DNA from: a virus
Virus record (IMG/VR): IMGVR_UViG_3300031659_000028
Location: 1 to 41,698 of that record
DNA length: 41,698 nucleotides
Reading direction: 5' to 3' (one strand)
The notes beneath the pieces are model-generated. The model made no database searches, had not been told where the DNA came from, and worked only from the letters and a program-made list of their open reading frames with translations. Each line of letters begins with the position of its first letter. Positions within the stretch are counted from its first letter, which is position 1. The position numbers and the translations under genes are program-made. Below, piece by piece: positions 1 to 41,698 of the stretch.

Positions 1-1
1 T

Positions 2-55
2 GAAGAGCTAGGTGCAATTCCTAAAAAGAAGTACAAAGTTAATGGTACTTTTTAA
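2..55 (+). CDS. C-terminal end of an upstream gene (partial)
   Basis: An open frame runs in from the left edge and ends at a TAA, giving 17 residues (EELGAIPKKKYKVNGTF). The short basic tail is too small to assign to a family. It lies on the same strand as the following clamp gene and is separated from it by about 46 bases holding a promoter-like element. It could be any replication gene; there is no sign that it is the missing N-terminal half of the DNA polymerase. Confidence 0.5.
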   Translation, partial: EELGAIPKKKYKVNGTF

Positions 56-72
56 AACTAAATTAAATTAAT

Positions 73-88
73 GCATATAACAATAAAC
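73..88 (+). promoter_or_regulatory. promoter-like element before clamp gene
   Basis: GCATATAACAATAAAC lies 14 bases before the clamp start. It is a variant of the CATATAAAAATAAA element seen before uvsX, the helicase and the clamp loader genes. Promoter function is inferred from recurrence and position only. Confidence 0.45.
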
Positions 89-101
89 AAATACAAAATT
101 A

Positions 102-851
102 ATGGAAGCAAAAATTAAAAAGATCGACGGTTACGAATTAAGTACCTTCGTCAAAAAACTTTTACCAATCGATAAATTTATTTTTATGAAGATCGGTAAA
201 GAAGGAACCGTTTCATCTGTGTACTTCCCAGAGAGGGATGCAGTGAAATTAGTATCAACACCAACGACTGATATTTTTGAAACAGATATTACTGATTCAG
301 TAAAAGTAAGTTTTTACAATGGTACTAAAGTTATAGATGCACTATCACATTTTAATGGTGATATTCAAGGAAGAATTAAATATTCTGAGATTGATGGAGA
401 ATTAATGGCAAGTGATTTTACTATTGAAAATTCAGATCTTAAAATTAATTTAGCCTGTGCTGATCCATCATTATCTTTTATGGAGATGAGTAAAGAAGAA
501 ACTGATCGTGCGTTTAGTACAGAAGGAAGTATCTTTGAATTTGATCTTCTTACAACTCATGTAGATAAAATGAAATCTTTATTCAATTTAGAAAGAGAAG
601 AAGATACATTTACATTAGCAGTTACTGATAAAGGTGTTGCAGTACAAGGACCATCATACGATGCAACATTAGCACATTCATATGAAGGTGAAAATGCAGT
701 TGGAGAAAAAGTTGTGATTTACAAAAAATATATTAATCTTTTAGATAAAGAAAATTATAAAGTTGTAGTTTGCAGTAATAAAGTAGTATTTAGATCATTA
801 GATACAAATACTCATTTAACTGTTGCTGTTGCAATTACAGACGAAGATTAA
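102..851 (+). CDS. 45: DNA polymerase sliding clamp, T4 gp45-like
   Basis: The 249-residue product is close in size to T4 gp45 (about 228 aa). It looks like a phage PCNA-type clamp: mixed beta-rich segments, no catalytic motif, and a strand-rich C-terminus (YKVVVCSNKVVFRSL, then TNTHLTVAVAITDED). In T4 the homologue forms a trimeric ring that tethers the polymerase to DNA and also activates late transcription with gp55, which this phage also encodes at 12960. The gene sits just before the polymerase C-terminal half, as expected for a T4-like replication module, and is followed by a strong intrinsic terminator. The assignment rests on overall resemblance and context, because clamps have no short diagnostic motif. 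Confidence 0.72.
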   Translation: MEAKIKKIDGYELSTFVKKLLPIDKFIFMKIGKEGTVSSVYFPERDAVKLVSTPTTDIFETDITDSVKVSFYNGTKVIDALSHFNGDIQGRIKYSEIDGELMASDFTIENSDLKINLACADPSLSFMEMSKEETDRAFSTEGSIFEFDLLTTHVDKMKSLFNLEREEDTFTLAVTDKGVAVQGPSYDATLAHSYEGENAVGEKVVIYKKYINLLDKENYKVVVCSNKVVFRSLDTNTHLTVAVAITDED

Positions 852-877
852 TCTTAATTCATATACAACCAACATAG

Positions 878-907
878 AGGCACCACTTAATTGCGGTGCC
901 TTTTTTC
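878..907 (+). terminator. rho-independent terminator after clamp gene
   Basis: A 7-bp stem (AGGCACC / GGTGCCT, extendable across one mismatch) is followed directly by a run of six T. It lies 27 bases after the clamp stop codon and before the promoter of the next unit, so the clamp appears to be its own transcription unit. Confidence 0.85.
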
Positions 908-928
908 TTAAACTTTTTATAGTTTTAA

Positions 929-944
929 CCATATAAAAATAAAA
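929..944 (+). promoter_or_regulatory. promoter-like element CCATATAAAAATAAAA
   Basis: This element lies directly after the clamp terminator and 12 bases before the next start codon. It matches the elements before uvsX (3537), the helicase (5068) and gp44 (22873) at nearly every position. Confidence 0.6.
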
Positions 945-956
945 TAAAATAAAATT

Positions 957-1211
957 ATGGGATACATAAATAAAACTAAACTAAGGCCAAATATAATAAC
1001 AACAAACGGTACAGAATCCATATCGTTTATATCAACACCATGTACTGTTAAAATAGAAGATGTTAATTTTGCAACAGCATACTTTAATCCTGTTACTGGT
1101 TTATTTGACGATACTAAGTCTACGTTGTTTTTTGTAAATAGTATTGCTTTATTAATAAACCAATCGTATTCTGTAACATCTGCTGAGTTAATAGCTTTAA
1201 ATGAAATATAA
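957..1211 (+). CDS. small protein of unknown function before split polymerase
   Basis: This 84-residue ORF has a promoter-like element just upstream, and its stop codon abuts the start of the polymerase C-terminal half with no spacer (TAA then ATG). It is rich in Thr, Ile and Asn, with no transmembrane segment and no recognisable motif. The abutment suggests translational coupling. It does not resemble any polymerase domain I know, so it is unlikely to be a polymerase remnant. An overlapping reverse frame of 109 residues is rejected because it has no promoter and runs against gene direction. The function is unknown; a polymerase-associated accessory role is only a guess from context. Confidence 0.6.
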   Translation: MGYINKTKLRPNIITTNGTESISFISTPCTVKIEDVNFATAYFNPVTGLFDDTKSTLFFVNSIALLINQSYSVTSAELIALNEI

Positions 1212-2336
1212 ATGAATGAACTAACGGAGTTACAAGAAATAAACAAAGAAGCCAGTAAGTTCTATAATTATGAACAGGCTGTCAAGCTAATGTTGAATAG
1301 TATCTATGGTGCATTTGGTAATCCATATTTCTATTTCTTTAATATAGACATTGCTGAAACTATAACATTACAAGGTAAAGATGCTATTCTTTATACTGAG
1401 GAATTGTTAAACAGATATTTTAGTCAGTATTGGCATAAAGATATTGCTGCTCATAAAGAAATGGGAATCACCGTAACTGGTAGGATAGAAAATCCAGTAG
1501 GTATTTATATTGACACAGATTCAGTATATGTTAAATTTGATGAAGTCATAGCAAAATCAGAAGGTTTTGAAGGAGATGATAAAGAATTCATTTTAATGTT
1601 ATATAAGGTTAGAGTAAATGGATATTTAGAAAAGATTCTCCAGAGATATGCAGATGATAATAATTCAGAAAACTTTTTATCTTTTGAATTAGAAAGTATT
1701 GCCAAAAACGCAATATGGTTAGCAAAGAAAAAGTACATGCAAAATATTGTATGGAAAGATCCAGATATTCATTATGATGACTTATCTAAAATTAGTTCAA
1801 AAGGATTTGAGATTATTCAATCATCAACTCCGATTTTTGCTAGAGAAAAACTGAAGGAGTTATTAACATATATTTTCTCTGTTGATAAATTAGATATGAA
1901 AGCCTTTGCTGCATTACTTAAAGATATCAAAAGACAATTTAAATTAGCAAATATAGATCAAATATGTTTCTCGAGAAAAGTAAATAATTATCAGAAGTAT
2001 ATTGTTAATGATTATGAAACTTTTGAATTTGCATCAAGATGTCCAATCGGTGTAAGATCTGCAGGTTATCATAACTACTTATTAAATAATTCTACAGCCA
2101 AAGGTAAATATCAACCATTAGGAAATGGTGAAAAGTGTAAAATGTATTTCTCTACTGACAACTCATGCGAAGTATTTGCATTTGCACCTGGTGAATATCC
2201 TTATGAATTTGCACCAGAAATTGATCATGATAGACAATTTGAAAAAACAATATTAGATCCAATTAATCGAGTAGTAACTGCGATGGGATTTAAAGGATTT
2301 AACAGAAATCTTATTTATACTACTAGTCTTTTTTAA
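1212..2336 (+). CDS. 43: B-family DNA polymerase, C-terminal half only (gp43-like)
   Basis: The 374-residue product matches the last third or so of T4/RB69 gp43. Motif B is at residues 25-33 (KLMLNSIYG), then YIDTDSVYV holds motif C with Asp101 and Asp103. A thumb-like segment follows, with KKKY near 171-174 and QSSTP near 200. The tail resembles the clamp-contacting end of gp43 (LIYTTSLF). Motif A (DxxSLYPS) and the whole 3'-5' exonuclease domain are absent, and the clean start codon with an intact upstream ORF rules out a simple local frameshift. The missing half must come from another gene outside the window. Split gp43 is known in some T4 relatives. Two of the three catalytic carboxylates of the palm lie here, so activity needs assembly with the partner. 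Confidence 0.9.
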   Translation: MNELTELQEINKEASKFYNYEQAVKLMLNSIYGAFGNPYFYFFNIDIAETITLQGKDAILYTEELLNRYFSQYWHKDIAAHKEMGITVTGRIENPVGIYIDTDSVYVKFDEVIAKSEGFEGDDKEFILMLYKVRVNGYLEKILQRYADDNNSENFLSFELESIAKNAIWLAKKKYMQNIVWKDPDIHYDDLSKISSKGFEIIQSSTPIFAREKLKELLTYIFSVDKLDMKAFAALLKDIKRQFKLANIDQICFSRKVNNYQKYIVNDYETFEFASRCPIGVRSAGYHNYLLNNSTAKGKYQPLGNGEKCKMYFSTDNSCEVFAFAPGEYPYEFAPEIDHDRQFEKTILDPINRVVTAMGFKGFNRNLIYTTSLF

Positions 2337-2355
2337 GATAATAAAATAATAAATT

Positions 2356-3510
2356 ATGAAAAGTAAAAAATTTAGAATTCACTTATTAGGATTACCGCAT
2401 ACAAAAACAACATTAGATTTTACAGCGTGCGCATACACTATGAAAGTATTAAAGTTTTGTAAAATGATGGAGGGGAGAGGGCACTACTTAATGCATTATG
2501 GCCACGAAGAATCTAACCCAGTAGCAGACGAACTAATCTCAGTAATCAATAAAAAAGAATGGGATGCTGTTTATGGGGAGCATGATTTTCAAAGTAGTTT
2601 ATTTACTTATGATACAAGTGATGCTGCATACAAAACTTTTTATAAAAATACTATTAAAGAAATAGAAAAAAGAAAACAACCAGGCGATATTATTTTGCCA
2701 TTTTGGGGAGTTGGTGTTAAGCCAATATGTGATGCTCACCCAGATCTTATTACTATTGAACCTGGGATTGGTTATGCTTTTGGTCATTGGGCTGATTATA
2801 AAATATTTGAATCTTATTCGATATACCATGCTTACTGCGGCTTAGAAAATGTTGGCAACTGTAACCAAAAATGGTATGATATAGTTATCCCTAATTATTT
2901 TGATCTAGATGAATTTGAATATTCTAATAAAAAAGAAGACTATTTTTTGTTTGTGGGAAGAGTTTATGATGGTAAGGGATTGAACATTGCAATACAAGCA
3001 ACAGAAGCCATTGGTGAAAAATTAAAGGTTGCTGGGCAATTAACTGGCCATTATGCAGAAGAAGGTTATAAGTGGCCAGATCATGTAGAATTTATAGGTT
3101 ATGCTGGGGTAGAAAAACGTAAAGAATTAATGAAGGGGGCCATTGCATCATTTTTACCATCTATGTATATAGAGCCCTTTGGTGGTGTCCAAATTGAAAA
3201 TCTCCTCTCGGGAACTCCTACTATTACAACCGACTGGGGTGCATTTAGTGAAAATAATATTGAAGGTGTTACAGGTTATAGGTGTAGAACTTTTGATGAT
3301 TTTGTTAAGGCTGCTCATAATTGCAAAAATGGAAAAATAAAATCAAAAGAATGTAGAAAGCATGGGGAAAAGTTTTCATTAGAAAACATCGCTCCTAAGT
3401 ATGAAAAGTTTTTTACTGATGTAACTAACATTTATAATGACCGTGGTTGGTATGCAATAAACGATTCTTCTTTATATACTAAAGAATGGCTAGCTAAACA
3501 TAATCAATAG
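2356..3510 (+). CDS. glycosyltransferase, GT-B fold, GT4-like
   Basis: The 384-residue protein has the C-terminal GT4 signature: a beta strand and nucleotide-sugar loop at FLFVGRVYDGKGL (about residue 197), FIGYAG, and the EX7E motif in EPFGGVQIE followed by LLSGTPTITTDWGAF. The N-terminal half (GLPHTKTTLDFTACAYTMKV, MMEGRGHYLMHYGHE) looks like the acceptor-binding Rossmann domain. It would transfer a sugar from an activated nucleotide sugar. Its place between DNA polymerase and uvsX suggests modification of phage DNA bases, as with the T4 alpha/beta glucosyltransferases, but those belong to other families. Decoration of a virion or host glycan is equally possible. It follows the polymerase by 19 bases and is probably co-transcribed with it. 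Confidence 0.85.
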   Translation: MKSKKFRIHLLGLPHTKTTLDFTACAYTMKVLKFCKMMEGRGHYLMHYGHEESNPVADELISVINKKEWDAVYGEHDFQSSLFTYDTSDAAYKTFYKNTIKEIEKRKQPGDIILPFWGVGVKPICDAHPDLITIEPGIGYAFGHWADYKIFESYSIYHAYCGLENVGNCNQKWYDIVIPNYFDLDEFEYSNKKEDYFLFVGRVYDGKGLNIAIQATEAIGEKLKVAGQLTGHYAEEGYKWPDHVEFIGYAGVEKRKELMKGAIASFLPSMYIEPFGGVQIENLLSGTPTITTDWGAFSENNIEGVTGYRCRTFDDFVKAAHNCKNGKIKSKECRKHGEKFSLENIAPKYEKFFTDVTNIYNDRGWYAINDSSLYTKEWLAKHNQ

Positions 3511-3536
3511 TAAATCTTAAACAAATCTTATTTTAT

Positions 3537-3552
3537 CCATATAAAAATAAAC
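3537..3552 (+). promoter_or_regulatory. promoter-like element before uvsX
   Basis: CCATATAAAAATAAAC lies 8 bases before the uvsX start. Its core is identical to the elements at 929, 5068 and 22873. Confidence 0.6.
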
Positions 3553-3560
3553 AAATTAAT

Positions 3561-4769
3561 ATGGCAAAAGAATTCTCATTCGCAGACTTAAATAAAGAAA
3601 TGTCAAAGATATCCGAGTATGGGGATACTTTGGACAAATCAACAATCTCAGAAATTGATCATTTTATACCAACCGGTAATTTTCATCTTAATGCATGTTT
3701 AACTGGATCTTTATTTGGCGGTTACCCAAACAACAGAGCAGTTGCATTAGCAGGACCATCTGGTACTGGTAAAACTTATCTTATCCTTAATGCAATTAAA
3801 CAAGCACAGAAACTAGGGTATAGCATTATCTTTTATGATTCTGAAAATGCAGTAGACAAACACCTCGTAGAAAAATTTGGGATAGATCCTAAAACATTCA
3901 GATATGAACCGTGTAATACTGTTCAAGAATTTAGAAGTTCAGTAACTGCTATTACTGATGTATTAATCGAACAAAAGAAAAAGGGTATAAAATTACCAAA
4001 GATTATGGTAGTCTTAGATTCTGCAGGTAATCTTGCAACTCAAAAAGAAATCGATGATGCAAAAACTGGAAGTAGTAAAGCTGATATGACAAGAGCTAAA
4101 TTACTAAAATCTACTTTTAGAATTATTATGACTCAGTTTGGTATATGTAAAATACCTTTCCTATTCACAAATCATACATACCAAACCCAAGATCTATTTT
4201 CAAGACAAGTAGGTGGTGGTGGTACAGGACCAGAATATGCAGCATCAATTATTCTTTTCTTGGGCAAAGCAAAACTTAAAGATGGAATAGAACAAACTGG
4301 AATTATTGTAACAGCTAAACCAAATAAGAATCGTTTTGCAAAACCAACACCAATTAAGTTTCATATATCATTTAATAAAGGTATGAATCCTTATGTAGGT
4401 TTAGAAGAATATATTGGCTGGGACATCTGTGGTATTGAAAGAGGTAGGTTTATTACTGAAGGTGCCTTTGGTAAACTAACAGATCCAGGTAAAGCAGATT
4501 GTAGAATTCATAAATTTAAAAAGGACGGTAAGGCTGTAGTTGTTTATTTCCAACCTTCACCAACCGCACGTAAGATTTGTGTAAAACATTTAAATGACGC
4601 GGTTGATCTTAATCAATTATATACACCACAAGTTTTAACTGATGATGTATTAAAATTAATTGAACCTCAAGTAGTTGCTAAATTTAATTATGGTGATGAA
4701 TTAGAACAGGAAGAGCTATCAGACATAATCACAGAAACAACAGAAGACGATGTTACCGAAAATTCTTAA
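3561..4769 (+). CDS. uvsX: RecA-like recombinase UvsX
   Basis: At 402 residues it is near T4 UvsX (391 aa). The Walker A motif is GPSGTGKT at residues 65-72, with FYDSENAVD next, as in T4 (FYDSEFG). The Walker B strand is VVLDSAGNLATQKE, followed by the UvsX-typical ADMTRAK, the NHTYQTQ loop and VGGGGTGPEYAAS. It polymerises on single-stranded DNA and catalyses strand exchange for recombination-dependent replication. The T4 protein has a degenerate Walker A (GPSKSFKS), while here it is canonical. The C-terminal acidic tail (about residues 385-402) overlaps the start of the next gene by 20 bases, so the two are probably co-translated. Confidence 0.96.
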   Translation: MAKEFSFADLNKEMSKISEYGDTLDKSTISEIDHFIPTGNFHLNACLTGSLFGGYPNNRAVALAGPSGTGKTYLILNAIKQAQKLGYSIIFYDSENAVDKHLVEKFGIDPKTFRYEPCNTVQEFRSSVTAITDVLIEQKKKGIKLPKIMVVLDSAGNLATQKEIDDAKTGSSKADMTRAKLLKSTFRIIMTQFGICKIPFLFTNHTYQTQDLFSRQVGGGGTGPEYAASIILFLGKAKLKDGIEQTGIIVTAKPNKNRFAKPTPIKFHISFNKGMNPYVGLEEYIGWDICGIERGRFITEGAFGKLTDPGKADCRIHKFKKDGKAVVVYFQPSPTARKICVKHLNDAVDLNQLYTPQVLTDDVLKLIEPQVVAKFNYGDELEQEELSDIITETTEDDVTENS

Positions 4770-5049
4770 TACGGCAAAACTAAAAGTAAAATACGTATTA
4801 GGAAATCATACTACCTTGCCATCATATCCTGATGCAGAGGATGTTATTTTTGAATTGATACGCGATTACTGTGGTAAAGTTGCAAAGGAGATTAAATTTA
4901 CAGATATCTCTATGGCAAAACGATGGAGCCTTTCAAAGGACCAGTGCGATACTATTTTAACTACATTATTAAAACACGAACTTGTAAATATTTCATTACA
5001 AAATTCTGCGTATACAACTTATGAAGTAATTTATAATCCGTACGAATAA
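4750..5049 (+). CDS. small winged-helix-like protein of unknown function
   Basis: The 99-residue ORF begins inside the last codons of uvsX (20-base overlap, different frame), which points to translational coupling. The middle (FELIRDYCGKVAKEIKFTDI, then MAKRWSLSKDQCDTILTTLL, then KHELVNI) reads like a small winged helix: a helix, a recognition-like helix, then a beta hairpin (AYTTYEVIYNP). No catalytic motif is visible. T4 has gene 40 at this place between uvsX and 41, but the sequence does not resemble gp40. A role with UvsX or the helicase, such as mediator or loader, is possible from context but unproven. Confidence 0.65.
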   Translation: MLPKILNTAKLKVKYVLGNHTTLPSYPDAEDVIFELIRDYCGKVAKEIKFTDISMAKRWSLSKDQCDTILTTLLKHELVNISLQNSAYTTYEVIYNPYE

Positions 5050-5067
5050 AACAAATTATGTTTTTTA

Positions 5068-5083
5068 GCATATAAAAATAAAA
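5068..5083 (+). promoter_or_regulatory. promoter-like element before helicase
   Basis: GCATATAAAAATAAAA lies 4 bases before the helicase start. The preceding TTTTTTAG tract resembles the CTACTTTAG context at 22873. Confidence 0.6.
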
Positions 5084-5087
5084 ATAA

Positions 5088-6374
5088 ATGAAATCAAGCA
5101 TAGATCACGAAAAAATATTCTTTAACTATTTTTTGACAAAGCCGCATTACTTGAAAGGTACTGGAGATGGTTTTTTTGCTAATCGAGATTTAGATCAAAT
5201 TGCAAAATTATCAAAAGCCTTTTATTTAAAATTTGGGGAAAGTCCATCTAAACAACAGATGAATGCTTTAGTTAAAGATGATCCTAACGAGATCCCAGGT
5301 GATATTGTAAATTCTATCTATGACATTAACATTAAAGAATATGATCAAGATTGGTTGAAAAGAACAGGTGAAGCTTGGGTTAAATGGAAACATTTTGATA
5401 AACAGTTAGTAAGAACAATTGAATACGTAAAAACTCAAGATGTATCACCAGAAAATGTAGAAGATGTTGTACAGCGTGCAATAGGAATGATATCTACTGA
5501 TGGTTCAATTAATTTTGATACTGATGTAGGTTTAGATTTCTTTAATCCAGAATCTCATGTCCAAAGAACATCAAAGAAAATTGAAACAGGATGGAGTTTT
5601 GTTGATCGAGTTTCAGGTGGTGGGTATGATACTAAATCTTTAGTTGTTTATGCAGGTGAACAGAATATTGGTAAATCTATATGGTTAGCAAACGACGCAG
5701 CTAACTTTGTAAGGATGGGACATAATGTAGTTTTCATTACAGCAGAAATGTCAGCTCAGAAAGTATTAAAAAGAATAGGTGCTAATCTTCTACATATTCC
5801 AATGAGTGAATATGATCAACATTCAGGTAACAGAGATTATATGAAAAGGCGATTAGAAAAAGTATCCCGAGGTTTATTACCACCTGGTAAACTATTTGTT
5901 AAAGAATATCCAACTTCACAAGGAACTATACCAGATATAGAAGCATATCTAAAAGACTTAGAAGAAGCACAAGATCATAAAGTAAATGTATTAGTTGTTG
6001 ATTATATTAACATTCTTGCAAATTATAGGAATCCTAATACTGAAAATACTTATATGAAGATTAAACAAATAGCAGAAGATCTTAGAGCATTAGCTGTTAA
6101 AAGAAACATGTTAGTTATTTCAGCAACACAGATTAATCGTGGAGCATGGGATGCAACTGAAGTAAGGATGGAAAATATTGCTGAATCTGCTGGTCTTGCG
6201 CATACTGCTGATGTAATGTATGCACTGATACAAGATTCCGTAATGCATGCCGAGCGTGAATACTGGTTAAAGGTATTAAAAATTAGGGATGGGCAAGGTA
6301 AAGGATCACGATGTAGATTTGATATTGATTATGAACATATGAGATTAACCGAAACTGATGATATATCAGTATAA
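5088..6374 (+). CDS. 41: replicative DNA helicase, DnaB/gp41-like
   Basis: The 428-residue protein has an N-terminal domain of about 150 residues and a RecA-like core. Walker A is GEQNIGKS at residues 190-197, followed by HNVVFITAEMS (T4: HNVLYISMEM), KEYPTSQGT, the Walker B strand VLVVDYINIL, MKIKQIAEDLRALAVKRNML, and IAESAGLAHTADVMYAL. All of these align by eye with T4 gp41, a hexameric 5'-3' helicase that drives the fork and works with a primase. No gp61 primase or gp59 loader is recognisable in the window. It has its own promoter-like element and runs into the next gene with a 20-base gap. Confidence 0.95.
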   Translation: MKSSIDHEKIFFNYFLTKPHYLKGTGDGFFANRDLDQIAKLSKAFYLKFGESPSKQQMNALVKDDPNEIPGDIVNSIYDINIKEYDQDWLKRTGEAWVKWKHFDKQLVRTIEYVKTQDVSPENVEDVVQRAIGMISTDGSINFDTDVGLDFFNPESHVQRTSKKIETGWSFVDRVSGGGYDTKSLVVYAGEQNIGKSIWLANDAANFVRMGHNVVFITAEMSAQKVLKRIGANLLHIPMSEYDQHSGNRDYMKRRLEKVSRGLLPPGKLFVKEYPTSQGTIPDIEAYLKDLEEAQDHKVNVLVVDYINILANYRNPNTENTYMKIKQIAEDLRALAVKRNMLVISATQINRGAWDATEVRMENIAESAGLAHTADVMYALIQDSVMHAEREYWLKVLKIRDGQGKGSRCRFDIDYEHMRLTETDDISV

Positions 6375-6394
6375 TAAAATAAATTAAAAACAAT

Positions 6395-6889
6395 ATGTGG
6401 GGTAAAAAGAAAAAAGTTTTAACTAAAGGCGAGGATGATAAGCAATCAGGTCACGTTGAAAAAGACAAAATATTTAATAATACATACGGTGAACAAGATT
6501 TATCACAAGGTAAAATAAACTTTACAGTTTCATCTTCTTGGTTAGATGATAAAGATCCTGATGATAAGCAGCATTATGATTCGTTATTTGAAAAAGTTGA
6601 TGAATTAATTAAAGGGAGTGAATTTGAGCATCTTAATGAAGCAACACCTAATGGGGTTATTAAAAAATTAAACAAAGTACAGATTAATAAAGTATTCTTT
6701 TATCTTATAGAAAAAACAGGCTCTTCATATACGAGAATAGATCTGTTTAGTGTACTATCAGATTACTTTGATGTATTCCCAAATAAATTCTATAACTCGT
6801 TATCAAATAAATTTAAAGATGAATTGATTAATGAATTGGATGCAAAATACAATATTTTAGAAAAAAGAAAAATCAGAAAATTATTTTAA
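6395..6889 (+). CDS. unknown protein between helicase and gp47
   Basis: The 164-residue product begins with a lysine-rich stretch (WGKKKKVLTKGEDDK), followed by an acidic low-complexity region and an alpha-helical second half (VQINKVFFYLIEKT, then KFKDELINELDAKYNILEKR). There is no signal peptide, membrane span or catalytic motif. It lies between gp41 and gp47 with 20 and 1 base gaps and so is almost certainly part of the replication operon. It does not resemble primase gp61. The disordered N-terminus plus helical C-terminus would suit a small protein-protein adaptor, which is inference only. Confidence 0.7.
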   Translation: MWGKKKKVLTKGEDDKQSGHVEKDKIFNNTYGEQDLSQGKINFTVSSSWLDDKDPDDKQHYDSLFEKVDELIKGSEFEHLNEATPNGVIKKLNKVQINKVFFYLIEKTGSSYTRIDLFSVLSDYFDVFPNKFYNSLSNKFKDELINELDAKYNILEKRKIRKLF

Positions 6890-6890
6890 T

Positions 6891-7979
6891 ATGACAAAAC
6901 GAATATGGATGGTGTCCGATTCGCATCTTGGTTGTAGATCAAATTCTGTTTTGTGGCTCCAAATTATCGAAGATTACTTTTTTGAGTTCTTTATCCCTTT
7001 AGTTAAAAAGGAATATAAGACTGGAGATGTTCTCTATCATTTGGGCGACGTATTTGATAATAGGCAAAGCGTAAATCTAGCAGCACAGGATTTAGCAATT
7101 AGAGTATTTGAGGAATTAGGAAAGATATTTCCAGATATACATATCATAGTAGGTAATCATGATATAATGAGAAAGAATTCAAATGAAATCTCATCTGTTG
7201 ATTGTCTTAAGTATCTTCCTAATGTAACTGTTTTAAAAGAACCTAAGATCTTAAAGTATAAAGATGCTACTTGTTTATTGATGCCGTGGCGAAGAAATCA
7301 TGAACATGAAAAAGAAACTTTAGATAATATTACTGAAGATATCGATTATATGTTTTGTCATACTGAAACTCGTGGTGTACAGACTAGCCCAAGTATAAAA
7401 CATTTACATGATAGTGGAAACGAAGTAACAATATTTAAAAGATTTAAGCGAGTATATTCTGGTCATATTCATTATAGGCAAGATAAAGAAAACTTTGTTC
7501 TTGTTGGTAATCCTTATCATATGACAAGATCAGATAGAGATAATCAAAAAGGAATATTCTTATTAGATTTAGAATCAGGTGATCATACCTTTTTTGAGAA
7601 TAACTTAAGCCCAGTCTTTCTTAGGTATTATCTTAATGAAATATTGGAAATGAGAATGGAAGAAGTTGCTGAGGAAATCAAAAATAACTTTGTTGATGTT
7701 TTTATACCGTCTAATGTATTAGGAAAGTATAACATTAATATGTTTATGGATTTCTTAGATGGGTTAGCTAGGAAATTAGAACCTAGGATTTATGATGAGG
7801 AGAATCCTTATGACAGAGAAGATGGTGAGCTATCAGATTTTGATGGAGAATTAAATCTAATGAATATTGCAGCGGAACATATTAATTCATTAGATTATGA
7901 TGATGATTTAAAAGAAAGATTAAAAGTATCAGTATTAGAATTATATAAAAGAACCTTATCACCTAACTATGAAGATTAA
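6891..7979 (+). CDS. 47: recombination nuclease subunit gp47 (SbcD/Mre11-like)
   Basis: The 362-residue protein shows the full calcineurin-like phosphoesterase set: DSHLG (Asp10, His12), GDVFD (about 52-56), GNHD (88-91), MFCHTE and SGHIH. These coordinate two Mn ions in Mre11/SbcD. Length matches T4 gp47 (339 aa). With gp46 it forms the end-resection nuclease that makes 3' single-stranded tails for UvsX and degrades host DNA. The C-terminal part (after about 250) would hold the gp46-binding and capping region. The gene overlaps gp46 by 11 bases, as is usual for this pair. Confidence 0.95.
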   Translation: MTKRIWMVSDSHLGCRSNSVLWLQIIEDYFFEFFIPLVKKEYKTGDVLYHLGDVFDNRQSVNLAAQDLAIRVFEELGKIFPDIHIIVGNHDIMRKNSNEISSVDCLKYLPNVTVLKEPKILKYKDATCLLMPWRRNHEHEKETLDNITEDIDYMFCHTETRGVQTSPSIKHLHDSGNEVTIFKRFKRVYSGHIHYRQDKENFVLVGNPYHMTRSDRDNQKGIFLLDLESGDHTFFENNLSPVFLRYYLNEILEMRMEEVAEEIKNNFVDVFIPSNVLGKYNINMFMDFLDGLARKLEPRIYDEENPYDREDGELSDFDGELNLMNIAAEHINSLDYDDDLKERLKVSVLELYKRTLSPNYED

Positions 7980-9639
7980 AAAAGTAGAGTTCAAGAATAT
8001 TGCCAGTTACGGTAATCGAATACAAGTCATAGACTTTGAGGAAGATAAAAGTAATCTATACTTAGTATTAGGTGGTAATGGTGCAGGTAAAAGTACACTG
8101 GCAAAAGTAATTACATATTTGTGCTATGGTAAAGTAGAAGGCGCATCGCTGAAAGATTTACCTAATAGAGTTAATGGTGCATTATGGGGAAAGATCTGGT
8201 TAGAATCTAAAGGTAATGCAATTGAAATAGAAAGAGGAATTAATCCTGGTATTTTTAATGTGAAAATCAATGGGGAGGATTATGATGTTGCAGGGAAGGT
8301 AAACTTGCAAGATTTTTTGGAAACTGAGATATATGAAATACCTTATCATGTTTTTAAGAATGTAATTATACTATCAGTTAATGACTTCAAATCATTTATA
8401 ACAATGTCTCCTTATGATAAGAAAAGAATCATAGATAAGATATTTGGTTTTTCTATTATTAATGAAATGGCAGAGGCAGTTAAGGAAAAACGCAGGGGTA
8501 TCATTGATGAAATTAGAACATATGAAGATGAGATTAGAACTCTTAATGAATCTATAGGCTCAGTTTATGATAAGATTGAACAAATAGAATTATTAACAGC
8601 AGAGAAAGATGCTTCTAAAGTTAAAAAATTAAAAGAAGATCTAATTGCTTTAAACGAAAACCGAAAAAAATTAAATAACTTTACTGAACTAACTAAAACA
8701 AAATTAGAAACATTAGATAAAGAATCTCGTGATAAGTCATCAGAGCATTCTACTTTAAAAAATAAAATTTCTAATGTTAAGGAAGATTTAAAATTATTTG
8801 AAAATTCAACATGCCCAACGTGCACGGCTCCACTTACTTCTGATTTTCATTTACATATTAAAAAAGAAAAAGAAGATACTCTAGTAACATTAAGTAGTCA
8901 ATATGAAAATGTTAAAACTGCATATGAAGATTCTGTTGATAAGTTAAATGAATTAAGAATTAAAGGAAGAACAATTCATGTAAAGGCTGGTCAGTTAGAA
9001 ACTCAAATGGAAAATCTTAAACATAAGTTAATTGAGTTAGCTGATAAGGATGAATCAGATTCTTCGTCTGATTTAAAACAATTAGTAAAAGACTTTGGTA
9101 CACGTAAATCTGAAAAGACTACTGGTAAGTTGAAAAGTGAAGGTGAAGATTACTATTTAACTATCCTAGAGAATTTAATGGGTGAAGATGGTATAAAGAA
9201 TTTAGCAGTAAGATCTATTCTTCCATCATTTAATAATCATATCCTTTTGATGGGTAGAGAAATGGGAATTCCGTTTGGCATAAGATTTAATGAAAAGTTC
9301 TTTTGTAACTTACACCACCTAGGAACAGAGATAAGCCCAAAGACATTAAGCACAGGTGAAAGGAAAAAAGTAGACTTTGTAATTATCATGGCATTAATGA
9401 AAATGATCAAGGTTAGGTTCCCTTCCCTTAATATATTATTTTTAGATGAAATCTTTTCTTCTATTGATTCAGATGGTGTACATCATATAATTAACATACT
9501 TCATAATACAATACAGGATATAGGCCTTAATACATTTGTTATTAATCATACAGTATTACCTAGTGAATATTTTGATAAAAAACTAGAAATTACAAAGGAC
9601 GGTGGTTTTAGCGAATTTACAATTGAATCGATTGGGTAA
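7969..9639 (+). CDS. 46: recombination ATPase subunit gp46 (SbcC/Rad50-like)
   Basis: The 556-residue SMC-type ATPase is like T4 gp46 (560 aa). Walker A is GGNGAGKST near residues 36-44. Two coiled-coil arms flank a zinc hook, CPTC (Cys282, Cys285), and the C-terminal half carries the ABC signature TLSTGERKK and Walker B LNILFLDEIFSSID, with an H-loop region INHT. It opens and closes DNA ends for gp47 using ATP. The start ATG at 7969 overlaps the end of gene 47, indicating coupling. It is the last gene of the replication block; the next gene has a late-type promoter. Confidence 0.95.
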   Translation: MKIKKVEFKNIASYGNRIQVIDFEEDKSNLYLVLGGNGAGKSTLAKVITYLCYGKVEGASLKDLPNRVNGALWGKIWLESKGNAIEIERGINPGIFNVKINGEDYDVAGKVNLQDFLETEIYEIPYHVFKNVIILSVNDFKSFITMSPYDKKRIIDKIFGFSIINEMAEAVKEKRRGIIDEIRTYEDEIRTLNESIGSVYDKIEQIELLTAEKDASKVKKLKEDLIALNENRKKLNNFTELTKTKLETLDKESRDKSSEHSTLKNKISNVKEDLKLFENSTCPTCTAPLTSDFHLHIKKEKEDTLVTLSSQYENVKTAYEDSVDKLNELRIKGRTIHVKAGQLETQMENLKHKLIELADKDESDSSSDLKQLVKDFGTRKSEKTTGKLKSEGEDYYLTILENLMGEDGIKNLAVRSILPSFNNHILLMGREMGIPFGIRFNEKFFCNLHHLGTEISPKTLSTGERKKVDFVIIMALMKMIKVRFPSLNILFLDEIFSSIDSDGVHHIINILHNTIQDIGLNTFVINHTVLPSEYFDKKLEITKDGGFSEFTIESIG

Positions 9640-9651
9640 CTTAATTACTTA

Positions 9652-9666
9652 GAATATATAAATAAA
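9652..9666 (+). promoter_or_regulatory. late-promoter-like element before gp15-like gene
   Basis: GAATATATAAATAAA contains the exact T4 late consensus TATAAATA. The 16 bases ACTTAGAATATATAAA occur identically again before the next gene (about 10689-10704). Confidence 0.65.
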
Positions 9667-9680
9667 TTACTGAATAGAGA

Positions 9681-10670
9681 ATGAGCGCATATAACCAGGA
9701 ATATAATAAAGACAATACAATCTTACGTTATATGATAGTGGCTCTTTTAGCAGAACTAAAAGATAAAGTTTATTATTATAACCAAATAGACGAAGATACT
9801 CTAAAGAAAATACCAGTTCCTTTCTTTTATTCAATCACCGGTGACGGTAGATTTTTAATGGATAATTTTCTGTATGATGCAGAAGCTAAAGGTAAGGCTA
9901 TTGGCGACTATGAGACAGTACCAAGAGGTATAATTCAGTTAACTGGTATATCCATAGATTCGGGTAACCAAACAAATAAGTTTGCTAGAGGTGAGTTTGT
10001 TCAAGAATGGGAAGGTATATTAAAAACATTTTCTTTAGAAACAAATTTTTTACCACTAAATTTAACATTCGATTGTACAGTAATATGTTCGTCTAATCTA
10101 GAAATGTTAAAGGTAACTGAAACTTTAATGAGTAAGCTATACAAAAATAACCTATTCCAAGTAGATTTAGGTATGATGAGAGTACAAGGAAACTTTTCAG
10201 TACCTGAAGACTATACCCAAAATAGATTATTTGAATTCCAACTGAACGAGAAAAAAGAATGGAGTGTAACGTTTCCTATTGAAGTAGCATCATTTATGCC
10301 AGTATTCGAAAATGGAATTTTAATTCCCGAGGTTAGTCTCATGACTAAAGCTGCAATAAAATCCAACCCTACTGCATCTGGTGTTGGTATGCTTAGGTCA
10401 GGTGCGGATAATGAACTAGGTATTTATTTTGGTGGAATATTCCAAAAATTCGAGATGACACAAGAAAGTTTATTAAAAGTACAGCCTAGTAGTGGTCTAA
10501 GTAATACAGGATATATTAATCCAGACTCAATTCAGACCGGTGGCCCGTATTCAGAATCATCAATATCTTCTGCACCAATAGTACCAGAATCATTAGATAG
10601 CTTAATATACAGAAATGCGAAAGCAGTACCTGGTGAAGACGAGACAACTTTGGGTACAGTAGATAACTAG
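9681..10670 (+). CDS. 15: probable tail terminator / sheath stabiliser, gp15-like
   Basis: This 329-residue protein resembles T4 gp15 (272 aa) in layout. There is an early helix (RYMIVALLAELKD); a strand-rich section with IPVPFFYSITGDGRFLMDNF and PRGIIQLTGISID (T4: VPITYASKEHFMMKLN and LPRINLHLVDF); a central helix with EMLKVTETLMSKLYKNNLFQ (T4: DDMFQIVEQILPYFQPHF); and a closing strand KEWSVTFPIEVASFMPVFE (T4: RRIEWSLTFEVNGWMYP). The last 100 residues are low-complexity. In T4 it caps the tail tube and sheath at the neck. Identity is by eye only. It starts the structural block with its own late-type promoter. Confidence 0.55.
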   Translation: MSAYNQEYNKDNTILRYMIVALLAELKDKVYYYNQIDEDTLKKIPVPFFYSITGDGRFLMDNFLYDAEAKGKAIGDYETVPRGIIQLTGISIDSGNQTNKFARGEFVQEWEGILKTFSLETNFLPLNLTFDCTVICSSNLEMLKVTETLMSKLYKNNLFQVDLGMMRVQGNFSVPEDYTQNRLFEFQLNEKKEWSVTFPIEVASFMPVFENGILIPEVSLMTKAAIKSNPTASGVGMLRSGADNELGIYFGGIFQKFEMTQESLLKVQPSSGLSNTGYINPDSIQTGGPYSESSISSAPIVPESLDSLIYRNAKAVPGEDETTLGTVDN

Positions 10671-10693
10671 GAACAATTAACAACCAAGACTTA

Positions 10694-10709
10694 GAATATA
10701 TAAAACAAA
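10694..10709 (+). promoter_or_regulatory. late-promoter-like element before the 712-aa gene
   Basis: GAATATATAAAACAAA lies 16 bases before the start codon and is preceded by ACTTA exactly as at 9652. Confidence 0.6.
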
Positions 10710-10724
10710 TCAAATAAGTGTAAT

Positions 10725-12863
10725 ATGAAAAACACAATGAACGAAGGTCAAACGCAAGTGTATGCTGATGGTGGATTAGATCCAACTACTGGTATTGACA
10801 ATGCTGCCCCTTATTTAAATCAGCCTAGGCAACAATTACTGGATATAATTCATGTATTGTTTAATCAAAGTGGCAAAATGAAACCAGACGGTAAAGGTAA
10901 AATTATACAATCTGGCCCAATGACAGATGCTCAAGTATTAGCTATTTTAGTTGGTATGGGTATTCCACAACAAATGGCATTGTCTGGTATTACTAAATAC
11001 AGAGGAGGGCAGGTAACTGAATCCGATATATACACTGAAAACAATAATCAAAAAAATCATAATAAAATGAACTTTACACTAACAGATCTATATGAAAATG
11101 TTATGGAGAGTAAGACTCAATTAGAAGCAATGGATAATGATAATTCCAGAGTTTCATATTCTGTCAAAGACTCTCTAACAATTCTAGGAGAAGCATTAAA
11201 TGCGTTCCCTATGAAATTAAAGAATGCTGACCTTTCGCTGATTAGTGAAGAGATAGAAAAATCAGCTGATCCGAATCTTAAATTCAAAATCGCTAGAAAC
11301 TTATATACTAAATTATCAGTATCAACTTGGTTAAATCCAATTTCTGAATTGAGAGAGTATATAATGGAATCATATAATAATGCTAAATGGGAATTTAGAA
11401 TTAGTGAATCGATTGAAAGAACATCAATGCAAAAGGGAAAACTAATAGAATCATTAAACAATGATTTAGTTTCTTTATTAAATGAATCAGCAGGAGATAA
11501 AGCTGCAGAAGAATTTGATGCTACTGGAATTGACGATATAGATTCAATGGATGATATGTCGAAAGATGTTGTTAAACAAATTAAATCAAAGAAATGGCAG
11601 TGGTTAATAAATGCCGAGTATGCTAAGGGCAATGGTGTTTCATTTGCTGATATTGAATCTTATTTAAAAAAGAACAGAATTAAATTTGTTTTTGTTAAAG
11701 ATAGTACAGCTGATGGTGATGATGTTATATTATTTGAATCTAAAATAAGTACCAAATCTAAATTTGCTGTAATTGCTGCTAAGCACCCATGGTCAATGGA
11801 TGTTAAGGAAATTGTAAATGAAATGAATGCTGAAGATCAAAAAATTGCATCAACTGCAAGTGGAAAGGTTGTAAAAATTCTTTCACCTGTCTTAGAATCT
11901 GAAAAAGGTTTAACTTTCCAATTACATGGTAAGAATTATAACTATGATGGTAAAACTATTACTGAAGCAACAGTATCTGATCCAAGATTCTTCGATGTAT
12001 CTGAAGGTTTAAAAATGTTCTCAAGAAATGGTAACATTCTTTCATTACATGGAGAAAATGGTAAAACATTAACATATGATATTACTGAAGGAACTTTAAA
12101 CATGGGTAAAATTGATTTATCTAATGTAAGCATAATCGAATTAAAAGAATCGTTGTTAGCTACTAATTTCTCAGGATATAGAAATCAATGGCAAAATGAT
12201 AAAATTTGTAAATTCTTTGAAAGTGTTGATATGGTTTGTGAGTTAGATGAATTCACAACAGTTCAATCTGAAGAGTTCGCTGATATCTTTTTAACTATGA
12301 TTGGTGTACAGGAAGGAATCTATCTTAATAAGGTAAATCCAGGTATGGGATTAAATGAAATGATAAAATTTGATACAGCAACAGAAACTGTTGAAGTAGT
12401 AAAGGAATTTATTAATTTTGATATATCTCCAGTATTAACTGAAAGATTACTTGCAGAGAATAATGAAAAAGCAATAGTTGAGAACAAAAGAAAAGATCTT
12501 TCTGATGCGCTTACCTTTTTAGAAGAAAAGAAATCTGAAGTAGAAGCTGCAATTAAAAAATTAGGTGAAACTGAAGAATTATCTGAAGCTCTAAATCTTT
12601 TAAGCGAAGAGTTAAAGAATAAAGAAAAAGAATTAGCTGATAGTTATATTACTGAAAAAAAAAGTAAGGACGACTATTTAAATGACGGTTATGTAGAAGC
12701 AAGCGTTAGTAAAGCTGGTCAAGGTCTAAAAAAGGATCAAGAAGTATTAGTTAGTGCTGAGGAATATGCTTCTCTAGGTGATGATGATTTATTAACTATA
12801 ATGATTCCAAAGACTGGAAAATCTGTAGTACTACCTAAAGGTGATCTTTCCGTTAAGATTTAA
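10725..12863 (+). CDS. large probable virion/head protein of unknown function, with internal start
   Basis: The 712-residue product has two parts. Residues 1-114 are a Gln/Gly/Met-rich segment with no known motif. Residue 115 is a Met (ATG at 11067) preceded by an A-rich leader-like stretch, and the sequence there (MNFTLTDLYENVMESKTQ) looks like a head-targeting N-terminus. The rest is mixed alpha/beta, with an acidic coiled-coil near the C-terminus (EEKKSEVEAAIKKLGE, then SEELKNKEKELADS). Several [LIV]xE sites such as LLNESAG fit processing by the prohead protease. It follows gp15-like and precedes gp55 after a terminator. It may be an internal or core head protein, but I do not recognise the family. 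Confidence 0.8.
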   Translation: MKNTMNEGQTQVYADGGLDPTTGIDNAAPYLNQPRQQLLDIIHVLFNQSGKMKPDGKGKIIQSGPMTDAQVLAILVGMGIPQQMALSGITKYRGGQVTESDIYTENNNQKNHNKMNFTLTDLYENVMESKTQLEAMDNDNSRVSYSVKDSLTILGEALNAFPMKLKNADLSLISEEIEKSADPNLKFKIARNLYTKLSVSTWLNPISELREYIMESYNNAKWEFRISESIERTSMQKGKLIESLNNDLVSLLNESAGDKAAEEFDATGIDDIDSMDDMSKDVVKQIKSKKWQWLINAEYAKGNGVSFADIESYLKKNRIKFVFVKDSTADGDDVILFESKISTKSKFAVIAAKHPWSMDVKEIVNEMNAEDQKIASTASGKVVKILSPVLESEKGLTFQLHGKNYNYDGKTITEATVSDPRFFDVSEGLKMFSRNGNILSLHGENGKTLTYDITEGTLNMGKIDLSNVSIIELKESLLATNFSGYRNQWQNDKICKFFESVDMVCELDEFTTVQSEEFADIFLTMIGVQEGIYLNKVNPGMGLNEMIKFDTATETVEVVKEFINFDISPVLTERLLAENNEKAIVENKRKDLSDALTFLEEKKSEVEAAIKKLGETEELSEALNLLSEELKNKEKELADSYITEKKSKDDYLNDGYVEASVSKAGQGLKKDQEVLVSAEEYASLGDDDLLTIMIPKTGKSVVLPKGDLSVKI

Positions 12864-12870
12864 TATTATA

Positions 12871-12884
12871 CATATATAAATTTA
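12871..12884 (+). promoter_or_regulatory. late-promoter-like motif just upstream of a terminator
   Basis: CATATATAAATTTA lies between the 712-aa gene and the hairpin at 12895. Because a terminator follows within about 15 bases, it may be non-functional or may drive a very short RNA. Confidence 0.25.
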
Positions 12885-12894
12885 ATAATGTATT

Positions 12895-12930
12895 GAAAGG
12901 ACTGATTGATTAAACAATCAGTCCTTTCTT
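12895..12930 (+). terminator. intrinsic terminator, 14-bp perfect stem
   Basis: GAAAGGACTGATTG pairs perfectly with CAATCAGTCCTTTC around the 6-base loop ATTAAA. The T tail is short (CTTTCTT) and the stem is nearly symmetric, so it could act in both directions. It separates the 712-aa gene from the gp55 unit. Confidence 0.75.
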
Positions 12931-12945
12931 GTATATAAATAATAA
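12931..12945 (+). promoter_or_regulatory. late-promoter-like element before gp55
   Basis: GTATATAAATAATAA contains TATAAATA and starts immediately after the terminator stem. If functional, gp55 could promote its own expression. Confidence 0.5.
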
Positions 12946-12959
12946 ATAAATCAAAGTCA

Positions 12960-13325
12960 ATGGCAAGAAAAAGAAATTATCTAAACAACAGAGACCTCCT
13001 CGACCAGATAGTATTATCTAAAGAATTAGATGAACTTACACCTAAGGCATTAGAATTCCTAATGTTGTTGGCAGATAAATGTTCAATGAAGTTAACATAT
13101 AGAAATCCAGAAGATAGACAAGACTGTATAGCATATGCTTATATGGATCTTTATAGATATTGGAGGAATTTTAATCCAGAGAAAAGTACAAACGCGTTTG
13201 CTTATTTTACTGAAATAGCTAAAAGAGGATTTGCAAAAGGCTGGAATAAATTACACCCCAAAAAATATCATGGTACCGTTTCAATTAATGGTAGTGCTGA
13301 TAGTGAAGGTATTTATACGATATAA
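12960..13325 (+). CDS. 55: late-transcription sigma factor gp55-like
   Basis: The 121 residues align by eye with the core of T4 gp55 (185 aa). YLNNRDLLDQI matches T4 YVNNKELLQAI; a long helix around LEFLMLLADKCSMKL follows; then DRQDCIAYAYMDLYRYWRNF matches [20 protein letters not shown]; and STNAFAYFTEIAKRGFAKGW matches [20 protein letters not shown]. This is the sigma region-2 part that recognises TATAAATA in late promoters. The T4 protein continues about 60 residues further and ends in a clamp-binding SLDFLYE; here the protein stops soon after the helix with GSADSEGIYTI, so any clamp contact is different or reduced. Recurrent TATATAAA motifs before virion genes support the assignment. Confidence 0.82.
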   Translation: MARKRNYLNNRDLLDQIVLSKELDELTPKALEFLMLLADKCSMKLTYRNPEDRQDCIAYAYMDLYRYWRNFNPEKSTNAFAYFTEIAKRGFAKGWNKLHPKKYHGTVSINGSADSEGIYTI

Positions 13326-13331
13326 CTCAAT

Positions 13332-13811
13332 ATGAGCATAAAGAAAGTAAAACCAACATCTAAGTCTGGATTTAAGCAAGGTTATTATAAACCAAAGTTT
13401 CCCCAGAAGTATAGAGGAGGAGATCCTATTATATACAGAAGTAGTTGGGAAAGAAAGTTTTGTCACTGGTGTGATTATAATGAAGATGTTATTTATTGGA
13501 TATCAGAACCTTTCTCTATACCTTACTTTAGCTTATTAGATAATAAGTGGCATAAGTATTATCCTGATTTTTTCTTCAAGATGAAAAAGGGTGATGGTGG
13601 TACACAAGAATACGTTGTTGAAATAAAACCAAAGGCTCAGTTACAAAAACCAAAGGAACCTAAAAGAAAAACAGCAAAAGCATTAAAGAACTTTAAATAT
13701 GCATATGAATCATATGTAAGGAACTTATGCAAAACAAATGCTTTAAACAAAATGGCAAAGGAAAGAAATTGTAAGGTAATGTTATTAACAGAAGATTCAA
13801 ATTTATTTTAA
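13332..13811 (+). CDS. 4: head completion protein gp4 (gp50/4-like, nuclease fold)
   Basis: The 159-residue protein matches T4 gp4 (150 aa) in length and motifs: GYYKPKFPQKYRGGDPIIYRSSWERKF, CDYNEDVIYWISEPFSIPY, HKYYPDFFF and EYVVEIKPKAQL. The E (WER), PD and ExK residues form a restriction-endonuclease-like active site. In T4 this protein is needed to finish filled heads before tail joining, possibly by trimming DNA. It lies just after gp55 (6-base gap) and overlaps the next gene by one base (TAATG). The same gene pair order near the portal occurs in other T4-like phages. Confidence 0.85.
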   Translation: MSIKKVKPTSKSGFKQGYYKPKFPQKYRGGDPIIYRSSWERKFCHWCDYNEDVIYWISEPFSIPYFSLLDNKWHKYYPDFFFKMKKGDGGTQEYVVEIKPKAQLQKPKEPKRKTAKALKNFKYAYESYVRNLCKTNALNKMAKERNCKVMLLTEDSNLF

Positions 13812-14377
13812 TGGCTTTTATAGGAGAATTTAAAGCTGACCTTGATATTTACCTTACCGAAAGTAAAGGTAGGACTGGTGCATCTAAAAGATCTACTGGT
13901 GATATCCTAGCATTGGGTGCAAAGAGTAAAGGTCCACTAGAGCCTGGTAAAATGTATTCTTTTAATTATTATACAACAGAAGAAACTTTTTATGATACTA
14001 AACCACTTGTAATAGGCCTAGGCGAATCTAACGATGGACATCAACTAGGTATTAATTTACATTATATGCCGTATGAAGCTAGAATTCCATTTTTAACTCA
14101 GTTAACATCTACCTTAAAAACTCAAATCCAAAGTAAAGTTAAAGAAGATCCTTCAAAAGAAGATCCTATTACAACATTTAAATGGGAATTCCTAAAGCGA
14201 GCATTAGGTAAAAAATATAATTTAACATACTGCGTAAGGCAATACAGAATAGACCGGATGAAGGATCCTTATGTAATAGGCTATAACGATTGGTATGTTG
14301 GAGCAGTGAATAACGAAGATCAATTTTTTGGTGGAAATATAAACCAAGCACAATCATTCTACTACAAGAATATATAA
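13811..14377 (+). CDS. probable virion structural protein, unknown family
   Basis: This 188-residue protein starts on the last base of the gp4 stop (TAATG). Its recognisable core is GKMYSFNYYTTEETFYDTKP followed by LVIGLGESNDGHQLGINLHY and MPYEARIPFL, a strand-rich pattern I associate with small baseplate or neck proteins but cannot name. The N-terminus (FIGEFKADLDIYLTESKG) contains an LTE|S sequence like the candidate prohead-protease sites in other head proteins here. T4 has gp53 after gp4, but this sequence does not resemble T4 gp53. Context between gp4 and the portal supports a structural role. Its stop codon lies inside the next gene's promoter-like element. Confidence 0.7.
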   Translation: MAFIGEFKADLDIYLTESKGRTGASKRSTGDILALGAKSKGPLEPGKMYSFNYYTTEETFYDTKPLVIGLGESNDGHQLGINLHYMPYEARIPFLTQLTSTLKTQIQSKVKEDPSKEDPITTFKWEFLKRALGKKYNLTYCVRQYRIDRMKDPYVIGYNDWYVGAVNNEDQFFGGNINQAQSFYYKNI

Positions 14378-14381
14378 ACTA
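14368..14381 (+). promoter_or_regulatory. late-promoter-like element before portal gene
   Basis: GAATATATAAACTA includes the stop codon of the preceding gene and lies 15 bases before the portal start. Confidence 0.5.
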
Positions 14382-14396
14382 ATAAAAAACAAGAAT

Positions 14397-16043
14397 ATGG
14401 CAGGTTTTACAGATAGAAGAGGTCCATTAAGTACCGGTAATCCAGTAAGAAAGATTCTAAAAGATCTTTCAAGTCTAGGAATGGCTTATGATGATATGAT
14501 CATTCGTAATTCTAGAGCAGTAGGTTTTACTGAAAATCAAATGGGTTATTCATTTAATCCAATGGGATCCGATGGCGATGATATGTATGGTGCATTTGCT
14601 GCACTGTCATTAACTGATACTAATCTAAAGAAAAATATTGCATTTTTTGATCAAGATTATACTAGAAAGAGAGATCAACTTAGAACATTCGCAGTACAAG
14701 ATGAGATCGAGGATATCTTAGATGTATTAACCGATGAGGCTATTGTGTTTGATGAATCAAATTATATGGCTTATGCTAACTTTAATGGTCATATCGGAGA
14801 ATCTATCGAGGAAGAAATAAGTGATGTATATAATAATATCTACAACTACATTGGTTTTAATGATGCAGTACAACCCTGGAACTATTTTAGGAAATGGTTA
14901 ATTGATGGATTCCTTGCATTTGAAATTGTTTATAATGATAAGCAAACTGAGATTATTGGTTTTAAAGAATTAGATCCAATATCATTAATGCCAGGTATTG
15001 ATACTGATGATGGTAAAAAAGTTTGGGTTCAATATAAAGGTGAAGGTGCAAAGGAAAGAACATTATGGGATTCACAAATAATTTATATTTCATACTCACA
15101 GGTTAATTCACCAATGAGAATATCATATACTGAAAGATTAATTAGATCTTTTAACTTATTAAGAATAATGGAGCACAGTAGAATTATCTGGGCTGTATCA
15201 AATGCTTCGTTTAAAACTCAGTTTACTATCCCAGTCGGTGGTAAATCAAAAACTAGAGCAAAACAATCGCTATCAACATTAATGAATTCATACCGAGAGG
15301 TTGTAGACTTTAACTTTGAAAGTGGAGAAATACAAACAAATGGTAAACCAATGATGCCATTCAATAAGGAATACTGGTTACCTTCTAAAGATGGAGAAAC
15401 ACCAGAGATTACTACAATTGGTGGTGATGGTCCTGATCTAGGTGATACTGAATCATTAAAATACTTTTCTGATAAATTACAACTTGCATCAAAAATTCCA
15501 TTTTCTAGGTTTGATAAAGAAGGTGGTAATACATATGACATGGAAGCAAGTGGTATGTTAAGGGATGAAATTAAGTTTGGTAGGTTTATTTCAAGATTAA
15601 GATCTATATTCCAAGAAATATTAGTTAAACCTGTATATCTTCAAATGTGTCTTAATCACCCAGAATTAAAAAACGATATTGCGTTTAAAGCTGGTTTAGG
15701 GCTAGATTTTATAAAGGATAATGTTTTTGAAGAAATGAAAGAAATGGAACTCCAAACAAAACGAGTTGATTTTATCGGTAACCTAAAAACTCAATTAAGT
15801 ACAATGAATGCAGAAATGGAGGAAATACCATATTTTGATTTAGGATTCTTGATTAAGAGATATGGTGGTTTTACTCGTGATGATATCAAAGCAAATGAAA
15901 GAGCAAAAGAACGCGAGGATCTTAGATCTGAAGGTTTTAAAGAAGAAGATATAGAAAAGATCCTGTTGGGTGCTAATAAGGACGATTTCAAGCCAGAGAA
16001 AAAATCTGATGGAATGGATGAGGACCCATTAGCTGGAATCTAA
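14397..16043 (+). CDS. 20: portal protein gp20
   Basis: At 548 residues it is close to T4 gp20 (524 aa). Typical portal features are RDQLRTFAVQDEIEDILDVL and TDEAIVFDESNYMA near residues 90-125; the wing segment PWNYFRKWLIDGFLAFEIVY; IIGFKELDPISLMPG; and DLGDTESLKYFSDKLQLASK before KIPFSRFD in the clip/stem region. The last 60 residues are acidic and helical. The dodecamer sits at one capsid vertex, nucleates head assembly, docks gp17 during packaging and later binds the neck. It lies directly before the protease-scaffold and capsid genes, in the T4 order 20-21-22-23. Confidence 0.93.
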   Translation: MAGFTDRRGPLSTGNPVRKILKDLSSLGMAYDDMIIRNSRAVGFTENQMGYSFNPMGSDGDDMYGAFAALSLTDTNLKKNIAFFDQDYTRKRDQLRTFAVQDEIEDILDVLTDEAIVFDESNYMAYANFNGHIGESIEEEISDVYNNIYNYIGFNDAVQPWNYFRKWLIDGFLAFEIVYNDKQTEIIGFKELDPISLMPGIDTDDGKKVWVQYKGEGAKERTLWDSQIIYISYSQVNSPMRISYTERLIRSFNLLRIMEHSRIIWAVSNASFKTQFTIPVGGKSKTRAKQSLSTLMNSYREVVDFNFESGEIQTNGKPMMPFNKEYWLPSKDGETPEITTIGGDGPDLGDTESLKYFSDKLQLASKIPFSRFDKEGGNTYDMEASGMLRDEIKFGRFISRLRSIFQEILVKPVYLQMCLNHPELKNDIAFKAGLGLDFIKDNVFEEMKEMELQTKRVDFIGNLKTQLSTMNAEMEEIPYFDLGFLIKRYGGFTRDDIKANERAKEREDLRSEGFKEEDIEKILLGANKDDFKPEKKSDGMDEDPLAGI

Positions 16044-16068
16044 AAACTATTAAGAGTTGTAATATATA

Positions 16069-16083
16069 AATCAAATAATACTA
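16069..16083 (+). promoter_or_regulatory. late-promoter-like element before protease-scaffold gene
   Basis: GTAATATATAAATCA lies 5 bases before the start codon at 16089 and contains TATATAAA. Confidence 0.5.
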
Positions 16084-16088
16084 GAAAG

Positions 16089-17798
16089 ATGTCTAATAAG
16101 AAACTTTTAATTCTAGAAAGATCTAAGTCAAACCTAACAATGTCAAAAGATGCCGATGGCTCTGTTGTATTAGAAGGAGTGTTTACTGAGATTGGAGTAA
16201 AGAATAAAAACAATAGAATATATGAAGAAGCTGAAGTTCTTCCTCATATTCAAGAATTACAAGCGAAAGTAAAAACTAACAAACTGTTAGGTGAGCTTGA
16301 TCATCCTAAAGATTTTGATATTAGTTTATCAAATGTCTCTCATGTTATCGAAGATTTAGAATACGATAAAGATAAGAAACAAGTATTAGGAAGAATAAGA
16401 TTATTAAATACATCAAAAGGAAAGGAAGCTCAAGCATTAATAGAAGATGGTATTCCATTGCATATTTCAAGTAGAGCTGCTGGTACTGTTGATGAGGCTG
16501 GTAAAGTTAAAATTAAAAAATTCTTTACATATGATTTAGTAGCTGATCCAGGATTTGAAAATGCTGAACTTGCTAGAGTAAATGAATCTTATGGTTTCGA
16601 AGACACTGAAGGTTTATACATTTACGAAATGGATGATTCTAAAGATGAAATAAATAAAACAAATAAAACAGATCTAACAATGGAAAATAACTCAGGAAAC
16701 TTTGTAACCGTTGAGGATTTCAATAAGTACACGGAATATGTAAAGACTACATTAGACGGTGTTAAGGAATCTGCCAATTCAAACAGTGATGAACTACTTC
16801 AAAAGTTAGTTACTTATACTGAACATATTGCAGAGAAAGTAAATCAGGTAACTGATTATACTGAATACTTATCGGAAAACCTTGATAAAAGTATCTCTTA
16901 CTCTGACTACTTAGCAGAGAATGTAGATAAAATTAAAAACTATTCATCTTACTTAGGTGAAGAACTAGACAAATCTATTCAATATTCTGAGCATGTTGCA
17001 GAACAGGCAGATAAAGGAATTGCATATTCTAATTACTTAGGTGAAAGCTTAGAAAAAGGAATTGAGTATTCTGAGTATGTTGCTGAGAAGGTTGATCAAA
17101 ATATTGCTTACTCTGAATATCTTGGGGAAGGTTTAAATAAATCTATTAAATATTCTGAGTACATTGCAGAAAATGCAAATGTTGCAGAAGGAACATCAAT
17201 CAATGAAAAGACTGAAGCTACTATCGAGGAATCAATAAATGAATCAACTGTAACTAAAGAAGATACTAAAACTTATAAAGATACTATCAGTGAAAAATTA
17301 GCTAACTTAATTTCTAAAGCAGAAACTAAAAACCTTACTGAAATGCACTTTATGAATTTCCTATCAGAATCTAAAAGAAACGAATTTGATTCTTTAGCTG
17401 ATGATAAAAAAGTTCTATTAGTTGAATCAATGAATTCAAATTCAGTTATGTCAAATGTACAAGCAGAGAATGTTTGGGAATCATGTTTTATTACTGAAAG
17501 AAAGGCAATTGACTTTATTGAAAATATGCCAGAGAAATTCCGTTCTAAATGGGATAACCTTTCTGAGAACAGACAAGAACAAATTATTTCTGAATCTAAA
17601 TTTCATTCTTTAAATAATCCTTATGCCATTACTAATTTCTGGCAAACGAGAGATATGAGAAGTACTCAAATGAATTCAGAATCATTAAACGAAAGTAAAA
17701 CTGCAGGGGAAGCTGCTCAAATAAAATCTGAGCCATTAGTAAATGAAAGCTACCAAGCAAATTTAATAAAACAAATGAAATTCAGATTAGGTAGATAA
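16089..17798 (+). CDS. 21: fused prohead protease (gp21) and scaffold (gp22-like)
   Basis: Residues 1-180 match T4 gp21: VLEGVFTEIGVKNKNNRIY, GELDHP with candidate catalytic His72, GIPLHISSRAAG with candidate Ser127/128, and DLVADPGFENA near 149-159. Residues 198-569 are a long acidic helical scaffold. It includes nine consecutive 14-residue repeats (243-368) with Tyr at every 14th position and an (L/I/V)xE site in each, and ends in a basic tail (MKFRLGR). In T4 protease and scaffold are separate genes of 212 and 269 residues. Met198 (ATG at 16680) follows an A-rich leader-like sequence, so the scaffold may also be made alone from an internal start. The product shapes the prohead and then processes head proteins. 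Confidence 0.88.
   Translation: MSNKKLLILERSKSNLTMSKDADGSVVLEGVFTEIGVKNKNNRIYEEAEVLPHIQELQAKVKTNKLLGELDHPKDFDISLSNVSHVIEDLEYDKDKKQVLGRIRLLNTSKGKEAQALIEDGIPLHISSRAAGTVDEAGKVKIKKFFTYDLVADPGFENAELARVNESYGFEDTEGLYIYEMDDSKDEINKTNKTDLTMENNSGNFVTVEDFNKYTEYVKTTLDGVKESANSNSDELLQKLVTYTEHIAEKVNQVTDYTEYLSENLDKSISYSDYLAENVDKIKNYSSYLGEELDKSIQYSEHVAEQADKGIAYSNYLGESLEKGIEYSEYVAEKVDQNIAYSEYLGEGLNKSIKYSEYIAENANVAEGTSINEKTEATIEESINESTVTKEDTKTYKDTISEKLANLISKAETKNLTEMHFMNFLSESKRNEFDSLADDKKVLLVESMNSNSVMSNVQAENVWESCFITERKAIDFIENMPEKFRSKWDNLSENRQEQIISESKFHSLNNPYAITNFWQTRDMRSTQMNSESLNESKTAGEAAQIKSEPLVNESYQANLIKQMKFRLGR
16680..17798 (+). CDS. 22: possible nested scaffold ORF from internal start
   Basis: An in-frame ATG 591 bases into the protease gene is preceded by AATAAAACAAATAAAACAGA, which looks like this phage's intergenic leaders (for example ATAAAACAAATCAAATAAG before the 712-aa gene) and interrupts the protein with a Lys/Asn/Thr-rich linker. 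The nested product would be a 372-residue scaffold without the protease, in the manner of lambda C/Nu3. This is inference from the leader resemblance and the domain border. Only the full-length ORF is certain. Confidence 0.5.
   Translation: MENNSGNFVTVEDFNKYTEYVKTTLDGVKESANSNSDELLQKLVTYTEHIAEKVNQVTDYTEYLSENLDKSISYSDYLAENVDKIKNYSSYLGEELDKSIQYSEHVAEQADKGIAYSNYLGESLEKGIEYSEYVAEKVDQNIAYSEYLGEGLNKSIKYSEYIAENANVAEGTSINEKTEATIEESINESTVTKEDTKTYKDTISEKLANLISKAETKNLTEMHFMNFLSESKRNEFDSLADDKKVLLVESMNSNSVMSNVQAENVWESCFITERKAIDFIENMPEKFRSKWDNLSENRQEQIISESKFHSLNNPYAITNFWQTRDMRSTQMNSESLNESKTAGEAAQIKSEPLVNESYQANLIKQMKFRLGR
16815..17192 (+). repeat. nine tandem 42-bp coding repeats (14 residues each)
   Basis: Protein positions Y243, Y257, Y271, Y285, Y299, Y313, Y327, Y341 and Y355 are spaced exactly 14 apart. 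A typical unit is YSEYLGEGLNKSIK. Each unit holds HIAE, YLSE, YLAE, YLGE, HVAE, YLGE, YVAE, YLGE or YIAE. The DNA copies have diverged at synonymous sites, so the repeat is old and kept by selection on the protein. A period of 14 equals two heptads. Confidence 0.95.
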
Positions 17799-17860
17799 CT
17801 TAATCTAAAACAATATTAATCGAATAGCTAAGAAGAAAAGAGCTCAGGCGATTATAAAAC

Positions 17861-17880
17861 GAAACATAAAAATATGTTTC
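17861..17880 (+). other. 8-bp perfect hairpin in capsid leader
   Basis: GAAACATA pairs with TATGTTTC around an AAAA loop, 26 bases before the major capsid start. The spacer 17799-17906 has no TATATAAA element, unlike other virion genes, and has no T tract to make this a terminator. It may be an mRNA-stability or processing element for the highly expressed capsid message. Confidence 0.45.
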
Positions 17881-17906
17881 ACAAAACGCGAAAATAAAAA
17901 TTTAAT

Positions 17907-19775
17907 ATGTACGCAAATCAATTAATCAATGAGGCTGAGGTTCAGAAGACATGGGCACCTATCATTGAGGAAAGTACTGGTATTACTGAAAAATCTAAGT
18001 TATCTTGGATGTCTAAGTATTGTCATTACCATAACCTTAATGAAAGTGTTTATAATACTGTACACCTTAACCCGAACATGAATGTTCAAAGTATGGGGAA
18101 CGCAACATTACCAGGAAACCCTGGATCAATGAACAGTTTCCCTTCACAAACTACTGGATCTGGTGACAGACCATTTTCTCTGTTACCACTTGCAATGCAA
18201 GTAGCAGCTCAGACTATCGGTTTAGACTTAGTACCTGTAGTACCAATGCAAGGCCCAATGGGAGTTTTAACTTACCTTGACTTTGTATATGGTGGTGGTA
18301 GAGGATCAGGAGCTCCATTAAATGGCGCTTTAGATACAACTGCATCTCCATTAATGATCAAATTTAGTGTTGCTAACATCGATGCATCTGCATTTGCAGT
18401 AAACGATCTTTACTATGCTGATCCAATCGCTATTCCAACTGTTGCTCAAGCACCAGGTGCGGCTTACGAATTAACTTACGTAGGAGCTTCAAGAATAGAC
18501 GGTTTACAAATATTTAGAGTAAGAGCTAATACAACAGCATTAAATACTGCTGCTGGAACTGCTGGTAACTCTGGATTTGACTATGCACAAGGTGCTGAAA
18601 CTGCTTCTGGAACTATTTACAATTCAATTGTACAGGCTGGAAATATTTTCGGACTACCAAGAGTAAATGGTGTAAGACCTGCATTAGGTACTGCAATCAT
18701 CGGATTAGGTGTTGCTGGTAGTAATGCAATTGCTACTGTACGTGCTACAGCTGCTGGTGGATCTGGTTTAGGATTAGTAAAAGCTTTAGAAGACCATATT
18801 ACTGGTTTCTCTGGTAATGCATTCCAACCAACTAACGATCCTGCTACTGGCGGACCTGCTTTTGGTACTGAGAATATTAACGGTTTAAGCCCATACTCTA
18901 GAGGTGTAGGTGAAGCAACTGTTGATAATGTAATGGGACTAAGTTTATTCAACAAGTCTGTAGCTGCTGAAACTTTCCAAGTTGCTGCTGCTGTGACTAG
19001 AGAACAAGTTCAAGATCTGAAGCAATTCGGAATTGATGCTGTCGCTCAAGTTGAAGCTGTATTGGTAAATGAGTTAACTCAATCTATCAACAAATACATC
19101 TTGGACAGAATCTTCAGAAATGGAGTAACAAATGCTGTTAATACTCAAGCTGTAAATGGTACTGTTTTATCTCAACAATTTAACAACCAAGCTGCACAAG
19201 CTGGAACTGCTATTGCGTTAGGAGCTAACAATACTACTAACGGTAACCAAAATGCTGCACCTGCACCTTTCCCGGTACAGACACAGATTGGTATTGGTGG
19301 TGAAACTCAAGGATCATTACAACGTAGAATTTATACTAAGATTCTTGCTGCATCTAATTTGATTGCAACAAGAGGACGTAGAGGACCTGCAACGTTTGCA
19401 GTAACAGGTGGAGAAATGGCAACTGCTCTTCAATCTGTAGCTGGATTTATTGCATATCCGTTATCTAATACAGTTAACCAAGCTGGTGGATCTTTATATC
19501 CAATCGGTGCAATTGCTGGGGTAACAATTTATGTTGATCCAAACAGAGCTTTTAATGACTATACTGTTGCAGTAGGTCGTAAAGGTGATGGTAATTCTCC
19601 AGGATTGGTATTTATGCCATATCTAATGGCTGAATCTGTAGAAACTATCGCAGAAGGAACAATGGCGCCGAAAATCGCTATTAAGTCTAGATTTGCTTTA
19701 GTAGATGCAGGATTTAACCCTGAGTTAATGTATTACACAATGAACTTTGAGTTCGTAGGTGTTTCTCTAATCTAA
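17907..19775 (+). CDS. 23: major capsid protein gp23
   Basis: The 622-residue protein is longer than T4 gp23 (521 aa). The N-terminal propeptide has KTWAPIIEES (T4: NKWKPLLEGE) and a candidate protease site LNE|S near residue 47. The body has LPLAMQVAAQTIGLDLVPVV, PMQGPMGVLTYLDFVYG (T4: QPMNSPTGQVFALRAVYG), AVTREQVQDLKQFGIDAVAQ for the spine helix, and the C-terminal AIKSRFALVDAGFNPELMYY. A Gly/Ala/Asn-rich stretch of roughly 150-200 residues in the middle is extra relative to T4 and could be an insertion domain on the capsomer surface. The very N-terminus MYANQLINEAE looks like an additional cleavage site. A terminator follows. Confidence 0.93.
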   Translation: MYANQLINEAEVQKTWAPIIEESTGITEKSKLSWMSKYCHYHNLNESVYNTVHLNPNMNVQSMGNATLPGNPGSMNSFPSQTTGSGDRPFSLLPLAMQVAAQTIGLDLVPVVPMQGPMGVLTYLDFVYGGGRGSGAPLNGALDTTASPLMIKFSVANIDASAFAVNDLYYADPIAIPTVAQAPGAAYELTYVGASRIDGLQIFRVRANTTALNTAAGTAGNSGFDYAQGAETASGTIYNSIVQAGNIFGLPRVNGVRPALGTAIIGLGVAGSNAIATVRATAAGGSGLGLVKALEDHITGFSGNAFQPTNDPATGGPAFGTENINGLSPYSRGVGEATVDNVMGLSLFNKSVAAETFQVAAAVTREQVQDLKQFGIDAVAQVEAVLVNELTQSINKYILDRIFRNGVTNAVNTQAVNGTVLSQQFNNQAAQAGTAIALGANNTTNGNQNAAPAPFPVQTQIGIGGETQGSLQRRIYTKILAASNLIATRGRRGPATFAVTGGEMATALQSVAGFIAYPLSNTVNQAGGSLYPIGAIAGVTIYVDPNRAFNDYTVAVGRKGDGNSPGLVFMPYLMAESVETIAEGTMAPKIAIKSRFALVDAGFNPELMYYTMNFEFVGVSLI

Positions 19776-19802
19776 TTAGAAGAATACTTTAATACTTTAT
19801 AT

Positions 19803-19831
19803 AAAAGGCCATCCTTCGGGGTGGCCTTTTT
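19803..19831 (+). terminator. strong intrinsic terminator after capsid gene
   Basis: A 12-bp stem (AAAAGGCCATCC / GGGTGGCCTTTT, one G-U pair) closed by a UUCG tetraloop and followed by T5 lies 28 bases after the capsid stop. This is a textbook bidirectional-looking terminator ending the head operon. Confidence 0.93.
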
Positions 19832-19848
19832 GTTTCTGTACCATAGCT

Positions 19849-19865
19849 CAAATATATAATAAAAT
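19849..19865 (+). promoter_or_regulatory. late-promoter-like element after capsid terminator
   Basis: CAAATATATAATAAAAT lies 14 bases before the start of the 357-aa gene, in the same position relative to the start as other late elements. Confidence 0.45.
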
Positions 19866-19878
19866 CAAAACTAATATT

Positions 19879-20952
19879 ATGTCAAAGTTAAAAACATATA
19901 GTGAATTCATCAATGAGGGAATGATAGATGCTATTAAGAACCCTATTAAGTGGAAGAAGATTAAGAATAATGCAAAGAAGTTTCAGAAAGCTAAAGTAGC
20001 ACATGCACTTAATGATGTTGATTATGCAAAGAAACTAGCAGGATCTGATACCAAAAAAGAGACAGATGTTTTGAAGATAACTAATGCTAAAAAGAATGAT
20101 GCATTAAAAGATATACAAAGTAATATTGGTACAAGGATGGACGACTTAGCAACTACACCAGGTTTAAAGCAAGTTGTCAAATTAGCAAAGACTAAATCCA
20201 GTTTAGCTGCTAACAAAATAGTAATAAAAGCTGCAACTGGCGAACAGGCTAAACAGCTAAAGATTAAACAAAAAGCATTGATTGGTAAAGTAAGCGATGC
20301 AACTAATGCATTGAAAGATTATGAATCTACAGAGAAGCCAAAAGAAAAAACTACTGATGATAAGGATACTCCAAAGGTTAAGGATACTGGTAACAGTAAA
20401 GAGGCTATTGAAAAAGCTCAGGTTGCTATTGATACGGCTAAAGCTGCATTTGATGCCATAGATCCTGAAGATAAGGCTGGCAAAATTGATGCTGAAATTA
20501 AATTTAAACAAGCACAGCAGAAAAAGGCAAAACTAGAAGATAACAAAGAATTGGTACAGGGGCTAGGTGATGATATTGGTAAATTGATGACAAAGAAACA
20601 AGAACTAGGAAAGTCTGAACCAGTTGAGGGCGATGACTCTGTTAAATTAGAGGCTGATATCAAGGGATATAATAAAAGTATTGAAGATGAGAGAGCTACT
20701 ATGACTAAGACTATGAAGGAATTAGATCAGGCTAATATAGATAAAAAACTTGGTAGAGTATCAGATGAAGCAATCCAAAAGATAAACAAACGTATAGAAG
20801 ATAGTAAAGAAGACATCGCTGAACTTAAGAAAAAGGAAGCTGATGCTAAAAAGAAGCTAGGTGCTATGCAAAAAGAATCTGTCACTGAATCTTATGTTCC
20901 TTTAGTTGAATCTATTTCTGATAAATTCAAAAGACTAAGACCAACACTATAA
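19879..20952 (+). CDS. internal head / core protein candidate with T4 IP-like N-terminus
   Basis: The N-terminus MSKLKTYSEFINEGMIDAI closely resembles the capsid-targeting sequence of T4 internal proteins (MKTYQEFIAEA), which gp21 cuts after (L/I)xE; here the predicted cut is INE|G at residue 13. The remaining 344 residues are Lys/Ala/Asp/Glu-rich and strongly coiled-coil (for example SKEDIAELKKKEADAKKKLG), without catalytic motifs. The C-terminus (VTESYVPLVESISDKFKRLR) resembles the end of the scaffold protein (VNESYQANLIKQMKFRLGR). It follows the capsid gene, separated by the terminator. It may be a prohead core protein packaged and processed in the head; delivery into the host with DNA is possible but unproven. 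Confidence 0.7.
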   Translation: MSKLKTYSEFINEGMIDAIKNPIKWKKIKNNAKKFQKAKVAHALNDVDYAKKLAGSDTKKETDVLKITNAKKNDALKDIQSNIGTRMDDLATTPGLKQVVKLAKTKSSLAANKIVIKAATGEQAKQLKIKQKALIGKVSDATNALKDYESTEKPKEKTTDDKDTPKVKDTGNSKEAIEKAQVAIDTAKAAFDAIDPEDKAGKIDAEIKFKQAQQKKAKLEDNKELVQGLGDDIGKLMTKKQELGKSEPVEGDDSVKLEADIKGYNKSIEDERATMTKTMKELDQANIDKKLGRVSDEAIQKINKRIEDSKEDIAELKKKEADAKKKLGAMQKESVTESYVPLVESISDKFKRLRPTL

Positions 20953-20980
20953 AAAAATAAAACACTATAAAAAAATAAAA
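20945..20980 (+). repeat. two tandem 18-bp copies of a promoter/leader-like element
   Basis: The 18-base unit CACTATAAAAAAATAAAA occurs twice back to back between two internal-protein candidates. The first copy contains the upstream gene's stop codon. Each copy carries a TATAAAAAAATAAA block similar to the phage promoter-like elements and A-rich leaders. Confidence 0.9.
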
Positions 20981-20984
20981 CATT

Positions 20985-21518
20985 ATGAGACATATAAAAC
21001 TATTTGAAGAATATAAAAATACAGCTGCATTAGAAAAGTGGGGATGGGCTTTTTTTAAAGTAATCCAGGATATTGCTAAAGATAAGCAAGTTATAGATTA
21101 TGAAAATACATTATTAGGTATAGATGGTGCAATTGATAGCCAAGAGATGATAGATCATAAAAAAGGTAATGCAGCCGATAGGGTAAGATTCATAGCACGT
21201 AACGAAAAAAAATTAGCTAAGTTAGAAAAAGAGTTTAAATCTAATAGTGATATTAATACAGCCCCTGATGCAATGAAAGCAAAGGATGCAATTGCTAAAG
21301 TTGCAACACTATCAGGATCTTGGAGAAGCCCCATGAATTTATCTAATGGCTTTGATACTAAAAGCAAAGAATCAGCAGCTGCTATTAAAGCATGGGACAA
21401 GGCTGCTAGTGCTGGTAAAAAAGAATTAGCAAAAGCTATAACTACTAATATGTCTGGTTTAGAGGCAGCATACGGTCCAGGTATGGGAAAAACTTGGAGT
21501 ATTGAGCATGGAGTTTAA
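20985..21518 (+). CDS. second internal-protein candidate
   Basis: The 177-residue protein starts MRHIKLFEEYKNTAALEKW, again like a T4 head-targeting leader (hydrophobic/basic, then LFEE with a possible (L/I)xE cut). The body is basic and helical: AADRVRFIARNEKKLAKLEK, AIKAWDKAASAGKKELAKAI, AAYGPGMGKTWSIEHGV. GMGKT in the tail resembles a fragment of a P-loop but lacks the rest and is not a nucleotide site. Small, basic, targeted proteins of this type are packaged with T4 DNA. No family is recognised. It is 32 bases downstream of the 357-aa gene and probably co-transcribed, with the duplicated element between them. Confidence 0.6.
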   Translation: MRHIKLFEEYKNTAALEKWGWAFFKVIQDIAKDKQVIDYENTLLGIDGAIDSQEMIDHKKGNAADRVRFIARNEKKLAKLEKEFKSNSDINTAPDAMKAKDAIAKVATLSGSWRSPMNLSNGFDTKSKESAAAIKAWDKAASAGKKELAKAITTNMSGLEAAYGPGMGKTWSIEHGV

Positions 21519-21537
21519 TTATTAAATAAAAATCCTT

Positions 21538-22029
21538 ATGTATAAAGTTCGTAAAATAAACTTTGGATGGTATAAAAGGCGGTATGGTATTCTTCTAGAA
21601 AACCTGCCGCCTTTGAAGCAAAAATTGCTTTTGAATAACCGTCATATGAAATGGTTAGAATCTGATGTTCAAGCTTTTGAGGTAATCTTTAAAGTAGAAG
21701 ATATGAACGGGCATGAAAAGAATGTCAACAAAGCTATATGGAATCCATTTAGAGAAACCTTCACGACACTAAAGGAAATAGAAAAAGATGCTGATCTTGT
21801 TGACTGGCATTGCGCAATTTGCAAAACCCCAATCAAAGCTAGAATGGATTCAAAGAAGGTTGAGAATTTCGTTTGTAGTAAATGCTCTAAGGCCCATAGC
21901 TCACATAATAGAAGTGTAGATGGTAGAATTATTAATACATCAATTAAGTTTACTAAACACTGTAAACACCTCCTTACGAAAGAACAGAGGGAGTTTATGA
22001 CCTATGCGAAGCGATCATCTAAAGCTTAA
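21538..22029 (+). CDS. zinc-ribbon protein of unknown function
   Basis: The 163-residue product has two CxxC pairs (CAIC near residue 92 and CSKC near 113) about 20 residues apart, forming a likely zinc ribbon, followed by a basic stretch with several His residues (HSSHNRS, KHCKHLL). The N-terminal half (INFGWYKRRYGILLENLPPL) is basic and hydrophobic. It could bind nucleic acid or act as a small structural factor. It is the last rightward gene before the only leftward gene and overlaps that gene tail to tail by 15 bases, so the two transcripts run into each other. I do not recognise the family. Confidence 0.65.
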   Translation: MYKVRKINFGWYKRRYGILLENLPPLKQKLLLNNRHMKWLESDVQAFEVIFKVEDMNGHEKNVNKAIWNPFRETFTTLKEIEKDADLVDWHCAICKTPIKARMDSKKVENFVCSKCSKAHSSHNRSVDGRIINTSIKFTKHCKHLLTKEQREFMTYAKRSSKA

Positions 22030-22821
22030 TGCTTGTTCCAATGTTATTTTAGGAAATACTGTTAATTTACTATAAGGAGACGCATTTAGTACAGTAACCC
22101 CAGAATCTTTTAACTCAGAGTGTAATTGTTTAAATCCTGGTAGGAATTTATCTTGGTACATTTTATCACCAGCCGCTCTTGTTGGATAACCATCATGAAA
22201 ATGCCCATCTTTACCATCACTCGCCATATCAAACCCTAATAATATTATACGCCTAGCTCCTAAATGATAAGCAAGATTAATTGCAGCATACCCACTATTG
22301 TTGCCATGGGCCAATGTTTGCCTATCTGTTTCCAAGCCGTGAGCTTTACCTTTTTTCAAAATACTAATGTCATTTGTATATTGACTCCCAGCTTTTAGTG
22401 CAAACTTTAAACCTTTATAATTATCTATTTCATTTTTATACCAAGTATAAAATCTAACATCAGTCCAGTATAAAACATCAGTTTGTGTATGGTATAACAT
22501 TGCTTTATTAATTGCAATTGTCCTAACACCTGCCAATTGTCTAAAATCAAAATTCTTTAAAGAAGGGCCACCACCAATAATATAAACAGTCTCCCCATCA
22601 AATCGCTTTTGTATTGTTGTGTATTTAATATTTGATAATGGTGGTTGTGCTGAATTTACAAACCCAACACTTTTATTGATAGGTAACCGAGCTGCATGAT
22701 CAGTTGGAGTAGGAACAGACTTTGTGAAATTTCTGCCATCTTGGCGACGGTGAATATTTGTAGTATGCTCAACTGCTATAGGTTGTTGTATAACTTTTCT
22801 AATTTTTCTATTTCTTTGCAT
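22015..22821 (-). CDS. Rossmann-like GGGPSL protein (DUF115/norphogenetic-type)
   Basis: This is the only gene on the minus strand, 268 residues. It has VYIIGGGPSLKNFDFRQL at residues 79-96, a nucleotide-binding glycine loop, then RTIAINKAMLYHTQTDVLYW, GNNSGYAAINLAYHLGARRI and ILLGFDMASDGKDGHFHDGY. This pattern is shared by DUF115/MptE-like and sialyltransferase-like Rossmann proteins common in phages and in surface-glycan loci. It probably handles a nucleotide-activated sugar or a glycan, but the reaction is unknown. The first 75 residues are a basic, poorly structured extension. A promoter-like element on the minus strand lies just before its start, so it appears to use phage transcription signals despite its orientation. 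Confidence 0.75.
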   Translation of the reverse strand: MQRNRKIRKVIQQPIAVEHTTNIHRRQDGRNFTKSVPTPTDHAARLPINKSVGFVNSAQPPLSNIKYTTIQKRFDGETVYIIGGGPSLKNFDFRQLAGVRTIAINKAMLYHTQTDVLYWTDVRFYTWYKNEIDNYKGLKFALKAGSQYTNDISILKKGKAHGLETDRQTLAHGNNSGYAAINLAYHLGARRIILLGFDMASDGKDGHFHDGYPTRAAGDKMYQDKFLPGFKQLHSELKDSGVTVLNASPYSKLTVFPKITLEQALSFR

Positions 22822-22829
22822 GGGGTTGC

Positions 22830-22844
22830 TTATTTTTATATTTA
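22830..22844 (-). promoter_or_regulatory. minus-strand promoter-like element
   Basis: Read on the minus strand the sequence is TAAATATAAAAATAA, ending 8 bases before the start of the leftward gene. It contains the same ATATAAAAATAA core as the plus-strand elements before replication genes, including the one only 30 bases away at 22873, which gives a divergent promoter pair. Confidence 0.5.
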
Positions 22845-22872
22845 TCTAAGTGTAAACAACTCTCCTACTTTA

Positions 22873-22888
22873 GCATATAAAAATAAAT
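22873..22888 (+). promoter_or_regulatory. promoter-like element before clamp loader gene
   Basis: GCATATAAAAATAAAT lies 6 bases before the clamp loader start, with the same upstream context (CTTTAG) as at 5068. Confidence 0.6.
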
Positions 22889-22894
22889 CAATAA

Positions 22895-23857
22895 ATGCGC
22901 AACATACAAAATATTTTACTTACCGAAAAATACAGACCGAAAGTATTAGAGGATTTAATAACACCTAAAAGAGTAGGCGATAAATTAAGTAAAGGAGTTT
23001 ATCAACATTTACTATTACATGGTAGCCCAGGAACAGGAAAAACTTCTGCTGCTAAAGTTTTAGTAAAACATTTTAAACATCCTTATCTTTATATTAATGC
23101 ATCAACTGATACTTCAGTAGATGTAGTAAGAAACCGAATAACTGACTTCTGTGCTAATCGTTCTATTATGGATGAACCTGGTAAACTAAAGGTAGTTATA
23201 CTTGATGAGATCGATGGTGTATCTGATCAATTCTTTAAAGCACTAAGAGCTACTATGGATCAATTTGCAACAAATGCAAGATTCGTAGCAACATGTAATT
23301 ATATCAACAAAGTACCAGATCCAATTCAATCAAGATTTGAAATGATTGATTTTGATTTTTCTAAAGATGAAGAAACTGAAATAATGAAAAGTTACATTAT
23401 GAGGATTCTAAAAATCTGTAAAGATGAAGGTATTAGTATTGACAAACATGCAGCCGTAGAATTAGTAAAAAGAAAATTTCCTGATCTAAGAACTATGCTT
23501 AATCAGTTACAAGGATTTCAATCACAAGGGAAAGATATCATAACGGTTGAAGATATAAAACAATTTAGTTCAGTTTATAAAGACATTTATGATTTGGTTA
23601 TAGATGAATCTGATCCTGTAAAAAATTACCAATATATGTTATCTAACTATGCAAATAGATCTGATGATGTTTTATCTTCTTTAGGAGCTGAGTTTGTAGA
23701 ATTCATCCAACAAGAAAGGCCATCATACATTCAGTTTATACCACAAGTAATTATAACAGTGGCCAAGTACCAATCACAAAGACAACAAGTAATAGATCCT
23801 GCGGTATCAATGCTTGCGTGTATCTATGAACTGCAATCAATATTAAATGGCGTATGA
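22895..23857 (+). CDS. 44: clamp loader large subunit gp44
   Basis: At 320 residues it equals T4 gp44 (319 aa). The AAA+ motifs are TEKYRPKVLEDLI, Walker A GSPGTGKT at 43-50, Walker B VVILDEIDGVS (Asp104-Asp107), sensor 1 FVATCNYINK, and the arginine-finger region DPIQSRFE. It loads the sliding clamp encoded at 102 onto primer-template junctions, with four copies working with one gp62. It is separated from the clamp gene by about 22 kb here, while in T4 the two are adjacent. The stop codon overlaps the start of a 51-aa ORF by 4 bases (ATGA). Confidence 0.95.
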   Translation: MRNIQNILLTEKYRPKVLEDLITPKRVGDKLSKGVYQHLLLHGSPGTGKTSAAKVLVKHFKHPYLYINASTDTSVDVVRNRITDFCANRSIMDEPGKLKVVILDEIDGVSDQFFKALRATMDQFATNARFVATCNYINKVPDPIQSRFEMIDFDFSKDEETEIMKSYIMRILKICKDEGISIDKHAAVELVKRKFPDLRTMLNQLQGFQSQGKDIITVEDIKQFSSVYKDIYDLVIDESDPVKNYQYMLSNYANRSDDVLSSLGAEFVEFIQQERPSYIQFIPQVIITVAKYQSQRQQVIDPAVSMLACIYELQSILNGV

Positions 23858-24009
23858 GAGCACAATTCCTAGAAGCATTAATACATAAATTTACTAACTA
23901 TTTTGAATTAGGAGCTGCGGTTACTACTTATTATCACCTAAGACAGAAACAGTTAACAAAAGATGAATGCGAAGAAATAACATTAAAAACAACTTTCAAA
24001 AATAACTAA
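23854..24009 (+). CDS. 51-residue ORF overlapping the clamp loader gene
   Basis: The ATG overlaps the gp44 stop (ATGA), an arrangement typical of translational coupling. The peptide begins MRAQFLEALIHKFTNYFELG and ends KTTFKNN. It is helical, with no membrane span. T4 gp62 occupies this position, but this ORF is far too short and does not resemble it; a better gp62 candidate is at 25805. It is probably a real small gene because coupling and coding-like composition agree, but its function is unknown. Confidence 0.6.
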   Translation: MRAQFLEALIHKFTNYFELGAAVTTYYHLRQKQLTKDECEEITLKTTFKNN

Positions 24010-24041
24010 AGTTTGTTATAATTATATTAAAATACAATACC

Positions 24042-25280
24042 ATGAGAAAAACAGGAAGGCATACCTTTGTCATAGATGGCAATTATTTTCTTTTTAGAAC
24101 ATTATATGTTTTACCAAGAAAATCTAAAAAAGAAGGAATGTTAGCTACCGATGAAGACGCTATAGTTTTCATGAGAAAGTTAGCAACAGATTTTGCATAT
24201 CAGATTAGATTATTTGACGGCCTTATTGATAAAGTAGTATGGACTATTGATTCAAGATCATGGAGAAAGGATTTTTACCCAGACGCAGAATATAAAGGTA
24301 ACCGTAAACAAGATACTTCTATTAACTGGAAAAACTTTTCTAAAGTTACTGATGAATTTACACAACTACTAGTTAAGCAAGGTGTTATCTTTTCAAAAAT
24401 AGACGGAGCTGAGGGTGATGATCTAATGTATGCATGGAATACTGAATCATTAGCAAATGACAAATCAGTTATTATGTTTACTGGTGATAAGGATTTAGTC
24501 CAATTAGTAAACAGGAGTGATAATAATAGTACTCATACAATTTTATTTTCACCTGCGCATAAAAAAATGTATACATACCAAGGATTCTCTGAATGGCTTA
24601 CAACAAAGGAGGAAGAAACATCTAAAGATATATTCGATGTATTAAAAGCATCATCCACACCAGATGCTCAATCTAAAAAATTACTTGCATCAATCATTGA
24701 TAAAAAACAAGTTACAGTAATAGAAGTAGATCCAGAAGAATTCCGTTTTCGTAAAGTTTTAACTGGTGATTCAGGGGATAACGTACCACCTGCTTATTGG
24801 CATATTTCAAAATCTAAAAATGGAAAACAGCGAAGGTTTGGTATTAGTGAAAATAAAGCAACTGCTATTATAGATGAATTTAAACTAAAACATGGTACGT
24901 TATCTCATATGTATTTATATGAAGATGGTTATATTACCGATTTAGCTAATATCATCGTTAAACATATGAAAGCAAAGCATATGAGCAGAGAACAGATTAT
25001 AACTAATCTTAAATCAAATGTTAATTTAATGGTACTTAGTTCTCATACTATACCTGAAGGAATATTAGATGAAATGTTCAAATCGGTAGAATCTCAAATA
25101 AATGTCAATGAATTAAAATTACCCAATGTATCTACCATGAAAAAAATAGTTGTAGGTACTGAATATGATGGTGATGATAACTCTGCATTTAAGGCAAGTT
25201 TCTTTAAAGATGATAATGATAGTGATAAAAATGATATGTCATTTATTACAAATAAAAAATCAAAAGGAAAGATTTTCTAA
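24042..25280 (+). CDS. rnh: 5'-3' exonuclease / RNase H, FEN-like (T4 Rnh)
   Basis: The 412-residue protein has the FEN/PIN acidic motifs: FVIDGNYFLF (Asp12), VVWTIDSRSWRKDFYPDAEY plus KGNRK, GAEGDDLMYAW, MFTGDKDLVQLV and LTGDSGDNVPP with the helix-hairpin-helix-like region after it. T4 Rnh (305 aa) has the same order (WRRDFAYYYKKNR, DGDFTQLH, KGDKKDNV). It removes RNA primers and adjacent DNA from lagging-strand fragments. It is about 100 residues longer than T4 Rnh, with extra length near residues 185-230 and in the acidic Asp-rich tail, which may contact clamp or SSB. Confidence 0.9.
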   Translation: MRKTGRHTFVIDGNYFLFRTLYVLPRKSKKEGMLATDEDAIVFMRKLATDFAYQIRLFDGLIDKVVWTIDSRSWRKDFYPDAEYKGNRKQDTSINWKNFSKVTDEFTQLLVKQGVIFSKIDGAEGDDLMYAWNTESLANDKSVIMFTGDKDLVQLVNRSDNNSTHTILFSPAHKKMYTYQGFSEWLTTKEEETSKDIFDVLKASSTPDAQSKKLLASIIDKKQVTVIEVDPEEFRFRKVLTGDSGDNVPPAYWHISKSKNGKQRRFGISENKATAIIDEFKLKHGTLSHMYLYEDGYITDLANIIVKHMKAKHMSREQIITNLKSNVNLMVLSSHTIPEGILDEMFKSVESQINVNELKLPNVSTMKKIVVGTEYDGDDNSAFKASFFKDDNDSDKNDMSFITNKKSKGKIF

Positions 25281-25309
25281 AAAAAGAAAACAATCATATC
25301 AATAAGTCG

Positions 25310-25317
25310 TATAAATA
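25310..25317 (+). promoter_or_regulatory. exact T4-type late promoter box
   Basis: TATAAATA, the T4 late consensus, lies in the spacer after rnh and 102 bases before the next start codon. That is farther from a start than any other late element here, so a longer leader RNA would result. Confidence 0.4.
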
Positions 25318-25395
25318 ACAAAAGGAAAGGAATTAACAGATAGTGAATATTCACCGATGAATTTCCTGATTTTGTGCAACAGTTAGCAGCAGAGA
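25318..25395 (+). other. leader region or decayed gene fragment
   Basis: The stretch has no complete gene. Read in one frame it gives GKELTDSEYSP, and after a +1 shift DEFPDFVQQLAAETFQ and a stop, which together look like the end of a real protein with a frameshift. It also holds the 12-base palindrome GTGAATATTCAC (25343-25354) inside weaker outer pairing AGGAAA/TTTCCT. Either a gene remnant or a structured leader would fit. Confidence 0.35.
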
Positions 25396-25418
25396 CATTC
25401 CAATAAAAATATAAAATC

Positions 25419-25802
25419 ATGAAACACATACAAACCTTTGAAAGTATCAATGAAGCTGAAATAAAAAACGCAGCAGATACTTATTCTGATTATCCAAAAG
25501 CAGCTACAAAGAACGCCCAACAGGCGATTGACTGGAAAGAAAAATATGGTAGAGACGAAGTAACTGCGGCTACTAGAGTAGGTTGGGCTAGAGCACATCA
25601 ATTAGCTAAAGGAGAAAATCTAAGCGCGGATACTGTTAAGAGAATGTCGGCATTTAATAGACATAGAAAGAATAGTAAAATAGATACTAAATATAAAGAT
25701 ACTCCGTGGAAGGATAATGGATATGTCGCTTGGCTTACATGGGGAGGAGACGAAGGAGTTGATTGGGCTATAAAAACTTCTAAAGAAATACAAAAACGGT
25801 AA
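25419..25802 (+). CDS. third internal-protein candidate carrying a WGGD phage domain
   Basis: The 127 residues start MKHIQTFESINEAEIKNAAD, a head-targeting-like leader with predicted cut INE|A at residue 12. The rest is TRVGWARAHQLAKGENLSAD, TVKRMSAFNRHRKN and GYVAWLTWGGDEGVDWAIKT. That helix-rich pattern (GWARAxQLAxGExLSxxTVxRM ... WGGDxGxxWA) recurs in phage head-associated proteins as I remember them, but its function is not known to me. If the leader is removed in the prohead, the mature product would be a compact domain of about 115 residues held in the capsid. It lies between rnh and a probable gp62, with 2 bases before the latter. Confidence 0.65.
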   Translation: MKHIQTFESINEAEIKNAADTYSDYPKAATKNAQQAIDWKEKYGRDEVTAATRVGWARAHQLAKGENLSADTVKRMSAFNRHRKNSKIDTKYKDTPWKDNGYVAWLTWGGDEGVDWAIKTSKEIQKR

Positions 25803-25804
25803 AC

Positions 25805-26218
25805 ATGATAAAATTATTTGATTATATAAAAATTCTCTTTGGGCGAGATGCACAATGGGATAAATTAAAGAGGTATGATAAATCTAAAAATTCATTTATG
25901 ACAAATAGATTTATGAGTACTAAGTTTCCTATACAAGCAAATATGTTTAATGCACTTAAGATTGATCCAGTAGGACAAGCAGAAGCGTGGAGAATGGTTG
26001 CATCAAAGTTTAGTAGAGTGCCTGGTTTTATTTATACTAAAACAAAGGCCTCTAAAAAAATAAAAAAATGGGAACCTAACACTAAAGCTTTAGAAATATA
26101 TTTAAAGATTAATGAAATAGGCGAACGTGATTTTAAAGAAGCGATGAAACACCACCCAACTGAAATTAAAAATGCAATAAATGTATTAGAAAAACAGATG
26201 AGTGATGATATTAATTGA
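25805..26218 (+). CDS. 62: probable clamp loader small subunit gp62
   Basis: The 137-residue protein follows the pattern of gp62 from T4-like phages: SFMTNRFMSTKFPIQANMFN (compare T4 [21 protein letters not shown]), AEAWRMVASKFSRVPGFIYT (a helix ending before the basic loop, as in T4 FNYLMAAVPRGKRYGKWAK), KKIKKW, and a final helical pair resembling the T4 region with IIKLLAKRYQVNTNDAI. The single gp62 bridges the gp44 tetramer and the clamp. It is shorter than T4 gp62 (187 aa) and separated from gp44 by three genes. The alignment is by eye and gapped, so an unrelated small helical protein is not excluded. Confidence 0.6.
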   Translation: MIKLFDYIKILFGRDAQWDKLKRYDKSKNSFMTNRFMSTKFPIQANMFNALKIDPVGQAEAWRMVASKFSRVPGFIYTKTKASKKIKKWEPNTKALEIYLKINEIGERDFKEAMKHHPTEIKNAINVLEKQMSDDIN

Positions 26219-26873
26219 TAAACAGTTTGAACTAGAAATACCAACACATATTTTATTTACTTTATATAAAAATGATTACATAGATAATCTAATTATATCC
26301 AGAGTAAAAAAAGAATGCAAAAATGAATCGGAAAATCCTTCTGAATTTATTGTTTCTTTAGATCAATTCGAGAGAGCTATAAAAACTTCAGCTTTTTTAA
26401 GAGCTGAGGTACAAAAAACAATAGATAACGAAGTATTACCTAATCCTAATTTTAAACCAAATTCTATTTTCTTTTTACAGTCTATAATTGCTAGGCTATC
26501 TAATTTGGAACGAATTACATTTAAAATATCCACTGACAAAGTGTTCTCAAGGTTGGTGCAACTTGAAAATGGTCGAGAGATAGTAAGTTTTCATTTTAAT
26601 ATAGTTGAAGGTATATTTGATCTTACTCAAATATTAGATCGATCACAATTAGATACATTTAATAAAATGTTTATAGAGTTAGGTATCCTAAGTAATAAGT
26701 ATTTAAATAGATCCTCTCACTTTTATATTAAAGCTACTCTTTTATTTGATCTTCTTGCTGATATGGAAGAATCACAAATTATGGACGCCTTTGATATTAT
26801 TGCATCAATTGATCCTAAGATCGAAGAAGACGATCCAATCTTGTTAGTAAAGACAGACTATACACCATATTAG
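26205..26873 (+). CDS. unknown protein downstream of gp62
   Basis: About 222 residues with start ATG at 26205 inside the end of the previous gene; a GTG one codon earlier is possible. It is mostly helical, with hydrophobic segments LEIPTHILFTLYKNDYIDNL, SIFFLQSIIARLSNLERITF and KATLLFDLLADMEES, but no clear transmembrane span or motif. The acidic C-terminus (IDPKIEEDDPIL) is plain. It overlaps gp62 by 14 bases, so the two are probably co-translated. The function is unknown; a replication or early regulatory role would match the neighbours to the left, while the next genes are virion genes. Confidence 0.7.
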   Translation: MILIDKQFELEIPTHILFTLYKNDYIDNLIISRVKKECKNESENPSEFIVSLDQFERAIKTSAFLRAEVQKTIDNEVLPNPNFKPNSIFFLQSIIARLSNLERITFKISTDKVFSRLVQLENGREIVSFHFNIVEGIFDLTQILDRSQLDTFNKMFIELGILSNKYLNRSSHFYIKATLLFDLLADMEESQIMDAFDIIASIDPKIEEDDPILLVKTDYTPY

Positions 26874-26878
26874 AACAT

Positions 26879-26891
26879 GAATATATAAACC
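26879..26891 (+). promoter_or_regulatory. late-promoter-like element before holin-like gene
   Basis: GAATATATAAACC lies 17 bases before the start codon at 26908. Confidence 0.55.
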
Positions 26892-26907
26892 AAATAAGGT
26901 TTGTATT

Positions 26908-27168
26908 ATGAAAAAGATTATAAATTGGGTTAGCGGACTCTTGAGAGACGAAAAAGGTGACCCTTCTTCAAAAAGATTTATTGGAATTATTGCAGGTTTA
27001 ACATTATGTGTTGCTCTGTTCATTAATCTATACACAGAATATCCAGTTGAACCAACAATAGTAAATGCAGTTGCTGCAATCTGTATTGGTGGTTTAGGAT
27101 TATCTTCTGCTGATAAAATATGGGGAAAGAAATCCAGCAAAGCTGAAGATCAACAAATAAATTCATAA
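26908..27168 (+). CDS. small membrane protein, holin-like
   Basis: The 86 residues contain two predicted membrane spans: FIGIIAGLTLCVALFINLY (about 24-42) and IVNAVAAICIGGLGLSSA (about 51-68), with charged ends (RDEKGDPSSKR before, KIWGKKSSKAEDQQINS after). The pattern matches small phage membrane proteins often called holins in Bacteroidota phages. In lysis such a protein forms holes in the inner membrane and times endolysin release. No endolysin gene is visible in this window, so the lysis role is not confirmed by context. It is followed by the 662-aa structural gene after 1 base. Confidence 0.6.
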   Translation: MKKIINWVSGLLRDEKGDPSSKRFIGIIAGLTLCVALFINLYTEYPVEPTIVNAVAAICIGGLGLSSADKIWGKKSSKAEDQQINS

Positions 27169-27169
27169 C

Positions 27170-29158
27170 ATGGCAGTAACAGGATCATCAACAGACTCCA
27201 ACGGAGATCAATTATTAGTTAGCTTACAAGCTCCTTATGAAAATGTAATAGAAGTATTAGGTTTTACTGATTCAATTACAGGAGAAACTACTTCATGCTA
27301 TTATGATAAGGATTATAGGTGGGGTATAGATGGTGTCACTTACTCAGACTGGGTACCTCTAACTGATATTAATTTAAAAAAGTTAGTATTAAATCCAGCA
27401 AATAAATTTTGGATTCAATATAGGTATACGCAGGTTGGTGAATGTACATTAACATTTAATTCAATTGCATTAGAGATTGTAACTGATGGTGGTGTGATAT
27501 GTAAAATTCCTCAGATTGATTGTGGTGGTGTTGACGGTTGTTCAGGCGCATTAAATCTAGCATTTGATTGCTGTGAAGGTGGCTGGAATCCTTATGACAT
27601 ATCTAGAGCAGGACAAATGTATACTCAGTTGTCTGCAATGGCATCTAACTTGTTTGGATTCTGCGTAACTTATTATAAAACTAAAGCAGATCAACGAAGC
27701 CAGGATGTTATCCTAAAGGAATATTCATTATTTGATGTTATTAAATCAGGAGAAGTTAAGATAATGATTCCTGATAATGAATTACCTACTAGAGATATTG
27801 CATTTAATCCATTGATGATGGACTTTCCTGTTCAGTTTGAAATTCATATTGTCAAATCTGCATTCGAAGCAATCTTTGGTATTGGTTCAAAACCACAGAT
27901 GAGAGATTATCTTTACTTTGAACAATTTATGAATCGTATGTATGAAGTAGATGCAATAGCAGAGGCTGATGACTTTATGTATACCGGATCTTATTGGAGA
28001 GTTAGTCTTGTAACATATCAACAAAGAACCAATGTAGGTTATGAAGATACAGTAGAAGGTTTAGCTGCTGAGGTTTCGACTGAGGCACTGGTATCTAATG
28101 TAGAAGAAAAATTTAGGGTTGAGCGAGAAAACGAATTTAAAGATGTTAGAAAACCTAACGAATATAATACTATAGGTAGCCAAGCAAATGATTATGTAAG
28201 AAGAGCATTAAATAAAAAAATGACTATCACTGAAGAGAATGTTTATAATCAGTGGACTATCATTTCAAAATATCATTATGCGTTGGGAACATTAGCAGAT
28301 GATACTGTTGGTGTTAAATATAGATATACTGGTGGATGGACTGCTGCTGATGATAGGGCATTTACCTTCTGGTTTAGGCCACAGTATGTAAAACCAATAG
28401 GCGCGAGTTTTGTGATTAATACAATAACTAATAATGCAGGAAATCCTATGATCACTGCAGCTGCATTACCACTAGGTACTGATGCTATTGTTGCAGGAGA
28501 CTGGGTAGCAGTAAGAGGCACGACTTCATATAATAGTATTCAACCTGTAAAGTCTGTGGATGCCGTTACTAAAACTATCACATTAGATATACCTTATATA
28601 GATGGGACTATAAGTAATAATGCAACGTTTAGAGAAGAAGTTAGTAATACCTTCATCCAATATGATAGTGATACAGTTACTGGCCTTACTATATATGCTC
28701 AATTAACATATACTGCAAATTGGTTTATTATTAGATTTAATGATACTTATTATAAATATGATTTATCAAAAACAACTTTAGCTCCAGTAGTATTAAATAG
28801 AGGTGAATGGTATGCTGCTGTTATTAATTTAAATAACCTAGCTAAACAATTATCGCTATTCTTATATAACACTGTTGAATTGGCTGGAGCCATAAACCCA
28901 GATAGATCTGCTGATTTGACAAACATATATACAAACACACAAACAGTATCATCGATAAGTATGCCTGATGATCATGCCTGGAAACTGTTGGGTTGCAAAA
29001 CTGATTTAACAAATATTAGAATATGGAGCCAACCAATAGAAGAAGAGTTGCAAGAATTAATATTAAGCCAATATGTGGTAAAGGATTCTCACTTAGCACT
29101 ATTACTTGACAATGCATCCCCGGAGTTAATGCTTCCAACTGTTACTAACCCAAGGTAA
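27170..29158 (+). CDS. large virion structural protein with LamG-like C-terminus
   Basis: The 662-residue product starts with a beta-rich region (about 1-110), then a Cys-rich linker with Cys at IPQIDCGGVDGCSG and FDCCEGGW (about 118-142), a helical/beta body (about 150-300), and a C-terminal jelly-roll-like region: RAFTFWFRPQYV, WFIIRFNDTYYKYDL, NRGEWYAAVINLNNLAKQLS, TDLTNIRIWSQPIEEE. This reads like a LamG/concanavalin-type lectin domain that ends in a typical repeat. A fibre, collar or baseplate role with glycan binding is likely. Position before terminase genes resembles T4 gp13/14, but I see no similarity to those. It is co-transcribed with the membrane gene. Confidence 0.7.
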   Translation: MAVTGSSTDSNGDQLLVSLQAPYENVIEVLGFTDSITGETTSCYYDKDYRWGIDGVTYSDWVPLTDINLKKLVLNPANKFWIQYRYTQVGECTLTFNSIALEIVTDGGVICKIPQIDCGGVDGCSGALNLAFDCCEGGWNPYDISRAGQMYTQLSAMASNLFGFCVTYYKTKADQRSQDVILKEYSLFDVIKSGEVKIMIPDNELPTRDIAFNPLMMDFPVQFEIHIVKSAFEAIFGIGSKPQMRDYLYFEQFMNRMYEVDAIAEADDFMYTGSYWRVSLVTYQQRTNVGYEDTVEGLAAEVSTEALVSNVEEKFRVERENEFKDVRKPNEYNTIGSQANDYVRRALNKKMTITEENVYNQWTIISKYHYALGTLADDTVGVKYRYTGGWTAADDRAFTFWFRPQYVKPIGASFVINTITNNAGNPMITAAALPLGTDAIVAGDWVAVRGTTSYNSIQPVKSVDAVTKTITLDIPYIDGTISNNATFREEVSNTFIQYDSDTVTGLTIYAQLTYTANWFIIRFNDTYYKYDLSKTTLAPVVLNRGEWYAAVINLNNLAKQLSLFLYNTVELAGAINPDRSADLTNIYTNTQTVSSISMPDDHAWKLLGCKTDLTNIRIWSQPIEEELQELILSQYVVKDSHLALLLDNASPELMLPTVTNPR

Positions 29159-29161
29159 CTT

Positions 29162-29176
29162 GGAATATATATTATA
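29162..29176 (+). promoter_or_regulatory. late-promoter-like element before gp16
   Basis: GGAATATATATTATA (with TATATTATAAAT continuing) lies 11 bases before the gp16 start and is preceded by ACTT as at 9652 and 10694. Confidence 0.45.
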
Positions 29177-29187
29177 AATTTAAACAT

Positions 29188-29796
29188 ATGAAAGAAACAT
29201 CGAAAGACAAGTTTCGTGATTCTCTAGGAGATCTATTAAATGATTTACCTGATGAAGTTGAAGGTCTAGGCGAAAATGATATTGAGCTACAACCTGTTAG
29301 GGTCGAGAGTAATCAAGGTGCACAGTTAGTTAGAGCTAAAAACAAAGCCGAAAAGGTAATGAATAGCTTGTTAACTTTCTATTTGAGTGAGGAGATTATA
29401 GCAGAGCATGAATATATCAGAGCTAAAGCACAATTAGATGAATCTGCATTATCTATGCTAATAAGACAAATGCAAAATAGTGAAACTGCAATTACATTAT
29501 TAATGGAGACAATTCATGAAGGTGATGTTTCCCCAAGAATGTTTGAAGTACTTAGTGATTTACAAAGGACTCTTTTAGATATTATTAAAAGTCAAACAAT
29601 GTATATGGTAGCAATTGAGGAAAATGCTAAAAAGATATCTCGTGATGTAGATGTTTATCATAACACAGAAAGTTCATCATCCAATAAACAAAGTGGTATT
29701 AAATCCAGAGGTACAAAAGATTTAATGAGAGCTTTACAAGATACAATTAAAGAAGAAGATATACAAGACGTCGATGGAAATGAAAATGAAGAATGA
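29188..29796 (+). CDS. 16: small terminase subunit gp16-like
   Basis: The 202-residue protein lies directly upstream of gp17 (with a GroES gene between). It is helical and acidic at both ends. The central long coiled-coil region (about 50-150: VRAKNKAEKVMNSLLTFYLS, ALSMLIRQMQNSETAITLLM, EVLSDLQRTLLDIIKSQTMY) fits T4 gp16 (164 aa), which forms rings that recognise DNA and regulate gp17. There is no conserved catalytic motif, as expected. The assignment rests on position, size and coiled-coil layout. Its 3' end overlaps the co-chaperonin ORF by 23 bases. Confidence 0.72.
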   Translation: MKETSKDKFRDSLGDLLNDLPDEVEGLGENDIELQPVRVESNQGAQLVRAKNKAEKVMNSLLTFYLSEEIIAEHEYIRAKAQLDESALSMLIRQMQNSETAITLLMETIHEGDVSPRMFEVLSDLQRTLLDIIKSQTMYMVAIEENAKKISRDVDVYHNTESSSSNKQSGIKSRGTKDLMRALQDTIKEEDIQDVDGNENEE

Positions 29797-30040
29797 TTAC
29801 TTGTTAGTTCAGGAAATTGAACAGCAAGAACAGCAAACATCTGGTGGTATTATCATACCTGTTGAAAAGTATAATCGTAAAGCAACAGTTATTAATGCCG
29901 GAAATGCAGAGCATATAAAGGAAGGTGATATTATATTAAAAAATATGGGCAAGGGTACGATGATTACATTGGATAATATTGAGTATGAGATAATCCACAT
30001 TAATCAACTTATTGCCATCTTACAAGAAACTAATGGCTAA
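29774..30040 (+). CDS. GroES-like co-chaperonin (functional analogue of T4 gp31)
   Basis: The 88-residue protein follows the GroES/Hsp10 template: NDYLLVQEIEQQEQ for the first strand, the mobile loop TSGGIIIP that docks to GroEL, then KATVINAGNAEHIKEGDIIL, a roof-like loop, and the closing IEYEIIHINQLIAIL. In T4 gp31 replaces host GroES so that gp23 can fold in a larger cage. It sits inside the terminase unit, overlapping gp16 by 23 bases and gp17 by 8. Alternative in-frame ATGs at 29780 and 29786 exist; the last gives MKNDYLLVQ, the more usual start. GroES-type loops are closer to canonical here than in T4 gp31. Confidence 0.88.
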   Translation: MEMKMKNDYLLVQEIEQQEQQTSGGIIIPVEKYNRKATVINAGNAEHIKEGDIILKNMGKGTMITLDNIEYEIIHINQLIAILQETNG

Positions 30041-31847
30041 ACCACAAGCAGAATCAGCAGGATTTGAATTAAAGATAACTAAAGGCCAAGAACAATTTTC
30101 ATGGACTTCAAAGAAAGTTGAGCAATTAATGCTAGCTATAGACGAGGGTTATAAACCTAAATCAACGCCATTCTATGAAGGGAATCCTAATTTAAGAAAG
30201 GGTAATATTGTATTTAGTTATTCAGATGAAGAAATAAGAGAAATCAAAAGGTGTGCAAAGGATATTGTATACTTTGCTAATACTTATTGTACTGTAATGA
30301 CTGATGAGGGTTTACAAACAATTAAACTAAGACCTTATCAAGAAGACATGTTAAGGCAGTTCCAAGCAGAACGCTTTAATGTATGCCTTGCGAGTAGACA
30401 AGTTGGTAAAACAATATGTTCATCTATCTTTATTGCATGGTACTCAGTATTCAATTTCGATAAAAATTCATTAATACTTTCAAATAAGGGTGCTACAACA
30501 AGAGAAATTATTGATAAAGGTAAAACTATATTAGAACATCTACCCTTCTTTATCAAGCCCGGTACCCTTAAATGGGATGTGTTTAACTCAAAATTTGATA
30601 ATGGTTGTAGGATCATAGGTCAGACTACTACTAAGAAAGCAGCAATTGGTTTTACTATTCATTTATTATTTATGGATGAGTTCGCCCATATACCTGCAAA
30701 CTTTGTAGATACGTTTTATGAAAATGTATACCCAACGGTTTCTGCATCAGCAAATTCTAAAGTTATAATTACTAGTACACCTAACGGGTTTAATAAGTTC
30801 TATGACATATATACTGCTGCTGATAAAGGATTAAGTGAATATGTACCATTCCGAGTAGACTGGTGGGATGTACCTGGGAGAGACGATGCATGGATGCGAC
30901 AAGAGGTTGCTAACTTGGGTAGTGATGAAGCATTCAATAGACAATATGGAAATCAGTTTATAGCAGGTTCTTCATTATTATTAGGTGCAGCTAGTTTAAA
31001 GAAGCTTACTGAAAACCAAATGGAATTTGTACATCAAGAAATTGCAGAATTCGATGATGCAGAGATTGATTACTCTGGTTTATTATGGAAGCCAGGATTT
31101 AACTTAGATGAAATAGAAGAAGATTATAACTATTGGGTATTTTCAGTAGATATTGCAGAGGGTGTTGGTGGTGACTATTCTGTCATTAACATATTCCAAG
31201 TAAAAATGCTAGATCAAAAGGATTGGAAATCTATAACCACACCAGGTAGCTTTGTTGACTTTTTTGCAATATCACAGGTTGGTAGATTTAGGAGCAATGA
31301 GCATACTATCGAAGAATTTGCAAAATCTTTGTATATTTTAACATTTGATTTATTCTTTTCAGAGAATGTAAAATTAATTGTAGAATGGAATATGTTTGGT
31401 GGAGAATTAATAAAACGAATGGAAACTGTATTCCCACAGAGAAATGAATTTGATGAAGAATCAATTGTTAAATTTAAACATAGAGTAGATGCAAAGATAA
31501 AACAATTTGGTCTTAAGGTTAAAAAAGATAACAAACCTATATTTTGCCAAAACTTCAAAAAATACATTACTCAAAATAAAATCCAAATATTTGACAAAGA
31601 TACTGTAAAGGAATCAGCAACTTTTGGAAAACTACCAAATGGATCATATGCAGGGCAATTAGGTAATGATGATTTAATTATGACTTGTATAAATAGTTCT
31701 GAATTCTTCACTACCTTAGATTTCTCTGATTTTGTTGAAGAGATTTATGATGAGATAGATCCAGCTATACAAATTAAAATAGAAGAAATTTTAGAAAAAG
31801 ATTCAAAAGGTGGTAATCTCAATTTTGATATCTACGACTTAGTATAA
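30033..31847 (+). CDS. 17: large terminase subunit gp17
   Basis: The 604-residue protein (start ATG at 30033; a TTG at 30012 is less likely) has the ATPase motifs: RPYQEDMLRQF, Walker A SRQVGKT at 121-127, Walker B LLFMDEFAH (Asp215, Glu216), coupling motif TSTPNGFNKFYDIY, and the nuclease domain with VFSVDIAEGVGGDYS (Asp373, Asp381) and LIVEWN further on. It is the DNA packaging motor and headful nuclease; T4 gp17 is 610 residues. The gene overlaps the co-chaperonin by 8 bases. Apart from the interleaved GroES gene, order gp16-gp17-gp18-gp19 is as in T4. Confidence 0.96.
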   Translation: MAKPQAESAGFELKITKGQEQFSWTSKKVEQLMLAIDEGYKPKSTPFYEGNPNLRKGNIVFSYSDEEIREIKRCAKDIVYFANTYCTVMTDEGLQTIKLRPYQEDMLRQFQAERFNVCLASRQVGKTICSSIFIAWYSVFNFDKNSLILSNKGATTREIIDKGKTILEHLPFFIKPGTLKWDVFNSKFDNGCRIIGQTTTKKAAIGFTIHLLFMDEFAHIPANFVDTFYENVYPTVSASANSKVIITSTPNGFNKFYDIYTAADKGLSEYVPFRVDWWDVPGRDDAWMRQEVANLGSDEAFNRQYGNQFIAGSSLLLGAASLKKLTENQMEFVHQEIAEFDDAEIDYSGLLWKPGFNLDEIEEDYNYWVFSVDIAEGVGGDYSVINIFQVKMLDQKDWKSITTPGSFVDFFAISQVGRFRSNEHTIEEFAKSLYILTFDLFFSENVKLIVEWNMFGGELIKRMETVFPQRNEFDEESIVKFKHRVDAKIKQFGLKVKKDNKPIFCQNFKKYITQNKIQIFDKDTVKESATFGKLPNGSYAGQLGNDDLIMTCINSSEFFTTLDFSDFVEEIYDEIDPAIQIKIEEILEKDSKGGNLNFDIYDLV

Positions 31848-31863
31848 AAGTTCAAAGGTTAGT

Positions 31864-31878
31864 GGATATATAAAAAAA
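31864..31878 (+). promoter_or_regulatory. late-promoter-like element before sheath gene
   Basis: GGATATATAAAAAAA lies 27 bases before the sheath start. Confidence 0.55.
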
Positions 31879-31905
31879 CTAATAAACAAAAAAATATAAT
31901 ACAAG

Positions 31906-34900
31906 ATGGCACTAGATCCAAAAATCGCTTCTCTTAAAGCAGCAGGTACATATCGTTTCGAATTTGACAAAAGTCAAGTAGTTAGTATACCTGCAAATCA
32001 AACACGACTGGTGGTCGGGTTTTCAAAGAGAGGTCCGTTTAATACACCCGTCTTTATTCCAGATACAGCTTTCTTTAAGCAAGTATTCGGTGATATCGAT
32101 AGAAACTTAGAAAGAAAAGATTCTTTTTTCCACAGAAGCTGTTTGGCTGCATTGGAAAGAGGACCAATTCTTGCATTGAATCTACTTAATTTAGATAAAA
32201 ATGACAAAATAAATGCTGTTAGATTTTCTACATCATCTACACCAGATACAATACAAACTAATGCTGGTGCTGATTTTGAATATCAAAAATTTTACAATAG
32301 AGATAAATTTTGGTACCCATCAACTGATGACTTTTTAAATAATGTTGGTGCAAACCAATCTGTTTTATCTGGAACATCTGTTAATGATTTGTTAGATATT
32401 ACTAATCTAGGACAAACTCCTATATCTGTAATTGTTAAAAAATCTGCATTAACAAATGTATTAGCTTACCAAGTAACTGTTGAAGAATGGTATGGTGCTG
32501 CTAATGTACCTGGATTTTTAGATAAAGATAGTTTAATATCTGACTTCTTTGTAGATATCTTTGTAATAGGGGGTAACTTCGGTGGAGACTTTAGTTCAAC
32601 TACTCCGTATTCAAGATTCAATGCTGATCCAACATTCCAAGAATATTTTGATCCAACACAAGGATTAAAGAGGAGAGTATTTACTAGTGATAGTACTGAT
32701 ACTAAATTAGGAGAATTTTTTAATTTACCTGAAGTAGAATTACAGGCAACTTATACTGCATGTTTAATTCCTGATTTCGTAGATCTATTAGGTAACAACC
32801 TTTTCGTTGAAAAAGTTGTTAATGCTGATACTGCAACTACTGGATTATTTGTTACTGTAAATGAAAATTTATTTGACGGCGAAACTTTAATTGACGGTGT
32901 AGCTGGTGGAATTGATATGGTAGGTCATAATATCGAATATACACAAGCAAATTCATTCCAAGATGATATTAATATGTTATCATATAGTGGATCAATTATT
33001 TCTGATTTAAATTACTGTAGAACACCAGAACCTGGAACAACTGTAACTAATGTTGCAAGTACAATAACAACTTCTATTCCAACAGCTGGTGGTGTACAAA
33101 TCCAAGTAACTAATGCAGCTGCTACTAAAGATGCAATATGGACTGCGTTTAGCACTATGACTGCAAATACATCTACTGTAGTAGGTTCATTTATAAAAAC
33201 TAGTGGCTTAGCACCAGAACAATATGTACCAGTAACATCTGTGCAAACTGTTGGTAATACTATAACTGTATTATTATCGGATGAAGGAAGTATTACAGAT
33301 AGTGATTTTCAAACAGGCGCTGCCGCTGTATACAATTATATTAATGAAGTAGACTTAGGGTTTATATCTGATGAAAACGAGCAAGCTAGTACAGTTGCTG
33401 GTATTATAGGTTCTTATGGATCTGCAGTACAGACGCAATTTGCTAACGGTACTTTAACAGATGGTGATGAGGCAGTTTATGTAAAGGGTGGTGTACAATA
33501 TACATCATATCTTGTAATGAATGCTGTAGATTATGGTTTTATCCATACTGCTGGGCCAACTACTGCTGCAAGTAAAATTGCAATTTCAGATTCTAACTAT
33601 TTCTTACCAGGTGTAAGGATTACACCTTACCAAGAAGATGGTTTTGCTAATTTAACTCCACATGCTGAATTTACAATGGATAGCACAGGATTATTCTTAA
33701 AGAGTGATGGTACTACTTATGCAGCGTTGAGTTGTTTAAATGTACAAACTTTAAAAGGCGCTCTTAATCTTGGTATTGATATTGTTGGTGATACTCTTAA
33801 TGAACCATTACTAAAACCCAATCAAGTTTTAATTGCTACAACTTCACCAGAAGCTGCTGATATTGTAGTAGGAAACTATTTAGTACATGACGAAGGTACA
33901 GTAAGTGGTCATTCAAGATTAACTAGAATTAATGTTATAGTAGGTGGATTAACACCATCAGAATATCCAATTATACCAGCTGGAACAACTGCACTATTAG
34001 TAACATGCCAATCTGAAGTTGATGTAACTTATATTGGTGTAGGAGCAGGAAAACAAAGAAAGGTAGAATTATATTATCCAATTGATAGTTGGGTAGATTA
34101 CCTTAATGTGTTTGAATTACCTGGTTTTAATTTAATAGCAACTAAACATGTTCCTGATGGATCTAATACTAGACAGAATTACTGTTTAAGTCCAATTTTA
34201 GGTGGAACTAATTTATACAAAGCTTTAACTGATAAAGAAACTATTAACTTCCGTTATGTAGTAGATACTTATGGAAATGGAATCGAAGCAAATTGTAAAT
34301 CTGTTTATACAAATTTATGTGCAGGAAGGAAAAATGCATTCGCAATTGTTAATGCACCATCTGCTAAAGATTTTAAAGCAAATACAGATCCAAGCTTTAC
34401 TGATGCAACTGGCGGTTTATCCTCTAAGATGATATCTGAAGGTGGAAATCTTGCATTGAATCCAACTATTAGATATTCATTACCATCGGCAACGAGTGGT
34501 GGATCTTGGGGTGGTTATTATTACCCATTCATTACTGTTAGAGATTTAGGAAAGAATATAAGTGTACCTCCTGCTGCGTATGTATCTAATAACTACATAC
34601 TTAAATATGAAAACGCATTACCGTGGTCAATCGTGGCTGGTGTAAGACGTGGAGTTATAGGTGGAAACGGTGTTGTAGGTTTAGAATTAAATCTTGACCA
34701 AGAAGATCGTTATTTCTTAGAGCCATTCGGATTCAATCCAATTGTATTCCAAAGTGGAACAGGACCAACTATATTTGCAAATAAAACCGCACAACAGGTT
34801 CCAAAATCTGCATTAAGTTCAATTAATGTTAGAGAGGTTGTAATTTATATCCAAGATGGTATCGATGCAATTCTTAAAAACTACTTATTCGAATTTAATA

Positions 34901-35142
34901 CAGCTCAGACAAGATTAGAAATAAAAACGTTAGCTGATAACTTCTTATCAACTGTTCAAAACGATGATGGTGTTTACGATTATAGAAATATAATGGATGA
35001 AACAAATAACACCCCAGAAGTAATTGATCAAAATGTAGGTATCCTTGATACATATATTGAACCAGTAAGAGGAATGGAAATTCTTGTACAAAGAACAACT
35101 ATTTTAAGAACTGGGGCAATTAGTTCAGGAAACTTCCAATAA
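31906..35142 (+). CDS. 18: tail sheath protein gp18, enlarged
   Basis: The 1078-residue product is much longer than T4 gp18 (659 aa). The N-terminal region is sheath-like: QTRLVVGFSKRGPFNTPVFI, FFKQVFGDIDRNLERKDSFF, CLAALERGPILALNLLNL. The C-terminal region contains the conserved core: VDTYGNGIEANCKSVYTNLC, GGSWGGYYYPFITVRD, PWSIVAGVRRGVIGGNGVV, then VIYIQDGIDAILKNYLFEFN and the last strand EILVQRTTILRTG, which would form the handshake with neighbours. Roughly residues 300-750 hold extra beta-rich, Thr/Val/Gly-rich domains, likely surface-exposed. The sheath contracts to drive the tube through the envelope. The late-type promoter precedes it. Confidence 0.93.
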   Translation: MALDPKIASLKAAGTYRFEFDKSQVVSIPANQTRLVVGFSKRGPFNTPVFIPDTAFFKQVFGDIDRNLERKDSFFHRSCLAALERGPILALNLLNLDKNDKINAVRFSTSSTPDTIQTNAGADFEYQKFYNRDKFWYPSTDDFLNNVGANQSVLSGTSVNDLLDITNLGQTPISVIVKKSALTNVLAYQVTVEEWYGAANVPGFLDKDSLISDFFVDIFVIGGNFGGDFSSTTPYSRFNADPTFQEYFDPTQGLKRRVFTSDSTDTKLGEFFNLPEVELQATYTACLIPDFVDLLGNNLFVEKVVNADTATTGLFVTVNENLFDGETLIDGVAGGIDMVGHNIEYTQANSFQDDINMLSYSGSIISDLNYCRTPEPGTTVTNVASTITTSIPTAGGVQIQVTNAAATKDAIWTAFSTMTANTSTVVGSFIKTSGLAPEQYVPVTSVQTVGNTITVLLSDEGSITDSDFQTGAAAVYNYINEVDLGFISDENEQASTVAGIIGSYGSAVQTQFANGTLTDGDEAVYVKGGVQYTSYLVMNAVDYGFIHTAGPTTAASKIAISDSNYFLPGVRITPYQEDGFANLTPHAEFTMDSTGLFLKSDGTTYAALSCLNVQTLKGALNLGIDIVGDTLNEPLLKPNQVLIATTSPEAADIVVGNYLVHDEGTVSGHSRLTRINVIVGGLTPSEYPIIPAGTTALLVTCQSEVDVTYIGVGAGKQRKVELYYPIDSWVDYLNVFELPGFNLIATKHVPDGSNTRQNYCLSPILGGTNLYKALTDKETINFRYVVDTYGNGIEANCKSVYTNLCAGRKNAFAIVNAPSAKDFKANTDPSFTDATGGLSSKMISEGGNLALNPTIRYSLPSATSGGSWGGYYYPFITVRDLGKNISVPPAAYVSNNYILKYENALPWSIVAGVRRGVIGGNGVVGLELNLDQEDRYFLEPFGFNPIVFQSGTGPTIFANKTAQQVPKSALSSINVREVVIYIQDGIDAILKNYLFEFNTAQTRLEIKTLADNFLSTVQNDDGVYDYRNIMDETNNTPEVIDQNVGILDTYIEPVRGMEILVQRTTILRTGAISSGNFQ

Positions 35143-35157
35143 GGAGTTAAGTAAGAC

Positions 35158-35173
35158 GAATATATAAAAAAAC
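35158..35173 (+). promoter_or_regulatory. late-promoter-like element before tube gene
   Basis: GAATATATAAAAAAAC lies 10 bases before the tube start. Confidence 0.6.
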
Positions 35174-35183
35174 AATATAAACT

Positions 35184-35738
35184 ATGCCGTTACCACATTA
35201 TACCCAATCAAGGGCCAGTAGCCAAAGGTTCGAACCAATACAGCCTAACCTGTTTGAGGTTACTATATTTTCACCATTAGGGGATGATACAGGACTTATC
35301 TTAGAACAAGTAAATTCAATTGGAGGTTTAAATAACTTAAACCCAACCATCGATGTAGTTGGCCAAAAGTACAAATTTGCAGATAGATCATTTGCAAGTA
35401 TGCCAGGTCAGACATTTGCTGATTTAACAGTTAACTTCAGTCTTAACTTGAATGATGCTAACGAAAACTACATATACAATACATTCCGTAACTGGAATAA
35501 TGTAATCTATGATCCATTAACTGGTGAAATGGGATTAAAGAAAGATTACGTAGGTAGTATGATCGTTGTTCAATATAACAGAGCAGGAGATATCTTCAGA
35601 AAGATTACATTTAAAGATGTATTCCCAACAGGACAACCTGATTTTGTAGACGAACTTAATTACACAACACCGGATGCAGCTCAGTTAACAATGGTATTCC
35701 GTTGTGACCATTGGGTTGAGGAGAACGTAGGATCTTAA
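35184..35738 (+). CDS. 19: tail tube protein gp19
   Basis: The 184-residue protein matches T4 gp19 (163 aa) and its family: FEPIQPNLFEVTIFSPLG at the start, FADRSFASMPGQTFADLTVN, NENYIYNTFRNWNNVIYDPL, then KKDYVGSMIVVQYNRAGDIF and a final strand LTMVFRCDHWVEE. It forms the inner tube of stacked hexamers through which DNA passes. It follows the sheath gene with its own promoter-like element and is closed by a terminator at 35758. Length is only slightly above T4, unlike the greatly enlarged sheath. Confidence 0.95.
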   Translation: MPLPHYTQSRASSQRFEPIQPNLFEVTIFSPLGDDTGLILEQVNSIGGLNNLNPTIDVVGQKYKFADRSFASMPGQTFADLTVNFSLNLNDANENYIYNTFRNWNNVIYDPLTGEMGLKKDYVGSMIVVQYNRAGDIFRKITFKDVFPTGQPDFVDELNYTTPDAAQLTMVFRCDHWVEENVGS

Positions 35739-35757
35739 TTAATAACTAATTTAAATT

Positions 35758-35793
35758 AAAACTGGGATTGTTAGTAGCATTCCCAGTTTTTTT
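35758..35793 (+). terminator. intrinsic terminator after tube gene
   Basis: A 10-bp stem (AAAACTGGGA / TCCCAGTTTT) with a 13-base loop runs into T7. It ends the sheath-tube unit. Confidence 0.85.
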
Positions 35794-35800
35794 GCCTTCA

Positions 35801-35832
35801 CTCTAATATATAATATAAATTATATAATATAG
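35801..35832 (+). promoter_or_regulatory. AT-rich promoter-like region before endonuclease-like gene
   Basis: CTCTAATATATAATATAAAT followed by TATATAATATAG gives two or three overlapping TATATAA/TATAAAT boxes directly after the terminator and 4 bases before the next start codon. This gene thus has its own transcription signals. Confidence 0.5.
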
Positions 35833-35836
35833 AAAT

Positions 35837-36307
35837 ATGATTATCTATAAATTACAACAAGAAAAAACAAACAAAGTTTACATAGGGTATTCATTAAATG
35901 ACAATCCTAATAACTTTGGAACTGGAAAATACATCAAGCGTGCAGTTAAGGATTTTGGAACAAAGTCTTTTGATAGAGAGGTTGTTGAAGTCTTCGAAGA
36001 AGATCATTCATTAAGTGATGTTTTAAAAAGAGTAGAATATTGGATTAATAAATTTAAATCTGATAACTCTAAATATGGATTTAATGAAACAGTCCAAGAA
36101 CTTATCCCACAAAGGAAACGACTTACTAAAAAATTACAAGTATTGTTAACACCTGAAGATGAGGATAGCCTTAATACTATCATTATACAAAAATCAATGG
36201 AAAACAGAATTAAACCTGTTGCTATTTCAAGATATGTAAGACAATTAATAGTTGAGCATATAGTTGAAGAAACTAAACCAGAAAAACAATTAATAAAAAA
36301 TAAATAA
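35837..36307 (+). CDS. GIY-YIG endonuclease-like protein with ribbon-helix-helix-like tail
   Basis: The first 90 of 156 residues follow the GIY-YIG nuclease layout: IIYKL for GIY, KVYIGYS for YIG, FGTGKYIKRAVKDFGTKSFD (as in many phage homing nucleases), and the helix with the catalytic-type Glu, RVEYWINKF. The usual catalytic Arg after YIG is not obvious, so activity is uncertain. The tail (LTKKLQVLLTPEDEDSLNTI, then KPVAISRYVRQLIVEHI) resembles a ribbon-helix-helix DNA-binding domain. A free-standing homing endonuclease or its domesticated relative is the likely identity. It sits between tube and chaperone genes in its own unit, an intergenic place typical of such invaders. Confidence 0.68.
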   Translation: MIIYKLQQEKTNKVYIGYSLNDNPNNFGTGKYIKRAVKDFGTKSFDREVVEVFEEDHSLSDVLKRVEYWINKFKSDNSKYGFNETVQELIPQRKRLTKKLQVLLTPEDEDSLNTIIIQKSMENRIKPVAISRYVRQLIVEHIVEETKPEKQLIKNK

Positions 36308-36310
36308 AAG

Positions 36311-37309
36311 ATGTCAAAAGAGCACGAAGATAATATCCAGAAGGAATTCGATAAAGCTGAAACTGTTCAGGTGGAAGCTACTGAAACTCCAAACACCGTA
36401 GTAGAAAGCTTAGGTAAAGTTGATACTAACAGACAAATGAATAAGATTACTTCAGATGATCCTGAAATTAAAAGGTTAAACGCTATGGTTGGTTATACTA
36501 GGCTAGATCTTAATAGTTTTCCATCTAAAGGTAAATTTTACAGAGATGATTTTGAAATTCATATTAGACCTGCGAAGGTTGCAGAAATTAGAAGCTTCTC
36601 AACTATCGATGAAAATAACCTTAGAGATGTAGATGAAGGGTTAAATAACATTGTAATATCATGTTGTAAAGTAACTTATGGTACACAGCGGGGATCTTAT
36701 AAAGATATACTTGAAGAAGATAGAATTTATTTAATACTTTCTATTAGAGAATTAACATTTAAAACAGGTGAGCATACATTGATGATGCCAGTTTCAGGTA
36801 ATTCATGTAAATCTTCAATGTGTAAATCTCAAGAATCTGTAGAATTAAGAACTAGTAATTTACAATTTAATTCTGTTGTAGAAAAATTTGAAAAATACTA
36901 TGATGAAGGTGATAGGTGTTATTCTATTGCTACTAAGAATTACGGTGTTATCCAAATGGCCCCTCCAACTATTGGTATTATGAGAGCTATAACTGATTAT
37001 ATCAGAGATAGAGAAGAGAACAATAAGAACTGGGATAAATCTACACTGGCTATCTTGCCTTACTTACAAAGAGAATGGCGAGGTTGGACAGAAAAAGATA
37101 TCTTTGCTAAGATTACATCTTTTCAAGGATGGGATTCTACAAAATATACAATTGTCTACAGATTAGCTGAGGACATGAAAATCGGTGTTAAACCGGAGAT
37201 GGTATTCCCATGTAAAAGCTGCAGTGAGGAGGTCACTGTGCCGCTCACGTTTCCCGGCGGTATCAAGGCTCTGTTCCTTATTCCAGATATCTCTACTGAA
37301 CTTCTTTAA
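36311..37309 (+). CDS. 26: gp26-like baseplate hub / tail assembly protein
   Basis: The 332-residue protein has LDLNSFPSKGKFYRDDFEIH, IRPAKVAEIRSFSTIDENNL and RDVDEGLNNIVISCCKVTYG, the signature of the T4 baseplate protein family that includes gp26. After that come a central domain (KYYDEGDRCYSIATKNYGVI) and a C-terminal zinc-knuckle-like CKSC. T4 gp26 is shorter (208 aa). It lies directly upstream of the tape measure gene, the place of tail assembly chaperones in other phages. It ends at ELL-stop with the bases CTTCTTTAAAG; the +1 frame continues open for 83 more residues that look like the separate gp51-type partner (next entry). Confidence 0.72.
   Translation: MSKEHEDNIQKEFDKAETVQVEATETPNTVVESLGKVDTNRQMNKITSDDPEIKRLNAMVGYTRLDLNSFPSKGKFYRDDFEIHIRPAKVAEIRSFSTIDENNLRDVDEGLNNIVISCCKVTYGTQRGSYKDILEEDRIYLILSIRELTFKTGEHTLMMPVSGNSCKSSMCKSQESVELRTSNLQFNSVVEKFEKYYDEGDRCYSIATKNYGVIQMAPPTIGIMRAITDYIRDREENNKNWDKSTLAILPYLQREWRGWTEKDIFAKITSFQGWDSTKYTIVYRLAEDMKIGVKPEMVFPCKSCSEEVTVPLTFPGGIKALFLIPDISTELL
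37222..37262 (+). other. GC-rich double hairpin upstream of the putative shift site
   Basis: CAGTGA-GGAGG-TCACTG (37222-37238) is followed without gap by a second stem TGCCGC/GCGGTA (37239-37262, one G-U pair, 12-base loop). Bases 37201-37290 are 51% GC in an otherwise AT-rich region. It ends about 40 bases before the CTT-TAA at 37304. Any link with frameshifting is inference. Confidence 0.5.
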
Positions 37310-37559
37310 AGTTCGAGTATTGTTATTAGAAAAGTTGCATCTCCAACCATCAGAGTTGGATTTGCTTCCTTTTTATGAATATGAATATACCCTGGAGATT
37401 TATAACGACTTGCTAAAAGATCGTAATAAGCAAGAAGCGCAAAATACTAAAGACACACAGGATAAATACAATATGGATGGAATGAAGAATCAGACCCAAA
37501 AGAATATGGGTCAGTATAAAATGCCTTCAATGCCAAGCATGACTATGCCCAAATTGTAA
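37310..37559 (+). CDS. 51: gp51-like extension, in +1 frame to gp26-like gene
   Basis: From the gp26-like stop the +1 frame reads KVRVLLLEKLHLQPSELDLL, PFYEYEYTLEIYNDLLKDRN, then a Met/Gln/Lys-rich tail ending MPSMPSMTMPKL. The ELDxLPxYEYxYxLE pattern matches the small helical tail chaperone partner that follows gp26-type proteins in T4-like and other phages. No ATG starts this segment; the frame's nearest ATG is at 37185, where it would translate as an implausible basic peptide inside gp26. So it is either made by +1 slippage at CTT-TAA, by a TTG start at 37319, or the stop is a sequence error. Together with the tape measure gene next door this copies the lambda G-GT-H layout. Confidence 0.65.
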
Positions 37560-37573
37560 AAAATAAAATCTAA

Positions 37574-40500
37574 ATGGCTGTCGCAACTATTAAAGACTTA
37601 TTGGATCCGTTAACAAAGATTCAAGCTGCTACTGAATCATCAGCTGCATCTCTTGACGCTTTCACTGCTGCTACTGCTGCACAGATGCAAGGAGATATAT
37701 CTATCTTGAAAAAATTAGATAGACTTATTGAAGTAAGCAGTAGTACCAACATGAATACACGTGACCTTGCTATGTATAAGAACAGCAGGGAACAGACTAA
37801 GCTATTGGGAATAATAGCAAAAAGTAAAGGTAAAGTATCTGGTGGTAAAGAATCTGGTAGTAAAGGTACAGGTAAACTAAAGGAAGGCGCTGCTAGTCTT
37901 AAGTCATTAGGGCAAGGGGCAGTTGCATTAGCAAAAGGCCTAATCTTATTTAGAATAGTTCCTAAAAAGACTATACTAAAATTTCAGGATTTTGTTAAAG
38001 ATCAAATCGAAATTTGGGAGAAGTCTAAACCTAAGAAAATGGAAAAGGGCGCTAAGGCAATGTTAGCAATGGGTAATGCAATTTATACGTTTGCCAAATC
38101 ATTAGCATTAGCAGCACTTCTATTAATACCAGCTGCTATTGGAATCCCAATGCTATATTTAGCAACCATGTTGTTGGTACCTTTATTTGTTTTATTAGGC
38201 AAACGATCAAAGCAAATTAGAAAAGGTGCCAGAGCATTAGATAGAATAGGTGATGCAATGAAATCATTTGCAGTTGGACTAGCCGTGTTTGCATTAGCCA
38301 CTATGTTTATTTTAATGAAACCCGTTATTCTTCTTGGGATGGTCGCATCATTATTATTAATTGGTGGTACTGTTGCAATATTAGGAAGGTTTAGTAAAAC
38401 TATAAGGAAAGGATCTGTTGCATTATTATTAATGGGTATAGGTTTGGCTGCATTTGGTATAGGTTATGGTTTATTCGCATTAGCTGTGACATTAGCAGCA
38501 CCTAGTGTAGGAGATGTATTATTACAAGCTGCTGTGCTGATTGGGATAGGTATAGCAACAGCTCTCTTAGGAATGGTTTGGACGCATATTCTAAAGGGCG
38601 CTGTGGCATTAGCATTGATGGGTATAGGTTTGGCTATATTTGGCCTTGGGTATATTCCATTTGCACATGCAACTAAAGATACTACTATGGGTGATATTGG
38701 TGTCCAAGGCGCGCTATTATTAATGTTAGGTTTAGAATTTGCAGCAGCGGGGTTTGGCGCATTGTTTATTATACCAGGTGCGGCTGCGTTTGCTGCTATA
38801 GGTGGTGCACTGATGTTATTAGCACCGGGTTTAAAAGCTATAAAGAATGTTAAGTGGACACAAGCTGATTCTACCGACTTAGTTACACTATTAGCTGGGG
38901 TTAAAACTGCATTCTTGGGAACAACCAATACAGAAGGTGGGGCAACAGGATTCTTCAAAAATATAGGTAATGCTTTAGGTAGTACTGTGAAAGGTCCAAT
39001 GATGATTTCAGCAGCCGCTGGTTATGCAGCAGCAGGTATCGCATTAACTAAATTATCAGTTGGTTTAAAAGCATTTAAATCTGTAGATTGGGATGATGAT
39101 CAAAGTACAATATTAGCTACTGCATTAACTGGAATTAGTGGCGCCTTTGCTTCGGCTGGTGGTGAAGCTCCTAATCCAGGTGGTGTATTTGGTGCTATAT
39201 TTGGAAATGCATTTAGTCCTAATGCAACTGAGAAGGGTATTGATTCTGTAATGAGTGCAGGAAAGGCATTAACTAATATAGCTGAAGGATTAAAATCTTT
39301 TCAAAAATTAATAGATAGCGGAGTAGAATTTGGAGATCCTAATAGAGAAGGTGGTCCATTAAAAGGAACTCTTGCTTATGCTGTAATTAATACAGTAGGT
39401 TTTGTAAAGCAAGCATTTGCTGCAATTGGTGGTGCGGATCAATCTGTAGAATCAGGTGGTTTTTTCAGTGGCTTATTTGGTATTAAATCAACAGCAACAG
39501 AAGAAGGTATACGTTCAGTAAAAGGTGCAGGTACAGAATTAAATAATATTGCAAAGGGTTTAGAAGGATTCCAAAAATTAATAGAAAGTAAAGTTAATTT
39601 TGGAGATCCTGCTAACCCACAATTAGGAACTCTTGCATATGCTGTAATTAATACAGTAGGTTTTGTACAACAAGCATTTGCTGCCATTGGTAGTCAAAAA
39701 GATGTAGATAAAGGAGGCTTCTTCGGGGGTCTATTTGGAATTAAACAGAATGCAGTACAAAAAGGTATACAATCAGTATCAGGAGCAGGTGAAGAACTGA
39801 GTAAAATAGCAGATGCAATATCAACATTTTCTGGTATTAAAAATCCTAAAGGAACAGCAAGTAGAATAAAGGAAGTTTTGACTTTAGTTGGAGATGCGTT
39901 TGCTTCTATTGGTGGAAAAGAAAATACAGATAGTAAATCTAGCTTATTTGGTTTAATTACATGGGATGAGAATAAAATACAAAAAGGTATTGATGCAGTA
40001 GATGGTGCAGGCGAAGCATTAACAAATATAGCAGCTGGCCTTAAAGCATTTGGTGGAGACACTCAGCCTCAAACAGTAGCAACATCGATTGGAACTCTAT
40101 TAACTTCGATAGGAACTGCATTCAGTGACCTATATGCAACTAACCCATTCATAGCCCCACAACTACATGACTTTTCTACATTCATTGTAACATTAGGAAA
40201 TGTAGCAGAAAAAGGATTGTTAGACAAAGCAGCAGATGGTATTTCTAAAATTGCAGATTCAATTAATAAAATAGATATTGACAAAACAGTTGCATTTGGT
40301 GATCTATTTAAATCAAGCGCTAAACTTTCTGAAGACAATGATGCATATAAATCTTTAGCCAAAGCAGTTGAAGATATAAGAGATATCATGCAAGAACAGA
40401 AAGCACCAGGACTTATTGATAGAGGGCTTAATGCAATAGGTTTAGGTTCTGATAAAGCAGCAGCACCAGCAGCCGCAACAAAGGGTGCTGATCCAATGAA

Positions 40501-40600
40501 GAAATTAAATTCTACATTAGGAAGACTTGAAAATGCTATCACTGCATTACCAACAGCTATCCAGACAATGAAACTTGAAGTTTCTATACCTGGGCAATAA
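37574..40600 (+). CDS. tail tape measure protein (gp29 position)
   Basis: The 1008-residue protein has a short helical N-terminus with coiled-coil (about 1-75), a Gly/Lys/Ser-rich linker, then a long hydrophobic stretch (about 165-420) with repeated motifs such as ALALMGIGLAIFGLGYIPF and ALLLMGIGLAAFGIGYGLF, and a repeat-rich C-terminal half. This is the layout of a tape measure, which sets tail length and spans the tube; T4 gp29 is 590 residues. It directly follows the gp26/gp51-like pair, as tape measures follow their chaperones. I cannot align it to gp29, so the gene number is from position. The following 39-aa ORF starts on the last base of its stop codon (TAATG). Confidence 0.85.
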   Translation: MAVATIKDLLDPLTKIQAATESSAASLDAFTAATAAQMQGDISILKKLDRLIEVSSSTNMNTRDLAMYKNSREQTKLLGIIAKSKGKVSGGKESGSKGTGKLKEGAASLKSLGQGAVALAKGLILFRIVPKKTILKFQDFVKDQIEIWEKSKPKKMEKGAKAMLAMGNAIYTFAKSLALAALLLIPAAIGIPMLYLATMLLVPLFVLLGKRSKQIRKGARALDRIGDAMKSFAVGLAVFALATMFILMKPVILLGMVASLLLIGGTVAILGRFSKTIRKGSVALLLMGIGLAAFGIGYGLFALAVTLAAPSVGDVLLQAAVLIGIGIATALLGMVWTHILKGAVALALMGIGLAIFGLGYIPFAHATKDTTMGDIGVQGALLLMLGLEFAAAGFGALFIIPGAAAFAAIGGALMLLAPGLKAIKNVKWTQADSTDLVTLLAGVKTAFLGTTNTEGGATGFFKNIGNALGSTVKGPMMISAAAGYAAAGIALTKLSVGLKAFKSVDWDDDQSTILATALTGISGAFASAGGEAPNPGGVFGAIFGNAFSPNATEKGIDSVMSAGKALTNIAEGLKSFQKLIDSGVEFGDPNREGGPLKGTLAYAVINTVGFVKQAFAAIGGADQSVESGGFFSGLFGIKSTATEEGIRSVKGAGTELNNIAKGLEGFQKLIESKVNFGDPANPQLGTLAYAVINTVGFVQQAFAAIGSQKDVDKGGFFGGLFGIKQNAVQKGIQSVSGAGEELSKIADAISTFSGIKNPKGTASRIKEVLTLVGDAFASIGGKENTDSKSSLFGLITWDENKIQKGIDAVDGAGEALTNIAAGLKAFGGDTQPQTVATSIGTLLTSIGTAFSDLYATNPFIAPQLHDFSTFIVTLGNVAEKGLLDKAADGISKIADSINKIDIDKTVAFGDLFKSSAKLSEDNDAYKSLAKAVEDIRDIMQEQKAPGLIDRGLNAIGLGSDKAAAPAAATKGADPMKKLNSTLGRLENAITALPTAIQTMKLEVSIPGQ
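39221..40130 (+). repeat. four degenerate repeats of 74-90 residues in the tape measure
   Basis: The units contain GI(D/R/Q)(S/A)V...AG..L.(N/K)IA.(G/A)(L/I).(S/G/T)F followed by G(T)LAYAVINTVGFV.QAFAAIG. The first two copies share nearly identical DNA around CTGTAATTAATACAGTAGGT, 261 bases apart (39381 and 39642). Copies three and four (39748, 39971) are more diverged and shorter. Unit changes here would alter tail length in steps. Confidence 0.85.
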
Positions 40601-40719
40601 TGTTTAAACTAATGATATCATACATTAATAAGTATTTTAATAAACCAGCAAAACCCACAACTAATAATGAATACTATTATGATGATTTTGATGACTACTA
40701 CCCAGACAATTCTATTTAA
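40600..40719 (+). CDS. 39-residue ORF with acidic tyrosine-rich tail
   Basis: The ATG shares a base with the tape measure stop (TAATG), so translation is probably coupled. The peptide has a basic, hydrophobic start (MFKLMISYINKYFNKPAKP) and an acidic aromatic end (EYYYDDFDDYYPDNSI). No family is recognised. The two-part charge pattern and coupling suggest a real gene; it might be a small binding partner of a tail protein, but that is only a guess. Confidence 0.55.
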   Translation: MFKLMISYINKYFNKPAKPTTNNEYYYDDFDDYYPDNSI

Positions 40720-40740
40720 CCAAAACAAATAACAAATAAC

Positions 40741-41187
40741 ATGCAAACATTAGCTACATTTAAAATGAATAAAGGTGATATTACATTTCGTCTTTATGAA
40801 GAAACACCAATACATACTCGAAGATTTGTTTATAACGCAGAAAATGGTAATTTTAAGGGTGCTGTATTTGGCAGAGTTATACCAGGATTCATGGCTCAGT
40901 CTGGTCCTATTGATAATAATACAAAGCATTCATATATATGGGACGAGACCAAAGAACCGCGTAGAACAAAGAATAATAATTTTCATGCATACGGTGTACT
41001 TAGTGCGGCGAATACTGGACAAGAACATACGTCAATGGGGGCATTCTTTGTTTGCTTAAGCAGGCCTAGTACTCGACACTTGGATGACGGCCATACAACA
41101 TTTGGTCATGTTGTTGATGGCATTGAATTAATTGAGCAAATATCAAATGATGATATTATTAATGATATAATTATTACAACTTCTTAA
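40741..41187 (+). CDS. cyclophilin-type peptidyl-prolyl isomerase
   Basis: The 148-residue protein matches the cyclophilin fold: MNKGDITFRLYEETPIHTRR, FGRVIPGFMAQSG (aligned with CypA FHRIIPGFMCQGG, so the catalytic Arg, Phe, Met and Gln are kept), YGVLSAANTG, MGAFFVCLS and LDDGHTTFGHVVDGIELI with the conserved His. The residue aligned with CypA Gln111 is Ala. There is no signal peptide, so it would act in the cytoplasm or be packaged. It would speed proline isomerisation, perhaps in virion or host proteins. It stands between the tail genes and an exonuclease gene, with a 21-base gap after the 39-aa ORF. Phage-encoded cyclophilins are uncommon. Confidence 0.9.
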   Translation: MQTLATFKMNKGDITFRLYEETPIHTRRFVYNAENGNFKGAVFGRVIPGFMAQSGPIDNNTKHSYIWDETKEPRRTKNNNFHAYGVLSAANTGQEHTSMGAFFVCLSRPSTRHLDDGHTTFGHVVDGIELIEQISNDDIINDIIITTS

Positions 41188-41215
41188 CAAATTCTTAAAA
41201 CAATTTCTGATATTG

Positions 41216-41230
41216 GCTATATAAAATTTA
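41216..41230 (+). promoter_or_regulatory. promoter-like element before exonuclease gene
   Basis: GCTATATAAAATTTA lies 26 bases before the exonuclease start and follows the cyclophilin gene; it shows the same TATATAAA core. Confidence 0.5.
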
Positions 41231-41256
41231 ATAACAACAAAGTTAAAAAGTATAGT

Positions 41257-41698
41257 ATGAAGAAAAATATAGTTTGGTTTGATCTAGAAACCACAGGAGT
41301 AAGTACAACAGCAGATCGTATCATTGAGATATGTATGATCAAGACTGATCTAGACGGTAACGAAATTGAATCTTATCGCTCATTAGTTAATCCAGGTATA
41401 ACAGAGATGAGACCTGAAGCACAAGAAAAGCATGGCATCTCAATCGAGGATCTATCAGACCAGCCATCTTTCGAATCTATAGCATCTGAAATAAATGATT
41501 TTATTGGCGATTGTGATCTAGGTGGTTATAACGCATTATATTTTGATGTACCATTCTTATGCGAGGAATTCATGAGATGTGGTATAGCATTCAATCATAG
41601 GAGCCGAGCAGTATTAGATCCTTTCCTTATTTACAGTAATTACGAAAAGAGAGATTTAACCAATACTTACAAAAAGTATACTGGTAAAGATTTAGAAG
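41257..41698 (+). CDS. DnaQ-like 3'-5' exonuclease, N-terminal part (cut by window end)
   Basis: 147 complete codons are visible. ExoI is NIVWFDLETTGVSTTADRII (Asp and Glu metal ligands at FDLET), followed by a typical strand and SLVNPGITEMRPEAQEKHGI. ExoII is GYNALYFDVPFLCEEFMRCG with the catalytic Asp in FD. ExoIII (HxxxxD or YxxxD) would lie beyond the window. Possible identities are the proofreading subunit, the T4 dexA-type exonuclease, or the missing exonuclease half of the split polymerase. The small DnaQ/epsilon-like appearance argues against the last, since gp43 N-terminal domains look different. Confidence 0.88.
   Translation, partial: MKKNIVWFDLETTGVSTTADRIIEICMIKTDLDGNEIESYRSLVNPGITEMRPEAQEKHGISIEDLSDQPSFESIASEINDFIGDCDLGGYNALYFDVPFLCEEFMRCGIAFNHRSRAVLDPFLIYSNYEKRDLTNTYKKYTGKDLE

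Follow-up and report, generated by a model that had tools for sequence, protein, structure and literature searches.

The locus

The sequence studied, referred to here as the window, is the whole 41.7-kb (41,698-nt) IMG/VR virus record IMGVR_UViG_3300031659_000028. Its tail genes follow the order tail sheath, tail tube, GIY-YIG homing endonuclease, two chaperone ORFs and probable tape measure. The two overlapping tail-assembly chaperone (TAC) ORFs, at 36311-37559, lie directly 5′ of the putative tape-measure gene, which starts at 37574, 15 nt past the stop of the long form, TAC-NC. The features are as follows.

35184-35738, + strand: tail tube protein (phrog_3629 tail tube, 3.2e-7)
35837-36307: GIY-YIG homing endonuclease-like ORF of 156 aa, between the tail tube and chaperone genes (phrog_314, 6e-9)
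36311-37309, + strand: TAC-N, the short tail-assembly chaperone, T4 gp26-like, 332 aa, zero frame (weak PF12322 match, phrog_36717, AlphaFold2 model and BFVD)
37227-37234, + strand: Shine-Dalgarno (SD)-like element AGGAGGTC, codons GAG GAG GTC, with GGAGGT at 37228-37233 (conserved GAGGTC)
37250-37255, + strand: putative slip site TTT CCC, at which UUU_C would shift +1 to UUC with the rare CCC in the A site (conserved TTTC/TTTCCC)
37254-37559, + strand: +1-frame coding region of TAC-NC (conserved in the +1 frame, without stops)
36311-37252 joined to 37254-37559, + strand: predicted TAC-NC product, 415 aa (shift at TTTC)
37254-37309, + strand: dual-coded overlap, the zero frame giving the tail of TAC-N and the +1 frame PAVSRLCSLFQISLLNFF (synonymous diversity, codon-position variation)
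37301-37309, + strand: CTT CTT TAA, the zero-frame terminus of TAC-N, which the initial annotation took for the slip site and which is not the shift site (pre-stop codons variable between lineages)
37574-40600, + strand: probable tape-measure protein, 1008 aa (position and length; weak match to phrog_788 tail protein, E = 0.0057)

Much of the initial annotation of this locus was borne out by the sequence. The gp26-like ORF of 332 residues ends GAA CTT CTT TAA AG, with the TAA at 37307; the +1 frame, open from 37179 to 37559, runs on for 83 residues past that stop (37308-37556); and the window has no ATG near the stop.

Conservation of the +1 continuation

In the first viral set, all 78 complete relatives among viral contigs have the +1 continuation, and none continues in the zero or the −1 frame. 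The same continuation was found in 12 distant phage records, to about 20-30% identity, including uncultured phages of 460-740 kb, PAU, Lak phages, Chryseobacterium phage MA9V-2, Tenacibaculum phages pT24 and PTm1, and Flavobacterium phage MaF61. It recurs at about 85 loci belonging to a second large clade, and in about 100 further contigs overall; in the new clades reached by a motif scan (described below) the zero frame ends in TGA. Across 31 lineages that are less than 60% identical to each other in the upstream part, the 32 codons that follow TTT contain no stop in the +1 frame. By this comparison, the conserved +1 continuation rules out assembly error or chance. The programmed +1 frameshift first proposed from the window is therefore strongly supported, since the continuation is kept in every complete locus examined, and a programmed shift joining TAC-N to the C-terminal extension (TAC-C) is very likely.

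Where the extension is annotated at all in isolate records, it stands as a short separate hypothetical protein, e.g., PAU_94 and MA9V2_060; the present reading would correct this, making it part of TAC-NC. PAU is recorded with a Sphingomonas host that is in fact a Sphingobacterium (PMC3738902); all isolate hosts here are therefore Bacteroidota. In the Prevotella phage Lak-B5 an in-frame TAG lies 18 codons into the +1 extension, at a position that is a sense codon in the related Lak-C1. This agrees with TAG being recoded in Lak-B phages and with the extension being genuinely translated.

Where the shift occurs

Already from the first codon past the stop, variation is synonymous in the +1 frame (Lys AAA/AAG; Arg AGA/CGA/AGG/CGG), which argues against a downstream start. 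Upstream of the stop, zero-frame synonymous diversity falls to 0.08-0.10 of that expected in the last 10 codons and to 0.10-0.36 in the 10 codons preceding those; it is normal again right past the stop, and the drop, which spans some 20-30 codons in all, is seen in each of two clades about 30% identical to one another. Variation that farther upstream is concentrated at codon position 3 moves, downstream of TTTCCC and from about codon −13, to position 1, which is the wobble position of the +1 frame. In the 31 lineages the frame with the greater amino-acid similarity changes from 0 to +1 about 7-9 codons past TTT, and the +1 frame is free of stops from TTT onward in every one of them, with many stops upstream. 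Of 189 distinct sites, 37 have such a +1-frame stop 5 nt upstream of TTT, and the shift must therefore occur at or after that point. Taken together, the codon-position switch, the frame crossover and the +1 stops place the shift no earlier than the codon before TTT and no later than roughly codon −13.

Profile alignment gives independent support for the TTTC site. With hhalign, the fusion made at TTTC matched a profile of T4 gp51 together with cyanophage and Vibrio TAC-NC at E 1.8e-6 (probability 89.7), better than the fusion made at the stop (1.3e-4); with T4-group gp51 alone neither fusion was significant (E 0.025 for the TTTC-made one). The products of 332 and 415 residues postulated initially keep their sizes when the shift is placed at TTTC, but the junction peptide does not remain LLKVR. 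Because the invariant TTTC and the constrained +1 frame lie upstream of the stop, it would instead read LTFP-AVSRLCSLFQISLLNFFKVRV. The tryptic peptide LCSLFQISLLNFFK could be made only by a shift upstream of the stop; SCSEEVTVPLTFPAVSR spans the TTTC junction, and ALFLIPDISTELLK is the peptide expected from a shift at the CTT codon.

The signal

The motif was characterized in 111 distinct sites that had been found by protein similarity and are thus unbiased with respect to it. TTTC is present in 111 of 111, a figure that slightly overstates its invariance, since it omits L092 (TAC CCC, with no TTTC in the search range) and since, for a few phages at the most divergent end (MA9V, PTm1), the count took the nearest TTTC, off the aligned position. 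It lies 57-63 nt upstream of the zero-frame stop. TTTCCC occurs in 102 of the 111 sites, GAGGTC in 96 and GAGATC in 6. The distance from GAGGTC to TTT is 15 nt in all 96, so that GGAGGT and TTT are 16 nt apart. The base before GAGGTC is G in 100 of 111 sites, whatever the amino acid encoded (GAG, GCG, GTG, CAG, TTG, ACG, AAG, GGG); in the window GAG GTC lies at 37229-37234, and the leading G yields GGAGGTC. The codons of the motif are rare in the phage: CCC accounts for 3% of Pro, GTC for 4% of Val and GAG for 18% of Glu. Some lineages have the variants TTT CAA and TTT CCT, and divergent lineages lacking TTTCCC have CTG GAA (MA9V), ACC CAA (PTm1) or TAC CCC (L092). In MaF61 and in L466 a GGAGGGG occurs about 21-22 nt upstream of TTTC, and GGAGGTC is not found at the usual spacing.

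The window contains a single GAGGTC-N15-TTTCCC, and shuffled versions of it contain none. A protein-blind scan for GAGGTC-N15-TTTCCC-N3-GG across 2.9 million viral contigs returned at least 119 readable loci; among the matches listed, TAC-N was present in 102 of 119, always in frame 0. A control scan with N12 spacing gave 104 matches with TAC-N in none (0/104), in DNA of 59% G+C as against 33%. Bacterial genomes yielded a single metagenome bin with TTTCCC, its host not informative, and a viral scan with the MA9V protein as query gave no matches. No conserved RNA structure was found, either around the site or farther downstream (z between −1.9 and 0.9). Conserved +1 coding, a bracketed site and a conserved motif with fixed spacing are what the sequences provide. 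On this basis GGAGGTC-N15-TTTCCC, about 55 nt ahead of the stop, is the conserved, predicted +1 shift signal of a large tailed-phage family whose cultured members infect Bacteroidota. Tenacibaculum phage pT24 and phage PAU are among the isolates with this signal.

We consider it highly probable, at nearly nine chances in ten, that a +1 shift on UUU_CCC with an upstream GGAGGU makes TAC-NC and that TAC-N comes from the zero frame. Most ribosomes would stay in the zero frame to the TAA at 37307 and make the 332-residue TAC-N. In a fraction of them, with UUU (37250-37252) in the P site and the rare CCC in the A site, tRNAPhe would slip by one base from UUU to UUC, and reading would resume at CCG GCG GTA... 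to give TAC-NC of 415 residues, of which 315 are common to TAC-N and 100 come from the +1 frame, beginning FP-AVSRLCSLFQISLLNFFKVRV. A slip on UUU or on CCC would give the identical 415-residue protein; slippage of tRNAPhe on UUU is favored because the TTT CCT and TTT CAA variants retain UUU_C. The upstream GGAGGU appears, from its conservation, to be part of the signal, and it would probably pair with the tail of 16S rRNA, slowing or straining the ribosome. If the pair behaves as gpG/gpGT does in lambda, the tape measure would be coated by TAC-N, and tube subunits would be recruited by the C-terminal domain of TAC-NC. From these data we infer the slippage on UUU, the action of GGAGGU, the product ratio and the chaperone function.

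Other readings of the locus

The reading that fares best among the others, though still improbable, is that TAC-C is a separate protein made by internal initiation or termination-reinitiation, perhaps with GGAGGT as the ribosome binding site. GGAGGT is a perfect SD core; clade B has an in-frame ATG 10 nt past it (offset −2) and also +1-frame ATGs before the stop, PAU has an SD and ATG just past the stop, and T4 gene 26 has an annotated internal start. Against this, 64 of 189 distinct sites lack any +1-frame ATG, GTG or TTG between TTT and the sixth codon past the stop, and an ATG-started TAC-C was rejected on this finding. The window itself has only a TTG, at 37320 and not at 37319 where it was originally placed, and a TTG stands at that codon in 3 of 56 distinct relatives only. 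Any start near GGAGGT would be in frame 0, not +1; in 37 sites the +1 stop precedes TTT by 5 nt; and a separate start of TAC-C leaves the invariant TTT CCC unexplained.

Slightly less probable is a prfB-like shift at the zero-frame end, the site originally proposed by analogy with CUU UGA. CTT TAA does fit the known CUU_U slip, and codon −2 is always CTT in clade A, but that invariance is explained by the overlapping +1-frame Phe codon (TTC/TTT). The codon preceding the stop varies greatly from lineage to lineage, being CTT, TTA, GAA, AAA, TTT, GGA, ATT, TCT and others; the +1 frame is already the conserved frame upstream of the stop; no SD adjoins CTT/TAA; and the fusion made at the stop has the poorer profile match. 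The site found here is UUU_CCC, involves no stop and has its SD-like element 16 nt upstream.

A −2 shift in the same region would yield the same frame, and an SD at long spacing would be expected to pull backwards. Since the preceding bases vary (ACG, TCC, CAA, AAC, TAC...), neither UUU nor CCC has a −2 re-pairing, and UUU to UUC is perfect for +1; we regard this reading as very unlikely. A sequencing or assembly indel, which the initial annotation had raised and which might be entertained for a single contig, is already refuted, since isolate genomes and more than 180 distinct sites show the same +1 arrangement. Transcriptional slippage was also considered and rejected, there being no homopolymer run of the needed length.

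In clade B, the frame-0 ATG 10 nt past GGAGGT is codon −2 before TTT in 49 of 49 loci. It could add a short product by internal start.

The chaperone family

TAC-N matched PF12322 weakly (E = 0.0028, 17.8 bits, below the 24.5 cut-off), its profile match to the T4 gp26 family was likewise weak, and it matched phrog_36717 at 5e-27. TAC-N and TAC-C were modelled separately, not as one chain. The AlphaFold2 model of TAC-N (pLDDT 78.8) gave 39 Foldseek matches in BFVD at E<=1e-3, several of them to T4-like baseplate hub assembly proteins or T4 gp51-like proteins; that of TAC-C was poor (pLDDT 67). Sequence and fold searches of the PDB returned nothing significant, the HK97 chaperone 2ob9 appearing only at E = 8. 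By its predicted fold TAC-N belongs to the T4-type TACs, and by profile comparison with gp51 and with cyanophage and Vibrio TAC-NC, the C-terminal extension resembles the C-terminus of gp51. The original assignment to chaperones of the T4 gp26/gp51 type adjoining the tape-measure gene is thus upheld. Its label gp51-like needs adjusting: T4 gp51 is the counterpart of the whole 415-residue fusion, and the +1 part matches the C-terminal domain of gp51 only.

T4 gp26 and gp51 are paralogs (hhalign 99.5%), as expected if TAC-N and TAC-NC are in separate T4 genes. The two-gene arrangement of T4 gp26/gp51 as TAC-N and TAC-NC is the published view (Vladimirov, Gautam and Davidson, 2022, as PMC10885494 and PMC12846349 cite it). 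Vladimirov and colleagues reportedly describe frameshifting in other T4-like groups as well, in agreement with PMC12846349. The −1 frame encodes the extension in cyanophage S-CAM8 and in Vibrio phage Bakedbeans, the site being TTTTTTC. Synechococcus phage S-SCSM1 (stop at 3685) differs from S-CAM8 in that its TAC-C follows in the +1 frame of TAC-N, close to an ATG and next to an intact TTTTTTC; this TAC-C is possibly a separately started gene. One T4-type chaperone family would thus have come to three solutions, two genes, −1 and +1, and the +1 version, with its own strict signal, is conserved from marine T4-like phages to jumbo phages of Bacteroidota.

Comparison with known frameshift systems

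Tail-chaperone frameshifts are classic, that of lambda gpG/gpGT having been treated by Xu, Hendrix and Duda (2004). As in lambda, two overlapping ORFs lie between tail tube and tape measure (reviewed in PMC5009743), and the short and long forms would share an N-terminal part, the long form arising by frameshift; as in lambda G/GT, the frame transition and the extension are conserved over large divergence. The lambda shift is −1 on a slippery heptamer, whereas here it would be +1 at UUU_CCC with an upstream GGAGGU. One likely +1 case among tail chaperones is that of the archaeal myovirus HSTV-2 (PMC5009743). The window's chaperones are like T4 gp26/gp51 in family, by fold and C-terminal profile, and unlike them in arrangement: T4 has two genes, other T4-like groups use −1 at poly-T, and the window's lineage is +1 throughout.

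With prfB (RF2) the site would share a +1 direction, a P-site slip and an internal SD-like sequence. In prfB, however, the SD lies 3 nt from CUU and a UGA stop is in the A site (PMC12421855), whereas here the spacing is 16 nt, the codon is UUU and CCC is a sense codon; the combination of CUU and in-frame UGA with an SD 3 nt upstream was not found. Influenza A PA-X (UCC_UUU_CGU) has the same P-site UUU_C to UUC with a rare sense codon in the A site (PMC3498833). PA-X uses a eukaryotic ribosome and a conserved UCC E-site codon and has no SD; here the E-site codon is variable and GGAGGU is fixed upstream. The PA-X slip is experimentally supported, and UUU_C sites whose A-site codons are restricted have been predicted to form a broader class (PMC3498833). 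The present site has the sequence features of that class (UUU, C next and a rare A-site codon), the slippage itself being predicted. An internal SD stimulates +1 shifting from a distance of about 3 nt, as in prfB (PMC12421855), and −1 shifting from 8-11 nt (PMC6321510). The 16-nt spacing from GGAGGU to UUU fits neither the prfB +1 element nor the −1 stimulators.

Host ribosomes

The predicted signal includes an SD-like sequence, and the ribosomes of these hosts do not normally read SDs. In Bacteroidia the anti-SD is hidden by the protein bS21. Ribosomes of the Bacteroidia normally sequester the anti-SD (PMC9976891, PMC8710568), and F. johnsoniae prfB retains a +1 site that looks SD-dependent (PMC8710568). 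A tentative proposal, less likely to hold than the shift itself by a wide measure, is that GGAGGU-N16-UUU_CCC is a distinct class of bacterial +1 signal, acting through pairing with the 16S anti-SD at a spacing not seen before, in hosts where the anti-SD is normally occluded. The chaperone ratio might then report on or exploit anti-SD release (e.g., bS21-less ribosomes), and the element might track the host anti-SD. Because the spacing fits no known model, the site offers a direct test of the role of the anti-SD during elongation in Bacteroidia.

Ribosomes of Chryseobacterium have the anti-SD UCUCA (PMC8710568). In Chryseobacterium phage MA9V-2, GAGACA stands where other phages have GAGGTC, and CTG GAA replaces TTT CCC. 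Covariation of GAGACA with the UCUCA of the host family is possible, and as one lineage (n = 1) it may be coincidence; a search for further Weeksellaceae phages that might show such covariation found none. No bS21 gene was found in the window fragment, and two of 13 relatives encode bS21, at 114138-114287 in G001 (the contig of L058) and at 296654-296806 in LR745206.1.
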